Shown piece after piece: positions 1-64,000 of a stretch of 64,000 nucleotides of DNA; position 1 is the first letter of the stretch, and each line of letters starts with the position of its first letter. The notes under the pieces are model-generated. The model was not told the DNA's origin. It was given only the letters and a program-made list of their open reading frames with translations, and did not search any database. This DNA is from Fodinisporobacter ferrooxydans (GTDB lineage: Bacteria > Bacillota > Bacilli > Tumebacillales > MYW30-H2), in contig NZ_CP089291.1 in assembly GCF_022818495.1 (NCBI RefSeq), positions 921,536-985,535 on the forward strand, in the 5' to 3' direction. The position numbers and the translations under genes were made by a program.

Positions 1-14
1 ATTGAATGTTGCAT
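1..14 (-). CDS. 5' end of a gene running off the left edge
   Basis: On the minus strand an AGGAGGA box (positions 21-27) lies 6 nt before an ATG at 14-12, followed by codons for Q, H and S before the window ends. The spacing is ideal for a Bacillus-type start, but only a few codons are visible, so no product can be named and the reading frame cannot be tested. Confidence 0.35.
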
Positions 15-122
15 TCAATTTCCTCCTATATTTCGTATACATGTATTCACAGGGAAAAATCCTTTGACACTATAACTTTTAACACTCATATTAATTGCAA
101 AAACAAAACTTCATTGTTTGTA

Positions 123-138
123 TTTTGGTTAACCAAAA
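123..138. promoter_or_regulatory. 16-bp perfect palindrome, candidate operator
   Basis: TTTTGGTTAACCAAAA is perfectly self-complementary. It lies about 110 bp upstream of the probable minus-strand start at the window edge, in AT-rich non-coding DNA (15-427). That stretch also has a short inverted repeat at 1-19 (ATTGAATG/CATTCAAT) and no convincing gene. A dimeric repressor site is a reasonable guess; no regulator is identified. Confidence 0.35.
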
Positions 139-523
139 TCTACCGTTCGCACTACTAACGCAGTGTTAGATTATTTCACACTTTATCTTTCATGACCTAA
201 TCTATTGTAACATTAAATTACGACAAATATCGATGACATTTTTTGTTGAATTTTGTAAAGAATACTTGAACAATGTCGAAAACAATTCCTCACACTATAT
301 ATCTTCGATACAATCCTCGTATTTTAGAGGGAATCATGATCAAAATCCCACAATCAAATTTCGCAACACATTTTCTAAACATGGTTCCATGGTTCATAGC
401 TCACAACAAATGCCCAATACCAATACCCAAGGAGAGTAAGCGCTCAATAAACCGGTGCATGGTCAGCATACTTTAATCATGAGAAAATACCTCCATAAGA
501 GCAAGAAATGGAGGTATAAAGAA

Positions 524-820
524 ATGGACATTAGCGAAAAACAGGCGATAGTGGCTGAATGCAGAGCTAGCGGGATGACCGCAAAAGCATGGTGCGAAGC
601 AAAGGGCATTGAATATCGCCAATATGTTGTATGGGCAACGAAAGTAAATCGAGAAGAGCATCATGCACCGCAACAATGGGCTAATGTAACAATGAAAAAA
701 GATGAGCACATCCCGGACGAAATCCGGCTGACCTGTGGGAAATGGACGATTTGCGTGGTATCTGGGTTCAATCCCATACTGCTTGCTGACTTACTTCGGG
801 TCGTGGATGAAGTATGCTGA
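524..820 (+). CDS. tnpA: IS66 accessory protein TnpA
   Basis: This 98-residue protein is the first of the three IS66 genes. It is a small DNA-binding-type protein whose start (ISEKQAIVAECRASGMTAKAWC) resembles the helix-turn-helix of the IS66 orf1/TnpA family. I chose the ATG at 524 because GGAGG (510-514) precedes it by 9 nt; an upstream in-frame ATG at 455 has no such site. Its stop overlaps the tnpB start (ATGCTGA), suggesting translational coupling. Confidence 0.85.
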   Translation: MDISEKQAIVAECRASGMTAKAWCEAKGIEYRQYVVWATKVNREEHHAPQQWANVTMKKDEHIPDEIRLTCGKWTICVVSGFNPILLADLLRVVDEVC

Positions 821-1176
821 AAGACATCACAAACTATGACGGGATCTACTTGGCCTGCGGAGCTACAGATCTAAGGCTCTCAGTAGACGGCTTGTCCATT
901 ATCGTGAAACAGAAATTCGAAATGGATCCATTCGGAAACTACCTTTTCCTGTTCTGTAACAAAAGCCGAAATCGGCTGAAAGGCCTGAGTTGGGATCGCA
1001 ACGGCTTTGTCCTCTATTATAAGAGACTTGACGGCGCGGGTGCTCGATTCCAGTGGCCCAAAGAGCCGGCTGATGTAAGAACTATAACGATCCGGCAGCT
1101 TCGCCTGCTCATGGAAGGCATGTCCATTGACCCTCCCAAAGGTTTCGGAGAAGTCAAAGCCAGGGACTTCTGCTAA
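814..1176 (+). CDS. tnpB: IS66 accessory protein TnpB
   Basis: This 120-residue protein belongs to the IS66 Orf2-like family. Recognisable family features are the N-terminal LACGATDLRLSVDGL segment, the FLFCNKSRNRLKGLSWDRNGF core and the LYYKRLDGARFQWP-like stretch. It is required for transposition in characterised IS66 elements, though its biochemical role is unclear. It overlaps tnpA by 7 nt and is followed by about 120 non-coding bases before tnpC. Length and motifs are normal. Confidence 0.92.
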   Translation: MLKDITNYDGIYLACGATDLRLSVDGLSIIVKQKFEMDPFGNYLFLFCNKSRNRLKGLSWDRNGFVLYYKRLDGAGARFQWPKEPADVRTITIRQLRLLMEGMSIDPPKGFGEVKARDFC

Positions 1177-1298
1177 GAAAAATACCCCCTCGACATTGCC
1201 GACAATCATTTGTTTTCGGAAACTGACTATCAATGTTCAAATGCATCCATCCCTTGATATTACTCGATTTCCGGGCATTTTTATGGTAAAATTGAGCT

Positions 1299-2888
1299 AT
1301 GAAAACGATCGATTTGGAGAGTCTTTCTCCCGAGATAACTGAATATATTTTAAAACTCGAAACCCAATTACAAGAACAGACGAAAACGGTCGAAGACCAA
1401 AGGATCCGTATCGACCAACTGATGAATATGCTGTCCAACTTTCAAAAAACTCTGTATGGTCAATCCAGCGAAAAAAGTAAGTATGTGTTAGGTGAGGATA
1501 GTCAGCAGCTTTCTCTGTTCAACGAAGCGGAGGCCGAGTCCAATCGTCATACTCCCGAGCCCGATAACGTCTCTGTTTCCGGGCATACTCGAAAAGCCAA
1601 GCGGACAAAGGAAGAAATCGCTGCAAATCTTCCCGTGGTGGAGATCCTTTGTGAGTTGGAAGAAGAAAAACGGGTCTGTGAGGAATGCAGCGGAAACATG
1701 CGGGTGCTTGGCAAAGAAACGGTCCGGGAAGAGTTAGAGATCATCCCGGCCCAGGTAAGGCGGCTTCGCTATGTCCGACAAAGCTATGTCTGCGAAAGCT
1801 GCGAGAAAGAAACGGGCGAAGCGACCATCGTAAAGGCACCCACCCCCGCCCCTGTCATAAAACGGAGTCTTGCTTCAGCATCTACGGTGGCTCATGTCAT
1901 GTATCAGAAATATGTGAATGGCATGCCGCTATACCGACAGGAAAAAGACTGGGCCAATCAGGGGATCATCCTTTCCCGAGCCACTTTAGCCAACTGGGTC
2001 ATTCGAGCTGCAACGGACTGGCTGGTGCCTTTATGGGAGACCATGAAGTCTTATCTCCTGAATCAGGGGGTGATTCACGCAGATGAAACTGTGATCCAGG
2101 TACTCAAAGAGGAAGGGAAGAAACCATCCTCTGATTCGAGAATGTGGGTCTACTGCTCGGGGAATACCGGAGATGCGACAGTGGTGCTGTTTGAATACCA
2201 ACCTACACGATCCGGCGAGCATGCGAGACGGTTTCTGGAAGGCTTTCATGGGTTTTTACAAACCGATGGCTACAGTGGATATGACAAGGTTCCAGAGGTA
2301 ACCCGATGTGGGTGCTGGAGCCACTTGCGCAGGAAATATCAGGAGGCCATGCCCAAGGGTGGAACAGTGGAAGGCTCCGCTGCCGCGGTAGGATTTGAAT
2401 ACTGCAACCGATTGTTTGCCATCGAGAGGGATTTGGCACAGCTCTCTCCGGAAAAACGGAAACAACAGCGTCAGGAACGCTCCAAACCCGTTCTTGAGGC
2501 GTATTGGTCATGGCTCGAAACCGTAAACCCTCTTAAAGGTTCCAAACTGGCAGAGGCTATTACCTATTCTATTAACCAAAAAACGTCGCTGAATACGTTT
2601 CTGGAAGATGGGCGCATTGAATTGTCCAATAATCGAGCCGAGAATGCCATCCGGCCCTTTGTCATCGGAAGAAAGGGATGGTTATTTGCTGATACGAAAA
2701 AAGGAGCACAAGCAAGTGCAGTTGTCTATAGCATTGTAGAAACGGCAAAAGCGAATCAACTCAATGTTTATATGTATCTCGTACATATCTTCAGTAAAAT
2801 GCCAGGGTTAGACTTCAAGAGCAATCCATCGCTTCTAGAAGATTTGATGCCTTGGTCGCAAAATCTGCCAAACTACTGCCGCAACTAA
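1299..2888 (+). CDS. tnpC: IS66 family transposase TnpC
   Basis: This 529-residue DDE transposase catalyses IS66 movement. From the N-terminus it shows a coiled-coil leader (residues about 10-60), a zinc-finger region with paired cysteines (CEECSG near 126 and CESCEKE near 165), and the catalytic core. Likely acidic residues are in HADETVIQV, FLQTDGYSGY and the LSNNRAENAIRPF segment. The C-terminal IS66_C segment runs from about residue 480 to the end. The frame is uninterrupted and of family-typical length, and the stop is followed at once by the right inverted repeat region. Confidence 0.95.
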   Translation: MKTIDLESLSPEITEYILKLETQLQEQTKTVEDQRIRIDQLMNMLSNFQKTLYGQSSEKSKYVLGEDSQQLSLFNEAEAESNRHTPEPDNVSVSGHTRKAKRTKEEIAANLPVVEILCELEEEKRVCEECSGNMRVLGKETVREELEIIPAQVRRLRYVRQSYVCESCEKETGEATIVKAPTPAPVIKRSLASASTVAHVMYQKYVNGMPLYRQEKDWANQGIILSRATLANWVIRAATDWLVPLWETMKSYLLNQGVIHADETVIQVLKEEGKKPSSDSRMWVYCSGNTGDATVVLFEYQPTRSGEHARRFLEGFHGFLQTDGYSGYDKVPEVTRCGCWSHLRRKYQEAMPKGGTVEGSAAAVGFEYCNRLFAIERDLAQLSPEKRKQQRQERSKPVLEAYWSWLETVNPLKGSKLAEAITYSINQKTSLNTFLEDGRIELSNNRAENAIRPFVIGRKGWLFADTKKGAQASAVVYSIVETAKANQLNVYMYLVHIFSKMPGLDFKSNPSLLEDLMPWSQNLPNYCRN

Positions 2889-3030
2889 CACATTCCATAT
2901 AATAAGCGAATCACCGGTACAACTACTGTATCGGTTTTTATTTTTCAATGCGCCTTTTTATTGAGCGCTTACCAAGGAGACAGCAAACAGAGAATCCTTT
3001 TTGATCCTTCCCGCGGTTATCAAATGCATA

Positions 3031-3061
3031 AAAACTCCCTTAAGATCAACACTTAAGGGAG
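3031..3061 (-). terminator. Rho-independent terminator of the SLH protein gene
   Basis: A perfect 10-bp stem (CTCCCTTAAG/CTTAAGGGAG, 3035-3044 and 3052-3061) with a 7-nt loop is followed on the minus strand by a T-rich run. It lies about 85 bp beyond the stop of the minus-strand gene ending at 3145. The IS66 element inserted just past it. Confidence 0.8.
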
Positions 3062-3144
3062 GCTGAAAACTGGTATCTTCAATAGGGTACTTTCTTTAAA
3101 TGTTTCTTAATGGTGTTGTCTTTTATATCTTAATTTATTAAATC

Positions 3145-5082
3145 TTACTTGTTCAACGCTCTGACGATCATTGTCGCAGCTTCTGCGCGTGTTGCGTTGG
3201 CTTGCGGCTTAAATGTGTTGTCAGGATAGCCGGATACTACGTTGTTTTCTACCAGTGTTTCGATAGAAGAAACTGCCCAGCTGGAAATCGATGCTTGGTC
3301 TTTATAGATGATTGGATTATTGGTTGCCTGAAGCTTCAAGGCGTTTTCCATCATCACTGCCATTTGTTCCCGCGTGATCGGATTGTCCGGTCCAAATGTC
3401 GCAGAATTATAGCCGTTTACGATGCCGTAATAAGCGGCTGTTGCAATTGCATCTTTCGCCCAGTGATTGGCTGTGTCGCTGAAGACCTTGCCGTTTTGCG
3501 GCTTCAGATTCAGCGCCTTTACCAATACTTCCGCAAACTCGGCTCTGGTGATGTTTTGATCTGGTTTAAATGTGCCGTCCGGATAGCCGCTGATCGCTCC
3601 CAAAGAAACCAATTTGTCGATGTATGGTTGCGCCCAGTTCCCTTTTACATCCGAGAAAGTTTCTTGCGGCTGATTTGGAGCGTTTTTCGCAGTCGCAAGT
3701 ACGGCGAACTTCGTGAAATGCTGCACTGTACCGCTCACTTTGCCATTTGCGAGATCCGGTGTTACGTTATCCAGTTCCACCCATTGACCGGTCGCATCAT
3801 TGTACCAGTAGAGACCTACGTTGTATTTGCTGGTATCCACTTTTGACGTATCAAAAGGCAATGTAATGGTCACCGGAGAGCTGAATGTGCCGTCTTTGTC
3901 TTTGGTAATGTCAAAAACGTTGCTGACCAGCATACTGTTCGCAGGAACTGTAAAGCCGGATGTATCCGTAATTTGATTTACCGTTACATTTATATCGCTT
4001 GCAAAAGCATTTGGCGGAACATGGATCGTTGCACCGTTTAATGTAACAGTTCCACCGTTTGTAGCACTAATGATTGCGGAATTGGATTGGATGCTTCCAC
4101 CGCCGCCAGATGATGAGGAGGAACTGGAAGTTTTATTAGTATAACTGACGAACTCTGTAAAGTGTTTTGTCCAGATGGCCAAATCGTTGCCGACGGAAAT
4201 ATCTCCTTCTGAATCATAAGCCAAAGCATCGCCTGCTGCCTGGTTATCCGCAGATAAAACGTTTGTAATCGGAGTAAATACGCCGTTGATAATATATCCG
4301 GCAGATTTGCCGGCCTGTCCGGGAAGCAGAAGCCGAACAGCATGGTCAAATGTTAATCGGACATTCGGCGAACCCACTTCAACTGCCGCATTCACATTTG
4401 CATTACTGACACTGACACCTGTTACTACTGTCGGCAATTCGATCTTTCCATCCCAGCCTGCAGGTGCAGTAATTTTTGTTCCGCTTGGGATGGACAGTTG
4501 AATCGATCCAAGGGAAGAAGAGCTAGTGGCTGTAACTTGCGGCAACGTAGCCACCTCTTGGCCGTTGCTTGCAGTGATCAGTTGGCTCAAATCCACTGTA
4601 GCAGGTTGACTCAGTCCTGGTTGAACAGTAATCGTCGTTGGTTGATTTGATAGTGTCACGGTTGGGTTATTCGGTGTAATCGTGGTAGTTGTTTCATCAC
4701 CGCTGCCGCTATCACCGCCGCCAGTAGTCGGCGAATAAATAAATGTAGCCGTTTGCGGCGATGCAACGCCTGTACCGCCTACCGTTACTTGATAGGTTGC
4801 CCCTTGAATTGGATTTTTCAAAGGGAATTCAAAACTAAAACTGCCATTCGCATCACTTGTTTTTTGATTGATATAATCTAGCGCTCCAGTGGAATCCATT
4901 ACTTTTATCGTAATCTGATCAGCCGTTTGCGAGCTGATGATTCCGTCGACTTGCACTTGATTGTTGCTATCAACCGTTACCGGCTGCAAATTGATAGAAT
5001 TGATGGCAGCAGCAAACGCGGATGTACTCATAACGCTTGCCGCCATCAATGCGATTGAAACAGATGTTAATAGCTTCTTCAT
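3145..5082 (-). CDS. Secreted surface protein with three C-terminal SLH domains
   Basis: The 645-residue product has a Sec signal peptide (MKKLLTSVSIAL... ending near SAFAA). Next come an Ig-like segment (about 25-110), a Gly/Ser/Thr linker, a beta-rich middle and a ZU5-like segment (about 345-460). Three SLH repeats occupy about 473-645, each with the pattern FSD...WA...I...GI..GY.DGTF.P...ITRAE. SLH domains normally bind pyruvylated secondary cell-wall polymer, so the protein is probably anchored at the cell surface. I placed the start at 5082, where GGAAGGGAGAAG precedes the ATG; an in-frame start at 5112 would put a charged stretch before the signal peptide. Function of the N-terminal half is unknown. 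Confidence 0.9.
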   Translation of the reverse strand: MKKLLTSVSIALMAASVMSTSAFAAAINSINLQPVTVDSNNQVQVDGIISSQTADQITIKVMDSTGALDYINQKTSDANGSFSFEFPLKNPIQGATYQVTVGGTGVASPQTATFIYSPTTGGGDSGSGDETTTTITPNNPTVTLSNQPTTITVQPGLSQPATVDLSQLITASNGQEVATLPQVTATSSSSLGSIQLSIPSGTKITAPAGWDGKIELPTVVTGVSVSNANVNAAVEVGSPNVRLTFDHAVRLLLPGQAGKSAGYIINGVFTPITNVLSADNQAAGDALAYDSEGDISVGNDLAIWTKHFTEFVSYTNKTSSSSSSSGGGGSIQSNSAIISATNGGTVTLNGATIHVPPNAFASDINVTVNQITDTSGFTVPANSMLVSNVFDITKDKDGTFSSPVTITLPFDTSKVDTSKYNVGLYWYNDATGQWVELDNVTPDLANGKVSGTVQHFTKFAVLATAKNAPNQPQETFSDVKGNWAQPYIDKLVSLGAISGYPDGTFKPDQNITRAEFAEVLVKALNLKPQNGKVFSDTANHWAKDAIATAAYYGIVNGYNSATFGPDNPITREQMAVMMENALKLQATNNPIIYKDQASISSWAVSSIETLVENNVVSGYPDNTFKPQANATRAEAATMIVRALNK

Positions 5083-5163
5083 TGATCTTCTCCCTTCCTT
5101 TAATAGCCCCACGATAGCGAAAGGCCATCGTGGGGAATTCCCATTGCGATATTCGAGTTATGA

Positions 5164-6570
5164 TTAAGGGCTTGGGATTTGTACCACATTTGATAATGGC
5201 TGCTGTGTTGTGTTGAAAAGATCTGTGCCATCCCAAACGAACGCTTTCACTGTATAACCCGTAACATCAGAAGGAAGTGTAAATCCTGCATTAAAGTTTT
5301 CTGTTGCTCCTGCTGCCACATTTTTTGACAAGAAAGAAACGCTTTGCATCGTTCCCTGACTATCATACAAAGCAACAATGAGTATCGCCTGTTGATCTGT
5401 TGTTTGATTATTTGTTACCGTAGAAGTTGCCTCGAGCAATCCGCCTGGTGCAAGACTTGTAACAGCTGCATTGTTTTCTTTAAATGTTGTCGAAACGGTA
5501 AAATTGTTTGTTACAACGTTCGTTACATGTACAGTGAATGTGACCGGAACCGTATTGAAACCATCATACACATCTGCGGTTACTGTTGTAGTACCTGCAC
5601 CAACCGGTGTGATTAGAATGTCATGCATAGAACTTACTGTTACATTTGCAACACCCGGTACATCATACGTAGCATTTGCAACCATCAACATGTCGCCGTC
5701 ACTGTCTGTCGCCAAAGCAGTCACCGGTACTGTTGCCGAACCGCCGCCAACCGTTAAATATACATCTTGGACTACATTTGGAGTCGGAGCTGGATTCGCT
5801 TGAGTTGATGATTGTGTTGTGATTGTGATCGGTGTTAAAGGTCCCACATTTCCTGCAGCATCAAATGCCGCAACGGAGAATGTATATTGGGTATTTGCCG
5901 TTAACCCGGTTGCATCATACAGATACACATTATTGGCAACTGTTTGAATTAAATAATTGTCTTGATACACATAATATCCTACAACACCTACGTTATCTGT
6001 TGCTGTACCCCAGTCCAACTGAACACTTGTTTGTGTTAAGTTGCTATAAGTAATACCGGATACTGTTGTTGGTGCTTGTGTGTCTGCCATCGGTGGTTGA
6101 CCGACTTTAAAATAAAATATAGATGTTTGGCTGACGGACGTATCATACGAACTGTCATAGACTTGAGCTGTAACAGTAGTGTCAGCATTAATGACGATAG
6201 GAGTCGTATACAACGTTCCTGAGAAAGTGTAAGTGGAACCAGATACAGTAATAGGGGCTGTCCCATCAGTAGTATAGTAGACATCTCCACTTACACCACT
6301 CAATGATACACTTGCACCCGATTTTACGTAGATCGTGTCGCCATTATTAAACACATTACCTGTAACCGCGTTGCCGCCGCTATCTTGGGCAGCGTACACA
6401 TCACTGGCCACCGTTACACTTGCAGTCGGACTCGCAGGCGCACCGGTTGCTGCCAAAGCCGCCATCGACTGCAAAGCCGCAATCGGTACGAGTGCAAATA
6501 CCATAAGAACCACTAGCATGAAAGACAAAAATTTTCTTTGATTTCTTGCATTGACTGTGTGACCTGACAA
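5164..6570 (-). CDS. Secreted fibronectin type III / Big-domain protein
   Basis: The product is about 468 residues: a hydrophobic export signal (FLSFMLVVLMVFALVPIAAL), a chitobiase-like beta segment (about 50-160), and a fibronectin type III domain (about 165-255, with TTVSGITYSNLTQTSV and YDATGLTANTQYTFSV). A cadherin/Big-like repeat and a C-terminal beta domain follow. I favour the TTG start at 6570, because AGGGAGG lies 8 nt upstream; an in-frame ATG at 6702 has no evident ribosome binding site. It sits directly upstream of the SLH protein gene on the same strand with about 80 bp between them. It is probably an extracellular adhesion or cell-wall-associated protein, with no catalytic motif seen. 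Confidence 0.75.
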   Translation of the reverse strand: MSGHTVNARNQRKFLSFMLVVLMVFALVPIAALQSMAALAATGAPASPTASVTVASDVYAAQDSGGNAVTGNVFNNGDTIYVKSGASVSLSGVSGDVYYTTDGTAPITVSGSTYTFSGTLYTTPIVINADTTVTAQVYDSSYDTSVSQTSIFYFKVGQPPMADTQAPTTVSGITYSNLTQTSVQLDWGTATDNVGVVGYYVYQDNYLIQTVANNVYLYDATGLTANTQYTFSVAAFDAAGNVGPLTPITITTQSSTQANPAPTPNVVQDVYLTVGGGSATVPVTALATDSDGDMLMVANATYDVPGVANVTVSSMHDILITPVGAGTTTVTADVYDGFNTVPVTFTVHVTNVVTNNFTVSTTFKENNAAVTSLAPGGLLEATSTVTNNQTTDQQAILIVALYDSQGTMQSVSFLSKNVAAGATENFNAGFTLPSDVTGYTVKAFVWDGTDLFNTTQQPLSNVVQIPSP

Positions 6571-6671
6571 ATTCCAAACCTCCCTAGAAAAAATGATTTC
6601 ACCACTCCTTAGCCAAATTAAGATTTTCTCTCCACCCATCCCTTCTCTCTCAATGGATACATTGCTGCCTG

Positions 6672-6775
6672 TGCCAATTGGCATCCAGCAGCAGTAAAAC
6701 AAGCAAATATGTAAAAGACCCTTGTTTTACTGCCGCTAGACAAAAAAGTTTTTGGCCAACAGCGGTAAAACAAAA
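6672..6775 (-). promoter_or_regulatory. Inverted-repeat cluster in the leader of the fibronectin-type gene
   Basis: A 12-bp palindrome TGCCAATTGGCA (6672-6683) is followed by a perfect 13-bp inverted repeat GCAGTAAAACAAG/CTTGTTTTACTGC (6691-6703 and 6721-6733). A third, diverged copy, GCGGTAAAACAAAAG, lies at 6761-6775. The cluster is about 100 bp upstream of the start at 6570 and could be an operator array or a folded leader. I do not recognise it as a known riboswitch. Confidence 0.4.
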
Positions 6776-7381
6776 GATCAAATCTTGGCAATCGAGAAGA
6801 AAGACTCTAGTATTTCAACATATAAAGCACGTTGTGAATCCGTCGTGTGAAAATCTGATCCTATAAAACTACTTAACTTTTGGAAACGCATAGTTTGCTG
6901 CACATAACTCAAGCTGCACGTTGCATAGTTCCATACGAAAATAAATATTCGTGCGCAACTGAACGCCACCGGATTCGAAAATTCGATGGCATCGATCCGT
7001 AAGCAATCATTTAACATTCACCATTGATAATCGTGTTGAAACTACGAACAACAAGCAACTTATGTAACTCTAGTAAATTATACTATGCAATTCTAAAATT
7101 TACTATATTTTCCGCAATATATTAAGGTATAGTTTTCCATGCATGTAAAATACGCAATTTAAATTTAGGAAACCTGAATCTTACACCACATTTCTATCAG
7201 ATTTCTATAGTTCTATAGTAATTTATCGAGAAATCTATTTATATAGTAGAGACATTTATATGCACGTACATCTATGATTAAAATGTCACATTATGTTTGC
7301 ACTCTGGAGCATATGTTTTAAGAATAAATTATGCTATGCTGGAGGATAGATGGAATCTTCCTTTTTGGCAGGTGAAAACGA
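6776..7381. other. AT-rich intergenic region
   Basis: About 600 bases lie between the divergent fibronectin-type and coiled-coil genes. The DNA is AT-rich with no convincing gene. It should hold both promoters; a TATAAT-like box for the minus strand is visible near 7078-7083, but without a clear -35 partner. Confidence 0.5.
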
Positions 7382-7789
7382 ATGTCCAACGAACGCATGG
7401 AAACCATGCTTAGTCAGCTTATTCAGATGGTCGGCAGCATGCGGAAAGAAATGAGCGAAAAATTTGAAGAGGTTCATGCTCGGTTCGAAGATATGGATGC
7501 AAGATTCGAAGGTATCGATGCAAGATTTGAAAGTATTGATGCTAAGTTCGAAGGTATCGATAAAAGATTTGAGAGTATCGATGCTAAGTTCGAAGGTATC
7601 GATAAAAGACTTGAGAGTATTGATGCTAAATTCAACCAGATTATGGTTGATCAACAGGACATGAAAGAAGACATCTCCTGGATCAAAGACAAGGTCATGG
7701 ATACAAATGAGACGGTAACGATTCTCGTACAAAAAGTCGGGCTGCACGATATCGCGATTGAGAAGATTAAGCGGAAGTTGATGGATTGA
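7382..7789 (+). CDS. Heptad-repeat coiled-coil protein
   Basis: This 135-residue protein is almost entirely helical. Residues about 30-85 consist of 7-residue units of the form ARFEGID/AKFEGID/KRFESID, repeated about eight times, a perfect heptad register for a long coiled coil. A 42-bp unit is duplicated nearly exactly (about 7530-7615). There is no signal peptide or membrane segment, so it is probably cytoplasmic. AGGTG lies 7 nt before the ATG. Similar proteins are usually annotated as hypothetical; no function is assigned. Repeat number may vary between strains. Confidence 0.75.
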   Translation: MSNERMETMLSQLIQMVGSMRKEMSEKFEEVHARFEDMDARFEGIDARFESIDAKFEGIDKRFESIDAKFEGIDKRLESIDAKFNQIMVDQQDMKEDISWIKDKVMDTNETVTILVQKVGLHDIAIEKIKRKLMD

Positions 7790-7889
7790 ATATGTTCCAC
7801 CATTTCACCCAGAGTTTCTGGTTTTGGCGTGATTGGCGATAATCGTATTGACCTCTGATTTGACAGGTTCAACCGTTGTTGAGCCGGGT

Positions 7890-8318
7890 CTAATCTGTAA
7901 TAGCTTTGATCGCTAATAAATGAAATCGAATAAACTCCAAAATACTATACAAATCTTGATGTTGAGAATTAGGCAGTCGATCTTTTCCATGCAAAATCAA
8001 GTGTTTGGCTGGATGTACATGATAAGGCTCTGTGGCTGTTTGATAAGCGGGGTTTAGATGTACTTCCGAATGAAATTTAAGAATTTCTTTTTCATTCTTT
8101 GCAACCCAATCGTAATAGTAAAAATCGATGTAAAAGCCATTATTTCGTGCTAATAAACGCTCTGTAATATACAATTTGGAATCGTCCATAAATCTGATTG
8201 TTTTTCTCTGAAATGATATCGAACTTTTTTGTCCAGTACCATCACCATCTTTGATGTTGTAAATGATATCTCCAAACTCTTTCAGTAAAAAAGTGAAATT
8301 AGACGGTGGTAAACTCAT
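7890..8318 (-). CDS. TumE/DUF6516-like putative toxin
   Basis: The product is about 142 residues. Its second half (FYYYDWV..NEKEILKFHSEVH...TEPYHVHP...LYSILEFIRF) resembles the TumE-type toxin family, in which an aromatic-rich strand precedes an H-x-H segment and a C-terminal helix. The ATG at 8318 overlaps the end of the upstream helix-turn-helix gene by 20 nt, the usual layout of a coupled antitoxin-toxin pair. I judged by eye, so the family assignment is moderate; an uncharacterised partner protein is the alternative. Confidence 0.55.
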   Translation of the reverse strand: MSLPPSNFTFLLKEFGDIIYNIKDGDGTGQKSSISFQRKTIRFMDDSKLYITERLLARNNGFYIDFYYYDWVAKNEKEILKFHSEVHLNPAYQTATEPYHVHPAKHLILHGKDRLPNSQHQDLYSILEFIRFHLLAIKAITD

Positions 8319-9012
8319 CGGGATCCTCCCTGGCAACTTTACGCAATAAATATCTCCATTCTTGTGCATCTCGTGCTTCTTCTGTTGAAAGATCAGACTT
8401 TACTCCAAGAGTTTTATAATACTCCCCACCATATTTTGTTTCAAAAAACAAAATGGAATCTACCAACTCTTTGTATGCTTCCATTGGTGTTGCTTCACGG
8501 ATTACATGTTTCTTTTTTTCTTCTTCGTACATGGCAACTACATCTTTGATGGTCATACGTTCGCCCCTCGAAGATGTATAGATAGCATGTTCCGATATTC
8601 GTACTTGTTTAAAACGGCCCGATTTTTCCACAGGTTGTATTCTGCCTTGATTAATCCAATTGTTAATCGTTTGAACAGATACTCCAAAAAAGGTTGCCAA
8701 ATCCCCTGTGGTATACACTTTTGCATACTCTAATTCATTCGTTGCCACATCCACTACATGAACCAACATTTGTTCCAACGCTTGTTTCATAGCACGGCGA
8801 ACTTCTTCCGTATTTTCACACTCCAAGATATTGATATTATGTAGATTTGCTGTTGTAAAAACGTCGGATTTTGGGGAAGTTTTTGCAACGTAGTTGGCAA
8901 ATGCCATAAAAAAATACCGCGCCTTATCCATATCTGTTTTATCATTTAGAATCATTGCTGAAATCTTTTTTGCCTCTTCAATTGCTAGTTGTTTTTGTTG
9001 CAAATTCAACAT
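8299..9012 (-). CDS. Helix-turn-helix protein, putative antitoxin of the pair
   Basis: This 237-residue protein has a central MerR/excisionase-type helix-turn-helix (YTTGDLATFFGVSVQTINNWINQGRIQPV, about residues 103-130) followed by a wing-like RFKQVRISEHAIY. The N-terminal third is helical and of unknown role. The start is the ATG at 9012, 6 nt after GAGGTG; a GTG at 9021 lies inside that site and is unlikely. It is the first gene of a two-gene unit with the TumE-like protein. As in other modules of this kind, the DNA-binding partner probably neutralises the toxin and represses the shared promoter (inference). Confidence 0.7.
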   Translation of the reverse strand: MLNLQQKQLAIEEAKKISAMILNDKTDMDKARYFFMAFANYVAKTSPKSDVFTTANLHNINILECENTEEVRRAMKQALEQMLVHVVDVATNELEYAKVYTTGDLATFFGVSVQTINNWINQGRIQPVEKSGRFKQVRISEHAIYTSSRGERMTIKDVVAMYEEEKKKHVIREATPMEAYKELVDSILFFETKYGGEYYKTLGVKSDLSTEEARDAQEWRYLLRKVAREDPDEFTTV

Positions 9013-9034
9013 AAAAAACACCTCTCATACCCCC

Positions 9035-9062
9035 ATTATAACACAATATAGAAAAACATCAA
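9035..9062 (-). promoter_or_regulatory. Sigma-A-type promoter of the toxin-antitoxin-like operon
   Basis: On the minus strand TTGATG (9062-9057) and TATAAT (9040-9035) are separated by 16 bp, close upstream of the start at 9012. Two TTTAACTTT-type direct repeats lie just upstream (9064-9085) and could be autoregulatory operator sites. Confidence 0.65.
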
Positions 9063-9276
9063 TCAAAGTTAAACTAAAGTTAAAATGAACTTCAATCGAT
9101 ATAGTATATTGCAAAAAGATTGTATATTATTCCCACAGTGTGGATATGGAGGATGAGGCTGAAAAGTATGAAAAGAAAGCAGAATGTATGAGTCTTATGC
9201 TGGAGGAGTGGAAGAGGAGTGATTGGTGCTGTAGGCAGCAAAAAAATCAGGAAGATAACAACACCAACTTTCATCA

Positions 9277-10173
9277 TCAAATCTTCTTGCTTGTTCGGAG
9301 CAATACTTTTTCCCGCAACAACAGAGGTGCAAACCGGTTGCGGACGATTTGCAGCATGGCTTCGTTATGGCTTTCCACGAGCACCGTCCCAAACGGTATC
9401 TTCTGCGCCAACCGGGAACTTCGAACCATCTCGATGCCAAGCGCCAAACCGCGACCCACGCCCTGATGTTTTTGTTTCACAAACAGTGTTTTGTATAACA
9501 GCATGTTTGCGGCCAACCGCTGCATGATCAGCCATCCGATGACTTCTCCCCGGTATCGCAAGCCGACACTGTATTCCGGATCCACATATTTTTCTTCGAT
9601 AAAAGGGGAGAATGCAGCAGGGTACCAAACATCCTGGCCGCTCTGGATTTCGATCCGATCTTCTTGAGACAACTCCCGCCACGGAAAAACGGAAAATGGC
9701 TGAGACAGCTTCGACGCTTGAAACCAACGCAATTCACCAATGCGGCGAATATCTCCGATGAACACATAAAGTACAGCTTCGGCAGGCGGAAATCCGTTGC
9801 GCTGTAAAAAGCGGCTGGACGATTCCACATTTTCTTTTTCTGTCACATATTCCGCGTTCAGTTGTTGGCACCCTTGTACTTTGCGATCGTTTTGCAATTC
9901 TGCCAGCAAACGTCTTCCGACTCCGCGTCCACGATGGGATGGAGCAACGAAAAGGGAAAGCAGCTTGGCTGCGGGTACCGGGTGATCGGGTTGAAGTTCC
10001 GCCAATGCCAAGCCGACGGGACGGGAATCTTCCGCTGCTCCCCATGCCAAAGTATCCTGCGCCATTTGCAGGAGCACAGGATGTTTGGACTGCTGAGGCA
10101 GCATACTTACAAACTCGGCAGCCTTGGAACGGTTCAAGGGAAAATATTCGATCACGCTGGTTCTTCCTCTCAT
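9277..10173 (-). CDS. Tandem GNAT-domain N-acetyltransferase
   Basis: This 298-residue protein has two GNAT folds. The first carries the acetyl-CoA pyrophosphate-binding motif in SLFVAPSHRGRGVGRRLLAEL (about 72-92). The second has a weaker copy, LFVKQKHQGVGRGLALGIEM (about 232-251). Such proteins transfer an acetyl group from acetyl-CoA to an amine; the substrate cannot be told. The ATG at 10173 is assumed. A GTG seven codons in, preceded by AGAGGAAG, is an equally good start. It is monocistronic between unrelated neighbours. Confidence 0.85.
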   Translation of the reverse strand: MRGRTSVIEYFPLNRSKAAEFVSMLPQQSKHPVLLQMAQDTLAWGAAEDSRPVGLALAELQPDHPVPAAKLLSLFVAPSHRGRGVGRRLLAELQNDRKVQGCQQLNAEYVTEKENVESSSRFLQRNGFPPAEAVLYVFIGDIRRIGELRWFQASKLSQPFSVFPWRELSQEDRIEIQSGQDVWYPAAFSPFIEEKYVDPEYSVGLRYRGEVIGWLIMQRLAANMLLYKTLFVKQKHQGVGRGLALGIEMVRSSRLAQKIPFGTVLVESHNEAMLQIVRNRFAPLLLREKVLLRTSKKI

Positions 10174-10380
10174 TCCTAACGATCAGGAGGTAGTTCATAT
10201 ATGCAATAATTCTGCAAATGAAGCAACTGCAAATGAGCAAATGATCACACAAGCAATTTATACACTTGGGCAATTTCTAGACAAGAGATATTTCTAAACA
10301 TGATACATTTTTACACACGGGTTCTTTCTACACATGAGATATTGCCATATAAGAGCGTTCTCGCATAAGATCAAGCCTGC

Positions 10381-10953
10381 TTAGCCAATCGCCGCATCCA
10401 TATGGTCGATACCCGGATTTTCCAATACGCGATATTGATCTGCAATTGGGTCATATTCCAGAGCCAATGCCTGGTTGTCGTTCGTGACGCCCATAACTAA
10501 TTGAGGCCACCAGATAGGCTTAGGCGGCAAATTGCTGTTATTGGAGGAATGCCCCATCACATTTACGGTCAATTCGCCCGTAATCCCGAGCTTGTCAATG
10601 GCAGCCTTTATCGCTATCGGACCTTCCAGCACAATATTGACGGGGACCGTCCCCACGCCTTTTTCAAATCGGGTTTGTGCCGTATACGTATAGTGTTGAT
10701 TGAGGATCGTCACCGTCACATCATATACACCATAAACATCCGTATCCACTTTTCCGTCCTTGTATACGGTGATCGCATACGTGCCGCCGACATTCTGCTC
10801 CGGGTAACCCGGCGGCGTCAACACAAGTGTTGTCTTTCCTGAATCATGCGTTTGTGCGCCTGCAGATGGATTCGTTGTCTGTGCATTCGCAGCATACGGC
10901 AAGGAAAACGATAGAGCTAACGACAAGTACAATCCTTTTTTCAAATTTCCCAT
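10381..10953 (-). CDS. Secreted protein of unknown function
   Basis: The 190-residue product has a clear signal peptide (NLKKGLYLSLALSFSLPYAANA). The mature part is beta-rich (LVLTPPGYPEQNVGGTYAITVYKDGKVDTDVYGVYDVTV), consistent with an Ig-like secreted domain. I do not recognise a family. The start at 10953 follows GGGGGAGG by 8 nt; upstream in-frame codons are unsupported. A strongly folded element lies about 60 bp upstream and probably controls it. Confidence 0.75.
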   Translation of the reverse strand: MGNLKKGLYLSLALSFSLPYAANAQTTNPSAGAQTHDSGKTTLVLTPPGYPEQNVGGTYAITVYKDGKVDTDVYGVYDVTVTILNQHYTYTAQTRFEKGVGTVPVNIVLEGPIAIKAAIDKLGITGELTVNVMGHSSNNSNLPPKPIWWPQLVMGVTNDNQALALEYDPIADQYRVLENPGIDHMDAAIG

Positions 10954-11004
10954 TGACCTTACCTCCCCCAATTCCATGAATATTTTGCAAGTTAAAAAAA
11001 TATG

Positions 11005-11089
11005 CATAAAAAAACAGCTATCCTTTTACAGATAACTGGCCGGTTGCACTACTTTCTCCAAACTACCCAAGTGCCCAATATAAGGATAG
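11005..11089 (-). promoter_or_regulatory. Structured leader with terminator-like closing stem
   Basis: On the minus strand an 8-bp closing stem CTATCCTT/AAGGATAG (11089-11082 with 11025-11018) encloses about 56 nt. Inside are a GCAC...GTGC stem and a near-palindromic AACCGGCCAGTT. A TTTTTTT run follows at once (11014-11005). The gene for the secreted protein starts about 50 nt further on. This is the architecture of a riboswitch or attenuator in front of a gene. The interior does not match any riboswitch consensus I know, including cyclic di-GMP-I. Confidence 0.5.
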
Positions 11090-11292
11090 TTTTTCATCGC
11101 ATTCCATTATTTTTATTTTATAGTATTTCTTGCAAAATATATAGTATTTTTTTATAAAAATTACTAATTGATGGGGTTTCGACTTCATCAACCCGGTATA
11201 GCGGTTTGGCAAATATCATGTGAAAACAGCGCGTGTTTATGTTATCGTATAAGCAACAACACATTGAGACATAACGGAAAGGATGTTAGGGT

Positions 11293-11370
11293 ATGTCTAT
11301 ACGTATTGACCGATATAAACATTTTTCCGCTATGACTAAATCAGGGAGGAGGTTTATAGACCATGATTGA
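11293..11370 (+). CDS. Possible 25-residue leader peptide
   Basis: A short frame (MSIRIDRYKHFS..., 25 codons) with AGGATGTTAGGG before its ATG overlaps the start of the next gene by 8 nt. Its own 3' part contains the next gene's ribosome binding site (AGGGAGGAGG). It may couple translation. It is too short to judge by composition. Confidence 0.3.
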   Translation: MSIRIDRYKHFSAMTKSGRRFIDHD

Positions 11371-11716
11371 CAAAAACGAATTGCATATGTGGGTTGACAA
11401 ACTAACAACTGATGATCAAAAAACTGTCTTTGATTTTGTGCAATATCTAGTTGAGCGTCGTGATCGTAATGAAGTGGAAAAATTTTACGGAAATATCCCG
11501 GAAGTAGACGAACCTTATAGTGAGGAAGAATTGCGTCAAATGAAAGAGAATACTGGCTGGGTGGATTGGGAGGTATTAGAGCGTGACTTATCGAAAAGTA
11601 GTTTACATAAAGTCAATCGATTCTCGCGGCGGAATCTACAAATAAATTTTTCCCGATTTTTAAAGGCTTATCCCCTTTTACTCCGTCATTCACATCGTAT
11701 CGCATACCATAATTAA
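11363..11716 (+). CDS. Small acidic protein, antitoxin-like N-terminus
   Basis: This 117-residue protein begins with a helical segment (NELHMWVDKLTTDDQKTVFDFVQYLVERR) typical of small antitoxins with a DUF2281-like N-terminal part. An acidic stretch to about residue 80 follows. The last 35 residues (HKVNRFSRRNLQINFSRFL...) are basic and unlike the rest, which suggests read-through into the remains of a lost partner gene. GGGAGGAGG precedes the ATG. No toxin gene follows. Confidence 0.5.
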   Translation: MIDKNELHMWVDKLTTDDQKTVFDFVQYLVERRDRNEVEKFYGNIPEVDEPYSEEELRQMKENTGWVDWEVLERDLSKSSLHKVNRFSRRNLQINFSRFLKAYPLLLRHSHRIAYHN

Positions 11717-11833
11717 GACATTCAAAACATCGTTGTAAATAGAGCATAGAGCATTTACTACTTCATGGATCGTTAGGAAACTTGAATCTTGTGCCCGTCA
11801 AAGCAGCTTGGATAGGCGCAATAAAATTAAAAA

Positions 11834-11862
11834 TCGGTTTTCCTTTACGAAAGGAAAACCGA
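11834..11862. terminator. Bidirectional rho-independent terminator
   Basis: A 13-bp perfect stem (TCGGTTTTCCTTT/AAAGGAAAACCGA) with a 3-nt loop has T-rich flanks on both sides. It lies between the plus-strand small gene and the end of the minus-strand RND operon and probably ends the latter. Confidence 0.85.
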
Positions 11863-11949
11863 CTTTTCCAGAGCGAATTCCGGGATAAATTGTGATTTCG
11901 TTCGATATTCGTTTTTTGCTGACGGTACGCTTTAAAAAAGTTTAAATCC

Positions 11950-14900
11950 CTACATCGACACAGACCCGCCGCTTTGCATCCGCATCTGCTTCTTCAATGC
12001 TTTTTTCTGCCTGCGCTTCTCGATCCGATTGTCAAACATCGTATACACGACAGGCACCAACACCAGTGTAATCATCGTCGAGAAAATCAAGCCGAATGCC
12101 ACGACAGTCGCCATTGGCGCTTGCTGCTCGGCGCCTTGTCCGAAGCCGATGACAAGCGGCAGCATGGCAAGGACGGTCGTCGCCGTCGTCATCAAGATCG
12201 GTCGCAGACGGATTTGTCCGGCCTGTATCAGGGCTTCCTGGAGCGTGTATCCGCGCTTTCGCAATTGGTTCGTATAGTCCACCAATACGATGGCGTTGTT
12301 GACGACGATACCGATCAGCATGATCATGCCGGTGATCGAGTTGATATTGATCGTCCGGTGTGTCACCAGGAGTCCAAAGAAGGCTCCGATAATTGTCGGC
12401 GGCAGCGAGAACATGATGATAAACGGTCCATATAGCGATTCGAATTGGCCCGCCATCACCATGTATACCAGAATCGGCGATGCCAACAGCACGAGTCCGA
12501 GACTCATAAATGACTTGCTCATATCGCTTTGCTGGCCGCCCATGGAGATTTGATATCCTTCCGGCAGCCGGATTTGCGCAAGCCGTTGGTTGATTTCTTG
12601 TGTCACGGTTCCCGTCGGTGCGTTGAACGTAAACGCAGTAATCGTGGCGAGACGCTGTTGGTTTTGGCGTTTGATCTGTGCCGGACTATATCCCGGCTGG
12701 ATTTTCGCCACTTCCAATAACGGAATTTGAATGCCGCTTGCACTGGTGACGACCATGGAATTCAGGTTTTCTAATTTCTGTGAATATTGTTCCGGATATT
12801 TCACGACCACATCGATTTGCGAATCTCCCGTCTTGTAGTGTGTTGCAACTGTTCCCTGGAACATGGTATTCAATGCAGACTGGATCTCTTTCACCGAAAT
12901 GCCATAGTGCGCCGCTGCCGTGCGGTCGATCGTCAAATCAAACTCCGGCACTGTTTTGTCCAGGGTATTTTGCACATTGCGCGTTCCGGGCACTTGGCGG
13001 ACTTGATCTGCCACCAGGGTGCCAAGTTTCTCCAATACCCGCAAATCCGGTCCCATCACGTTGACCTGAACTGGCGCGCCGTTGCCGCCCATGCCGCTCT
13101 GTTGCGCACTTACGGTGATTTGTGCGCCGGGAATCCCCCTGACCATGCCGCGCACCTGCTCGACGACTTGATCGGTGCTGCGTTTTCGTTGGCTCAGATC
13201 TTTCAATTTTACGCCGATCTGTGCCGTATTCGTCGCGGCATGCTGGATAAATCCGCCGCCCAGACTGCCGACTGTGGAATACATCGTATCCACTTCCGGG
13301 ATTTTCTGAATTTCCGCTTCGATGCGCGTTGCAAGCTTGTTCGTCGTTGCAAAGTCCGTGCCTTGGGCCAACTGGATATTGACATTGAAGACACCTTGGT
13401 CGGAGCTTGGCATCAATTCAAATCCGATAAGCGGCGCGATGGCCAAACTTGCCACCAGAAGTCCGGCTGTAGCCGCCACGACTTTTTTCCGATTGCCAAG
13501 AGCCCATTTGAGAACTTTGACATAAAAAGAAGTCAATGCGCGAATCCAACGGCCAAAATGGATGGCCGGATTTTTCGTCGGTCCCTCCGGCAGTTCTTCG
13601 GTAAATGGCTTTGTCAGAATCTTGGCAGCCAGCATCGGCACAAGTGTAATCGATGCAAAAAGGGCTGCAATGTGCGAGAAGCTGACAGTCAAGGCCATCG
13701 GCAGGAAGATTTCTGCAGCCAGGCCGCTGGCAAAAGCGATCGGCAAGAACACGGCGATTTGCGCCAATGCGGATGCAAAGACAGCTGTGCCCACTTCTGC
13801 CGCGCCTGCTTTTGCCGCTTCCTCGGGCATCAGGCCTTCCTGACGTTTGCGGAAGATGCTTTCCAATACGACAACCGCAAAGTCGACCAAGGATCCAAGG
13901 CCCAATGCCAAACCGCCAAGTGTGATCGTATTGATCGACTGGTTGGAGAAATACATCATGCTGAATGTACTGATGACCGCAATCGGAATGACCACGCCAA
14001 TGACAAGCGTCGCCCGGATGCTGCGCAAAAACAGCGCCAAAATCAGGATGGAGAATACGCCGCCAAGCAGTGTGTGATTCACAACGGTATTGATGGAATC
14101 CCGGATGTATTTTGCCTGATCGTTTAAAACGGTCAGATGTACGCCCTGCGGCAGTTTCTTCTGAATGGCCGGCAATTCTTTCAACACATTGTCGGACGCT
14201 GTGACCGTATTGCTGTCAGACTGTTTGGTCAAGGAAAGGCTTACGCTTTCCTGCCCGTTGACCCTGGATTCCAGCGTGACATCCTGATATGTGTCGACAA
14301 TCTTCGCCAACTGTCCGAGCGGAACGGTTTGGCCGTTTTTCAAAGGCACCTGCACATCCTGAATCTCCGCAACGGATCGAAAATCTCCATTCAAATGCAG
14401 GGGAATCAACTGCGAGCCTTTTTGCACAAGTCCGGCATCCAAGGAATTGTTGTCGTTGCCGAGGGCTTGGACGATGGAATTGATGGATACATCATACTGT
14501 GTCAGCTTGTTGGGATCGACCAGTACCTGCACCTGCCGCACGCGTCCACCTGACGTGTTGACAGATGCAATGCCGTTGACGCGCTGCAGTGCGGGACTTA
14601 CCGTATTGTCGGCAATATTGCGCAGTGTGACCGGGTCCGTGTTCCCATATAGCGCCAATGTTTGAATCGGCTGGCTATTGGGGTCGATCCGCAGTACCAA
14701 TGGCGCATCCGCACCTGTCGGAAGTCCGTTGCGGATGCGATCCAATTTGTCCCGCATATTCAATGTCGCCTGATCCAGATTGATGCCGTAATTGAAGTGG
14801 ACGATGACGAGGCTCGCCCCTGAACTCGACGTGGAATCCACCTCATTGACGCCCGATATGGTAGCCATGGCCGCTTCAATCGGTTTGCTGACTTGCGATT

Positions 14901-15078
14901 CCACTTCCCCAGGTGAGGCGCCCGTCCAGGATGTGGTGACAACAGCCACCGGCACATCGATTTTCGGATACAAATCGACCGGCAATAGCGGAATCGCGAT
15001 GACGCCCACGATGATGAGCGCAATCATGATCATGGAAATCGTAACAGGCCGATGGACGGAGAAATTCGCTATTTTCAT
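11950..15078 (-). CDS. RND-family efflux pump (AcrB/SwrC-like permease)
   Basis: This 1,042-residue inner-membrane pump has the classic RND plan: TM1 at about 10-30, a large periplasmic-type loop, TM2-6 at about 335-480, a second loop, and TM8-12 at about 870-1020. Family landmarks include PVDLYPKIDVPVAVVTTSWTGASPGEVE near the start, GSLVDFAVVVLESI in TM4, and GIVVNNAIVLVDYTN near the end. It should export amphiphiles or antibiotics using the proton gradient. It overlaps the upstream adaptor gene by 4 nt (ATGA), so the two form a coupled operon. Length and motifs are intact. The closest Bacillus relative by pattern is SwrC/YerP. Confidence 0.95.
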   Translation of the reverse strand: MKIANFSVHRPVTISMIMIALIIVGVIAIPLLPVDLYPKIDVPVAVVTTSWTGASPGEVESQVSKPIEAAMATISGVNEVDSTSSSGASLVIVHFNYGINLDQATLNMRDKLDRIRNGLPTGADAPLVLRIDPNSQPIQTLALYGNTDPVTLRNIADNTVSPALQRVNGIASVNTSGGRVRQVQVLVDPNKLTQYDVSINSIVQALGNDNNSLDAGLVQKGSQLIPLHLNGDFRSVAEIQDVQVPLKNGQTVPLGQLAKIVDTYQDVTLESRVNGQESVSLSLTKQSDSNTVTASDNVLKELPAIQKKLPQGVHLTVLNDQAKYIRDSINTVVNHTLLGGVFSILILALFLRSIRATLVIGVVIPIAVISTFSMMYFSNQSINTITLGGLALGLGSLVDFAVVVLESIFRKRQEGLMPEEAAKAGAAEVGTAVFASALAQIAVFLPIAFASGLAAEIFLPMALTVSFSHIAALFASITLVPMLAAKILTKPFTEELPEGPTKNPAIHFGRWIRALTSFYVKVLKWALGNRKKVVAATAGLLVASLAIAPLIGFELMPSSDQGVFNVNIQLAQGTDFATTNKLATRIEAEIQKIPEVDTMYSTVGSLGGGFIQHAATNTAQIGVKLKDLSQRKRSTDQVVEQVRGMVRGIPGAQITVSAQQSGMGGNGAPVQVNVMGPDLRVLEKLGTLVADQVRQVPGTRNVQNTLDKTVPEFDLTIDRTAAAHYGISVKEIQSALNTMFQGTVATHYKTGDSQIDVVVKYPEQYSQKLENLNSMVVTSASGIQIPLLEVAKIQPGYSPAQIKRQNQQRLATITAFTFNAPTGTVTQEINQRLAQIRLPEGYQISMGGQQSDMSKSFMSLGLVLLASPILVYMVMAGQFESLYGPFIIMFSLPPTIIGAFFGLLVTHRTININSITGMIMLIGIVVNNAIVLVDYTNQLRKRGYTLQEALIQAGQIRLRPILMTTATTVLAMLPLVIGFGQGAEQQAPMATVVAFGLIFSTMITLVLVPVVYTMFDNRIEKRRQKKALKKQMRMQSGGSVSM

Positions 15079-16919
15079 TTGTTTCCTCCTGCGGTGTTGC
15101 TTTTACCGGAAGAACCATTTGCCCCAGGCTTTACAATATCCACAGGCGCACCGTCTGACAGGAGCTCTTCCCCTTTGACGACAACCTGATCGCCCACATG
15201 CAGGCCGCTTTTAATCTCATACTCTGTGCTGGTCATTTCGCCGATCTGGACGAGGACTTTCTTCGCCTTGCCGTGATCAATGATAAATGCCGCATTGCCG
15301 TTGGCCTCGCTCAAGATCGCATCTGCAGGCACCATGATCGCTTGGCGGCCTTCGCTTTTCAGGGATGCTTCGACAAACATGCCAGGCAGCAATTGCTGCT
15401 TCGGATCATTCACCTGAATATCCACGCCGTAGGATTTGGTTACAGAATCCATCATCGGATGAATATGTAGTACTTTTCCCTGCATGGACTGATTCAACGT
15501 TGGAATGTTCACAAGCATATCTGTGCCGATTTTCACTTTGCCAATCGTCGCTTCCGGCACATTGACTGTCGCAATCGTCGGAGATGTAGACGCGATGGAA
15601 ACGACAGAGCCTGTCCCGCCCGCCATTTGCCCCACCGGTGCATTGATCGCTGTCACTACGCCATCTACCGGCGACTTTAATACGCCGTCCTGCAACTGCT
15701 CGTTGATGACATTGACATTGGTTTCTGCCGCTTGCAATTGGGCTTGTGCCACGGCAACCCCATCGCCGGACTGTGCGGCTGCGACCGATTGATTCGCTTG
15801 ATCCAATTGTGCCTTTGCCACGGCAATCCCCGATGTGGAATTCTGCGCGACTTGCAGGTTTTGATTCGCTTGTGCCAACTGCTGTTGGCTCAATTTCACA
15901 CTGGAGGCATCCCCTTGCAACTGTGTCAGTTTCACAACCGATTGATTGTAGTTGGCCAATGCCACATCGACATCTTTGGAGTTTTGTGCATTTTGCAGCG
16001 CGACTTGTGCTGCCTGTAAAGGCGCTTGCAGGGAGGAGTCGGTGACGGTGTTTTGCGCTTCCGCCTGGCTTAATTGCAACTGTGCTTGCAGGTATTTGGT
16101 ATATGCCGCATCAATATTCGCCTGATATTGGGCATACGTCCCTTGTGTGACACCGACGCTAAACTGCTGCAGCGCATCGTTATATGCGGTCTTCGCTTGA
16201 TCGGCCGCCAACTGCAATTGCTTGATATTGTTATCTGTTCCTTGCTTGGAATTATCATAACTCGATTGTGCGGAACCGACCGATGCATTCGCACTTGCCA
16301 AGGCTGCAGCATGATTGGCTTTGGCTTGTTCTACAGCCGCCTGGGCGACAGCTACCGCTTGCTGTGCCTGTGCGATGCTGTTGGCTTGATCCGTTTGCGC
16401 CTTGTCGAACTGGATCTTTGCCGTATCGACTGACTGCTGTGCGGAAATGATGCTGTTGGCGTGATCCAATTGCGCTTTTGCCAACTGGGCCTGGTCCGCT
16501 TCAACGGAAGATTTTGCATTGGCTAAGGAATTTTGTTGATTGTTTTGTGCTTGATTGACCTGTGCCTGATCCACGGCAACGGTGCTTTGGCTTTGCTGCA
16601 ACTGTTGCTGCAATTGGCTAGTATCAATGGTCGCCAAGGACTGTCCCGCTGTTACATGATCGCCGACATGCACCATGACATTTGTTACTTTGCCGTTCAA
16701 TTTGGAAGCTACGTTCGTCAACGTCTCCGGCGTGATCTGGCCGGAAAAGACCTGCCCGCCGCCGATATCGGACATTTTCACCATTTGTGTTTCCACCGGC
16801 AATTTTTTGTCCAGAAATGCGTTCGATGACGCCGCCTTGCCGCAACCTGCCAAAGCGGTGCCGGCAAGCAGCGATACGGATGCGAGTACAATCATGGATG
16901 TTACTCTTTTATTCTTCAA
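15075..16919 (-). CDS. RND efflux adaptor lipoprotein with long coiled coil
   Basis: This membrane-fusion protein is about 614 residues. A signal sequence ends in a lipobox (LAGC), predicting a lipid anchor. A barrel-sandwich half (about 70-100), an unusually long Gln/Ala-rich coiled-coil hairpin (about 100-390), the second barrel-sandwich half (SPVDGVVTAINAPVGQ) and beta-barrel domains follow. I chose the TTG start at 16919, 6 nt after AGCAGGTG; an in-frame start at 16973 exists. The hairpin is several times longer than in typical HlyD-type adaptors and might span a thick wall or meet a TolC-like partner such as the protein at 35871-37403 (inference). Confidence 0.9.
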   Translation of the reverse strand: MKNKRVTSMIVLASVSLLAGTALAGCGKAASSNAFLDKKLPVETQMVKMSDIGGGQVFSGQITPETLTNVASKLNGKVTNVMVHVGDHVTAGQSLATIDTSQLQQQLQQSQSTVAVDQAQVNQAQNNQQNSLANAKSSVEADQAQLAKAQLDHANSIISAQQSVDTAKIQFDKAQTDQANSIAQAQQAVAVAQAAVEQAKANHAAALASANASVGSAQSSYDNSKQGTDNNIKQLQLAADQAKTAYNDALQQFSVGVTQGTYAQYQANIDAAYTKYLQAQLQLSQAEAQNTVTDSSLQAPLQAAQVALQNAQNSKDVDVALANYNQSVVKLTQLQGDASSVKLSQQQLAQANQNLQVAQNSTSGIAVAKAQLDQANQSVAAAQSGDGVAVAQAQLQAAETNVNVINEQLQDGVLKSPVDGVVTAINAPVGQMAGGTGSVVSIASTSPTIATVNVPEATIGKVKIGTDMLVNIPTLNQSMQGKVLHIHPMMDSVTKSYGVDIQVNDPKQQLLPGMFVEASLKSEGRQAIMVPADAILSEANGNAAFIIDHGKAKKVLVQIGEMTSTEYEIKSGLHVGDQVVVKGEELLSDGAPVDIVKPGANGSSGKSNTAGGNK

Positions 16920-17311
16920 AACTGTCACCTGCTCTTCTCTTTCAATTGTTGGTTTGATTGATTGTACAAGCAAAAAACAACCATTCTATATCAAATAGAT
17001 GGAAGTGAGGGGATATTGGGTTCAAGATACTGGTACATTTTCGTATACTTCTAAATCCGTGACGTCTTCTAAAACACATGAAAAGTCACCAGGTGCAGGG
17101 GGCGGCACGAGTACTCATACCACCCCTAAGTCACTTTACGTGTTTTTCATCTTAAACCTTCGCAGATTCAAGGCTCTATATCCTGTAAAAGCTATTCTTC
17201 TATAAATCTTCTGAAGTCTACGGGGAATTTTACTATAAATTTCAAACAATATTTCTATCCCGAAATATTATACTACAAAAAGGTTAGAAATAGTTTAGAA
17301 AATGATTGGGA
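16920..17311. other. Intergenic region upstream of the RND operon
   Basis: About 390 bases hold no gene. On the minus strand a TATAAT-like box (17272-17267) and an imperfect GC-rich hairpin (arms 17097-17105 and 17120-17127, with GAGTACTC in the loop) suggest a promoter with a long, folded leader. No regulator gene adjoins. Confidence 0.4.
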
Positions 17312-17899
17312 TCAGATAAATATTGCCTTTAAATCGATGACGAAGCCCTCAAACATTCCAACGGCAACGGCAAATACATCTTCTTTTGTATATACGTTTT
17401 GGATTTGGTATCGTTGCCCGTCATTCAATGTGTGGATTTCAACCGTTTCATTCACCGGATCGATAATCCAGTATTCTTTCACTTTGGCTTGCTCATATAG
17501 GCGGTATTTGATTAATTTATCCATTCGGTGCGTGGATGGGGACAAAATTTCAATAAGCAAATCAGGGCTTCCATTGCATCCTCTATGATCGATCTTGGAG
17601 GAATCACAGATCACGGTCAAATCCGGTTGCACGACATTCGACACTTGATCGTCAGCCTTATCTTCAGACAACAGACGAACATCAAGCGGTGCGCTATACA
17701 CTTTACAGGATGTATTTCGCAGAAAGAGTGTAAATTCGGTCAGCAGTTCTCTTACAATATCCTGGTGTCTGGGTGATGGTGCGGGAGACATACTGTAGGG
17801 AATCCCGTCAATCAGTTCGTATCGCTCTTCCATTGTCCAATTTAAGTAATCTTGGTATGTGTAGCGTTTACGCGGGTCGTGCAGGCTCATACGTGCCAT
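17312..17899 (-). CDS. Uma2 family (DUF820) putative nuclease
   Basis: The 195-residue protein has all Uma2 landmarks: YELIDGIPYSMSPAPSPRHQ near residue 27, PDLTVICD near 95, DLLIEILSPSTHRMD near 112 and KEYWIIDP near 140. The family has a PD-(D/E)XK-type fold predicted to cut nucleic acid, but its biological role is poorly known, and copies are often scattered and multicopy. It lies alone between two RND operons. An inverted repeat AGCGGCCTTT/AAAGGCCGCT (17952-17990) lies just upstream. Confidence 0.88.
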   Translation of the reverse strand: MARMSLHDPRKRYTYQDYLNWTMEERYELIDGIPYSMSPAPSPRHQDIVRELLTEFTLFLRNTSCKVYSAPLDVRLLSEDKADDQVSNVVQPDLTVICDSSKIDHRGCNGSPDLLIEILSPSTHRMDKLIKYRLYEQAKVKEYWIIDPVNETVEIHTLNDGQRYQIQNVYTKEDVFAVAVGMFEGFVIDLKAIFI

Positions 17900-18048
17900 T
17901 CACCTCGATGCGTGGATTGGTTGTAACTATAGTATTACTGTACCATATCGAAGCGGCCTTTCCCCAATGAAATATCGGAAAAAGGCCGCTGATTGATTTC
18001 TTTTGATGGATGCCTGCTTAAAACATCGTGCTTAAAACATATGAAATA

Positions 18049-21000
18049 TCACATCTCGATTTTTTGATCATGAAATAGAGAAGTTGATCGCATGGATTCC
18101 TTTTTCATCTTCTTCGTTTCCACCATAAAGTAAATCACCGGAATCAAAAATAATGTCAAAATCGTAGAAGCGATCGTCCCGAACATCAAGGAAATGGCCA
18201 AGCCCTGAAAAATCGGGTCGAACAAGATGACAAATGAACCTACTACAACGGCTGCTGCAGTCAGAATAATCGGTTTCGCCCGGACAATTCCCGCTTCGAT
18301 CACGGCCTCTCCGATCGAAATTCCTTCCTCTCGCCGCTGATTGGCGAATTCTACAAGCAGAATGGAATTTCGTACGATAATTCCCGCCAGTGCAATGACG
18401 CCGATCATGGATGTGGCCGTAAAGAATGCTCCAAACATCCAATGTCCCGGAATCACGCCGATTAATGTCAAAGGAATGGGCGACATGATGATCAGCGGCG
18501 TCAGGAACGATTGGAACCAGCCGACGATCAGCAAATACATGATGATCAAGGCAACCGCATACGCAATTCCCATATCGCGGAATACTTCAAATGTAATTTG
18601 CGATTCGCCGTCCCATTTGACGCTGATTCCATTTTCCAGCCAGGGCTCAGTCGTCAGGTATTGCTTGATATGTGTGCCGTCATTCGTTTGAATGGCGCCG
18701 ATTTTATTCCACATGGCAGCAATGGAATATAAAGGACTTTCCGTATATCCGGCAACGTCGCCATATACATATGTAACGCTGCGCAAGTTTTTGCGATATA
18801 AAGGCTGCTCAATCGTACCCTTTTGAATATCGGCAATCTCCCCAAGCGGCACCAATTTTCCTTGTGGCGTCGGAATTTGTATGCTCTTTAATGCTTCGAT
18901 GCTGGAACGGTCTGCTTTCGGAGGCTGCACCTTGATCACGACCGGATCTAGTTCATGGGCCGGATGCAGAAGTCCTACTTGAGCGCCTTGCAGCATCATT
19001 TGCAATGTATTGACAACTTCTTGGTCGGTAATTCCATTTAAACGCGCTTTGTCATTGATCGTAAAACGGTATTCCGGTTGTGCGGCTACCATCGATGTGT
19101 CGACATCGACAACGCCTTTTGTTTCGCGGAAGATTTTTTCTGCTTGCTTTGCGACTTGGTATTGCTCTTGTTTATCATTGCCGTAAATTTCTAATACAAT
19201 CGTATCCTGCACAGGCGGTCCCGGCGGATCTTCCACTATCTTTGCATTTGCATGAAATTTCGCCGCAATTTGTTGAATCGGTCCGCGAATTCGTTTCGCA
19301 ATATCGTGGCTTTGCTCTTGACGCAGATTTTTGTCAACCAAATTAACCTGAATATCGGCGACGTTCGGACCTTTTCGCAAATAGTAATGGCGAACCAATC
19401 CATTGAAATTAAATGGAGAGGATGTGCCTGCATACATTTCATAATCCGTAACTTCCTTGACCGTCGCCAGGTAATCGCCGATTGCTTTGGTGGCGTTCGT
19501 CGTTTCTTGCAATGTGCTGCCGGCCGGCATGTCGATCACCACTTGCAGCTCACTCTTGTTGTCAAACGGCAACATTTTTAACGGAACCGCTTTTGTGTAG
19601 AAAAGGCTTAGGGATCCGGCTAACAACACGATGATGCTCAAGAAGAATATGGTCCGTTTCCCTTTTTGATATAGAAACATTTGAATGATGTTTGCATATC
19701 GGCGCGCAAATCCCTTCAACTCATAAACAGCAGGTTGTGCCGGCTCCAACATGTGGCCGTCCGGTTTTTTCAGAAAACGATAGGCAAACCATGGCGTGAC
19801 GACAAATGCGACAAGCAAGGAAAACAGCATGGAAACAGACGCATTGATCGGAATCGGAGCCATATAGGGTCCCATCATCCCTCTGACAAAAGCCATCGGC
19901 AGCAATGTCGTAATCACGGTAATGGTAGCAAGGATCGTCGGGTTGCCGACTTCATTGACGGCAAGCACAGCAGCTTTCATGGGAGGATGCGCGCCGCGAT
20001 GAAACCAGCGGTGAATGTTTTCCACTACCACAATCGCGTCATCGACCAGGATACCGATGGCAAAGATCAAGGCAAACAAAGTCACCCGATTTAACGTATA
20101 GCCATACATTTCACTTAAAAACAGGGCCATTGCCAGCGTCACAGGTACGGCAACACCGACAACCAACGCTTCCCGCACGCCCAGGACGACTCCGATCAAC
20201 AGCACCACGGAAACGGTCGCGATCAGCAGATGCTTGATCAACTCATTGACTTTGTCCTGGGCGGTTGCCCCATAATTGCGGGTGATCGTCACATGTACAT
20301 TATCAGGAATGACTTTGCCTTTTAAGTCGTTGATTTTTTTGATCACTTTATCGGAAAGATTGACGGCATTTGTCCCCGGCTTTTTTGACACATCAATCGT
20401 AACAGCCGGATAGGTATGGCCTGGCTTTTCCGTAATTCCTTTTTCCGCAGCCTGCGGTCCGGGTGCGAAAATTACGTAATTCTGCCGTGTGCCCGGACCG
20501 TCTACGATTTTGGCTACGTCTTTTACATAGATCGGACGGTTATCGTACACGCCGATGACCAGGTTTGCGATCTCATCTTTGTTTGTCAGATACTGCCCCG
20601 TTTTTACTTGATTGTTTGTGTTGCCTTGGTCAAACGTACCGGCAGGCAAGGATTGGTTGGCTTGGTTTAACGTTTGCTGGATGGCTAACGGCGATACATG
20701 ATACGCTGCCAACTGTTTCGGATTGACTTCAATGCGCATTTCCCGCTGTTTGCCGCCGATCACAGTTGTTTTTGCGACATTTTGAATCTTATTGACTTCA
20801 TCACTCACGACTGTCGAAATTCTGCGCAACGAATAGTCATCCATTTGATTGCTCCAGAGCGTAAAGGAAACAATCGGCACATCGTCAATCGTCTTGGGTT
20901 TTACAAGGGGCTGTTGCGCACCTTGCGGCAATGCGTCTACGTTGGACATGAGCGCATTATAAAGCCGTACGAGACTCTGATCGAGGTTGCTGCCGACTTT

Positions 21001-21327
21001 GAAACGAGCCGTTATCATGGCCATGCCCGGATTCGAAGTCGAATACAGATATTCAACGCCATTGACTTTCCATAGTTTTTTTTCCATGACTTTGGTAATG
21101 CGATTTTCTACGTCATGCGCGGTCGCTCCAGGATAGGGAATATATACGTCAACCATCGGGACGGAAATTTGCGGTTCTTCTTCCCGCGGTGTCGTCATGA
21201 CGGCAAACATCCCCATCAATAACATGGCAACTACCAACAAGGGTGTCAGTTTGGAATTGATGAACATGCGGGCGATTTTGCCGGCGATTCCAACCTTATC
21301 CGATTGTGCCTGTTCTTTGTGACTCAT
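18049..21327 (-). CDS. RND-family efflux pump, second system
   Basis: This 1,092-residue pump has the twelve-TM RND layout, with TM1 at about 28-46 and the TM4 motif LIFAIGILVDDAIVVVENIHRWFH. The C-terminal GVIALAGIIVRNSILLVEFANQRR motif is also clear. The short PREEEPQISVPMVDVYIPYPGATAHDVEN start is characteristic of the AcrB-like branch common in bacteria with simple two-gene RND operons. The ATG overlaps the adaptor stop by 4 nt. It differs strongly from the pump at 11950-15078, so this is not a recent duplication. Substrate unknown. Confidence 0.95.
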   Translation of the reverse strand: MSHKEQAQSDKVGIAGKIARMFINSKLTPLLVVAMLLMGMFAVMTTPREEEPQISVPMVDVYIPYPGATAHDVENRITKVMEKKLWKVNGVEYLYSTSNPGMAMITARFKVGSNLDQSLVRLYNALMSNVDALPQGAQQPLVKPKTIDDVPIVSFTLWSNQMDDYSLRRISTVVSDEVNKIQNVAKTTVIGGKQREMRIEVNPKQLAAYHVSPLAIQQTLNQANQSLPAGTFDQGNTNNQVKTGQYLTNKDEIANLVIGVYDNRPIYVKDVAKIVDGPGTRQNYVIFAPGPQAAEKGITEKPGHTYPAVTIDVSKKPGTNAVNLSDKVIKKINDLKGKVIPDNVHVTITRNYGATAQDKVNELIKHLLIATVSVVLLIGVVLGVREALVVGVAVPVTLAMALFLSEMYGYTLNRVTLFALIFAIGILVDDAIVVVENIHRWFHRGAHPPMKAAVLAVNEVGNPTILATITVITTLLPMAFVRGMMGPYMAPIPINASVSMLFSLLVAFVVTPWFAYRFLKKPDGHMLEPAQPAVYELKGFARRYANIIQMFLYQKGKRTIFFLSIIVLLAGSLSLFYTKAVPLKMLPFDNKSELQVVIDMPAGSTLQETTNATKAIGDYLATVKEVTDYEMYAGTSSPFNFNGLVRHYYLRKGPNVADIQVNLVDKNLRQEQSHDIAKRIRGPIQQIAAKFHANAKIVEDPPGPPVQDTIVLEIYGNDKQEQYQVAKQAEKIFRETKGVVDVDTSMVAAQPEYRFTINDKARLNGITDQEVVNTLQMMLQGAQVGLLHPAHELDPVVIKVQPPKADRSSIEALKSIQIPTPQGKLVPLGEIADIQKGTIEQPLYRKNLRSVTYVYGDVAGYTESPLYSIAAMWNKIGAIQTNDGTHIKQYLTTEPWLENGISVKWDGESQITFEVFRDMGIAYAVALIIMYLLIVGWFQSFLTPLIIMSPIPLTLIGVIPGHWMFGAFFTATSMIGVIALAGIIVRNSILLVEFANQRREEGISIGEAVIEAGIVRAKPIILTAAAVVVGSFVILFDPIFQGLAISLMFGTIASTILTLFLIPVIYFMVETKKMKKESMRSTSLFHDQKIEM

Positions 21328-22622
21328 GATGCAGGCACCACCTTTTCCTGATCGGTGATTTTATCGACCGGGCTGATGACAACTTTGTCTCCGACATTGA
21401 GTCCGCTCAACACTTCCACATTGCCGTTTTGTGAGCGGCCAAGATTGACATAGCGCAAATGGGTAATGTCCTTGTCATCAACCACAAAGACACCGGTAAA
21501 TTGTGACCAGCGCACGATCGCCGATTCAGGAACGAACATTCCTTTCTCGCTTCCATCGGGAACAGCTGCTTCTCCATACATTCCACTGACGATATCTTGT
21601 GATGATGGAAGTAAAATTTTCACTTTAAATTTGCGTGTATTGGGATCTACGTGCGGAACGATTTCCGCCACGGTGCCTGTCAAAGTTTTTTTATCCGTGC
21701 CAATTGTGACAGGAATTTTATCGCCAAGATGAATATTGTTTTGTTTGCTTTCATCCAGATAAACCTCAAGATAATAGGGAGGCTTCTCCACTTTTACCAG
21801 CGGCAGGCCTGGGGAAGCCATGTCTCCTATATTAACGAGGGTATCAATAAATTTCCCGTCAAACGGTGCAAGTATCGTGGCATCGCTTTGCGAAATGGAC
21901 GCACTGGCATACGCGGCTCCTGCTTGCTGGATTTGTGCATCTGTCTCGCCAATCCTGCTTTTCGCAGCAGCAACAGACTGCAACGCCTGCTTATAAGCGG
22001 CCTCGGCAGAATCGACATTGGCCGTGGCTTTATCTACGGCAGCCTGCGCGCTTGTGTAATTGGTTTTGGCATTGTCATAGTCTTGTTGGCTGGCTGCACC
22101 CGCTGCCAAAAGACCGGATATGCGGTCGAAATTTGTCTTTGCATTGGTGAATTGGGCCTGTGCGGCTTGCAAGGCAGCATTTGCCTGTTGGATTTGTGTA
22201 TGTACCTGATCTGCAGCCGATTGGGCAACCTTAATCGATTGATCAACCGTTTGCTGGGTTGCCTGTGCAACGGCGATACCGGCTTTTGCCTGGTCTGCAG
22301 TTGCTGCAACCTGGGATGAATCCAGCAGTAGCAATGGCTCTCCCTTGTGAATGATTTGCCCCTTTTTGACCAGTATATTTTTTACAGTAGCCATGATTTT
22401 GCTGGAAATTGTCGTATTCTCCTGTGAAACCACAGTACCAGGCACACTCAAAGTCGACTGATACTGATTTCCTTGTATTTTCAGGAGTTTGACACCTTTT
22501 ACTTCTTTCATCTCAAGCTGTACATTGCCCGGACGAATTTTATGTGTGAAAAAACCGCCAAGTATAAGTATAAATGCCGAAACAGGAAGCACCAAAAAGA
22601 ATATGATTTTTTTCCACTTCAT
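21324..22622 (-). CDS. RND efflux adaptor (membrane fusion protein), second system
   Basis: The 432-residue adaptor has an N-terminal membrane anchor (IIFFLVLPVSAFILILGGFF) without a lipobox. It has the barrel-sandwich halves (ISSKIMATVKNILVKKGQIIHKGEPLLLLD and ATILAPFDGKFIDTLVNIGDMASPG), a normal-length coiled-coil hairpin (about 110-235), and C-terminal beta-barrel and membrane-proximal domains. It couples the pump to export. It is the first gene of the operon and follows a promoter with an operator-like palindrome (22721-22736). Confidence 0.93.
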   Translation of the reverse strand: MKWKKIIFFLVLPVSAFILILGGFFTHKIRPGNVQLEMKEVKGVKLLKIQGNQYQSTLSVPGTVVSQENTTISSKIMATVKNILVKKGQIIHKGEPLLLLDSSQVAATADQAKAGIAVAQATQQTVDQSIKVAQSAADQVHTQIQQANAALQAAQAQFTNAKTNFDRISGLLAAGAASQQDYDNAKTNYTSAQAAVDKATANVDSAEAAYKQALQSVAAAKSRIGETDAQIQQAGAAYASASISQSDATILAPFDGKFIDTLVNIGDMASPGLPLVKVEKPPYYLEVYLDESKQNNIHLGDKIPVTIGTDKKTLTGTVAEIVPHVDPNTRKFKVKILLPSSQDIVSGMYGEAAVPDGSEKGMFVPESAIVRWSQFTGVFVVDDKDITHLRYVNLGRSQNGNVEVLSGLNVGDKVVISPVDKITDQEKVVPAS

Positions 22623-22720
22623 TGCAACCGTCCCCCTAATTTTAACTTTTTCACAGAGAAAAGTTTTAATCGGATCTCCCTTTTAATTTGTGTGACAGAA
22701 AACAAATCCAAATCGTTTAC

Positions 22721-22763
22721 ATACCCACATAGGTATATTATATGCTGTATGTCGTTATGTAAA
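22721..22763 (-). promoter_or_regulatory. Promoter with overlapping ATACC-N6-GGTAT palindrome
   Basis: For the minus-strand RND adaptor gene, TTTACA (22763-22758) and TAATAT (22740-22735) are spaced by 17 bp. The palindrome ATACCCACATAGGTAT (22721-22736) sits across the -10 end and start site, a position suited to repression. The ATACC...GGTAT form recalls CsoR/CstR-type operators, but no such regulator is in the window, so the link is a guess. Confidence 0.45.
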
Positions 22764-22787
22764 GAATTTTTTTCAACTTCATCAAGT

Positions 22788-23165
22788 TTAAAAATGCAAA
22801 AACAAATCTGCACTAGCTGCCTCGTTTAAAATCCATTTGATCGGTTTGCTTTCGACATTCCAATCTGTGTCAACCGCATCTTGATCTACGATAATAAATC
22901 TGACTCCCATTTCGGAGGCGATGGATAAAAGTTCTTGAATGGAAGGTGCGCCAAAATCACTTAATGCATTTGCCAAATATCCTCTTCCTTTTGAAGGAAT
23001 GGGAATATAGTTGGAATTGAGAATATCTACGCCGTCTCTGGCAAAAGCCAGAACAACTGTCGCACCTGATGATACTGCGCCAACTGATATATTTAAAGGA
23101 GGATACGCCGACTCAAGATCACTGTGCAATGCCATGATAACAACCTTTTTTGTATTCAATTCCAT
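22788..23165 (-). CDS. DsrE-like protein
   Basis: This 125-residue protein resembles the DsrE/DsrF-like fold: KKVVIMALHSDLESAYPPLNISVGAVSSGATVVLAFARDGV at the start and a C-terminal LLSIASEMGVRFIIVDQDA helix-strand unit. It has no cysteine at all, so it cannot act as a persulfide carrier by itself. It lies 6 nt after a second DsrE-like gene; such proteins are often subunits of one complex. Role in sulfur metabolism is likely by family only. Confidence 0.7.
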   Translation of the reverse strand: MELNTKKVVIMALHSDLESAYPPLNISVGAVSSGATVVLAFARDGVDILNSNYIPIPSKGRGYLANALSDFGAPSIQELLSIASEMGVRFIIVDQDAVDTDWNVESKPIKWILNEAASADLFLHF

Positions 23166-23171
23166 CCCCCA

Positions 23172-23516
23172 TTAATAACTTAATACTGCATCAGCTTCAT
23201 ACGCATAATTCAAGAATGTAACAACTCCCGCAAATTCTACTCCTTCGAAACACTTTAATTTGCTTGCCAGCATCACATTCATTTGACATGCAAACATTTT
23301 TACTCCTGACAGCAAGGCGGATTTTAGAAGAAGCAGAATGTCAGTATTCATTTCTTGAGTCATTTCTCTTGCAAAATCTTCATCCAATACTCTTGCTCCA
23401 TCCAGGTCGAAAAAAATCATGATTTCCTCATTTTTCGACTTTTCTATTGCCTCGAAAAGAACTATTGGCGCATTTTCACTTTTCGTCACAAAATAGATCG
23501 TCCGTTTTTCAGCCAT
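23172..23516 (-). CDS. DsrE-like protein with cysteines
   Basis: This 114-residue DsrE-family protein keeps two cysteines, in KMFACQMNVMLASKLKCF. The first falls where the family's sulfur-accepting cysteine usually lies. It is the upstream gene of the pair and starts near GGGTGTGA. A sulfur-relay or redox role is probable from the family, and the nearby thioredoxin fits that. It could equally be one of the many DsrE-like proteins of unknown function. Confidence 0.7.
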   Translation of the reverse strand: MAEKRTIYFVTKSENAPIVLFEAIEKSKNEEIMIFFDLDGARVLDEDFAREMTQEMNTDILLLLKSALLSGVKMFACQMNVMLASKLKCFEGVEFAGVVTFLNYAYEADAVLSY

Positions 23517-23637
23517 GAATTCACACCCTGTTCTTTTTTTTCAATGAGATAACAACATATTGAAAAATTCTCTTTATAACATTTGTTTTATATTATTACT
23601 AATTATACCCTGGTATGTATATGAATACTATACAAAA

Positions 23638-23799
23638 ATGAGGATGTCCCAAAAGGGTGACTCTGAATGAGACAGTCCCAAAATATGAATAAAGAAGCCT
23701 CCAAAACCACTACAAAAGTGGAAATGGGGGCTTCTTGTATAAATTATTAGCTAAAGTGGGACGCCAAAAATCTAAAAATGGCTTTTGGAACAGCCTCAT
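23638..23799. mobile_element. 162-bp MITE-like element or insertion sequence remnant
   Basis: Imperfect terminal inverted repeats of about 18 bp (ATGAGGATGTCCCAAAAG and CTTTTGGAACAGCCTCAT, two mismatches) bound 162 bp that encode nothing. A diverged internal copy of the terminus (GAGACAGTCCCAAAA) begins near 23669. A hairpin, AAGAAGCCTCC...GGGGGCTTCTT (23691-23735), fills the middle. The ends resemble IS1182-type termini, so it is probably a non-autonomous derivative. No clear target duplication was found. It separates the thioredoxin from the DsrE pair. Confidence 0.65.
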
Positions 23800-23820
23800 C
23801 TGTATCAATTCTATGGAACT

Positions 23821-24120
23821 TTATTGAAGATAGGTACGAATATTGGACTCCGGTTGAAATCCGACCAATGGATCCTGTGGTTTGCCATTTTTGAATAAAA
23901 TCAGCGTCGGCAGCCCCATGACGTTATATCTTCCCGGCAATTCCGGATTTTGATCGGCATCGACATATGCAAAATGAATATTGCCATATTCCCCTTCCAG
24001 TTTTTCGACGACTGGCCCCAGCCGTTTGCAATACGGTCACCAGTCAGCGGAGAAAAAAGCGAGCACCGGTTTATCAGATTTTAACAATTCGTCAAATTGC
24101 ATTTCGTTTACATGTTTCAT
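23821..24120 (-). CDS. Thioredoxin-fold protein with in-frame TGA at the active site (putative selenoprotein)
   Basis: Read through one TGA, the frame encodes 99 residues of an ordinary thioredoxin-fold protein. It begins MKHVNEMQFDELL, has a beta strand VLAFFSADW, then the active site TGA-P-Y-C, then KRLGPVVEKLEGEYG, FAYVDADQNPEL, and the cis-proline motif MGLPTLILFKNG. The TGA (24039-24037, codon 28) takes the place of the nucleophilic cysteine in the W-C-x-x-C motif, giving W-U-P-Y-C if read as selenocysteine. The 71 codons after it are intact and end in TAA. AGGGAG precedes the ATG. A hairpin follows the TGA at SECIS-like distance. A nonsense mutation or sequencing error is the alternative. 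Confidence 0.7.
24008..24025 (-). promoter_or_regulatory. Candidate bacterial SECIS hairpin
   Basis: Eleven nucleotides after the TGA, ACGGCTG and CAGTCGT pair over 7 bp (one G-U pair) around a GGGC loop. The apical loop lies 19-22 nt downstream of the TGA and opens with G residues. Bacterial SECIS elements typically have a short stem whose loop sits about 16-37 nt downstream with a G early in the loop, so the geometry fits. The stem is short and chance pairing is possible. Confidence 0.45.
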
Positions 24121-24264
24121 TGCACCATTCTCCCTTACTCGAATTTATGTTTCCACCAACAGTTTATGTTTCCAGCAAGCCTGACCATTCTTCAGCTGCA
24201 ATCAAATCTCTGTATAGTTTTCCCTTCTCGATAGAAACCCATTCATACAAAACGAGACTCCTCT

Positions 24265-25698
24265 TTATTTGCTGACTTGATTCACCACTTTTTTATGACC
24301 GGGAAAGACTCTTGTCAAGGTCAACACGGTGCCTAACGCACCCAATGCCACTGCTCCCCAGAACGTGTACGCGGATGCTTTTGAGAAACCTGTTACTGTT
24401 TGCAGATTATTTCCGGAGATCTGCAGGAACAATACAGTGACGGCTACACCGGAAACCCGGCCAAAATTTCGGACTGTGGCGATTAGACTGCCTGTCAATC
24501 CCGACTTCTCTATCGGTACACTCTCAAGTACGGCAACATTATTCGGTGAAGTAAACAAACCCATGCCAAGTCCGAACACTGACATGGCAGCCACAATATC
24601 GAAATACGACGACGATGGATCCAGACGGGCCATCATCCATAAACCGACCGTGCCAACAAGCATGCCCAATGCGGTCGGCCAATTCGTGCCAAATCGATCC
24701 GCCAAATATCCCCCTAACGGCGAGAACACAATCATGCCGATCGCCTGTGGAGTCAACAACAGCCCAATATGAGCAGTTGAAATGCGCAACACATGATGCA
24801 TATATAGCGGCAATACAAAACCGGGGAACATCATCATTACATATGACAAATATCCCACAATATTTCCAATGGAAAACGTACCTGAACGAAAAAGTGAGAG
24901 CTCAATCACAGGATCGGGTGATCGCAACTCTTGCCATATGAATAGCCCAAGTGCGATGGCACTCATTGCAAATACCGACAAGCTCGTATAGCTGCCCCAT
25001 CCCCACGTCTGTCCCTCCGATAGAAATAACATGAGACTGACAATGCCGATAAAAAACAGGAATGCACCCAAAACGTCAAATTTTCGGGTTTGCCTGTCGG
25101 AACAAATATCCACAAGCACAAAAATCGATGCAATGACAGACAATAGGCCGATCGGCACATTCACCCAAAAGATGGACCGCCATCCGAATAATGCAATCAA
25201 CATCCCGCCAAGAGATGGTCCCACAATGGTTCCGGCTGCAACCACGCTGCCAACGAGCCCAAGCGGTCTGCCCCGCTGTCCGGCCGGAAAAATGTATGCA
25301 ACAATCGACATCACATTCCCCATAATGATCGCTCCGCCAATCGACTGAAGGGCGCGAAACAAAATCAACTGTCCAATACTCAAGGAAAATGCGCATAGAA
25401 CAGATCCCGCCGTAAAGATGGCAACACCACTTATGAAAATATTCTTTCTGTTCAACCTGTCTGATACGTTCCCAACAATCGGCAAAATCCCTGTTATTAC
25501 TAGCAAATATACGGAGATCACCCACTGCAGCAATTGTGGACCGACATGAAACTCTCTCTCCAGAACCGGCAAAGCCACATTCATGATGCTGCTGTCCACA
25601 TTCACCATAAATGTCCCACTTACCACCGTCGCGAAAACACTCCACCGATACCATGATTTGGCCGACTGCCGTTCCGCCCAACTAATCGGATTTCTCAT
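24265..25698 (-). CDS. DHA2-family (EmrB/QacA) 14-TM drug transporter
   Basis: The product is about 477 residues, a proton-coupled multidrug exporter of the major facilitator superfamily. Diagnostic segments are FMVNVDSSIMNVALP in TM1 (the DHA2 acidic motif), GNVSDRLNRKN (motif A), LFRALQSIGGA, and GSVVAAGTIVGPSLGGML (motif C of antiporters). I placed the start at 25698; an ATG at 25728 with a weaker ribosome binding site is possible. Either overlaps the PadR gene, so the two are co-transcribed and probably translationally coupled. A PadR-regulated transporter is a common arrangement in Bacilli. Confidence 0.92.
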   Translation of the reverse strand: MRNPISWAERQSAKSWYRWSVFATVVSGTFMVNVDSSIMNVALPVLEREFHVGPQLLQWVISVYLLVITGILPIVGNVSDRLNRKNIFISGVAIFTAGSVLCAFSLSIGQLILFRALQSIGGAIIMGNVMSIVAYIFPAGQRGRPLGLVGSVVAAGTIVGPSLGGMLIALFGWRSIFWVNVPIGLLSVIASIFVLVDICSDRQTRKFDVLGAFLFFIGIVSLMLFLSEGQTWGWGSYTSLSVFAMSAIALGLFIWQELRSPDPVIELSLFRSGTFSIGNIVGYLSYVMMMFPGFVLPLYMHHVLRISTAHIGLLLTPQAIGMIVFSPLGGYLADRFGTNWPTALGMLVGTVGLWMMARLDPSSSYFDIVAAMSVFGLGMGLFTSPNNVAVLESVPIEKSGLTGSLIATVRNFGRVSGVAVTVLFLQISGNNLQTVTGFSKASAYTFWGAVALGALGTVLTLTRVFPGHKKVVNQVSK

Positions 25699-26077
25699 AG
25701 GATATCTCGTCTCCAGTTGCACGTTCATGATTTTTCAAGCTCTCGAATTGCCGAATGAAATATTCCAGATTTCTCTTTCGGAGACATATATCCTCATACC
25801 ACAAGATTAGTTCCTGTAAGCCTTCCTCGGTGATATGGTAGATCCGTTTGGCTGGCCCTGTATCTTCTGTATTCCAGTATGAAGTTAAGGATCCCCGCTC
25901 CTCCAGATCGCGCAAAACCCGGTACACCGCCCCGCTATCGATTTCCCATTGTAAAGGCATCATATCGGAAATACGGTTCCACAATGCTCCTCCATGTGCA
26001 TCGCCTTCTGCCAGGAATAAGAGTAAAAACGCAGGCAAATGCCGATTTTGCTTTCTTGACACCCCATCTTTCGCCAT
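25682..26077 (-). CDS. PadR-family transcriptional regulator
   Basis: This 131-residue protein has a PadR winged helix: LPAFLLLFLAEGDAHGGALWNRI, then SGAVYRVLRDLEERGSLTSYW, then KRIYHITEEGLQEL as the wing. A C-terminal dimerisation helix follows. PadR proteins repress nearby efflux or phenolic-acid genes and release DNA on ligand binding. It sits between the aldolase and the DHA2 pump and probably controls the whole unit through the palindrome at 26881-26917 (inference). Confidence 0.9.
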   Translation of the reverse strand: MAKDGVSRKQNRHLPAFLLLFLAEGDAHGGALWNRISDMMPLQWEIDSGAVYRVLRDLEERGSLTSYWNTEDTGPAKRIYHITEEGLQELILWYEDICLRKRNLEYFIRQFESLKNHERATGDEISYEKSD

Positions 26078-26171
26078 ATCTTAGCTGCAGCCTCCATGAT
26101 CAATCCCGCTGTCAGGATCGACTGCGGGATCTTACAATTTCAAATCCAATTCCTAATTTCAGTCAGTCTCA

Positions 26172-26849
26172 TCACGCCATGACTTTTGATCCGAATTGCG
26201 CCATATGTTTTTTGACTTGCGCAAGTGCTTCCTCCGGCAATTCTTTTTCACCGCCCAGTACACGAGCATTCAGCACCAATTCCGCTGCTTCATCCAACGT
26301 TGCCAACAGGTGTGCCGTTTGCATCGGATTCGAGGTAAACGCAAGCACTCCATGATTTGCGAGCAACACGGCAGGAAGTCCGGGGTGCTTTTCGACAATC
26401 TGAACAATCCCTCCTACAGACGCTTCCGATCCCCTCGGTGCCCAAGGAACCACAGGAATCGGTTCGGTGATGCCAAACCGCACCAATGGTTCATACGCTA
26501 CAGGAATTGCTTGATGCGCCACTGCAAATGCGGTCGCATGCGGAGCGTGTACATGCATGATGCTTCCCACAGATTCCCTGGCACGATACACCGCTGTATG
26601 CATCTCGACAATCTCCGCCGTGACGGAATCGATCTCGCCTTCAACCGTTTCCCCCTGCAGCGTCACCGTTGCAAAATTCGATTCGCTGAGATTGGCGATA
26701 CTGCCCCCACGTGTGATAACTACAAGATCTCCTTCGATGCGCGCAGACAAATTGGCATGTTCCCCCCGAAACAAAACACCGGAAGCGGATAGACTTTTAG
26801 CCGCTTTTATTAATTCCGCTCTTGCTGAATCTGCATGTAAAAAGGTCAT
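26172..26849 (-). CDS. Class II aldolase/adducin family protein
   Basis: The 225-residue protein belongs to the zinc-dependent class II aldolase/adducin family (FucA/AraD type). Likely zinc ligands are in IMHVHAPHATAFA (about 97-109) and ANHGVLAF (about 166-173); the catalytic acid is probably Glu in EIVEMHTAVY. The ANLSARIEGDLVVITRGG segment is the phosphate-binding part. It is 94 bp upstream of padR on the same strand. Substrate is not evident; sugar-phosphate aldolases, epimerases and methylthioribulose-phosphate dehydratases all share the fold. Confidence 0.88.
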   Translation of the reverse strand: MTFLHADSARAELIKAAKSLSASGVLFRGEHANLSARIEGDLVVITRGGSIANLSESNFATVTLQGETVEGEIDSVTAEIVEMHTAVYRARESVGSIMHVHAPHATAFAVAHQAIPVAYEPLVRFGITEPIPVVPWAPRGSEASVGGIVQIVEKHPGLPAVLLANHGVLAFTSNPMQTAHLLATLDEAAELVLNARVLGGEKELPEEALAQVKKHMAQFGSKVMA

Positions 26850-26880
26850 TTGAATGCATCCCTTCTAAACTAACTTTCAT

Positions 26881-26917
26881 TTTAATACTATACTGTAATA
26901 TACAGTATAGTATTAAA
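26881..26917. promoter_or_regulatory. 37-bp perfect palindrome, putative PadR operator
   Basis: Two 17-bp arms (TTTAATACTATACTGTA and its exact complement, 26881-26897 and 26901-26917) flank ATA. It ends about 30 bp upstream of the aldolase start, first gene of the aldolase-padR-transporter operon. The inner ATACTGT...ACAGTAT resembles PadR-type AT-rich sites. It could also fold in RNA, but its position over the promoter favours an operator. Confidence 0.65.
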
Positions 26918-27092
26918 TATAGTCAATACACTTGAATTATCAGTTATAGAGTCTCCAACGAAAGTAAAGATAACAATATATACAATAAATTTAATTGACC
27001 AAAATACCTAATAGGGTATATATTGGAAATAATAAAAGCAATAGTTTATTATACCTGCGTTTGCTTTATATCTAATTTTTGGGGTGATTAAT

Positions 27093-27308
27093 GTGTACGT
27101 AGTGAATGGAAAGGGAAATCTGATTCGCTTGCTGGCAGGAATTTTCATTTTGGGAAGTTTGATATTGGCTGTTTTTGTAAATCTTTATTGGCTGTTATTT
27201 ACTGCTTTTGTCGGTGTGAATTTGATTATTTCTTCTCTTACTGGCTTTTGTTTAATGGAAAAAATTTTAATAAAACTTGGCACGAAAAAAAATAAGATTT
27301 CTTTTTGA
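27093..27308 (+). CDS. DUF2892 family small membrane protein
   Basis: The product is about 71 residues with two hydrophobic segments (LIRLLAGIFILGSLILAVF and WLLFTAFVGVNLIISSLTGFC). This is the DUF2892 signature, also fused to rhodanese domains in YgaP-like proteins, which links the family loosely to sulfur chemistry. GTG at 27093 with GGGGTG 6 nt upstream is the best start; another GTG at 27084 is inside that site. A cysteine follows the second helix. Confidence 0.8.
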   Translation: MYVVNGKGNLIRLLAGIFILGSLILAVFVNLYWLLFTAFVGVNLIISSLTGFCLMEKILIKLGTKKNKISF

Positions 27309-27473
27309 ATCTTCATTACGCATAATTTCAGCACATAATCACGGCTGTACAGCTGTATATTTTACTGAAATATCGCTTTAAAAAAGAGTCATCCTTATGT
27401 TCAGTTCCTTGTTTCTTGTAATGGGCAATCTCATGGGAGCGGTTTGGTGTAACGAAAGTGCAATGATGGTTTT

Positions 27474-27620
27474 GTTGACCAACAATACTCAGATCTGTTG
27501 GATAAAACGAAAGCTAAGAATTTAACCAATATGTACTTATACGAAGCGTATGTACGCGATTTAAAAGAAATGTATCCAAATTTGATCATTTTCCGACCGA
27601 AGCGAAACGTTGGGGCGTAG
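27474..27620 (+). pseudogene. Open-frame remnant without a start
   Basis: From 27474 a 48-codon frame (VDQQYSDLLDKTKAKNLTNMYLYEAYVRDL..., ending RPKRNVGA-stop) has protein-like composition. It has no start codon with a ribosome binding site, and a stop lies just upstream in frame. It looks like the 3' end of a lost gene; I cannot name the family. The rest of 27309-27728 shows nothing else. Confidence 0.35.
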
Positions 27621-27728
27621 TGCGGTATAAATTATCGTAAAGGGAGTTGCCTCTTCGTACTTGTATACTGTACGGGAAGGATTCCCGTCTATATAATGGT
27701 GATAGAAACGTCTAAGGTGGTGGACCTA

Positions 27729-28010
27729 ATGGATTCAAGAATTATTCGATATAGAAATGAAATTTTGCAAACGGCTAGTAAATACCAGGTGAAAAACGTT
27801 CGGATTTTCGGATCACAGGTACGTGGTGAGGAAAAGGAAAATAGTGATCTTGATTTATTGGTCGAATTTGAGAATCCGAACCTTATTCAACGGATTTCTC
27901 TAAAACAGGAGCTTGAAGACTTGTTAGGAATGCCTGTAGATGTTCTTACTGAGGCAACTGTCCATCCGATGCTGAAGGATCGTATAATGCTAGAGGCAGT
28001 GCCTCTATGA
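27729..28010 (+). CDS. mntA: MntA-type nucleotidyltransferase antitoxin
   Basis: This 93-residue minimal nucleotidyltransferase carries the GSX10DXD catalytic signature (GSQVRGEEKENSDLDLLVEF). In characterised type VII modules the antitoxin AMPylates the HEPN toxin on a tyrosine. The start at 27729 follows AGGTGG by 7 nt; an ATG at 27696 is possible. Its TGA overlaps the ATG of the HEPN gene, as usual for this pair. Confidence 0.85.
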   Translation: MDSRIIRYRNEILQTASKYQVKNVRIFGSQVRGEEKENSDLDLLVEFENPNLIQRISLKQELEDLLGMPVDVLTEATVHPMLKDRIMLEAVPL

Positions 28011-28351
28011 TGAATCTAACAGATCAAGTGTATCTTCGAGACATTCTTGACTGTATTGAACGGATTGAATTGTATTGTAAAGATGGACGTGAAGTATTTA
28101 TGAATTCCATCCTCATCCAAGATGCGGTTATTCGAAATTTTGAAATAATTGGAGAAGCCAGCAAACAGCTTTCATGTGAGTTAAAATCAGCAACCTCACA
28201 TATTCCTTGGCGACAAATGGGTGATTTTCGAAATTTACTCATTCACGATTATGCTAAAGTGGATATGGCAGAGGTTTGGTCTGTTGTTGAAAATGATCTT
28301 GATAGCCTCAAACAAGTTATCAAGACGCTTTTAAATGATCTTTTATACTAA
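28007..28351 (+). CDS. hepT: HepT-type HEPN-domain toxin
   Basis: This 114-residue all-helical HEPN (DUF86) protein has the RX4HXY catalytic motif intact as RNLLIHDY (about residues 75-82), expected to make it a ribonuclease. The tyrosine is the residue modified by MntA in studied systems. It overlaps mntA by 4 nt. Both genes appear intact, so the module is probably functional. Confidence 0.87.
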   Translation: MMNLTDQVYLRDILDCIERIELYCKDGREVFMNSILIQDAVIRNFEIIGEASKQLSCELKSATSHIPWRQMGDFRNLLIHDYAKVDMAEVWSVVENDLDSLKQVIKTLLNDLLY

Positions 28352-28746
28352 CTTTGGTGTTGGCTAGCACTACCATCATAAGGGATATACAGATGTTTTT
28401 AGACGTTTTTCTATACTTTAGCTAATTATTCATGTGTCAAGTACTAATATTTGCGTTGAGCCATTTTTTTGAAATTTCTTTAAGCATAGTCACAACCATA
28501 CGTTTCACTAAATATCTCCTGAATCCGTAACAGCTTTTCAGTTAATGTTTTAGAAATGGATAAACACTCTAATTCTTGTCTGAACTATTGAAAATAGCAT
28601 ATGGTTTACTGGTTACTATGACTGTGAATCTTCTTCGACTTATTGCTTTTTGGGGCAAACTCGGATTTTGGCAATATCAAACTAAACCCTCTAAACTTAT
28701 TTTTTTGAGAAGGCATTAGATATCTACGTGCTTGTCGTAAATCTCT
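28352..28746. other. Intergenic region, no gene seen
   Basis: About 395 AT-rich bases lie between the HEPN gene and the IS1380-type transposase. The region should hold one terminus of that element, but I could not pair a terminal repeat with the other side. Confidence 0.4.
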
Positions 28747-30108
28747 TTACGAAGAAGCAGTCGTATACATTTGCTTGACCGTATGAAACCACGGACAGTA
28801 ACAGCCAAATCGCAGTTTCCATTTACGAGCGTGTCGAACCAAGCGAGCTGCAAGATAAATCATGTTTTGAATGACCGTTCGAATCCGTCGGCGCTGAACA
28901 GACTTTTTGAGTGGCGAGAATGGTGTTTGCAAGCTTTGTTGGCCGATGATCCGTAGCAAATTATAGGCGAATACACCCGCATGCAGGATTACGTCATTCG
29001 TTTTAAATTTGCCTGCCGGCAGCCGTTCCATATCAAGATCTGTCTTGATTTCGCTGTGAAATTGCTCGCTAGTTCCGTGATCATGATACAATTCAATGAC
29101 TTGCCAAGCGGAACAGGTAAGGGATGTCCAATAGGTATCGACTTCAATTTCCGGCACGAACAACACTTGTCCGTCTTTGGTGATCGTACGTTCCGTCACT
29201 TGAAATACGACACGAACCGACTGTTGCATTTCTTTCACGTAAAGGGAAGTCGAACCGATGTACACCTTTTTCCCTTCCCGTTGTTCACAGCAGATTCCTT
29301 TGGTTTGAGCGACCGTAAGCCACTCTTCGCGGGATTCCTTGCGTAAGTTGCGTTTGATAATGTAGTCTGCTTTTGTTTCTTCTGCATGGCACACGACAAG
29401 ATTGTCCTTGCTGTCATTGCCCGAATCTAGGCGAACCAATAGAGGCTGTTCTGTGATCATGCGGGCATAGTGAATGCTCTGGCTTAGAAAGGCGGGTGTC
29501 CCATTTTGGCAATGTTGCTTGCCTTCCCGTAATTCGACGTTCATGTTGTATCCTTCCCGAGCCAGATAAGCGAAGATGGGTGCGTAACCATCAAACGCCT
29601 TGTACGTTCGGGAAGTGCCTTCCTTTTTGGTCTTGGAGTTGTCAAAGGGCGAAACATCTACATCAAGCGGAAGAAACTGTTGTTCTGTCCCATCGGGCAG
29701 TCGGATCATAATTGGAGTAAGGGGAACGTTGATGGTTTTCAATAACGTCGCCGACTCTTCCTTCAATATCGTTTGCCAATCCGCATCTTCCGATGCTCCC
29801 GCCATATCAAGACGCTGACGCAGTGTGGGACTGGAAGGAACCAATTTCAAGTCCAACGAGAGGGCAAAAAAATCATCTTCACGGAAAGGCTCGATGGCAT
29901 CGAAGTCGTTCTTGCCTTGACAAAGCAGACCCAGATAGGAAGACATGATGTCGCCGTTGGAAATGTCAGGAGAACGAACTCCGTCGAGTTTCGTATGATC
30001 CAATCGTTGTGTCAATCGGGTTTGTGCAATCAATTGGCCTATGGCAGCAAGTCCCGAATGCGAAGTCAGGTATTCATTGGATTGTTCAAATTCAAAATGT
30101 ACCGGCAT
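28747..30108 (-). CDS. IS1380-family transposase
   Basis: The 453-residue DDE transposase matches the IS1380 family: HSGLAAIGQLIAQTRL near the start, FLPLDVDVSPFDNSKTKKEGTSRTYK around the first catalytic aspartate, a central LVRLDSGNDSKDN, and the late YHDHGTSEQFHSEIKTDLDMERLP with the catalytic glutamate. I chose the ATG at 30108, 7 nt after AGGGGTG; a longer version starts at 30168. The frame is intact. The element's terminal repeats were not resolved. Confidence 0.88.
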   Translation of the reverse strand: MPVHFEFEQSNEYLTSHSGLAAIGQLIAQTRLTQRLDHTKLDGVRSPDISNGDIMSSYLGLLCQGKNDFDAIEPFREDDFFALSLDLKLVPSSPTLRQRLDMAGASEDADWQTILKEESATLLKTINVPLTPIMIRLPDGTEQQFLPLDVDVSPFDNSKTKKEGTSRTYKAFDGYAPIFAYLAREGYNMNVELREGKQHCQNGTPAFLSQSIHYARMITEQPLLVRLDSGNDSKDNLVVCHAEETKADYIIKRNLRKESREEWLTVAQTKGICCEQREGKKVYIGSTSLYVKEMQQSVRVVFQVTERTITKDGQVLFVPEIEVDTYWTSLTCSAWQVIELYHDHGTSEQFHSEIKTDLDMERLPAGKFKTNDVILHAGVFAYNLLRIIGQQSLQTPFSPLKKSVQRRRIRTVIQNMIYLAARLVRHARKWKLRFGCYCPWFHTVKQMYTTASS

Positions 30109-30380
30109 ATAATGGACACCCCTGTGGTGAAGTTTGTTTATGTAAGAAAAAAACTCGGTTTTCTCCATTATACGTATTAAATCTCTGTTATTCTATTGTT
30201 TTCATAAAAGTAATTTCACGGATTCAGGTATCTCTTTTAGAATAATTATGAATTTTTGAAAACCACTCTCATACTATCCCTCAAAATATTCAACATTTTT
30301 CACATTTTCTAAAGGAATTTTAGTTTTCCAAACAGAATACATATTTTATAGTTAAATGGAAAATTGAGGTGGTCAAAGAA

Positions 30381-31328
30381 ATGAAAGTAAAATTACTCGT
30401 ATCATCTGCAATTATTGCTTTATTATTGATTCCTGCAACCACAACATATGCTTGCAGCCAAGGGAAAACGATTGCTGATTTGTCAACTGCCGATTCCTGG
30501 GCAATCAATGCCATTACTGATGTAGCCAAAATCGGCTGGATGAGCGGCGATACCAGCGGCAATTTCCGTCCTCATGACAACATCAATCGCCGGGAAATTG
30601 CAACAATTATTACAAAGATTATGAAATTGGATACACCGAATGTACAGTTTTTATCTTATACCGACGTGACTCCCTCCGATTGGGGATTAAAATACATCGA
30701 AGCGGTACGTAAGGCAGGCATCATGAGCGGCAGCGGCGATCATTTTCGCCCGAATGATTTAATTACAAATGAAGAGTTTGCTGTTATATTGACAAAATTG
30801 GCTCATCTGCAGATTACTAATACCAGCACACTTTCGTTTATTGATCAAAACATCCCTTTTGCCGATAAAGACTCGATTCAGGCTTGGGCAAAACCGTATG
30901 TTGAGGCTGTAGCCGACAAGGGACTCATGACAGGTGATGGAACCAGATTCAATCCGCAGCATCAAATGACTCGTGAAGAAGTGGCAATCATTCTAGACAA
31001 ATTAGCGAAATATAATGGAAACGTTGAACTTTACTGTGGAACTTGGTCAACAACTATTGCCAATCAAAGTTTCTATTTAGTCATTGACGATCAGGGAAAT
31101 TCAAAAACCTTGTCTCTTTATAATGGAGATCCTTCTTCTAATAAACCATACTTTACATTACCTGTGACATTTGTTAGTGGCTCTTCCACATTCGATACAA
31201 ACGATTACACAGGCAGTATTCAGTTAAACGGTGATACGATCAATCTTACCCTTACAATTAAGTCGTCGAATCCCATTACCATCTTTGGCGGGAAGCATTT
31301 TACAGGAACGTTTAGTCAGAAAAAATGA
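30381..31328 (+). CDS. Secreted SLH-domain protein
   Basis: The 315-residue product has a signal peptide (KVKLLVSSAIIALLLIPATTTYA). Three SLH-like repeats follow at about 30-85, 90-145 and 155-215, each with DW.....I......GIMSG.G...F.P...I...E. The C-terminal 100 residues form a beta domain of unknown type (YCGTWSTTIANQSFYLVIDDQG). SLH repeats here precede the variable domain, the reverse of the protein at 3145-5082. GAGGTGG lies 8-9 nt before the ATG at 30381. Confidence 0.88.
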   Translation: MKVKLLVSSAIIALLLIPATTTYACSQGKTIADLSTADSWAINAITDVAKIGWMSGDTSGNFRPHDNINRREIATIITKIMKLDTPNVQFLSYTDVTPSDWGLKYIEAVRKAGIMSGSGDHFRPNDLITNEEFAVILTKLAHLQITNTSTLSFIDQNIPFADKDSIQAWAKPYVEAVADKGLMTGDGTRFNPQHQMTREEVAIILDKLAKYNGNVELYCGTWSTTIANQSFYLVIDDQGNSKTLSLYNGDPSSNKPYFTLPVTFVSGSSTFDTNDYTGSIQLNGDTINLTLTIKSSNPITIFGGKHFTGTFSQKK

Positions 31329-31468
31329 TGTATGCTTGAAAATAAATTCCACTTTATTTGTTCGAAATATGATACACGGCGTTCCCTTATGATATCCTTT
31401 ACCTTGGATGTGTTCCATGGTAAAGGTTTTTTCTATTACAAAAGTTCATCAAAAAAGGAGCTTGCAAC

Positions 31469-32944
31469 ATGACGATCCATTCTTCTCATAACGATGAGAT
31501 TCAAGATGAAATTCAAATGGTTTTTGAAACTTTTCAAAGAAAAAATTATTCACATGCTGAACAAATGGCAATTGATTTTCTAAAAAAGTTTCCATTTCAT
31601 GAACAAATGTTAAAATTGCTTGGCGATATTTTATTAGTGCAAGGATTAGGACAAATGGCAAAACAGGTGTATGAGCGAGCTTACTTATTCCATCCGCAAG
31701 CAACATGGTTTCAAAGTGTACAATCGACACTGCAAAAATCACCTGCCGGTGAAAATAAAGTAAACGTAGAAAATCTTCTTGCTATCAAATCAACTACGAC
31801 TGTTGCAGCTGCTATTTTAACTAAAAATGAAGAGCGCTGCATAAAAAGATGTATAGAAAGCTTGCTTGATGCAGTCGATGAAATCATACTGATCGACACA
31901 GGTTCCTCAGACCGAACTGTGGAATTTGCCAGGAATTTTGCTAAAGTAAAAATTCTATCTTTCAAATGGTGCGAAGATTTTTCAGCAGCTCGTAATTTCG
32001 GTTTGAAACAAATTGAAAGCAACTGGATACTTTGGGTTGACGCAGATGAGTATTTACATCCCGAGGATGTCGAACTTGTGAGAGAATCAGCCGCTCTTCT
32101 TGAAACATATGAACCTACCCCACTTTTGCATCCTGTCATATGGAATGTTATGGAGCAATCCATATCCGTAAGTTACTCTGTTCCGCGTATGTTCCCTATA
32201 CGAGGCAATTTACGGTTTCATGGAAGAATTCACGAACAAATCGGACCGAGCGATGGAAATCGCTATACGAATTTGCGTACACACGACTTTTTTGTCCGTT
32301 TTCGTTTGGTTCATGACGGTTATGATCCCAAACAGGTGAATTTGCAAGAAAAATTAGAACGTAATATTCGATTATTATCCATGATGACACAGGAAGAGCC
32401 GGACGACCCTACTTGGTGGCTATATTTGGGCAGGGAAGTTCTTGCAACAAAACAGATGGAAAAAGGAATTTCCTATCTCTTGAAAGCAGAAGAGAAAGGA
32501 AAGATAACAAGAGGTTTTGGTGCACTTCTTGAAATTCAGCGACTATTGGTTCAGGCGTATATGATCCTCGAAGATTATTCAAGCATTGAAAATACTTGCA
32601 ACCGCATGCTGCAAACAGATCCTGATTTTCCAGATACATATTACTATTTGGCATCCATGCAAATTGAAAAAGCAAAACTGCTGTATCAGATCGCGGAAGA
32701 AAATGTATTAAAAGCAAAAGAAACGTTTCACAACTATCTTGGGTTAGTGACAGCTACTCAGGAAATTGCCGATTGGAAAGCAGACTTACTATTAGCAAAC
32801 ATATTCACCAAGACCGGAAGGCTATACAACGCGAAAAAATTATATCAGGATGTAGCAACAAAAAGTCCGGTATATAAAACTGCAATTGAAGGCCAAATAG
32901 AGGCAATCCATCAAGAAGCGCAACGAATCGTCAAGGAATCGTAA
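31469..32944 (+). CDS. TPR - family 2 glycosyltransferase
   Basis: The 491-residue protein opens with a helical TPR-like segment (about 10-90). A GT2 domain follows, with AAILTKNEERCIKRCIESLLDAVDEIILIDTGSSDRTVE (about 113-151) and the metal-binding WVDADEYLHPEDV (about 190). TPR helices continue in the C-terminal half. This SunS-like layout is common in Bacilli for enzymes that glycosylate peptides or surface proteins. AAAGGAGC precedes the ATG. With an SLH gene immediately upstream, a surface-protein substrate is plausible but unproven. Confidence 0.87.
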   Translation: MTIHSSHNDEIQDEIQMVFETFQRKNYSHAEQMAIDFLKKFPFHEQMLKLLGDILLVQGLGQMAKQVYERAYLFHPQATWFQSVQSTLQKSPAGENKVNVENLLAIKSTTTVAAAILTKNEERCIKRCIESLLDAVDEIILIDTGSSDRTVEFARNFAKVKILSFKWCEDFSAARNFGLKQIESNWILWVDADEYLHPEDVELVRESAALLETYEPTPLLHPVIWNVMEQSISVSYSVPRMFPIRGNLRFHGRIHEQIGPSDGNRYTNLRTHDFFVRFRLVHDGYDPKQVNLQEKLERNIRLLSMMTQEEPDDPTWWLYLGREVLATKQMEKGISYLLKAEEKGKITRGFGALLEIQRLLVQAYMILEDYSSIENTCNRMLQTDPDFPDTYYYLASMQIEKAKLLYQIAEENVLKAKETFHNYLGLVTATQEIADWKADLLLANIFTKTGRLYNAKKLYQDVATKSPVYKTAIEGQIEAIHQEAQRIVKES

Positions 32945-32996
32945 TGATTCGATGGTAGACCATGATTAAATAAAGATTATAGATGATTATAAATAC

Positions 32997-34360
32997 CTAT
33001 AAATGAGCAAATTCGCTTCCATTTCTTTACCAATTAAAAACAATAGAGACATTTGTCCTCTCCTGTGGTATAGATTAAGTTACCACACAAAACCATACCT
33101 GGAGGATTCACAAATGTCTCATAATGCTACCATACCAAACCACGAAGCAATAATCAATTTCTTAAAAAGCCGTAGGCTATCCTTATATGTTTCAAAGCCT
33201 GCCTTGCGGCATATTCAAGAATTTTTTATTGCAGCTACCGCTAAAGGGTATCGTGGTAAAGTGGTAGATATAGCGGAATGGAGTTCATGTCATCGAACAT
33301 CCATTGGACACTTTCTCTCGGATGGTGTTTGGGACGAATCGTATATCCAAAGACTTGTAAAACAAGAATCGCTTTCATTTGTTTTGTCTCATGCCAAACA
33401 AACAGAACAGCCTATTTTTGTGATTCATGATGATACTGTTAGTGAGAAGACAAAGCCTTCGTCACAGGCAAAACACCCAATCGAACAAACAGACTATCAT
33501 CATTCCCACTTAAAAGGAAAAACCGTTTGGGGTCATCAAGTTCAAGCTACAATTGTTCAATGTGGTGAACATTCTCTCATTCATGATATTCACCGTTATG
33601 ATAAATCGAGCCAAAGTAAAATTGATGACGCTTGTGATTTGGCCAAAACCATGCCGATTCCACCTTATTCTGGATATGCATTGGTTGATTCATGGTATAC
33701 ATGCCCGAAACTCATGAACACTTATGCAGAGCGAGGATACCATTTAATTGGAGCACTCAAAACAAACCGCATTGTCTATCCCAAAGGGATTCGAATTCCA
33801 ATTAGTACCTTCGCATCGTATGTAACCAAACGGGACGTTTGCCTCGTGACCGTAAACGGATCGACCTATTGGGTGTATCGATATGAAGGAGCTTTAAATG
33901 GCATTGAGAATGCGGCGGTACTCCTTTGCTGGCCATTGGATGCGTTTCAAAATCCGATAGCATTACATGCTTTTCTGTGTACAGATGTATCCTTAGAGAC
34001 ACAAACAATCCTTGATTATTATAGTCGCCGTTGGCCGATCGAGATTTTCTTTCGGCAAACTAAACAAAATCTAGGTTTTGATGGATATCAAGTTCGTTCT
34101 ATTCGTGCAATAGAACGACTTTGGATACTACTTTCGCTGACACATTTATATTGCACCATCGGTTTAGGTCAGCCTTCAAAATTTGGCGATGGACTTATAA
34201 TGGTACGAAAGCAAGTAAAAGTGGACTACGTCCAATGGATTTATGAATCTGCAAAGAATCAAGTACCTATTGAAGCTGTTTTGCAACAATTAAAGCTGGC
34301 CTAGAGGCAGTCTATACTTTTTTGTTGTATAAATTTGTAAGTATTTTTGCTCATTTATAG
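32997..34360 (+). mobile_element. IS701-type insertion sequence
   Basis: Perfect 15-bp inverted repeats CTATAAATGAGCAAA / TTTGCTCATTTATAG bound the transposase gene. The outermost TATA may be a 4-bp target duplication, giving a core of 33002-34355; because TATA is palindromic the limit is ambiguous. One intact gene is inside. Confidence 0.85.
33114..34304 (+). CDS. IS701-like DDE transposase
   Basis: The product is about 396 residues. Recognisable parts are an N-terminal helical domain, FVIHDDTVSEKTKP with the first catalytic aspartate, GYALVDSWYTCPKLM with the second, and YYSRRWPIEIFFRQTKQNLGFDGYQVRS with the catalytic glutamate. This is the IS701/IS4-like arrangement. GGAGG lies 8 nt before the ATG at 33114; upstream in-frame codons from 33003 are in the terminal repeat region and are unlikely to be used. 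Intact. Confidence 0.88.
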   Translation: MSHNATIPNHEAIINFLKSRRLSLYVSKPALRHIQEFFIAATAKGYRGKVVDIAEWSSCHRTSIGHFLSDGVWDESYIQRLVKQESLSFVLSHAKQTEQPIFVIHDDTVSEKTKPSSQAKHPIEQTDYHHSHLKGKTVWGHQVQATIVQCGEHSLIHDIHRYDKSSQSKIDDACDLAKTMPIPPYSGYALVDSWYTCPKLMNTYAERGYHLIGALKTNRIVYPKGIRIPISTFASYVTKRDVCLVTVNGSTYWVYRYEGALNGIENAAVLLCWPLDAFQNPIALHAFLCTDVSLETQTILDYYSRRWPIEIFFRQTKQNLGFDGYQVRSIRAIERLWILLSLTHLYCTIGLGQPSKFGDGLIMVRKQVKVDYVQWIYESAKNQVPIEAVLQQLKLA

Positions 34361-34370
34361 TAAATACTAT

Positions 34371-34411
34371 AACTGGGTCGAATAGAAGCAGAAGTTCCAT
34401 TCAACCCAGTT
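34371..34411 (-). terminator. Imperfect hairpin after the stalk-nuclease gene
   Basis: AACTGGGT...ACCCAGTT arms with an extended imperfect stem lie 16 bp beyond the minus-strand stop at 34427. The T-run is weak, so this may be an inefficient terminator. Confidence 0.45.
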
Positions 34412-34426
34412 TACTTGTATTGTTAT

Positions 34427-35677
34427 TTACGAATGAAACGTACTTATTGTGTTTCCTTGCCCATCACAAAGAGTTGCCGTATCTCCACTTTCATTCCAAA
34501 CATAGTTCGTTGTCCACAGCAATTGACCTGGTGAATTATTATTGGCTGCATGTCCGCTTGTGACAGTTACACTTGTACCTGATTTTAAAATAAACCCATT
34601 TGGAAAGTGGTACGTTTGGCCATTGGAATTAGACACAATTGTCCAATTAGAAAGATCAATATCATTTGTATTGTTATTTACAATCGTTATGTATTGATCT
34701 TTTACATTTAAAGCGGATATTTTTACATTATTGACTTTGACTTGCTGTTGTGGAATCGACTTCTGTGTATAGTCTGAACCGTCATTTCCCCATGTTGTAC
34801 TGTCTTTCCCATTCCACGGATCCTGAACTAAACTCCAAACCCCTTCGTGACTTGCTTGTGCTTGCTTTAACAACGAGCTAAAAAGAGGATCATGCTTTGT
34901 GTCTGGTGTCATGGAATCAACACGTGCATAGCCTTTTTCCAAAAGATCGGCGTTTAAAAACGTACCATTTTGCGAGTATGCATATGCCAGCAAATGTCCA
35001 AACTTATCTTGCTGTTTCACATCGAAATCAAGATATACTTTCTGCCCTTGGAGTTTTGCATTCAAATAATTCCACGCTTGATATGAATAAGGCATACCCA
35101 GGTTGCCAGCAGATTTCATCTCAGGAGCTTGTATGCCAATTAAACGCACGGTTTGAATGCTGCTGTTCCAAATGCCTCCCATTTTTACTTCAAATGTATC
35201 TCCATTGTCCACCTTTATTACCGGGTATAACGATCCCGTAGATGGATCAAATGTATCAACATAAACCGTATCCGAATTGCCCGAATAACCAACCGTCCCA
35301 CCAAACGCTTCACCTACAAAACGTATTGGCACATATGTACGATCATTTTTAATATATGCAGGTGAATCCAACGATACAGGTACCCCATTTACATAAGCCG
35401 TATTCGAGTTCCATACAATCTTAATGCTTTGGTTTCCTTTGTCAATTATAAAATAATTCAAATTGGAACGTGTAATTGTTGCATTGAGTGAACTTGCAAT
35501 TGGTGTGATTGGAACCATTGTCCGTCCATTTATGATCTCCGGCTGAGCGTCTGGAAATGCCACTTCTTGACCATCTACTACTACATGTATTCCTGAATCG
35601 GCATAAACATTTCCCTGAAAAGCAGCCATCCATGTAAAAAGAGATGTGGCCAAGCTTAAAAGAGTCAACTTATTCAC
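34427..35677 (-). CDS. Secreted stalk-domain thermonuclease with lamin-tail domain
   Basis: The product is about 416 residues: a signal peptide (LTLLSLATSLFTWMAAFQGNVYA) and a copper-amine-oxidase-N-like stalk domain (about 28-140, with NGRTMVPITPIASSL and NDRTYVPIRFVGEAFGG). A staphylococcal-nuclease domain (about 155-290, with VRLIGIQAPEMKS and DKFGHLLAYAY) and a C-terminal lamin-tail-like beta domain (about 315-416) follow. The nuclease core should cleave extracellular nucleic acid with calcium. I chose the GTG start at 35677, 5 nt after TTGGAGAAG. The neighbours on the same strand also carry stalk domains. Confidence 0.85.
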   Translation of the reverse strand: MNKLTLLSLATSLFTWMAAFQGNVYADSGIHVVVDGQEVAFPDAQPEIINGRTMVPITPIASSLNATITRSNLNYFIIDKGNQSIKIVWNSNTAYVNGVPVSLDSPAYIKNDRTYVPIRFVGEAFGGTVGYSGNSDTVYVDTFDPSTGSLYPVIKVDNGDTFEVKMGGIWNSSIQTVRLIGIQAPEMKSAGNLGMPYSYQAWNYLNAKLQGQKVYLDFDVKQQDKFGHLLAYAYSQNGTFLNADLLEKGYARVDSMTPDTKHDPLFSSLLKQAQASHEGVWSLVQDPWNGKDSTTWGNDGSDYTQKSIPQQQVKVNNVKISALNVKDQYITIVNNNTNDIDLSNWTIVSNSNGQTYHFPNGFILKSGTSVTVTSGHAANNNSPGQLLWTTNYVWNESGDTATLCDGQGNTISTFHS

Positions 35678-35792
35678 ATGAATCTTCTCCAATCGATTAA
35701 ATTTTCCAATAGTTTTTATACTATATGATATATGCTTATGCTCTCCATATGAACTCATGTATCATTATTCTTTCAAAGCAGTCTATATCAAA

Positions 35793-35818
35793 GAAAGGTT
35801 GCAAAACTGCAACCTTTC
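35793..35818 (-). terminator. Hairpin terminator after the stalk-TolC gene
   Basis: A perfect 11-bp stem (GAAAGGTTGCA/TGCAACCTTTC) with a 4-nt loop lies 53 bp past the stop at 35871, followed on the minus strand by a short T-rich stretch. Confidence 0.6.
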
Positions 35819-35870
35819 AAACTTTGCAACTCAATCGCTCTAGTATTTAACCAATTTAGTTCCTCGTACT

Positions 35871-37403
35871 TCAATTCGCTGAAGAACTGCCGAAATTTGA
35901 ACTGGATGCAATTACCCAAGGTGTCTGGAACGCCAACATGGCGTTATCATGCTGCGCTGCAAGCATTACCATTTGCTGCTTATCGCTTTCGACTGCCAAT
36001 TGCGCTTTTGTGACATCTGCTTGGATCGCCATTCCATTCTGATATAAAGCTTGTTCTTTCTTTAATGCATCTTCATCCGATGTAATTGCTGCCTGCAGTT
36101 TGCTATATTGATCTTCCATACCTTTGATTTGATAATATAAGGATCTAACGACTTGATCCAATTGCTTCTGCTGATCTGCAGCAGAATAGGAGGCTAAATT
36201 TACATCAATTTGTTTTGCCTGATATGGGTCGGCAGTTTTGACGTTAAACGTATACTGTTTTAAACCTAATTTAGCCAAGTCAACGTTTTGATTTGCAACC
36301 CACAACAACGGGCTTTGGGATTCCGCTTGTGTTACTTTTGAATTCACATCCGTTTGTGCCAGCGGTGTCATTTGCGGAATATCAATCAATTGCGGTTTCG
36401 CATCCGTCGGAAGCCCCGTCAATTGATCGAACTGCTGATATGCATTGTCAACTGCTTTACTCGCAGCCTGCTGATTGGACTGTGCCGCAGTTACAGCAGT
36501 ATTCGCCTGATCGTAATCGATTTTCCCAATGACGCCATTCTGATAATTGGCTGACGCTATCTGCTGTTGTAAAGTCGCATTCTGCAACTGTAAATCTGCC
36601 AATTTTTTCCCTTCCAGAGCCTGAAGTACGCCATTATATGCCTGTTTTACACCATACGCAAGAGATTCTTGTGTAAAGTCATAAATTTTCTGCGCATTTT
36701 GATAACTGATATTATCTGCCGCATATGTCGCATATAACGCAGATGACATCGCGTTTCCACCAGCCGCCGGTGAGTATTTCACATTATCCGAGTAATGATC
36801 CAGTACTTGCTTTGACCGATCAATGTTTGCAGAAGCACTTTTGACAGGATAGCTGTTCTCCATTGCCAAACTAAGTGCTTTATCATATGTTAGCGGAACT
36901 CCTGTTGCTGACGTACTTGAACCAGCGCCTGAATTTGTCAAGGCTGAATTGAGTCCCTTGGAAAAAATTAATACGGTTCGGTTGACTCCATCCCATTCCA
37001 CGTCGGCTCCTAATGCTTCACTAACGAATCGCAACGGAATCATGGCTCTATTATTGACCAGTTGTACAGGTTGATCGATTTTTACATTGCTTCCATTGAT
37101 AACTGCAAAATCAGAATTCACAGCAATCTGTATTCGCTTTGTATCTTTTGCTATTGTAACTGTCTGGGAAGGAGCATCCCATGAAACTGTCGCACCTAAT
37201 TTTTCAAAAATACTTCGCAACGGAACCAGTGTATACCCATTTTCGATCACTGGCTGCGGTTGAATCGCTTGTACTTTCCCGTCTATTTGAATGCTAATAT
37301 CCGATGCAGAATTCGTTGCGACAGAATTGCTGTCAGCAAATGCAAAAGGGGTACTACTCAATATCATGATTGAAAAAGCAATGCCTGCTGTAAATCTCTT
37401 CAT
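35871..37403 (-). CDS. Stalk domain fused to a TolC-like domain
   Basis: This 510-residue protein has a signal peptide (TAGIAFSIMILSSTPFAFA) and a stalk domain made of two copies of the copper-amine-oxidase-N pattern (GYTLVPLRSIFEKLGATVSWD and NRAMIPLRFVSEALGADVEWD, about 35-150). A helical TolC-like region covers about 170-500 (YDKALSLAMENSYPVKSASANIDRSK; ANYQNGVIGKIDYDQANTAVTAAQSNQQAA; LYQNGMAIQADVTKAQLAVESDKQQ). TolC proteins normally form outer-membrane exit ducts. Here the stalk domain may hold it in or on the wall. AAGGAGG precedes the ATG. A duct role with the RND systems is inference. Confidence 0.82.
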   Translation of the reverse strand: MKRFTAGIAFSIMILSSTPFAFADSNSVATNSASDISIQIDGKVQAIQPQPVIENGYTLVPLRSIFEKLGATVSWDAPSQTVTIAKDTKRIQIAVNSDFAVINGSNVKIDQPVQLVNNRAMIPLRFVSEALGADVEWDGVNRTVLIFSKGLNSALTNSGAGSSTSATGVPLTYDKALSLAMENSYPVKSASANIDRSKQVLDHYSDNVKYSPAAGGNAMSSALYATYAADNISYQNAQKIYDFTQESLAYGVKQAYNGVLQALEGKKLADLQLQNATLQQQIASANYQNGVIGKIDYDQANTAVTAAQSNQQAASKAVDNAYQQFDQLTGLPTDAKPQLIDIPQMTPLAQTDVNSKVTQAESQSPLLWVANQNVDLAKLGLKQYTFNVKTADPYQAKQIDVNLASYSAADQQKQLDQVVRSLYYQIKGMEDQYSKLQAAITSDEDALKKEQALYQNGMAIQADVTKAQLAVESDKQQMVMLAAQHDNAMLAFQTPWVIASSSNFGSSSAN

Positions 37404-37466
37404 TGATTCCCCTCCTTACGGAGATAATTCGAACATTACACTATCCTTTTTAATATACTTTCTATT

Positions 37467-37496
37467 AAAAAAGGCCCCCTGATGGAGGCCTTTTTT
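37467..37496. terminator. Bidirectional rho-independent terminator
   Basis: AAAAAAGGCC...GGCCTTTTTT with a short GC-rich centre lies 22 bp beyond the stop of the large surface protein gene and 60 bp upstream of the stalk-TolC gene on the same strand, separating the two transcripts. Confidence 0.85.
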
Positions 37497-37518
37497 ATTT
37501 GATTTTTAATGCAATTTA

Positions 37519-39939
37519 TTAGTTGCCGAATGTAGCGGTTTGAGTCGCTGCATCCCAGCTAACATTTACACCGAGTGCTTGAGCTATCCAAGAGACTGGC
37601 AATACTGTGTAGTCATTAACAATCGCAGGAGCTGTATCCATCGATATAGTAGCGCCATTAATTATCATTTGGTAGCTGCCGATCTTCATCTGAACAATGC
37701 GGTTGCCATTGAAGATTGTAACTGTGCGGTCTGCATTATTCCATACAATGTGGCTTGCATCAATGCCAAGTGCATTTGCTGCATCACGAACACCTACAAA
37801 TGTGCGGCTATCCTTGATGAACGGAGCAACAACAGCAGTTTGTGTTTGTCCGTTAACACTGTAAGATGCATTGCCAATCGTAAATACTGCTTTGGATGTT
37901 GTATCTGTCGGAGCTGGTGTAGCAACTGTTGCAACGACTGCACTAGCAGCAGTTGTATCATTTGAATTCCAGTTCGCAACAGCATAGGAGTTGTTGTTAG
38001 AACCAGCATCGATAGCGTATGCTGTATATCCTACTGAATTCCCTTTTACTTTCAGAGAAATATCGCCTTGTGGTACAGTACGATCCAAGGAAAGCTGCGG
38101 AGCTTTGATTGTAATAGTACTTGGTGTAGTACTTGAAGAATCTACATAGAAGTCCAAGTACCCTTTATTGTTGCTGCCAAGTCCTGATGTTACATCTTTA
38201 ATCTTCAAATCGCCGCTTGTAACCTGAACATCAGGTGTACCGCTAAACTGAACACCATAAGGCAATTCAAGGTGAACATAGTTGTAAGTAGTACCATTCA
38301 CAGTTGTTTTGTTAAATGCGGATGCGACATTTTCTGTCAAAGTAATATCGCCAATTTGTTGCCCAGCTGCACCGATAGTTACGTTCGGCTTGCTAGCAAC
38401 ACTGATGGAAACAGGCTTTTGTACAGTTGCAACAGTAACATTGCCAGTCAATCCTTCGGAACCGCCTACTTGAAGAGCCATGTCTCCGCTAAAGTTTGGA
38501 GCAATCGCTACTTGGAAGTTTTTCAGATCGATTTCGCCAGGATTTGTGGAGTTAGAGCTTTCAGAACTTTGTACAGTTAATTTCAATGTACGATGGTCTG
38601 TATTTGTATACTCTACTTTCGAAATCGTAAGACCATTTGTACCGCTGATGGAACCTGTATAACTGCCATTTGCAATATTAGTAGAATTTTCAAATGGACT
38701 TTCCCAACGAACGCCATTTGGCAATGTCAATTCAATTGTACGGTTGCTTACAAACGAACCGGCAACATTTTCTTTAATTGCAATATCGCTGATTTGCTGC
38801 TCTTTTTGACCAGCTACCAATGAAGGCTTGCTGCTAGCGCTGACTGCCCCGCCATATTCTCCGTAGGTACCAACTGTCAATGTCCCTGTATTGACTGTGG
38901 AAGAACCGTTTACCTGAGCTACTACATCACCGGTTTTTGCTACAGAGGAATCATCCACATAGAAATTTAATGGGATATTCCAACTGGACGCTGCTTGTGT
39001 ACCGACATATGTTTGAGTTGCAGAGTTATATTCACCAATTGCATTAACGTAAAGTGTATCAGTACCTGCGCCAGTTACGCTAACTTGGAAACCAGGATTT
39101 GTATCAGCTGTAGTTACTAATCTAGCATTGTCACCAAAGATATTTACAATGCTGCCAGCTGCGGTTGTGCTCCACTTAAAGCCGTTTGGCAATTTCAATT
39201 TCAAGCTGTCAGAAGACAAGCGCATGGAGTTTGCAACTTCTTCTGTCAAATGCAAGTTGAAAGTGAAGTTGTCGCTTGAACTTTGTGTATCAGTAGCAGC
39301 GAGATCAACCTGACCGGAAGATACTACATTCGCTACTGTAACAGTTCCAGCAGGCAATACGCTGTCAGATGCTGCTGAAAATCCGATTTGTACAGGACCG
39401 CTCGCTACACCGACGTTTTTAAGATTTGACAACTTCAAATACACATGAGCATCGTCAGTTGTTGCAGCACTTGGGTCTACAGTAATTTTTGCTGTCGTAG
39501 CAGATAGAATCTGTGTAGTTGTTGTTAAAGTAGCGCCAGTAGAGTTGAATGGAGAATATCCATAAACATCATTTGCTACGTTGGTTGTATTGCCACTGGC
39601 ATCATAGAAAATTTCCGAGTCTGTTGAGCCAGTAGCAGTACCAGTAGTAGATACTGTCTTAGAACCTACAGCATCACTGAATTGCAATCCGCTTGGCAAT
39701 GTAATTGTTACTTGATTATCGCCACCTGGAAGCAATGTGCCTTTAGGAATAAAGATATCTACTGTTCCGAAGTTGTATGTTTGATTGGAGCTGTTGACAT
39801 TCGGAACCGTAATTGCGGAAAGACTACCGTTGCCTGCTGCATAAGCTGCGTTTGTAGCTACGAAGCCAGCTGCCGGAGCCAAAGATGCCAGCATTGCTGC
39901 TGTAGAAACTACTGCTAAAAGTTTTTTACCTTTATTCAT
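37519..39939 (-). CDS. Large secreted surface protein with C-terminal stalk domain
   Basis: The 806-residue product has a signal peptide (KLLAVVSTAAMLASLAPAAGFVATNAAYA), then at least three beta-rich repeats. Each contains a segment like EEVANSMRLSSDSLKLKLPNGFKW, KENVAGSFVSNRTIELTLPNGVRWESP or ENVASAFNKTTVNG...LELPYGVQF. A stalk domain follows at about 690-806 (KDSRTFVGVRDAANALGIDASHIVWNNADRTVTIF; NDYTVLPVSWIAQALGVNVSWD). The AAGGAGGAG site and very long leader suggest abundant expression; it could be the main S-layer-like protein, although it lacks SLH domains. Cysteine is absent, as usual for wall proteins. Confidence 0.87.
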   Translation of the reverse strand: MNKGKKLLAVVSTAAMLASLAPAAGFVATNAAYAAGNGSLSAITVPNVNSSNQTYNFGTVDIFIPKGTLLPGGDNQVTITLPSGLQFSDAVGSKTVSTTGTATGSTDSEIFYDASGNTTNVANDVYGYSPFNSTGATLTTTTQILSATTAKITVDPSAATTDDAHVYLKLSNLKNVGVASGPVQIGFSAASDSVLPAGTVTVANVVSSGQVDLAATDTQSSSDNFTFNLHLTEEVANSMRLSSDSLKLKLPNGFKWSTTAAGSIVNIFGDNARLVTTADTNPGFQVSVTGAGTDTLYVNAIGEYNSATQTYVGTQAASSWNIPLNFYVDDSSVAKTGDVVAQVNGSSTVNTGTLTVGTYGEYGGAVSASSKPSLVAGQKEQQISDIAIKENVAGSFVSNRTIELTLPNGVRWESPFENSTNIANGSYTGSISGTNGLTISKVEYTNTDHRTLKLTVQSSESSNSTNPGEIDLKNFQVAIAPNFSGDMALQVGGSEGLTGNVTVATVQKPVSISVASKPNVTIGAAGQQIGDITLTENVASAFNKTTVNGTTYNYVHLELPYGVQFSGTPDVQVTSGDLKIKDVTSGLGSNNKGYLDFYVDSSSTTPSTITIKAPQLSLDRTVPQGDISLKVKGNSVGYTAYAIDAGSNNNSYAVANWNSNDTTAASAVVATVATPAPTDTTSKAVFTIGNASYSVNGQTQTAVVAPFIKDSRTFVGVRDAANALGIDASHIVWNNADRTVTIFNGNRIVQMKIGSYQMIINGATISMDTAPAIVNDYTVLPVSWIAQALGVNVSWDAATQTATFGN

Positions 39940-40658
39940 ATACTTTCTTTCTCCTCCTTAAAAACCTTCATCTGAATCGAGTAGGATGTTTCATAACGTA
40001 TGTGTTGCTAAATCCGTTACTGCTGTCCCCACACAGGCTATGTATCCAACAGAATCTCTTGTATACCACTCTATCAATCTTTTCTCCCCGTTCCATGATA
40101 GCTGTGCATTTCGAGGTATCTGTCATGCAAGATCGGTCGCCCTAGCAGGACAACATCCCTCCTTTCAGTGTAACTTTATCTACTTTGCTATCAAGTATAG
40201 CAAATTATTAAACGCTGTCATACTTCTAATTTCGACAAACCCTTGCAAATTCCTTTTTCTGATTTTGAGAAACTTGTGGAATTTTTGTGGAGTTTGTCTT
40301 CTAAATTGCACTGCTCTTGCAGTATAGCGGCTTTGCGGTATTTCGTAAATCGGAATGTTGTGGAAACATTCTTCTTCCCTGGCAACACCGCTTTCGTATC
40401 CTGCTCCTGTAGTATACCGATTGCCCGGTCGTTCGTAAAGGGACTTCCTCGGTTTTCCTAACACTAGCAATGGATTACAAGTTTACCAAAACACGAGAAA
40501 CATTGCAAATTGATACTATCCACTACTAGACAATGCTTCAATTATAAAGTTTAGTATAATTGTCAGAGACTAGCAAGTGTTTTCTATAAAAAATATTATT
40601 TTTTTATTGCATCAGTGCCATTACATTACTTTATTTCGCTGTTTTTGTCAAACTTTGT
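39940..40658 (-). promoter_or_regulatory. Long leader of the large surface protein with 90-bp spaced repeats
   Basis: The gap is about 720 bases with no gene. Two related 40-bp segments lie exactly 90 bp apart (40311-40350 and 40401-40440); both read on the plus strand as CTGCTC.TG.AGTATA.CG....GCGGT/CCGGT..TTCGTAAA. The first also forms CACTGC/GCAGT and GAATGTT/AACATTC hairpins. On the minus strand they would lie 370-500 nt before the start at 39939, so they may be a folded mRNA leader or repeated binding sites. The class is unknown to me. Confidence 0.45.
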
Positions 40659-41756
40659 CTACTTGTGGTGTTTTGCCACGCGTTCGTACAGATTGTATGT
40701 ATGTTCACACATCTGCTGAATGGAAAACATCCGTTCAATCGCTTTTCGATCCGGCATCTCCGGCTGCTGCAGCATGCGGTCGATTCCGGCGGCCAACTCC
40801 AGAGGATCGCCTGCTTTCACAAGGCTTGCACCGCTTTTCACATGGCTGGCGATTTCGATGCAGCCGCCGACTCGCGTTGCCACCACCGGCACGCCGCATG
40901 CCAAAGCCTCCGCCATGGATAAGGAGAATCCTTCAGAGATGGACGGCTGTACGACGAGATCTGCTTGCTGGTAAAACGGCACGATCGCATCTTGATGTCC
41001 GACCATGTCCACAGGCAGGCTTCTTTCCCGAATGATGCTCTCCAGCTCCGGGCGCATTTCGCCGTCGCCGACGAATACATAGCGGGCCGGTGTCTGCACA
41101 TGCTCGATCGCTTGCAGCAGGTCCTTGTGGCCTTTGACCGGGTGCAGACGGGCGACTGTGAGCACGACCGGCCGATCGTCGTTGGCCGTATGCTGTTTTG
41201 CCGCATCGCGCTGCGCCTTCCGCCCCGGTACGAAAAGGGTCGTATCGATGCCGTTGTAGATGACCTGAATCTTCTTCGGATGCACATGCTGCTCGACCAG
41301 GTCTTTTTTCATCGCGCGAGACACGGCAATATATGTGTGCACTGCCGGTCTTGTCGCTTTTTCCAAGGTGTAAAAAATCGTGCGCTTGAGATACTTGGGA
41401 TAATCGAGTGCAAAGCAGCTGTGTACAGTCGTGATCAGCGGTATGCCGAATCCTTTGCCGACGATTCTTCCCAATACGTTTGCACGCACTCCATGTGTAT
41501 GTATGATTTGCGGGCGAAAATTATGAATGATTTTGCGAAGAATTTGAAAACTTTTGAAAACGCCTTGGCCGAGCGATGTCACAGGAATCTCTGCCTGCTG
41601 CACCCGCTTGGCAAAGAGGGCGTCATAAAAACAGGCCACTTGCGGAGTGACTGCAGATGCTTCAAACCCTTTCATCAGACTGAGCACGTGTTGTTCGGCT
41701 CCTCCAAATTCCCCGCCGCCTATGATATATAACACACGGATGGGTTTGTTCGACAC
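40659..41756 (-). CDS. Family 4 glycosyltransferase (GT-B)
   Basis: The 365-residue protein has the two-Rossmann GT-B plan: VLYIIGGGEFGGAEQHVLSLMKGF at the N-terminus, PQIIHTHGVRANVLGRI, VIYNGIDTTLFVPG between the lobes, and the donor-site SISEGFSLSMAEALACGVPVVATRVGG with its conserved Glu. It probably adds a sugar to a cell-envelope glycan; donor and acceptor are not evident. The start is GTG with GGGAG 10 nt upstream. It is monocistronic and divergent from yigZ. Confidence 0.9.
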   Translation of the reverse strand: MSNKPIRVLYIIGGGEFGGAEQHVLSLMKGFEASAVTPQVACFYDALFAKRVQQAEIPVTSLGQGVFKSFQILRKIIHNFRPQIIHTHGVRANVLGRIVGKGFGIPLITTVHSCFALDYPKYLKRTIFYTLEKATRPAVHTYIAVSRAMKKDLVEQHVHPKKIQVIYNGIDTTLFVPGRKAQRDAAKQHTANDDRPVVLTVARLHPVKGHKDLLQAIEHVQTPARYVFVGDGEMRPELESIIRERSLPVDMVGHQDAIVPFYQQADLVVQPSISEGFSLSMAEALACGVPVVATRVGGCIEIASHVKSGASLVKAGDPLELAAGIDRMLQQPEMPDRKAIERMFSIQQMCEHTYNLYERVAKHHK

Positions 41757-41950
41757 GCGCAGTCAACTCCCTAACGTAAAGTTTTTAAACATTCAGCCAC
41801 AGATTTCCTGTGTAGACTATATCCTTTATATCATTTTTTGAATCGGAATTAAACATGAACTTCGTTTTTTATAGCGTATGACAATTTGGATATGGTATAC
41901 ATGGTACATGGTCATGCTATGACAATAGCAGCAGAGAAAGGAGATTTGCC

Positions 41951-42601
41951 ATGAATCCGTCACATCCGCCTCTTTCCTATCGCACGATCCGGGGCTATGG
42001 AGAAGAGACGATTTTGATCAAGAAATCCCGCTTTATCGGGTATGCGCAGCCCGTATCCTCGGATGCGGAAGCGATGGCGTTCGTCGAGACCATTCGCAAA
42101 AAACACTGGGATGCCACGCACAATTGTTATGCCTATTGTATCGGCTCACAGGATGAGATGCAAAAGTCCAATGATGACGGAGAGCCGGGCGGCACTGCCG
42201 GGAAGCCGATCCTGGAAGTGATCAAAAAGGAAGAAGTAAAAAACGCAGTTGTCGTCGTCACCCGGTATTTTGGCGGCATCCTCCTCGGCGCCGGCGGATT
42301 GATCCGCGCATACAGCCAGTCGGCCGCAGCCGCTTTGCATGCTGCGACAATTGTCCGCAAGGAGCTGCATCAGGCGCTATGGGTCGTTCTGGATTATGGC
42401 TGGCATGGCAAACTCGAGCATCTGATCGCGGGCAACGCTTCCTGGATCGTCGCTGACACCCAATTTGCCGATCGGGTCAAAATGCTTGTCCATGTACCGT
42501 CTGACGACACGGAAGCATTTGTCAAGCAAGTCACAAACCTCACCAACGGACAGGCGGAACTGCAGCCGGATACTCCCTTGTATGTGTGTGTGCCTGTATA
42601 A
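41951..42601 (+). CDS. yigZ: YigZ/IMPACT family protein
   Basis: The 216-residue protein matches the YigZ (UPF0029, IMPACT) family: KKSRFIGYAQPV, then KKHWDATHNCYAYCIG, SNDDGEPGGTAGKPILEV and VVTRYFGGILLGAGGLIRAYSQSA, with the C-terminal DUF1949-like domain. Family members bind nucleic acid or ribosome-associated factors and are linked to translational stress responses; the exact bacterial role is unsettled. AAAGGAG precedes the ATG. Confidence 0.93.
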   Translation: MNPSHPPLSYRTIRGYGEETILIKKSRFIGYAQPVSSDAEAMAFVETIRKKHWDATHNCYAYCIGSQDEMQKSNDDGEPGGTAGKPILEVIKKEEVKNAVVVVTRYFGGILLGAGGLIRAYSQSAAAALHAATIVRKELHQALWVVLDYGWHGKLEHLIAGNASWIVADTQFADRVKMLVHVPSDDTEAFVKQVTNLTNGQAELQPDTPLYVCVPV

Positions 42602-42703
42602 AGAACTTACGCGTCCGCAGATTCCTGGATCGTTTGCAGTCCAAATACACCTTTTGGCAATTTAAATTCCGGCTATTCACATTCCGGTTCCTATCCTGCA
42701 CTA

Positions 42704-43384
42704 TCACTTGGGAAGCGGTATTTTGATCAAATCGCCGGCATAGGGAGCGGACCCCTCCGCGCAAAACCCGCCCGGATCGAACCGGAACCGGGTGTCCCGC
42801 TCCCTCCCAAGAGGCCTGCTCGCAGCGATTTCCTGCCGGCTGTCCTGCAGTAATTTCTGAATCGCAAGTCCGTCATTCATGCTCGCCATCACTTTTTGAT
42901 ACGCCTGGAAACAAGGCACCAGAAACCGATCCAGCAGCAATATGGCGCATTTGGCATCCGGATATTCGTCAAAGTAGCCGGCATCCAGCGTTTGCATGTA
43001 CACAGACTTGATCACTTGCGTAATCGTATCCATCATGAAATAGCCTATGGTGCCATCCCCCCGCACCCGCTCCCGGCAGCGCATTTTGAGCGGCAACAGG
43101 ATCGTCGCTCCGACGGGAATCGGGATATTCCGATATTTCCCCAAATGCTCGCTGAACCAGGACATTTTATGCGAGGATTCCCCGTGAAATTTGGTAAATC
43201 TCGATGACCAAAAATCGGTTGAATACAGGCGTTCTTCCAATGTCCCGTCTGTATACAGCACTTTCGTTATATTGCCGACTCCATCCTTGTAAAACGGCAG
43301 GACGCAGGAGATTCGCTTTACATCCCTCTCAATCTCCGGCGTTTCCAGTTTGATCGAGCGAAATAATGATTGCCCTCGGCCCAT
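42704..43384 (-). CDS. Conserved-looking protein of unknown function
   Basis: The 226-residue protein has no signal peptide or membrane helix. It contains a beta-rich first half (IERDVKRISCVLPFYKDGVGNITKVLYTDGTLEERLY) and a helical second half. I recognise no family. GGAGGGG lies 5-7 nt before the ATG at 43384; an earlier in-frame start at 43411 is less likely. A 155-bp MITE lies just upstream and may have altered its promoter. Confidence 0.6.
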   Translation of the reverse strand: MGRGQSLFRSIKLETPEIERDVKRISCVLPFYKDGVGNITKVLYTDGTLEERLYSTDFWSSRFTKFHGESSHKMSWFSEHLGKYRNIPIPVGATILLPLKMRCRERVRGDGTIGYFMMDTITQVIKSVYMQTLDAGYFDEYPDAKCAILLLDRFLVPCFQAYQKVMASMNDGLAIQKLLQDSRQEIAASRPLGRERDTRFRFDPGGFCAEGSAPYAGDLIKIPLPK

Positions 43385-43420
43385 ACTTCCCCTCCTCAAA
43401 GCCATTGACATTTGATTTTA

Positions 43421-43575
43421 GTGCGTGTTCAAAAAGTGGTTAAGTAAGACATAAGGAGTACGAAGCCGAAGCACGAAAAGGCGACGGAGTGTACGTGTTT
43501 GGTACATGAGTAAGCCTTTTTGGGATTCGGCAAAGCAATCCGCCGTAGAGTTTTGACTACGTTTTGAACATCCTC
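43421..43575. mobile_element. 155-bp MITE, copy 1
   Basis: The element runs from GTGCGTGTTCAAAA to TTTTGAACATCCTC and is flanked by the 5-bp direct repeat TTTTA (43416-43420 and 43576-43580). The interior folds back (GCCGAA/TTCGGC; AAAAGGC/GCCTTTTT; TGTAC/GTACA) and encodes nothing. A second copy, 155 bp and nearly identical, lies at 45119-45273 with a different duplication, showing that this is a mobile unit moved in trans by an unknown transposase. Confidence 0.9.
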
Positions 43576-43813
43576 TTTTATACAAATGTATAAAATCAAT
43601 CTACGTCTATCTTTTCATATATTTTTCCAAAAAGTCAATATTTGTTTGGTTTAATTAATAAAATGTTCTAACAAATTTACAAGATGATCAATTAATTCGC
43701 TGATTAATCGTTCATTTTCTGCATTTGGGCAAATCGACAGCCATAGGAAACCATTGTAACTTTGGGTTGCGCGAACATCCGGTGGGCCGGCCCCCATTGG
43801 AGGATACCCTTTT

Positions 43814-44575
43814 ATGAAAGCACATACCCATGTTGATACAATTGCACAAAGTGAAACTCATGACGATACGCATGCATATGTTCCTGCCACCGACTGCAGC
43901 GAGTCCAATCTGGCATCTGCAAAGTCCCCGCAAACATCGGGAGATGCCGCACAGACAACACAGACAACACAGACAACACAGACATCACAGACATCACAGG
44001 CATCACAGACAAGGGATGCCGTCGACTGGACAGCGCTCGCAGCGGCGGTCCGGGCGGGTGACGAACGAAAGTTTGCCGAGTTGGCCGAGATGTTTCGGCC
44101 GTTGCTCCGCAAGATGATGGGGCGATTTTACCGCCACGCACACATGGAAGACTTGTGGCAGGAAGCGCTCATCGCACTGTATCTGGCCGCGGTCGAATAC
44201 GATCCCGCACGGGGCATCGCATTTCCCGGCTATGTAGACGCAAGGGTCCGTTTTGCATTGTGGAATTTTTGCACACGCACACAGCGCAGAGAATCCAGGG
44301 AAGTGCTGCCTGCCCTTGCGCAAGACGAAGAAAACGGCATGGATGCCATGCTTTTGCTGCCTTGTCCATTGGCAGAGGAATACTTTCACCTCATAGAAAT
44401 GTCAGAAATGTTTCATTCTTTAAGCAAGCGGGAACGTTTGGCTGTTATACGTTTGGTGTTGGAGAGGCAAAAGCCGGGGGAATTGGCCCTCGAATGTCAC
44501 GTCTCCGTGGAAACGGTAAAGACGTGGAAAAAACGGGCGCTGCAGAAGCTGCGGGCATGGTGGCGGAATCTTTGA
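43814..44575 (+). CDS. Sigma-70-like factor with repetitive N-terminus
   Basis: The 253-residue protein ends in sigma-factor domains. A region 2 lies at about 90-160 (FRPLLRKMMGRFYRHAHMEDLWQEALIALYLAAVEYDPARG.AFPGYVDARVRFALWNF) and a region 4 helix-turn-helix at about 200-250 (LSKRERLAVIRLVLERQKPGELALECHVSVETVKTWKKRALQKL). The first 68 residues are low-complexity: nine-base DNA repeats (43952-44012) encode TQT and SQT units. There is no region 3 and no anti-sigma gene beside it. It resembles the small helper sigma-like proteins of Bacilli. An alternative is a phage-like regulator. Confidence 0.75.
   Translation: MKAHTHVDTIAQSETHDDTHAYVPATDCSESNLASAKSPQTSGDAAQTTQTTQTTQTSQTSQASQTRDAVDWTALAAAVRAGDERKFAELAEMFRPLLRKMMGRFYRHAHMEDLWQEALIALYLAAVEYDPARGIAFPGYVDARVRFALWNFCTRTQRRESREVLPALAQDEENGMDAMLLLPCPLAEEYFHLIEMSEMFHSLSKRERLAVIRLVLERQKPGELALECHVSVETVKTWKKRALQKLRAWWRNL
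43952..44012 (+). repeat. 9-bp tandem repeat inside the sigma-like gene
   Basis: About seven tandem copies of ACAGACAAC/ACAGACATC encode Thr-Gln-Thr or Ser-Gln-Thr units. Because the unit is a multiple of three, copy-number change would lengthen or shorten the N-terminal tail without breaking the frame. Confidence 0.9.
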
Positions 44576-44635
44576 GATTCCGCCAAAAGGCTGACCCGGC
44601 AGGGAAACAGCAGGAGCAATCACCTGCTTTTGCGC

Positions 44636-45067
44636 CTACTCCTGGATGGCGAACATGATTTCCCCTTCGCATACGACTTGTCCGTCGACTTTCGCAACGG
44701 CTGTTCCTTTGCCGATGCGCGCCTTTAACCGGGTGATCTCTACAGCCAAGTGGAGCGTATCGCCAGGCCGTACCTGTCCGCGGAAACGCAAGCCGTCAAT
44801 GCCGGCAAAGAAGGCGATTCTCCCTTTGTATTCCGCTTTCGACAAAAGGGCAAACGCACCCACTTGGGCCAGTGCTTCCACGATCAATACACCAGGCATC
44901 ACCGGGTACTCCGGGAAATGCCCTTGAAAAAATGGTTCATTCATCGTCACGTTTTTGATGCCGGCTGCACTGACACCCGGTTCGCATTCCAGGATTTTAT
45001 CGACCAGCAAAAACGGATGGCGATGTGGTATGATCTCCTGGATTTGTTCAATATTGTACATGTTCAT
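44636..45067 (-). CDS. fabZ: 3-hydroxyacyl-ACP dehydratase FabZ
   Basis: The 143-residue hot-dog-fold enzyme dehydrates (3R)-hydroxyacyl-ACP to trans-2-enoyl-ACP in type II fatty acid synthesis. The [17 protein letters not shown] start and the active-site stretch [25 protein letters not shown] (catalytic His and Glu) are canonical, and length is standard. In Bacillus fabZ also lies near flhO/flhP and mbl, which supports chromosomal synteny here. It converges with the sigma-like gene. A MITE is about 50 bp upstream of its start. Confidence 0.97.
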
Positions 45068-45118
45068 GAATCGTCCTTTCTTGCACTCCTGTCCAAATGT
45101 CCAGCTTTTTCATTTCTA

Positions 45119-45273
45119 GTGCGTGTTCAAAAAGTGGTTAAGTAAGACACAAGGAGTGCGAAGCCGAAGCACGAAAAGGCGACGGAGTGTACGTGTTTGG
45201 TACATGAGTAAGCCTTTTTGGGATTCGGCAAAGCAAACCGCCGTGGAGTTTTGACTACTTTTTGAACATCCTC
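45119..45273. mobile_element. 155-bp MITE, copy 2
   Basis: This copy is nearly identical to copy 1, with a handful of substitutions and no length change. It is flanked by the 5-bp direct repeat TTCTA (45114-45118 and 45274-45278). It lies between fabZ and the PgsA-like gene, so fabZ is transcribed from or across its edge. Confidence 0.9.
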
Positions 45274-45347
45274 TTCTAGTATAGACATGGGAGATTTAAC
45301 ACACAATAGTCGTATCTTCTACAGCCCCGGGGCTGGGAAGTTTATAT

Positions 45348-45383
45348 AAAAAGCACCTCCGCTGCGGGCGGCGGGTGCTTTTT
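45348..45383 (-). terminator. Rho-independent terminator of the PgsA-like gene
   Basis: AAAAAGCACC and GGTGCTTTTT pair around a GC-rich centre. The hairpin begins immediately at the minus-strand stop (45382-45384), so stop codon and terminator overlap by two bases. Confidence 0.9.
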
Positions 45384-45933
45384 ATTCCCATCCTTCCATG
45401 CGCTCCGCATCTACCTCTACCGGTCGATTCAAAAGGCGGAATTGTGTCAGATAGACAAAGCTTGTCAGAAACGATACTGCAACGGTCAACCACAACAGTA
45501 CGATGGAAAATGACCAGCCAAACATGATAGTGAGAATGGTCAGATAATACAGGACGGTTGTGGATTTGCCCCAGATGGTGGCAGGGACGGTTTTTTTGCC
45601 GCGCACATGAAAATAAGCGGAAACTGCGATCATTCCCAATTCTCTCGCCAGAATCAGCCCTGCCAGCAGATCCGGTATGGCATGTGAAACGACCAGGGAC
45701 AGGAAAACAGCCAACACCATCAATTTATCCGCAAGCGGATCCAGCAAGCTGCCGATCTCCGTGATCTGGCCATATCTGCGCGCCAAATGTCCATCCAATA
45801 CGTCAGTCAATCCCGCGAACAGCAAGATCAGCAGCGCATACAGGATATGATGATCGAAGCTTTCGAAAAACACGCCCAAATACAATGGAATCAGTAAAAA
45901 ACGCAGCATAGTGATTGCGTTTGGCAAATTCAC
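45382..45933 (-). CDS. CDP-alcohol phosphatidyltransferase (PgsA-like)
   Basis: This 183-residue membrane enzyme carries the invariant CDP-alcohol motif DG..AR........G...D...D as DVLDGHLARRYGQITEIGSLLDPLADK (about 43-70) among five or six membrane helices. The family makes phosphatidylglycerol phosphate from CDP-diacylglycerol and glycerol 3-phosphate, or related lipids. The main pgsA of Bacilli is usually elsewhere (next to cinA/recA), so this may be a paralogue. The start is GTG, 7-8 nt after GAGGTGA. Confidence 0.88.
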   Translation of the reverse strand: MNLPNAITMLRFLLIPLYLGVFFESFDHHILYALLILLFAGLTDVLDGHLARRYGQITEIGSLLDPLADKLMVLAVFLSLVVSHAIPDLLAGLILARELGMIAVSAYFHVRGKKTVPATIWGKSTTVLYYLTILTIMFGWSFSIVLLWLTVAVSFLTSFVYLTQFRLLNRPVEVDAERMEGWE

Positions 45934-46049
45934 ATTCCATTCACCTCACAATACCAACATGTAGTATACCTATATGTCGAGGGATCAGGCAAATGTCATT
46001 CCGAATACAATGACTTTCTGAACGTATAAATCTGAATGTATAAATCCAC

Positions 46050-46100
46050 ACGCGCAAAAAGGCAGATGGGGTCCGAGTAGCCATCCGCCTTTCTCTTTTG
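46050..46100 (-). terminator. Terminator after the flhO-flhP unit
   Basis: On the minus strand AAAGGCGGATGG pairs with CCCATCTGCCTTT and a TTTTT run follows, about 40 bp beyond the flhP stop at 46140. Confidence 0.8.
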
Positions 46101-46139
46101 CTTGTCCTTTATCCTCGATCCGCATGTTTACTTTACCCA

Positions 46140-46997
46140 TCAATTGCGGAGATTATTCGCGATCGCCATCATTTGATCGGCTGTGGTGATTGCTTTGGCA
46201 TCCAGTTCAAAGGCGTGCTGTGTCTGGATGAGATCCGTCATTTGTTGAATCGTATCGACATTGGATTGCTCCAGGAATCCTTGATGGATGGTTCCTAAAT
46301 TCTGTGTATCTTGCGGGGTGACAGCCAATAACTGGCTCATCGGCGCAGGCGTTCCGGCAACTGCTGCAAATACATTATTCCCGGCAGGCCTTAGCGCAGT
46401 CTCCGGATCGCCAAAGTAAAACAATCCCACCTGCCCCAAATTGGTCAGCTGTCCCTTTTGTCCCGATTCCAGCGTACCATCCGGGTACACGCGGATCGAT
46501 GCCGGATTGATTCCGGTCAGGTCGATCGGCTGTCCATTGGCGTCTGTCACTTTGTAGCCCTGATCTGTCGCCAGATACTGTTTGCCGTCCGGAGCCTCAG
46601 CGATTTGAAAATGTCCGTTCCTCGTATAGGCGAGCGTTGTCTTCCCTGTACCATCAGGCACTTGTACGGCAAAGAAACTGTTTCCCTGAATGGCAAAGTC
46701 CAAGGGCTGAGACGTTACTTTCATGGCCCCATTGGAGAAGTCATTTTCCGGCCCGGTGTTCGCCACCCCGGAACCCAGTTGCAGACCGAGGGGACTGAGA
46801 CGTGTCAATGTCGCGGGATTTGTCTGAGCCATTGTCGGCATTTGCTTTTGATCGAATTGCCTGTACAGCAAATCCTGAAACGATACGCTTTGGCTTTTGT
46901 AGCCCACAGTATCCACATTTGCCAGATTATTGGAGATCGCATTGATCCGCCTTTGCTGGCTTAAAAGCCCTGACGCCGCCGTCCATAGTGCTTGCAT
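46140..46997 (-). CDS. flhP: Flagellar basal-body rod/hook protein FlhP
   Basis: The 285-residue protein has the rod/hook signatures: N-terminal ALWTAASGLLSQQRRINAISNNLANVDTVGYK, the central SQPLDFAIQGNSFFAV and YTRNGHFQI, and the C-terminal GFLEQSNVDTIQQMTDLIQTQHAFELDAKAI coiled-coil helix. It is a FlgG-like distal rod component exported by the flagellar type III system. It starts 16 bp after flhO, with AGGAG before the ATG. The pair next to mbl and spoIIID is the Bacillus order. Confidence 0.93.
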   Translation of the reverse strand: MQALWTAASGLLSQQRRINAISNNLANVDTVGYKSQSVSFQDLLYRQFDQKQMPTMAQTNPATLTRLSPLGLQLGSGVANTGPENDFSNGAMKVTSQPLDFAIQGNSFFAVQVPDGTGKTTLAYTRNGHFQIAEAPDGKQYLATDQGYKVTDANGQPIDLTGINPASIRVYPDGTLESGQKGQLTNLGQVGLFYFGDPETALRPAGNNVFAAVAGTPAPMSQLLAVTPQDTQNLGTIHQGFLEQSNVDTIQQMTDLIQTQHAFELDAKAITTADQMMAIANNLRN

Positions 46998-47012
46998 GTA
47001 TCTTCTCTCCTA

Positions 47013-47858
47013 TCATACGACTCGTCCGATCTCATTGACCGCTTTATCCATCGATAGATCGATTGTATGAATGACTTTGGAATTCGCTTCATAACTGCGC
47101 ATCACATTGATCATGGAGACCATCGTCTGTGTGGGATCGACATTGGATTGTTCGATGAAGCCATGCCGAACGTCAGCCGTGCCCGGTTGCAATGCGGCAT
47201 TGCCATATGTGTAACCATTGTCCCCATATGGAACCAATTGATTTGGATTGGCCACATCGACGACCGCCACGGAATTGCTCACTTGCAGCGGCTGCCCGCG
47301 CCCATCCAGCAAAGGCTTGTTGGTCGGCTGGCCATTGCCGTCGACCTGTACGGCTGCCGTAGTCCCGTCCGGCTGTACCTGGATGCCGGAATTCGGGACC
47401 GGGTTGCCTTTGCTGTCAATGGCCAGCAGCCGTTGTCCGGAAGCCGTGACAAGAAGGTTGTCGGCGTCTTTGACAAAATGGCCGTCCCGTGTCAGGATGG
47501 GTCCGACATTCGGTTCATTGACAGCAAAAAAAGACGTATGCAAAGGAGCATCGACAATCCCGTAGTCATACGGCTTGTCCGATTTTTGCAAGGGCCCTTC
47601 CGTGAACCGGGACAATGTCTCTTGCAGCCACACGCCCGTTCCCATCTTGCCTACTATGGGGTTTGGCGCGGCAGAATTCATGTTCAATCCTCTTCCATAG
47701 TTGATGCGCTCCATCAACTGCTCGGGAAACGCCATCAACTCTCCATCCTGCGCCTTATAGCCAGGCGTATCGGCATTCGCCAGATTATTGCTGATCACTT
47801 CCTGCAACCGTTGATTTGCAATCATTCCCGATGCGGCTGTATACAATCCGCGAATCAT
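47013..47858 (-). CDS. flhO: Flagellar basal-body rod/hook protein FlhO
   Basis: The 281-residue protein resembles FlgF/FlgG rod proteins: RGLYTAASGMIANQRLQEVISNNLANADTPGYKAQ, then LTRDGHFVKDADNLLVTASG, and the C-terminal FIEQSNVDPTQTMVSMINVMRSYEANSK. I used the ATG at 47858, 5 nt after GGGTGA; 31 upstream codons are open but charged and unlike the family. It is the first gene of the flhO-flhP unit and follows mbl by about 150 bp. Confidence 0.93.
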   Translation of the reverse strand: MIRGLYTAASGMIANQRLQEVISNNLANADTPGYKAQDGELMAFPEQLMERINYGRGLNMNSAAPNPIVGKMGTGVWLQETLSRFTEGPLQKSDKPYDYGIVDAPLHTSFFAVNEPNVGPILTRDGHFVKDADNLLVTASGQRLLAIDSKGNPVPNSGIQVQPDGTTAAVQVDGNGQPTNKPLLDGRGQPLQVSNSVAVVDVANPNQLVPYGDNGYTYGNAALQPGTADVRHGFIEQSNVDPTQTMVSMINVMRSYEANSKVIHTIDLSMDKAVNEIGRVV

Positions 47859-48006
47859 CCGTATCACCCGACTTTCGATTTCGTTTTTCGGTTCTGATTT
47901 TCCGTATATTTGCCTTTTTCGTCTGTTCGCTTTTTCCGTTTCTTCTTTCATCCTTCTATATGAACACGGTCATGCCATATCAGGATCCGGTTATACAGTC
48001 ACGTGT

Positions 48007-49032
48007 TTATATGACACCGATTTTTTTCTTGTTGTTTAAAAGGGAGCGCGATACTTTATCGAGATTGTCCAATGCAATCCCGGTGCCTCTGACAACACAG
48101 GACATAGGCTCTTCCGCGATATGTACAGGCACTTGCAGCTGATCGACCATCAATTGGTCCAATCCGTACAGCAGCGCGCCGCCGCCTGTCAATACAATGC
48201 CTTTGTCATAAATGTCGGCCGCCAACTCTGGGGGAGTGCGTTCCAATACGTGCTTGGCTGTTGCGATGATATTTACCACTGTCTCTTCAAGGGCTTCCCG
48301 CATCTCTTCTGATCCGACCGTAACCGTCTTGGGCAATCCGCTGATCATATCCCGACCCCGTACGTCGATCTCTTCCGTCCGCGCACCCGGATATACGGAT
48401 GCGATATGAATTTTGATCTCTTCTGCCGTCCGTTCTCCGATCAATAAACTGTAGTGTTTGCGAATGTGGCGAATGATCGCTTCGTCGAACTTGTCCCCTG
48501 CTACCCGAATAGAATTGGAGGTGACGACGTCTCCCAAAGATAAAACCGCTACGTCTGTCGTGCCTCCACCAATGTCCACCACCATGCTGCCGCTTGGTTG
48601 AAATATGTCCAGACCAGCTCCAATCGCAGCCGCTTTCGGCTCCTCAATCAAAAATACTTCCTTGGCTCCTGTGCGCTCCGCTGCTTCCCGCACCGCTTTT
48701 TGCTCGACTGACGTAATGCCGGCCGGTACGCAAATCATGACACGAGGCCGCAAAAACATATTTTTGCCGATGGTGCGCTGAATAAAGTGCCGCAGCATGA
48801 TCTCGGTAATGTCGAAATCTGCGATCACGCCTTCACGCAATGGGCGAATAGCAACGATGTTCCCGGGTGTCCGTCCAAGCATCCGGCGAGCTTCTTCACC
48901 GACCGCTACCACTCGCCGCGTCTGGCTCTCAATGGCAACTACAGATGGTTCATCTAATACAATCCCTCTGCCTTTCACATGGACCAATACATTCGCGGTC
49001 CCCAGGTCAACACCTATGTCTTTCCCGAACAT
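48007..49032 (-). CDS. mbl: Rod-shape actin homologue Mbl
   Basis: The 341-residue actin-like protein has the ATPase motifs DIGVDLGTANVLVHVKGRGIVL (phosphate 1), VVDIGGGTTDVAVLSLG (phosphate 2) and GIVLTGGGALLYGLD (adenosine). Its position between spoIIID and flhO identifies it as Mbl rather than MreB or MreBH. It organises cylindrical cell-wall synthesis at the membrane. AAGGAGG lies 9-10 nt before the ATG. Confidence 0.96.
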   Translation of the reverse strand: MFGKDIGVDLGTANVLVHVKGRGIVLDEPSVVAIESQTRRVVAVGEEARRMLGRTPGNIVAIRPLREGVIADFDITEIMLRHFIQRTIGKNMFLRPRVMICVPAGITSVEQKAVREAAERTGAKEVFLIEEPKAAAIGAGLDIFQPSGSMVVDIGGGTTDVAVLSLGDVVTSNSIRVAGDKFDEAIIRHIRKHYSLLIGERTAEEIKIHIASVYPGARTEEIDVRGRDMISGLPKTVTVGSEEMREALEETVVNIIATAKHVLERTPPELAADIYDKGIVLTGGGALLYGLDQLMVDQLQVPVHIAEEPMSCVVRGTGIALDNLDKVSRSLLNNKKKIGVI

Positions 49033-49197
49033 GTACGAAAAATCCTCCTTAAGTCCTCTCGACAGATAAGCGAATTCCTTTGCTACGGCGTCAACCCTAT
49101 GTCATTCGTTCCAGTGCATCTCTGTAAATCCCGGGATCCCTTTTCGATACGACGATGATTCGACATATTGTGCTAGAATTCGCGCTAGAAATACATT

Positions 49198-49506
49198 CTA
49201 TAGCGGAGAGGAAACTCCTCTATGGACAGAAAATTTTTTCGACGAATGCGCCTTTGTGTCCTCATGCCGATACTTCTTCTTGGTCGCCTCACCACCACGC
49301 AAATGGCGGATCGACTTATGGTACTCCAAAATTTCTTTGACCCTGTTGGCCAGATCAGGATTAATCTCGGGTAGCCGTTCGGTCAGATCTTTATGCACGG
49401 TACTTTTTGAAACTCCGAACTCTTTTGCGATCGTTCGTACCGTATTGCGGGTTTCTACGATATATTCGCCGATCTTCAAAGTTCGTTCTTTGATGTAATC
49501 GTGCAC
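49198..49506 (-). CDS. spoIIID: Sporulation transcription factor SpoIIID
   Basis: The 102-residue DNA-binding protein matches SpoIIID throughout: VHDYIKERTLKIGEYIVETRNTVRTIAKEFGVSKSTVHKDLTERLPEINPDLANRV, with the helix-turn-helix in TVRTIAKEFGVSKSTVHKDL. It tunes sigma-E genes in the mother cell. The GTG at 49506 follows GGAGG by 8 nt and gives the family's normal N-terminus. The frame stays open upstream, but that DNA belongs to the opposite-strand DUF402 gene region. The C-terminal tail is slightly longer than in Bacillus subtilis. Confidence 0.96.
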   Translation of the reverse strand: MHDYIKERTLKIGEYIVETRNTVRTIAKEFGVSKSTVHKDLTERLPEINPDLANRVKEILEYHKSIRHLRGGEATKKKYRHEDTKAHSSKKFSVHRGVSSPL

Positions 49507-49648
49507 GCCCTTCGCCTCCCCCATTTCTGGATTGTCTGATACATTATATGAGGGGGTGTACAGCATATTCCCGGAAGTTGCAGACGTGACAAGCCCTGAA
49601 GCGGATTTTTTCGCAAAATCAAATGGGAAGGCAAGGAGGAATCCAAGC

Positions 49649-50356
49649 ATGACAGGCAAAGACAAGCATTCGCAGTCTATAAAGGAAGAAAATAAAAATT
49701 TCTGGCCGCAGATACAGGAGGAAAAACGGCGGTATAACGGCCCTTCCAGCTTTTTTGCCTGCCGTTTGTGTGAACGGACACAAACATCCGCAAGCACCGG
49801 CAGCCATTGCCAACGGGCCATTTTATATTATGAAATGACCGAGCCCTACCATAGTGAATCATTGGGCATCCGGATTCCCAAAGGCAGTGTGACATTCGCC
49901 TATTATTGGACGGAGCGACCTTACAATCTCTACCATATGATCGATCCTACCGGTGAAACTCTCGCCTATTATTTCAATATTTCCGATCAAACGGAGATCT
50001 CCGGGACTGTGCTTCGTTGGCGCGACCTGATCGTCGATGTATTGATCCGCCAAGAAAACGTTCCGATACAGGTACAGGAACAGGTGACTGTACAAGAACA
50101 AGTGACTGCACGAGAAGAGATCCCTGAACAACAGATGCTGCCCGTACAAGAACAGGAACAAGCATGGCGCGTACGCATATTGGATGAAGAAGAAATTCCG
50201 CCGGACATCGAGCCAAAGATCCTCTCGTACATCATGTCGGCAAAGGATCATCTGGTTCGCAACTACCCGCAAATCCTGCATGAGGTCTTGCCGCTCTCGG
50301 AACGCTTGTGGCACCGGCGGCGCCAGGCCGCCAGGTTCGCAGAAACAGACCTTTGA
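49649..50356 (+). CDS. DUF402 family protein with Gln/Glu-rich insert
   Basis: The 235-residue product contains the DUF402 core (GSVTFAYYWTERPYNLYHMIDPTGETLAYYFNISDQTEISGTVLRWRDLIVDVLI, about 77-130), the fold of nucleoside-tri/diphosphate phosphatases and FAU-1-type RNases. Two features are atypical: a cysteine-containing head (ACRLCERTQTS) and a repetitive VQEQVTVQEQVTAREE segment splitting the core from the C-terminal helices. AAGGAGG lies 9 nt before the ATG at 49649. It runs divergently from spoIIID. Confidence 0.7.
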   Translation: MTGKDKHSQSIKEENKNFWPQIQEEKRRYNGPSSFFACRLCERTQTSASTGSHCQRAILYYEMTEPYHSESLGIRIPKGSVTFAYYWTERPYNLYHMIDPTGETLAYYFNISDQTEISGTVLRWRDLIVDVLIRQENVPIQVQEQVTVQEQVTAREEIPEQQMLPVQEQEQAWRVRILDEEEIPPDIEPKILSYIMSAKDHLVRNYPQILHEVLPLSERLWHRRRQAARFAETDL

Positions 50357-50555
50357 CAAAACGTTGGCGAATCCGGCTGTATTTGACTCTATCAGACAAG
50401 TCTCCCGTTTCGTACTATATCCTATGAGTCGAATGTCAGTCGTAGAATCAAAAAACTTTTTTTTGAAATTTAAAAAAATTTTTAGGTTACCCCCACAATT
50501 GGTCAATCTACCAACGTATAGTCTAGTATCCATTATTTAACGAGGTGATTGAATC

Positions 50556-51467
50556 ATGAAAAAACTATTGGCAACAGTAACAGCAGTCACAACAATCGCA
50601 ACAATCGCTGGCGGTACCGTTCCTGCATTTGCTTCCACCTATAATTTTCATGGCATACATATGCGCGGGAACCACAACAGCATCAACATTCAAGACAACT
50701 CTACCAACTACAATTTCACGACAAACATTACGTTTAATGATTTGGGCAATTTCCGCTGGGCAGCAAAAGCAATTGAAGACATGGCGAAAAAAGGAATTAT
50801 CAAAGGCATGGGTAAACATCAGTTTGATCCGGGCCAATCCATTACACGGGCGCAATTCGCCGTATTGGTCACAAAGCAGTTCGGCTTGCAAACATCGACG
50901 ACTGCAACTCAGGATTTTGCAGATGTGCCGCCGACTCTTGCAAACGGCAAACCAAACTGGGCATTCCCATATGTCGAAGCGACAAAAGACTATTTTGATG
51001 CGACTGCAAACTTGAGCGGCGGCTACAATTTCAATCCAAGCCAACCGATGCGCCGGGAAGATGTGGCTGTAACGCTTGTAAAAATCATGGAGAAGCTGAA
51101 CCTGGTTCAACCGGATTCCTCCGATCAGGTACAGCAAGTACTCGCAAATTATCAGGATTTGGATCAAGTTCCAGGCTCCTTGCAGACATATATCGCTACG
51201 GCCATCACGAATAACTTGATGAAAGGCGACGGCAACGGCAATTTCGCGCCATTGCGCCCATTGCGCCGTGCAGAAGCCGCTGTATTGCTGGATCGCATTT
51301 CAAGTCAAATGGTCGTCGTACCGGGAGACAATCCAACTACTACAGTAACGACCGATACGTATGGCTCGTCTACCGTTTCCAACGACAACTACAGCACGGA
51401 TAACTCGGCTGCAAGCACAGATTCCGCTTCCACAACGATCACTACAGAAGACCACAGCAACGACTGA
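50556..51467 (+). CDS. Secreted SLH-domain protein
   Basis: The 303-residue protein has a signal peptide (KLLATVTAVTTIATIAGGTVPAFA) and three SLH-type repeats (about 60-110, 120-180 and 195-255). The repeats carry F.WA.KAIEDMAKKGIIKGMGKHQFDPGQSITRAQFA and the KGDGNGNFAPLRPLRRAEAAVLLDRI ending. A Ser/Thr/Asn-rich tail of about 45 residues completes it. There is no catalytic domain, so it is probably a small wall-bound structural protein. GAGGTGA precedes the ATG. Confidence 0.88.
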   Translation: MKKLLATVTAVTTIATIAGGTVPAFASTYNFHGIHMRGNHNSINIQDNSTNYNFTTNITFNDLGNFRWAAKAIEDMAKKGIIKGMGKHQFDPGQSITRAQFAVLVTKQFGLQTSTTATQDFADVPPTLANGKPNWAFPYVEATKDYFDATANLSGGYNFNPSQPMRREDVAVTLVKIMEKLNLVQPDSSDQVQQVLANYQDLDQVPGSLQTYIATAITNNLMKGDGNGNFAPLRPLRRAEAAVLLDRISSQMVVVPGDNPTTTVTTDTYGSSTVSNDNYSTDNSAASTDSASTTITTEDHSND

Positions 51468-51533
51468 TACGTACTCAAACTAAGTACTCAAACAGCGCCA
51501 ATTTTTAAAGGCTGACAACTTCCAAATAAAAAG

Positions 51534-51567
51534 AAGATCAGAGGGCAATTGTCTCTCTGATCTTTTT
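51534..51567. terminator. Bidirectional terminator between SLH gene and spoIIQ
   Basis: AAGATCAGAG/CTCTGATCTT (10 bp) with an 11-nt loop, flanked by A-rich and T-rich runs, lies between two convergent genes and can serve both. Confidence 0.9.
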
Positions 51568-51586
51568 ATGTTCGCCTATTATCGAA

Positions 51587-52330
51587 TTAATGCGTATTTG
51601 CTTTTGCCGGTAAAACAGAGGCAGGGTTGATGACTTGTCCATCTTTGCGCACTTCAAAGTAGAGATGGTTTTTCGCACTCGCCTCGAATTTGCAATAGCC
51701 GCTATCACCGATTGGCTGTCCTTGTGTCACTTGATCGCCTTTGTTGACATCCACTTTGCCGAGGGACGCATAGACTGTCACATATCCATCCGGATGTGTG
51801 ATTTCAACGGTTTGGCCGTTTAACGGATTGTCTTCTACATTTGTCACCTGGCCGGCTGCTGCTGCCAATACAGTAAATGTGGCATCATTTTGCGCCTGAA
51901 TGTCGATTCCATTGTGTGTGTAAAAATGGTTGTCATAGTTGACAAGAGCTGCTGCCTGCGCTTTGGCGTCAGTCGATGTTTCATCATAGTATCCGACGAC
52001 TACACTGGCATTTGCCGCATCCGGGCCAACGGGCCATTGAAAGCTTGGAGCGGCGTTTGCTGCCGCTGACGGATTGGCAGGTGCAGAGTTTTGATTCGTC
52101 TGCGTTTGCGTCTGTGTGTTTTGAGCTACGTCTGATGGCGGATTGCTTGCTTGATGATTTGTTTTCACGTACATCAGACTGATGATGAGACCGGCTGCCG
52201 CAAGGTACATGACTGGGAATGCCCAGCGCTTCGAGAAAAATTTGTTGCGCCCGCTTTGATGTGTAGTTTTGCGGGAAGTTGATGTGTTTTCTTGACTGTT
52301 CTGATTTTTTTCTTTTTCTTGATTATTCAT
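51587..52330 (-). CDS. spoIIQ: SpoIIQ-like M23 (LytM-fold) sporulation protein
   Basis: The 247-residue protein has a cytoplasmic basic/Asn-Gln head, one membrane helix (FPVMYLAAAGLIISLMYV, about 38-56) and an extracellular LytM domain (about 105-240). The first zinc motif is kept (HNGIDI), but the HxH motif is HLY (NHLYFEVRKDG), so zinc binding is probably lost or weakened; degenerate metal sites are known in SpoIIQ. It links the forespore membrane to SpoIIIAH in the mother cell. Location near spoIIID and spoIID supports the call. Confidence 0.9.
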   Translation of the reverse strand: MNNQEKEKNQNSQENTSTSRKTTHQSGRNKFFSKRWAFPVMYLAAAGLIISLMYVKTNHQASNPPSDVAQNTQTQTQTNQNSAPANPSAAANAAPSFQWPVGPDAANASVVVGYYDETSTDAKAQAAALVNYDNHFYTHNGIDIQAQNDATFTVLAAAAGQVTNVEDNPLNGQTVEITHPDGYVTVYASLGKVDVNKGDQVTQGQPIGDSGYCKFEASAKNHLYFEVRKDGQVINPASVLPAKANTH

Positions 52331-52465
52331 GTGATATCACCTCATTAAGCCATTGTGGCCAAACCGCTTGGCAGATATACACATGAAACATCGATAACTA
52401 AAAATTTTTTGTAATTTTCTTGTTTTTTATGCATGGGGAAATGAAAAAGTTGATACCTGACAAAA

Positions 52466-52505
52466 ATCGAGCAGATCCATGGATCAATTCATGGATCTGC
52501 TCGAT
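52466..52505 (-). terminator. Strong terminator of the AbrB/RelE-type operon
   Basis: A perfect 16-bp stem (ATCGAGCAGATCCATG and its complement) with an 8-nt loop lies directly at the stop of the minus-strand toxin-like gene (52508) and is followed on that strand by TTTTT. Confidence 0.92.
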
Positions 52506-52507
52506 TA

Positions 52508-52804
52508 TCAGATTAAGTATCTCTTTACTTCATCATAAAAATTTTCGCGAGTTCCAAAGTAGACAAACGTTATATGATCATTACTTTCGGAATACAAATA
52601 ACAAATTCGCAAAGATACCTGATCAAATTTAAAATCGTAAGACTGAAACCCTTGCAAATCACCTTTGAGATACGACCCAATTCCCGGATTTTGGACGATT
52701 ACATACTGTTGTGTACATAATTCATCATACAATCGCGGCGCCTTCCTACTTGCTTGTTTGAGCAATCGATCCATCTTCTTTGTCGAAGAATATGTCGAGG
52801 CCAT
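52508..52804 (-). CDS. RelE/ParE-superfamily toxin-like protein
   Basis: The 98-residue protein shows a RelE/YafQ-like pattern: a helical start (KKMDRLLKQASRKAPRLYDEL), GSYLKGDLQGFQSYDFKFDQVSLRICYLY as the central sheet, and VYFGTRENFYDEVKRYL at the end. Such toxins cleave ribosome-bound mRNA. The start at 52804 is preceded by AGGAG and lies inside the upstream antitoxin gene. The overlap and shared terminator indicate one unit. Confidence 0.72.
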   Translation of the reverse strand: MASTYSSTKKMDRLLKQASRKAPRLYDELCTQQYVIVQNPGIGSYLKGDLQGFQSYDFKFDQVSLRICYLYSESNDHITFVYFGTRENFYDEVKRYLI

Positions 52805-53180
52805 TAAAATCTTCTCCTTCTCCATCCTCCGACTCCGGATCAGCTTTCATGTCATCCAAGAATTGTTGAATACGTTTTTCCATTTGCTTATTGTATTCGT
52901 TAATCCGATAAGCTATTTCTTTTGCCAACTCTTCACCGGTATAACCATCCGATATTACTTTTCGTACAATACTCTCGATGTCCAAATCAGAAACAGTTCT
53001 GGTACGATGACGAACTGGTTTAAGAAAGATGCCATCCTCTAGCAAATATGCTTGAACCGTTTCTTCAACACCTAAATGATCAAAAAAACTTTTTGGAATC
53101 GTGAGTTGTCTTTTACTGGTAATTTTAATATCCCTGTGTTCTTGCACTTGATCCAGATCAAAAATTATTTTATTCATCAT
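52746..53180 (-). CDS. AbrB/SpoVT-domain antitoxin-like protein
   Basis: The 144-residue protein begins with a swapped-hairpin AbrB domain (IKITSKRQLTIPKSFFDHLGV...YLLEDGIFLKPV, about 18-60). A helical, acidic C-terminal half follows that would wrap the toxin. It probably represses its own promoter. The ATG at 53180 (or the adjacent one at 53177) follows GAGTGA. It overlaps the toxin gene by 59 nt. Confidence 0.78.
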   Translation of the reverse strand: MMNKIIFDLDQVQEHRDIKITSKRQLTIPKSFFDHLGVEETVQAYLLEDGIFLKPVRHRTRTVSDLDIESIVRKVISDGYTGEELAKEIAYRINEYNKQMEKRIQQFLDDMKADPESEDGEGEDFNGLDIFFDKEDGSIAQTSK

Positions 53181-53445
53181 TTTACTTTTCACTCTTTCAA
53201 TTTAGGCTCCGTTATCGTTTTATCTGGCATTTCCTTATCAATAGTACGTTTAGTGGAATAAGCCATTATTTTCGCCATCAAATCATCAATATTTACGTAA
53301 AGGTCACTAGTAATGTTTCACTTGCTTCTGACATTCGTACATTCAAGGCGCATTCCTTACTCAGTAAGGAGATTGTATCGTAATATACAACATATGTCAA
53401 TCTAACATCAAAAGATTTCTTGAACAGCTACGGCTGCCTAATTCT

Positions 53446-54696
53446 TTACACGCCTTTCTGATCCCCCGCATACAATGGCTGAATTTTGCCAAGGAAAAAC
53501 AGCACGGCGAGCGCTGCGGCGACCATCATGAGGCCGCCCAAAATCAGTGCTGCGGCGAATCCGTAGTGTTGCGCGATATATCCGGTAAACGCCGGCGAGA
53601 CGATGGCAGCGACCGCGCCTGCTGTATTCATGATGCCGCCAAGGGACCCTGCACCGCCTTTGGGCGCCAGATCTTGCGGAATCGACCAAAGAATCGCTGT
53701 CGATGCAGACTCGGCTGCCATCGCCAGCACGAGTATCCAGGCGGCTGTCGTTGCCGATTGGGCGTTGGCAGCGATGATGATGGATACGGATATGACCTGC
53801 ATGACGACCAATATTGTCTTCTTGACTTTGGTGATATTATAGCCGGCGTTAATCAGTTTATCGGAAATGATCCCGATGACCGGCTGTACCAGCATTCCGG
53901 CAATCCACGGCACTGTGGCATAAAACGCAACGCTTTTCAAATCGAGGTGGCGGGCTTTAATCAAATATCCGGGCAGCCATGTGAGGTATAGATAGTATAA
54001 ATAGTCCTGGAAAAATTTAATGAAGATAATGGCCCACGTATTTCGATAGGATAGCATTTTGGAAACGGATACTTTCTCTGCAGCCGATTGGTTCATAAGC
54101 CCTGCAATGGGAGCCTTTTCACGGAATGTAAGGAACCAGAGCAGCACCCAAATCAAGCTTCCGATCCCCGTAATATAGAATGCCATGCGCCAATCCGGAT
54201 GTGCTTTGGTGCCAAATGCCAGCATGAGTCCGACCATGACGCCCGGCGTCAGGGCAAATCCAAGCCGCAAGCCGGCCAGGTACGTGCCAGTGGCAACGCC
54301 CCGCTCTGATTCATGGAAATTTTCCGCGATCACTTTGGTAGCCGCCGGAAAGTTGGCAGCTTCCCCGACGCCGACAATCAGCCGGCTGAACAACAACATG
54401 GAAAGTCCGCGCGCCAACCCCGTCAAGGCAGATGCGATCGACCAGATAAAGGCGGCGATTCCATACACTTTTTTGGTGCCATAGCGGTCACACAGCCAGC
54501 CCGCCGGCAAATTGAAAAGCAGGTAGGTCCAGCCAAAGGATGATAAGACAATGCCCATTGTCGTCATGTCCAGATGCAGATCTTTGGCGATAAACGTATT
54601 GGCCGTCGCCAAACTTGAGCGATCGATCGCATTGATCAGCGTTCCGGCGAAGACCAGAAACAAAATCCAAAGTTTCACGCCGCGGAAACCTTTCAT
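53446..54696 (-). CDS. MFS anion:cation symporter, putative sulfolactate importer
   Basis: The 416-residue transporter has twelve predicted membrane helices. It shows motifs of the anion:cation symporter family (GudP/ExuT branch): AGTLINAIDRSSLATANTFI in TM1, GWTYLLFNLPAGWLCDRYGTKKVYG for motif A, and GVGEAANFPAATKVIAENFHESERGVATG. The family takes up organic anions such as glucarate and hexuronates. As the last gene after suyA-suyB-comC-gntR-slcC it most likely imports sulfolactate (inference from context). GAGGGGG precedes the ATG at 54696; an earlier start at 54738 is open. Confidence 0.85.
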   Translation of the reverse strand: MKGFRGVKLWILFLVFAGTLINAIDRSSLATANTFIAKDLHLDMTTMGIVLSSFGWTYLLFNLPAGWLCDRYGTKKVYGIAAFIWSIASALTGLARGLSMLLFSRLIVGVGEAANFPAATKVIAENFHESERGVATGTYLAGLRLGFALTPGVMVGLMLAFGTKAHPDWRMAFYITGIGSLIWVLLWFLTFREKAPIAGLMNQSAAEKVSVSKMLSYRNTWAIIFIKFFQDYLYYLYLTWLPGYLIKARHLDLKSVAFYATVPWIAGMLVQPVIGIISDKLINAGYNITKVKKTILVVMQVISVSIIIAANAQSATTAAWILVLAMAAESASTAILWSIPQDLAPKGGAGSLGGIMNTAGAVAAIVSPAFTGYIAQHYGFAAALILGGLMMVAAALAVLFFLGKIQPLYAGDQKGV

Positions 54697-54770
54697 CAGT
54701 TCTACCCCCTCAGTGAGTGTTTGATACGCTATATTCATTTGAAAGCGGATTCATGATTGCTTAAAAAAAA

Positions 54771-55718
54771 TCACTGCACCTCCGTCAAAACCTGTTGTCC
54801 CTGCAACACCTGATCGATATCTTCGAAGATCATCTCTGCCACCCGTTGTGAGGATTCCTGTGTGATGCCTGCTACGTGTGGAGTCAGTATGACATTGGGA
54901 AGCTGTCGAAAAGGGTCATCGGCTGCCGGCGGCTCTTTTTCCCGGACATCCAGAAATGCATATCGGTTTGGATGATTTTGCAAGCTTGTATGGAGTGCTG
55001 ATTCATGGATGATTCCGCCGCGTGCGGTATTGATGAGAACGGCTGTTTCTTTCATTTCTGCGAGTTGGGCTTCATCGATGAGGGAATGTGTTGCCGGAGT
55101 CAAGGGGACATGGATGGAAATGTAATCCCCTTCCCGGCAGACCTGCCGGAGTGTGTCCAGCCGGACGCCAAAGTCCTGGATCAGACTGTGTGTTTTAATG
55201 ACAAAGGGGTCGTATGCGATCACCTGCATGCCAAAGGCGCGTGCACGCGTGGCGACCCTTTGCCCGATATCCCCGACACCGATCAGCCCCAGGGTTTTCC
55301 CGTTCAGCTCACGTCCCATGCAGAGCAGCCGATTCCAGTGCCCCTCCCGCGTGGCCTCATCACAGCGCTGCAAAAAGCGGGCGTGTTCCAACATGCAGGC
55401 GAACACGTATTCGGCGACGGCGTTTGCGTTGCACCCTCTGGCCGCGATGACTTTTACCCCGCGTTCCCGGCAGGCTGCTATATCGATATTGTCGAGTCCG
55501 ACACCCAGCCGCCCGATGGCCTGGAGCTGTGGCAGTTGCTTCAGAAGCTGGCGGTCGATGCGCGTCTTGTTGCGAATGACAAGAGCTTGCGCGTTTGCCG
55601 CAAGATCGGCCAATGCCTCCGGTTTGCCGTAAAGGGTGGGGTCCCCGATCACATCATATTTGGCGGTGATCCAATCAGGAACGTTCCACCAGACATCTTC
55701 CGTAATCACCATGCGCAT
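54771..55718 (-). CDS. slcC: D-2-hydroxyacid dehydrogenase, probable (S)-sulfolactate dehydrogenase SlcC
   Basis: The 315-residue NAD-dependent dehydrogenase has the catalytic-domain GRLGVGLDNIDIAACRERGVKV, the Rossmann GLIGVGDIGQRVATRARAFGM, and the catalytic Arg (NTARGGIIHE), Glu (DVREKEPP) and His (LTPHVAGIT). In Chromohalobacter SlcC of this family oxidises (S)-sulfolactate to sulfopyruvate. The call rests mainly on the operon with suyAB and comC; a general phosphoglycerate-dehydrogenase-like enzyme is the alternative. GGAG precedes the ATG, 23 bp after the regulator gene. Confidence 0.75.
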   Translation of the reverse strand: MRMVITEDVWWNVPDWITAKYDVIGDPTLYGKPEALADLAANAQALVIRNKTRIDRQLLKQLPQLQAIGRLGVGLDNIDIAACRERGVKVIAARGCNANAVAEYVFACMLEHARFLQRCDEATREGHWNRLLCMGRELNGKTLGLIGVGDIGQRVATRARAFGMQVIAYDPFVIKTHSLIQDFGVRLDTLRQVCREGDYISIHVPLTPATHSLIDEAQLAEMKETAVLINTARGGIIHESALHTSLQNHPNRYAFLDVREKEPPAADDPFRQLPNVILTPHVAGITQESSQRVAEMIFEDIDQVLQGQQVLTEVQ

Positions 55719-55741
55719 GCATTCATATCTCCTTTATCTGT

Positions 55742-56434
55742 TTATTTGCCGCGGATCGATGCTTCGACCCGCGTCAAATGCTCGAACATTCGCTGTTTCG
55801 CCAGTGAGCCGTCTTTTGTTTTGACCGCATCGAGAATCGCCTGGTGCTCCACCAGGGATTGCTGCGGTACGTCGCGGATGGAGAGCGACTCCATTCTGCT
55901 TTCCGAAAGCAGGTCCAGCATCGTCAGCATCAGGCGGACCAATACAAGATTCTGGGATGCTTCCGCCAGACCCACATGAAATTGGGCGTCCCGTTCTCCC
56001 AATATCGCCAAATCCCGTTTGTGCGCAAAGGCATCGTCAAGAATCGCCTGCAGTTTTTGGATTTCCATGAGTGTGGAACGTTCCGCCGCCCAATACGCCG
56101 TTTCTGATTCCAATACTTTGCGGATTTCAAATAAATCCTGGATCGCCCCTGCTTTGCCGCTCAATGCTTCGTCCATATTTCCATACGTGGACTGAGACTC
56201 GGCCACGAATATTCCGACACCGTGGCGAACCATTAAAATGCCCCGGCCGGCCAACAACTTGATCGCATCCCGGACGGCTGTCCGGCTGACCCCAAATTGT
56301 TCGGCAAGCGCCCGCTCAGTCGGCAGGCGGTCGCCTGGCTTGAGCGTGCCGCGAACGATCGCATCTGTGATTTGGGATACTATTTTTTTGCTGTATGCCA
56401 TGTTGTTGGAAATAGGTTCAAACAAATAGGTCAT
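55742..56434 (-). CDS. GntR/FadR-type transcriptional regulator
   Basis: The 230-residue protein has a GntR winged helix (IVSQITDAIVRGTLKPGDRLPTERALAEQFGVSRTAVRDAIKLLAGRGIL, about 18-67). An FCD ligand-binding domain follows (FEIRKVLESETAYWAAER...HVGLAEAS...EHQAILDAVKTKD) with acid and histidine residues for metal-assisted carboxylate binding. It probably senses sulfolactate or sulfopyruvate and controls the operon. The start at 56434 overlaps comC by 17 nt; a later start is possible because GGAGGG abuts the ATG. Confidence 0.87.
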   Translation of the reverse strand: MTYLFEPISNNMAYSKKIVSQITDAIVRGTLKPGDRLPTERALAEQFGVSRTAVRDAIKLLAGRGILMVRHGVGIFVAESQSTYGNMDEALSGKAGAIQDLFEIRKVLESETAYWAAERSTLMEIQKLQAILDDAFAHKRDLAILGERDAQFHVGLAEASQNLVLVRLMLTMLDLLSESRMESLSIRDVPQQSLVEHQAILDAVKTKDGSLAKQRMFEHLTRVEASIRGK

Positions 56435-57470
56435 CCCTCCAGGCGATATGAAGCTCTTCCGCTAATTTTTTTAATTCGTCGAGTGTGCTTTGCTCAAGCG
56501 CAATGCCTTCCTGCCGCCCTTGATGTTCCAACCGGACACGGCGCTCCCCAGGAATTCGCACGGAGGAAAAGCCATCTGCCGGCGGAACCTGGTGGATCTC
56601 ATCCACGAGCACATCCATGCGCCGATAAAATTCGTCGCCGTCAAAAAAGCTGCGGGGGTTGATGGCAATACAGCAGAGCCCCGTTCCCGGCTCCCGCTGC
56701 TCCTTGTCATACATCGACCCGACATGCGGCGCCATCTCGGCGCCTGACAAAACGCCGCTCAGGATCTCCACCATGAGCGCCAGTGCGTATCCTTTGGGTC
56801 CGGCCATCGGCAATACGGCCCCGCGCAGCGCCGCTTGCGCATCTGTGGTCGGACAGCCGGTTTCATCGATGGCCCAATCCTCCGGGATCGATTGCCCCGT
56901 CTTGGCTGCGAGTATGATGTTGCCGCGGGCGACTTTGCTTGTCGCCATATCCAACACTACCGGCGAATGGCAGTGGGTCGGCGCCCCGAATGCGATGGGA
57001 TTGGTGCCGAAAAACGCTTTCCTGCCGCCCCACGGCGGTATGGCCGGCTGGGCATTGGAAAACGCCCAGCCGATCATCTCCGCTTGTGTCGCCAAGTCGA
57101 TATAGGCAGACAAAGGACCTGCATGGTTGCCCCGCTTGACTGTGACGATGCCGATCCCCGTCTCTTTCGCCAAGTCGACGGCGGCTTCCATGGCAAGTTT
57201 GGCCACGACCGGCCCCAGCCCGCTGTCTCCATCCAGTGTTGCGACAGACAGTGCCCGTTTTTCCAATGCCGTGTCTGGCGCTGCTTTGATCACACCACGC
57301 CGGATCCCTTGTATATATGCCGACAACCGGGACAATCCGTGTGTGTGGACGCCTGTAAAATCTGCACGCACCAGCACCTCAGCCGTCCATTCCGCATCTG
57401 CCGGCGGCACCCCTGCCACTTGAAAACACTGGCTGGCAAACCGATGAAGTTCATTCCAACTGTAGCGCAT
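56418..57470 (-). CDS. comC: Ldh2-family dehydrogenase, probable (R)-sulfolactate dehydrogenase ComC
   Basis: The 350-residue NAD(P)-dependent enzyme belongs to the malate/L-sulfolactate dehydrogenase family: THGLSRLSAYIQGIRRG, TVKRGNHAGPLSAYIDLATQAEMIGWAFSNAQPAIPPWGGRKAFFGTNPIAFG, and VVLDMATSKVARGNI. In the sulfolactate pathway it reduces sulfopyruvate to the (R)-sulfolactate used by SuyAB. Paired with SlcC it converts the S form to the R form. It starts 14 bp after suyB. Confidence 0.85.
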   Translation of the reverse strand: MRYSWNELHRFASQCFQVAGVPPADAEWTAEVLVRADFTGVHTHGLSRLSAYIQGIRRGVIKAAPDTALEKRALSVATLDGDSGLGPVVAKLAMEAAVDLAKETGIGIVTVKRGNHAGPLSAYIDLATQAEMIGWAFSNAQPAIPPWGGRKAFFGTNPIAFGAPTHCHSPVVLDMATSKVARGNIILAAKTGQSIPEDWAIDETGCPTTDAQAALRGAVLPMAGPKGYALALMVEILSGVLSGAEMAPHVGSMYDKEQREPGTGLCCIAINPRSFFDGDEFYRRMDVLVDEIHQVPPADGFSSVRIPGERRVRLEHQGRQEGIALEQSTLDELKKLAEELHIAWRDDLFV

Positions 57471-57484
57471 CGCGGATCATCCCT

Positions 57485-58636
57485 TTAGGCACTCGGATAG
57501 AGTCTTGTCAATACGAATTCCCGATGTCCGAGGGCTTCCGCACAAGTCAGACGGCCATTGAGGGTACGCACCATCACATCCCACAACGCGTCGCCCGCTT
57601 GCTGCAGATGTATGGTTCGTGCCAGAAGTCCGCTTACATCCAGATCGATGTGTTCACGCATGCCGCGGGCGGTCTTCGGATTGGCCGTCAGTTTGATCAC
57701 CGGCTCAATCGGATGTCCGACGATATTGCCTTGCCCTGTAGGGAAGAAGTGCAGTACGGCTCCTGCTGCTGCCATCAACGTAATACACTCGGCGGCGGCC
57801 GAAGACGTATCCATGAAATGCAGTCCCGGTCCATTGGGCGCTTCTGCCGGCTTCAGCACACCGACAACCGGACATGTGCCGGTTTTCTCGATATTGCCCA
57901 TCGCCTTTTCTTCGATCGTCGACAATCCGCCTTTGATATTTCCCTGTGTCGGCTGGCTGCCCAGGAGATTCGCATCCTGGGATTCGATGAAGGAAACATA
58001 GTCATTGAACGTTTTCATGAACTTTTGCTTCAGGACGGCAGTCGCCATTCGATCTGCAATCAGGTGCTCGCCGCCCGTCAGCTCGGAAGTCTCCCCGAAC
58101 AGTACGGTTGCCCCGGCAGCGACGAGACGATCGACCACAACGCCGACTGTGGGGCATGAACCCAACCCGGATGTGGTATCGCTTTCCCCACATTTAATGC
58201 TTATGATCAAATCTTTAAAATCGACCGGTTCTTTTACCGATTCACTCGCTTGCTGCATAAATTCTTTTGCTTTCCAGGAAGCGCGGCGGATCGTTTCAAA
58301 ATCCCCATATCCTTCAATGCCAAAGTAGGCAACGGGCTTTCCGGTTTCGGCAATTCCATCGGCGATTTTTTTCGCCCAATTTTCTTCGATTCCGACAACG
58401 ATGGCAGCAGCTACATTGGGGTTGCGGCCGGTGCCGATCAATGTGCGAAAATGCAATTCCAGGTCTTCGCCATACTGCAAACGCCCATAGGGATGTGATA
58501 AAGCGATTGTGCCCGGCACTTTATTGGCAATCGCCTCACAGGCCGCATTTGATAAATCATCAACCGGAATGACCACCACATGATTGCGAACGCCTACTGC
58601 TCCATTTTCCCGACGATATCCGTATAATTGCTCCAT
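57485..58636 (-). CDS. suyB: (2R)-sulfolactate sulfo-lyase large subunit SuyB
   Basis: The 383-residue protein belongs to the UxaA/altronate-dehydratase superfamily: [70 protein letters not shown], then [19 protein letters not shown] with probable metal-binding cysteines, and [13 protein letters not shown]. This large chain pairs with SuyA to split (R)-sulfolactate into pyruvate and sulfite. The small gene beside it resembles SuyA rather than the UxaA N-terminal domain, which favours sulfolactate over altronate or galactarate as substrate. Confidence 0.88.
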
Positions 58637-58639
58637 TTC

Positions 58640-58981
58640 CTACCACCTCGCGCTTTTGATATTGTGAACATGTACATAATCGCCTGGTTCGATCGCTTCT
58701 CTCGCCAATCCTACCCGCAGGCCATACTCGATCACGGCATCGCCCGCTTGCAGATGTACGACAGAAATTTTATGTCCAAGCGGGATATCTGCTTTCGCGA
58801 TCACCTCGACCATGCTGTCATCGTCCATATAAAACCCGATCACCGTTTCGCCCTGGCTGATGTCTTCTGTTACAACACCGACATGATCTCCTTTTTTGTG
58901 AATCAAAAATTTGTGTGTTTGTACTTCGGCACCAGACGGCTGCTGATCCAGTGCAGCAACTTGCAAACTTTCCTTTTGCAT
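58640..58981 (-). CDS. suyA: (2R)-sulfolactate sulfo-lyase small subunit SuyA
   Basis: The 113-residue SAF-domain protein contains THKFLIHKKGDHVGVVTEDISQGETVIGFYMDDDSMVEVIAKADIPLGHKISV and ends YVHVHNIKSARW, which agree closely with what I recall of SuyA. It forms the sulfo-lyase with SuyB, 3 bp downstream. The start at 58981 follows AGGAG by 8 nt and gives a 20-residue N-terminal extension of unknown use. It is the first gene of the operon. Confidence 0.88.
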   Translation of the reverse strand: MQKESLQVAALDQQPSGAEVQTHKFLIHKKGDHVGVVTEDISQGETVIGFYMDDDSMVEVIAKADIPLGHKISVVHLQAGDAVIEYGLRVGLAREAIEPGDYVHVHNIKSARW

Positions 58982-59006
58982 GCGGCTCGCTCCTTTTTGA
59001 AGTGGT

Positions 59007-59069
59007 AGTATCACATACCTGATACTTCTATATATTTGAGAAGCGCGCAAAAAAGACTATATATTTGAG
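59007..59069 (-). promoter_or_regulatory. Control region of the sulfolactate operon
   Basis: A palindrome AGTATC-N8-GATACT (59007-59026) lies about 25 bp upstream of suyA. Two exact 13-bp direct repeats CTATATATTTGAG (plus strand, 59028-59040 and 59057-59069) follow at a 29-bp period. The palindrome is a likely GntR-family operator. The repeats may contain the -10 region or an activator site. Assignment is by position only. Confidence 0.5.
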
Positions 59070-59097
59070 GATTTTTGGGGATTTTATCAAGCATCAT

Positions 59098-60141
59098 TTA
59101 ACGGGTCTGCTGCTTGACCGGCACATTTGCCGCAACCAGGTAACTGTACGCATTGGTAATTTGGACACCCTGGTAGTAGTATGTTAAAATCTGCGTAGCT
59201 GTTTTTCCTTCTTTTGCCATGCCATTGGCACCATACTGGCTCATGCCCGTATCGTGGCCGTAGCCTGACGTGTCAAAATACACTTCCCTGTTTTGGACTT
59301 TCCATGTAAAGCTGGTAGAATTCAAACCCAACGCTTCCCGAATCTGGCGTCCGGTGAATCGCTTGTCGCCCACTTGCATCTCCAATACATGCTTTGACGG
59401 TGATTCTGCCAAGACTTTCATCGGCAAGGAATTTCCCGTCGAAGCCGGTATCGAATCGATATGCAATTTTTCCAAAACAGTGGAAACCGGAATGGCCGTT
59501 TCCTGATGAAAGCGGGGAGCGACCGAATCCCAGGGGCTTGGCACCGATTTTAAATAGGGGACGTCATGTCCCCAATAATCTTTTGCATCTTCCGTATACC
59601 CATTGCTCGTGGAAAAATACAGGGCATCAATCGGCTTGCCCTGATATGTCAAAATTTCACCGTGTGTGGCATTGACCGCTTGCTCAATTTTTTTCTGATT
59701 GGCCTCATAGTCGCTTCCCCATTTTTGCCGCAACAGCTCATCGGAAGAATAGGCCTGATCGTAACGATAACTGTCCGTAATATTCGCACCTGCCTGCGCT
59801 GCCGCAGGAAGCTTCGGCGCAATATGGTTGATCAAGGTATTGACCGCCCGGGTGCGTGCAGCAATCGCCTGTGCCTCCAACGCCTGCAGTTCAAAGGTAA
59901 TCGGCATTTCCCCGGCTACCACTCCGGCCACGTACGTTTCCAGGGGCATTGTGACAACTTGTCCCGTTTTTGTCATATAGACCTTGATTTGCGCATCGCC
60001 TGTGAATGTCTGCAACTGTTCAGGCGCAGCTGCCGGCACCGGCGCTCCATGCTTTTTCCCTAACAACACGACGAGGGAGGAAGGTACGATTACTGTGGAG
60101 ACAACCATAAATCCAACAATCCAGCCAATATAACGTCGCAT
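59098..60141 (-). CDS. spoIID: Stage II sporulation protein D (SpoIID)
   Basis: The 347-residue protein has an N-terminal membrane anchor (YIGWIVGFMVVSTVIVPSSLVVLL) and the SpoIID peptidoglycan-hydrolase fold: PLETYVAGVVAGEMPITFELQALEAQAIAARTRAV with the catalytic Glu, ALYFSTSNGYTEDAKDYWG, and GYGHDTGMSQYGANGMAKEGKT.TQILTYYY. It is a lytic transglycosylase of the DMP engulfment machine. GGAGG lies 6-7 nt before the ATG at 60141; upstream in-frame codons from 60240 are unsupported. It flanks the sulfolactate operon. Confidence 0.96.
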   Translation of the reverse strand: MRRYIGWIVGFMVVSTVIVPSSLVVLLGKKHGAPVPAAAPEQLQTFTGDAQIKVYMTKTGQVVTMPLETYVAGVVAGEMPITFELQALEAQAIAARTRAVNTLINHIAPKLPAAAQAGANITDSYRYDQAYSSDELLRQKWGSDYEANQKKIEQAVNATHGEILTYQGKPIDALYFSTSNGYTEDAKDYWGHDVPYLKSVPSPWDSVAPRFHQETAIPVSTVLEKLHIDSIPASTGNSLPMKVLAESPSKHVLEMQVGDKRFTGRQIREALGLNSTSFTWKVQNREVYFDTSGYGHDTGMSQYGANGMAKEGKTATQILTYYYQGVQITNAYSYLVAANVPVKQQTR

Positions 60142-60360
60142 GCGTTTCCTCCTCGAGAACAGAGTTTGAATCGACTGCAACATTATGTATATTGGACATT
60201 GTCCGGATTTATGAATCCCGGTGATCCATGCATGAAACACTGCGCATTCGTTGAAATTAACGTATGGTATGGTATGATTTTGATGTGATTTGATTTTGGT
60301 ATGATTTTCTTGTGCATTTTGTATTTCGTTAAATCTTCATGAACGTACATAAAGGGAGAA

Positions 60361-60903
60361 ATGAATTGGATGGAACGACCGAAAAAATATTGCAAAGATT
60401 CCCGAGCAATCAAAGCATTGCATGTGATGCCGGAAGATTTGAATATGCATCAAACCATATTCGGCGGAAAAGTAATGGAACTGATCGATGATATCGCGGC
60501 GTTATCCGCTACCCGCCATGCGCGCATGCCGGTCGTGACCGCTTCCACCGACTCGGTCAATTTTCTGGCGCCTGTCAAAATGGGCGACGCCATTTGTCTG
60601 GAATCTTTCGTGTCATGGACAAGCCGCAAATCGATGGAAGTATTCGTGAAGGTGATCAGCGAAGAATTGCTGTCTGCCAAGCGGACTGTAACAACAACCG
60701 CATTTTTGACATTTGTCGCCCTTGACGAACATGGCAAATCTGCCATGGTGCCGGAAGTGATACCGGAAACCGAACTGGAAATCGAATTGTACAAGACAGC
60801 CCCCATTCGCTATGAAGAACGGAAGCGGAGACGGGAAGAAACGAGTTTCCTCGTTTCCAAAATCGACTTGTCTCCACCTTTTCAAAAGGGCGTGTGGATA
60901 TAG
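60361..60903 (+). CDS. Acyl-CoA thioesterase (YkhA-like hot-dog protein)
   Basis: The 180-residue enzyme has the cytosolic acyl-CoA hydrolase pattern: DLNMHQTIFGGKVMELIDDIAALSATRHARMPVVTASTDSVNFLAPVKMGDAICLESFVSW. The conserved Asn-His and Asp of the active site lie in the first segment. It hydrolyses acyl-CoA thioesters in the cytoplasm. A second ATG at 60370 has better spacing from AGGGAG. It diverges from spoIID and converges with the ROK gene. Confidence 0.92.
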   Translation: MNWMERPKKYCKDSRAIKALHVMPEDLNMHQTIFGGKVMELIDDIAALSATRHARMPVVTASTDSVNFLAPVKMGDAICLESFVSWTSRKSMEVFVKVISEELLSAKRTVTTTAFLTFVALDEHGKSAMVPEVIPETELEIELYKTAPIRYEERKRRREETSFLVSKIDLSPPFQKGVWI

Positions 60904-60928
60904 GCTTTTGCTTACATGGGGTTTTTGC

Positions 60929-62164
60929 TTACATTGGAGCAGGGGAAAACAGCGCTTTGATGCTCATGCTGGCAGCGCCGATGGCTGTGGCCTTTTCCCC
61001 GAGTGCCGCCGGGACAATGGGCGTATTGGCAAAGGGAAGCTTGAGACTGTGTTTTTCCACCGTTTTTCGCAGCGGTTCAAAAAGAAAGTCGCCCGCTTTT
61101 GCCACACCGCCGCCCACGATAATCAATTCCGGATTCAGGATATGGATGAGCTGTGCAATGGAAATGCCGAGATACCGTCCCGTGTCCGCCAATACCCGAA
61201 TGGCCAGGCGATCTCCCTGAAGTGCCGCCTGATGGATCATGGCGCCGGTCAGTCCCTCCAAGCGCTCCTGCACCAGAGATGAAAGCACACTGTCTGTTCC
61301 CGTTCGGATCGCCTGCGCCGCACGCTGCGCGATGGCAGGACCGGCAGCCATCGCCTGCAAACACCCATAATTGCCGCAACTGCAGCGCAGTCCGTCTTCA
61401 GCGACCGTGATATGACCGATCTCTCCGGCACTGCCGCTCATGCCGCGATACAATTCATGATGCAAGACGATGGCGGCGCCAATCCCATATCCTACATTGA
61501 TGCAGACAAAGTTCTGTATGTCTCTGGCATTGCCAAACCAACTCTCACCTACCGCCATCGCCCGGACGTCATTGTCCACCTGTACAGGTACGGAGAAACG
61601 GTGCATCAGATAGTCCCGGATCGGGACCTCACGCAATTGCAGATTGGGAGCAAAGATTCCCAACCCTTGCCGCACATCCACGATCCCATGCATGCCAACG
61701 CCAATTCCCATTAATTGCTCTCTCGCAAACTGATTCCCGCTTGCAATCGCAGTGATCGCATCTTCCAGGGTGTCTGCGAGCATGGCTAAAAAGCTGTCCA
61801 CAGTCGGCTGTGCAGGCAGCGGCCGCTCGATCTCCGCATGTATGTTCGCATCCAGATCGACCCCGAGAACGGTGAATCGCTTGGAACCGACGTCTACGCC
61901 AAGGATATAGCCCGCCTGTGGATTGATTTCCAGCATGATGGGCTTCCTGCCGCCGCTGGAATGTCCACGCTCCCCTTCAATGACAAGCCTTTCCTCCATT
62001 AACTCACCGACAATGTTGGTAACCGTGGGGGGAGTCAAATTTGTCAATTTGGCGATCTCTGCACGCGGAATCGGCCCTTGTGTGCGAATAACAGAGAGAA
62101 TTGCAGAACGATTGATCTGTTTCATCAATTGTGCATTGCCTGCAAGAATGGTCGAGCCCGCCAT
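60929..62164 (-). CDS. ROK-family transcriptional regulator
   Basis: The 411-residue protein joins an N-terminal winged helix (QINRSAILSVIRTQGPIPRAEIAKLTNLTPPTVTNIVGELMEERLV) to a ROK sugar-kinase-like domain: GVDVGSKRFTVLGVDLDANI for ATP binding, GIGVGMHGIVD, the zinc-site GEIGHITVAEDGLRCSCGNYGCLQ, and LIIVGGGVAKAG. Such NagC/XylR-type proteins repress sugar genes. It follows galK and galE on the same strand and probably regulates them. GGGGGG precedes the ATG at 62164. Confidence 0.9.
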   Translation of the reverse strand: MAGSTILAGNAQLMKQINRSAILSVIRTQGPIPRAEIAKLTNLTPPTVTNIVGELMEERLVIEGERGHSSGGRKPIMLEINPQAGYILGVDVGSKRFTVLGVDLDANIHAEIERPLPAQPTVDSFLAMLADTLEDAITAIASGNQFAREQLMGIGVGMHGIVDVRQGLGIFAPNLQLREVPIRDYLMHRFSVPVQVDNDVRAMAVGESWFGNARDIQNFVCINVGYGIGAAIVLHHELYRGMSGSAGEIGHITVAEDGLRCSCGNYGCLQAMAAGPAIAQRAAQAIRTGTDSVLSSLVQERLEGLTGAMIHQAALQGDRLAIRVLADTGRYLGISIAQLIHILNPELIIVGGGVAKAGDFLFEPLRKTVEKHSLKLPFANTPIVPAALGEKATAIGAASMSIKALFSPAPM

Positions 62165-62310
62165 TGTCCAATCCCCCCTTTTTTCTGCAAATGCAGCCGA
62201 TTGCACGGTTACAACCCATTACCGAACCGAGACGCCTGGAATGATCGAATCCAGGCACCTGATCGTTGATAGATGGTTCCATTCCGCTCCGGCGTGATAT
62301 ATTTCCAAGA

Positions 62311-63300
62311 TTATTTGTCGTCATATCCCCGCGGATGGTTGCGATGCCAGTTCCATGCGTGTGCGAGAATCGTTTCCAGCTGTCCATATTGGGGCTTCCA
62401 TCCCAACTCGTTTTGGGCTTGCTTGGACGAAGCGACAAGCACAGCCGGGTCGCCTGCCCTGCGCGGCGATACGACTGCGGGAATGGGATGCCCCGTGATC
62501 ATGCGCGCCTTTTCAATCACTTCTTTGACGGAAAATCCTTTACCGTTGCCCAGATTGCAAATGCTGCTCGACTCGTTTTGCCGCAGGTATTCAATGGCCA
62601 AAAAGTGCGCATTGGCCAAATCCATGACATGGATGTAGTCGCGGATGCATGTGCCGTCTGCTGTCGGATAATCGTCGCCGAATATCTGAATGGCTTCCCG
62701 CTGTCCCAGTGCAACTTGCAAAATAATGGGGATCAAATGGCTTTCCGGCGTGTGATCTTCGCCGATGTGCCCGTCCGGATGCGCTCCTGCCGCATTAAAA
62801 TAGCGCAAACACACCGATTTCAAGCCATACGCCTGGTCGCACCAGCGGAGCATCTTCTCAATGGCTAATTTTGTTTCTCCATATGGCGATGTCGGGTTTG
62901 TATCGCTGCTCTCCGGAATCGGGATTTGTTTGGGTTCGCCGTATGTAGCAGCCGTTGAGGAAAAAACGATTTTTTTCACATCGTGCCCAATCATCGATTT
63001 TACAAGTGTATATGTGCCGACTACGTTATTTTGGTAGTAATGCAAGGGGATCTGTACACTTTCCCCGACTTGGGATTCTGCTGCAAAGTGTACAACTGCC
63101 TCAATTCCGTGCCCGGTAAAAATCTTGTGCAGAAGTTCTTCGTCCAAAATATTCCCTTGATAGAACGTACAGCCCGCGACAGCCTGTCTGTGGCCTTTTT
63201 GCAAACTGTCCAGCACAACCACCGTTTCTCCTTGCTGCAACAATTCTGCAACCGTATGACTGCCGATATATCCCGCTCCGCCTGTTACCAAGATTGCCAT
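62311..63300 (-). CDS. galE: UDP-glucose 4-epimerase GalE
   Basis: The 329-residue short-chain dehydrogenase-type epimerase interconverts UDP-galactose and UDP-glucose with bound NAD. It has the nucleotide motif VTGGAGYIGSHTV, the catalytic Ser/Tyr segment FSSTAATYGEP...NPTSPYGETKLAIEK (YxxxK) and LRYFNAAGAHPDG. Length is standard. It provides UDP-galactose for surface glycans or completes the Leloir pathway with galK immediately upstream. GGGAGGA precedes the ATG. Confidence 0.97.
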   Translation of the reverse strand: MAILVTGGAGYIGSHTVAELLQQGETVVVLDSLQKGHRQAVAGCTFYQGNILDEELLHKIFTGHGIEAVVHFAAESQVGESVQIPLHYYQNNVVGTYTLVKSMIGHDVKKIVFSSTAATYGEPKQIPIPESSDTNPTSPYGETKLAIEKMLRWCDQAYGLKSVCLRYFNAAGAHPDGHIGEDHTPESHLIPIILQVALGQREAIQIFGDDYPTADGTCIRDYIHVMDLANAHFLAIEYLRQNESSSICNLGNGKGFSVKEVIEKARMITGHPIPAVVSPRRAGDPAVLVASSKQAQNELGWKPQYGQLETILAHAWNWHRNHPRGYDDK

Positions 63301-63348
63301 CGATTGTTCCTCCCAGCGTTTTTCGCTTTCTCTTTTACTACATCTCTT

Positions 63349-64000
63349 TTATTCCATCTCTTTCACTCCGTCGCCGATTCCGCAAAGATAGAAGGAAGGC
63401 GCAAGACCCGTTTTCTCCGTGTAGCGTTTGGCTACATCGATCTGAAACGCTTCCACTTGCCCGGATTCCACCAGACTGACTGTACAGCCGCCGAATCCTG
63501 CCCCCGTCATGCGCGTCCCGATGCATCCCTGCACCTGTTTTGCCACTTCATACAGCGTATCTAGCTCCACCCCGGTGACTTCATAGAGATCCCGCAAGGA
63601 ATCATGTGAAGCGATCATCAATTCGCCAAACTTCCGCAAGTCGCCCGCTTGTAATGCGCCAACCGCTTGCTTGACTCTGGCGTTTTCCTCCACGACATGC
63701 CGGACGCGTTTTTTTACATGGTGTTGCGGGATGACATGTTCGTACATTTCCAACATCTCGGGCGTTACATCCGCCAGATGCGAAATAGCAGGCAGGACTT
63801 TCTGCAATGCCGCAAGACCTTGTTCACACTCCGCCCGCCGTTCATTGTATTTGGAATCGGTCAAGCCGCGCCTTTTATTCGTATTCGTGATTACCAATTG
63901 GTATCCTGCCAGCCGCAATGGTACAAGCTCGTAGTCCAATGTGGCACATTGCAGCAAAATGGCGTGATCTTGCTTCCCCATTCCAACGGCAAACTGATCC
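63349..64000 (-). CDS. galK: Galactokinase GalK, C-terminal part (runs off right edge)
   Basis: The visible 217 residues are the C-terminal half of a GHMP kinase that phosphorylates galactose at C1. Landmarks are DQFAVGMGKQDHAILLQCATLDYELVPL (the catalytic aspartate region), VITNTNKRRGLTDSKYNERRAECEQGL, and the third GHMP motif GTRMTGAGFGGCTVSLVESG. The N-terminal part lies beyond position 64000. galE follows 48 bp downstream on the same strand. Confidence 0.95.
   Translation of the reverse strand, partial: DQFAVGMGKQDHAILLQCATLDYELVPLRLAGYQLVITNTNKRRGLTDSKYNERRAECEQGLAALQKVLPAISHLADVTPEMLEMYEHVIPQHHVKKRVRHVVEENARVKQAVGALQAGDLRKFGELMIASHDSLRDLYEVTGVELDTLYEVAKQVQGCIGTRMTGAGFGGCTVSLVESGQVEAFQIDVAKRYTEKTGLAPSFYLCGIGDGVKEME

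Follow-up and report, generated by a model that had tools for sequence, protein, structure and literature searches.

In the 64,000-nt stretch of DNA that was analysed, hereafter referred to as the window, the minus strand carries a thioredoxin frame that runs from an ATG (24120..24118) to a terminal TAA (23823..23821), with a TGA at codon 28 as its sole interruption (Table 1). With only this TGA read differently, the frame encodes the protein MKHVNEMQFDELLKSDKPVLAFFSADW(U)PYCKRLGPVVEKLEGEYGNIHFAYVDADQNPELPGRYNVMGLPTLILFKNGKPQDPLVGFQPESNIRTYLQ*, in which the TGA occupies the place of the nucleophilic cysteine of thioredoxins in a W-U-P-Y-C motif. A first-pass annotation of the same DNA had reported the codon number, the W-(TGA)-P-Y-C motif, the intact frame from ATG to TAA and a hairpin 11 nt after the TGA, all of which were borne out by the sequence; the strand, which had been left unstated, is the minus strand. 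Close to the gene, neither a terminator nor a promoter above chance level was detected.

Table 1. Features of the predicted selenocysteine thioredoxin locus and its downstream neighbours, in window coordinates.
Feature	Position	Strand	Basis or detail
Predicted selenocysteine thioredoxin gene	23821..24120	-	99 codons plus terminal TAA; single in-frame TGA
Shine-Dalgarno-like AAGGGAG (putative)	24130..24136	-	ATG 9 nt further on; direct sequence reading
TGA codon 28, predicted Sec, nucleophile of U-P-Y-C	24037..24039	-	same codon TGA in 17 further genes
TGC, Cys31, resolving cysteine of UxxC	24028..24030	-	sequence; invariant in family alignment
Candidate bacterial SECIS hairpin	24008..24025	-	7-bp stem, 24025-24019 with 24014-24008; loop GGGC, 24018-24015
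Pro71 codon, cis-proline opposite active site	23908..23910	-	sequence; invariant alignment column
DsrE-like protein, downstream (context only)	23172..23516	-	PF13686, E=4.3e-7
Second DsrE-like protein (context only, weak match)	22788..23165	-	PF13686, E=4.7e-5, just under cut-off

The family assignment of the protein was examined by profile searches and structure prediction. The protein matched Pfam family PF00085 (Thioredoxin) with an E-value of 2.6e-24 and 85.6 bits against a cut-off of 23.5, and AlphaFold predicted a thioredoxin fold with a mean pLDDT of 94.4. The best solved matches in Foldseek were thioredoxins with TM scores of about 0.9-0.95 (0.95 to 3hhv), so that the family HMM score, the fold and the cis-proline all place the protein among the thioredoxins. 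The fold, the length and the cis-proline are common to TrxA (WCGPC), yet with Cys written for Sec the protein scored 83.3 bits with the TrxA equivalog model TIGR01068, below its curated cut-off of 96.8. A Sec glutaredoxin would also have a UxxC site within a thioredoxin-fold protein, but no glutaredoxin family reached its cut-off whereas the thioredoxin family did. None of the Sec-specific NCBIfam models matched the protein at its cut-off. Our reading of the locus, to which we assign a probability of about 95%, is that it encodes a cytosolic-type single-domain thioredoxin with predicted selenocysteine (Sec) insertion, in which Sec would be the attacking residue of U28-P-Y-C31.

Selenocysteine machinery, TGA-bearing relatives and the candidate hairpin

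The window genome consists of one contig of 4.86 Mb, in which selA, selB, selC (tRNA-Sec) and selD, the genes that the first-pass annotation had proposed to look for, were all found. The selA gene was matched with an E-value of 1.1e-157 and also by TIGR00474, SelB is a complete 638-aa frame with a SelB wing domain, and tRNA-Sec scored 60.5 bits against a cut-off of 47 and was also found by ARAGORN. The selD gene matched TIGR00476 (E=1e-125) when its own in-frame TGA, in K-A-G-U-G-C, was read through. This selD gene (L034, 9702-10763) is itself a TGA-containing selenoprotein gene, and a small hairpin, AGGUCC-GGC-GGACCU with a GGC loop, lies 3' of its TGA, making it very likely that the cell has at least one other selenoprotein.

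The TGA-bearing family comprised 18 thioredoxin genes in 17 genomes of the class, each with TGA at the codon-28 position and no other stop; they include genes from a class sample and from searches around two of its genomes. An orthologue from another family of the same order (G002) is 69% identical to the window protein and has TGA at the identical codon. The active-site motif of the family is mostly WUP(Y/H/G/S)C. SelA was present in 17 of 17 TGA-bearing genomes versus 85 of the 400 genomes sampled from the class, a co-occurrence that is partly phylogenetic and, because the relatives are not independent, counts as support and not as a formal probability. In the tree, a branch with 100/100 support separated the TGA genes from the WCGPC thioredoxins found in these and related genomes, and the TrxA-type protein of the window genome (L004, encoded near selA and 33% identical to the window protein) fell on the opposite side. 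The TGA-gene side also held L117, the sole WCPGC gene, and a long-branched WCPDC protein, L005. At the TGA site, Cys is encoded in two relatives, L117 and L011; the L117 genome has SelA, so loss of the Sec system does not account for its Cys. As is typical of a bacterial selenoprotein, the in-frame TGA lies at a redox-active Cys position, and TGA homologues (17 further genes) and Cys homologues (L117 and L011) are aligned at this one site.

The hairpin, ACGGCTG-GGGC-CAGTCGT, folded as had been described, with a 7-bp stem and a GGGC loop; it starts 11 nt and its loop 18 nt after the TGA. These dimensions agree with the bSECIS model, whose small apical loop has G in its first two positions and lies 16-37 nt away from the UGA (PMC13188914). 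In the window gene alone, the hairpin did not exceed chance: the 55-nt fold gave a z of +0.55, the 31-nt fold was equalled by 14 of 200 shuffles, and the same stem was formed by about 6% of synonymous recodings of the window peptide. The hairpin is meaningful because it is conserved in relatives. In the 11 genes that share this register, 98.7% of the hairpin cells were paired, and pairing fell to 17-57% when the partner strand was slid by 1 to 3 bases. One stem pair showed a two-sided switch from A-U to G-C in five of these genes, the 3' base of which would be, as judged from the codons, at the third position of a Val codon, where the change is silent. The loop began with G in all 11 and always started 18 nt after the TGA. 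The hairpin was broken in both Cys-coding relatives, with five of seven pairs left in L117 and three of seven in L011, even though L011 is identical to the window gene at 19 of the 20 bases that begin at the active-site codon.

A second hairpin type, GAGRCC-GGU-GGUCUC with a 6-8 bp stem, was observed in L102, L104, L105, L106 and L116. Its GGU loop lies 23 nt after the TGA, five bases further than in the first type; the stem hardly varies, so covariation is uninformative for these five genes.

Taken together, the Sec machinery, the conserved TGA and the conserved hairpin with its compensating change supported the selenoprotein reading put forward in the first-pass annotation. On this reading, the ribosome would meet the UGA at codon 28, the hairpin 11 nt further on would tether SelB with Sec-tRNA-Sec, and Sec would be inserted in place of termination. 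The product would be a thiol/selenol-disulfide reductase whose Sec selenolate attacks a substrate disulfide or persulfide; the mixed selenenylsulfide would be resolved by Cys31, and thioredoxin reductase would restore the selenol.

Gene neighbourhood and possible role

The DsrE-like genes next to the window gene had been remarked on as a family that includes known selenoproteins. Both frames are open without a TGA, and the genes were therefore rejected as selenoprotein candidates and provide no evidence of Sec. About 300 bp separate them from the Sec thioredoxin gene, and this interval holds a short element with IS-like ends. The element, at 23640-23797 of the window, is about 158 bp long with IS-like inverted ends GAGGCTGTTCCAAAAG / GAGGATGTCCCAAAAG, and is possibly a MITE or an IS remnant. 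The G002 orthologue is preceded by genes for a metallo-beta-lactamase protein, TusA and DUF302, with a CsoR-family repressor on its other side, and the same set flanks a half thioredoxin gene in G004. The window gene and the G002 gene each have a class II aldolase gene nearby. No sulfur genes were seen in the surroundings read of two other members, and a CsoR-family gene lies near a third member, on L093; a persulfide role is thus suggested for part of the family only. Elsewhere in the window, a Cyclic di-GMP-II riboswitch was found at 11029-11113 of the minus strand (59.6 bits against a cut-off of 53.5).

Because a sulfur-relay gene cluster surrounds some of the orthologues, we infer that the cellular role of the window thioredoxin would be that of a disulfide/persulfide reductase, whereas the neighbouring genes point less firmly to the handling of persulfide or sulfane sulfur as such. 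A model for the latter is S. aureus TrxP, a small thioredoxin-like protein with a WCPDC site that reduces protein persulfides (PMC6196236). It is likened to the window protein by the form of its active site, W-x-P-x-C, but has Cys where the window protein would have Sec; its reported activity makes the persulfide idea testable. That the Sec protein serves mainly persulfide or sulfane-sulfur reduction in the manner of TrxP, and not general disulfide reduction, is conceivable but rather unlikely. The sulfur gene set around the G002 orthologue and in G004, and the DsrE-like genes adjoining the window copy, are in keeping with such a role. However, the cluster is not retained in other members, the element with IS-like ends parts the DsrE genes from the thioredoxin, and the window genome has a separate WCPDC protein, L005, which could not be placed in the tree (branch 2.96).

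Sec thioredoxins are already known as a kind. The thioredoxin PF00085 UxxC is a catalogued selenoprotein, with WP_010956703.1 (PMC13188914, PMC9312934), and an early survey reported Sec thioredoxins from Geobacter, Anaeromyxobacter and Treponema denticola and listed only three selenoprotein families for Bacillales (PMC1794560). As in the window protein, the catalogued form is a single domain with Sec for the attacking Cys of CxxC; by their descriptions, the window branch is set apart by its mostly WUP(Y/H/G/S)C motif and its Bacilli hosts, the class being judged from gene content and from relatives that resemble spore formers. The window gene, which almost certainly uses Sec, joins a branch conserved across Bacilli. 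Possibly new are the reach of this WUPxC branch in Bacilli and its two hairpin registers, of which no description was found in the literature searched, although this does not prove that none exists. We further propose, very tentatively and with more doubt than conviction, that WUPxC is a distinct Bacilli selenothioredoxin subfamily for persulfide/sulfane-sulfur reduction, in which the SECIS was rebuilt one or more times in another codon register inside a single homologous family (a G-first four-base loop 18 nt versus a GGU triloop 23 nt from the UGA). The clade, together with its natural hairpin-less Cys versions and the two registers in one family, provides a clean comparative set for studying what a thioredoxin gains by using Sec and how SECIS elements shift position in evolution.

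Selection on the frame and the reading of the TGA

The codons 3' of the TGA were under purifying selection in all pairs tested. In this region, dN was 0.26 and dS 1.24 between the window gene and L035, and dN was 0.006 and dS 0.49 between L104 and L105, indicating that translation extends past the TGA. The alignment of homologues, which had been suggested earlier as a check, revealed the same TGA within intact frames in the relatives, and decay was not seen.

A Sec thioredoxin gene can readily be taken for a broken one, and a TGA lies one base from TGC or TGT, so that the locus could be regarded as a thioredoxin pseudogene created by a recent nonsense mutation; the truncated copy in the relative genome G004 is also in line with this. 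The conserved lone TGA in 18 genes of 17 genomes and the low dN/dS 3' of it refute this explanation, against which the full Sec system of the genome also stands, and we regard it as highly improbable. The fresh TGC-to-TGA change that the first-pass annotation had left standing, like a sequencing error, is implausible given the same TGA in 17 genomes. Because the TGA is conserved, gene callers that halt at it would lose a real redox enzyme. Readthrough of the TGA as some amino acid other than Sec, whether through suppression or an altered code, would account for the open frame and nothing more, and is scarcely credible, as TGA occurs only at the catalytic Cys, which is Cys in L117 and L011, tRNA-Sec is present, and all TGA-bearing genomes are SelA-positive.

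Several further genes were observed around the family of Sec thioredoxins. In G004 (L051), the orthologue consists of the C-terminal half only; the N-terminal half including the TGA is gone, with the junction close to where the DUF302 gene ends. Either a real deletion or a fault of the draft assembly may account for this, and the retention of only this half suggests that a Sec thioredoxin gene can be lost. G908 carries a second, divergent TGA thioredoxin (L118, 1480-1794) with U-T-T-C in place of U-P-G-C. A peptide-pattern scan with Cys at the active site returned mainly Cys proteins, including the relative L011, and a plasmid search returned ordinary thioredoxins only. When 399 genomes of the phylum were searched with the strict DNA pattern A-D-W-U-P-x-C, just two others turned up, L097 and L098. 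L097 was rejected as a chance match with stops in frame, and L098, a longer and divergent thioredoxin-like TGA frame, was left out of the family count. The latter (around 1510, in another class of the phylum) reads ADW-U-PAC and is possibly a separate Sec thioredoxin-like protein.
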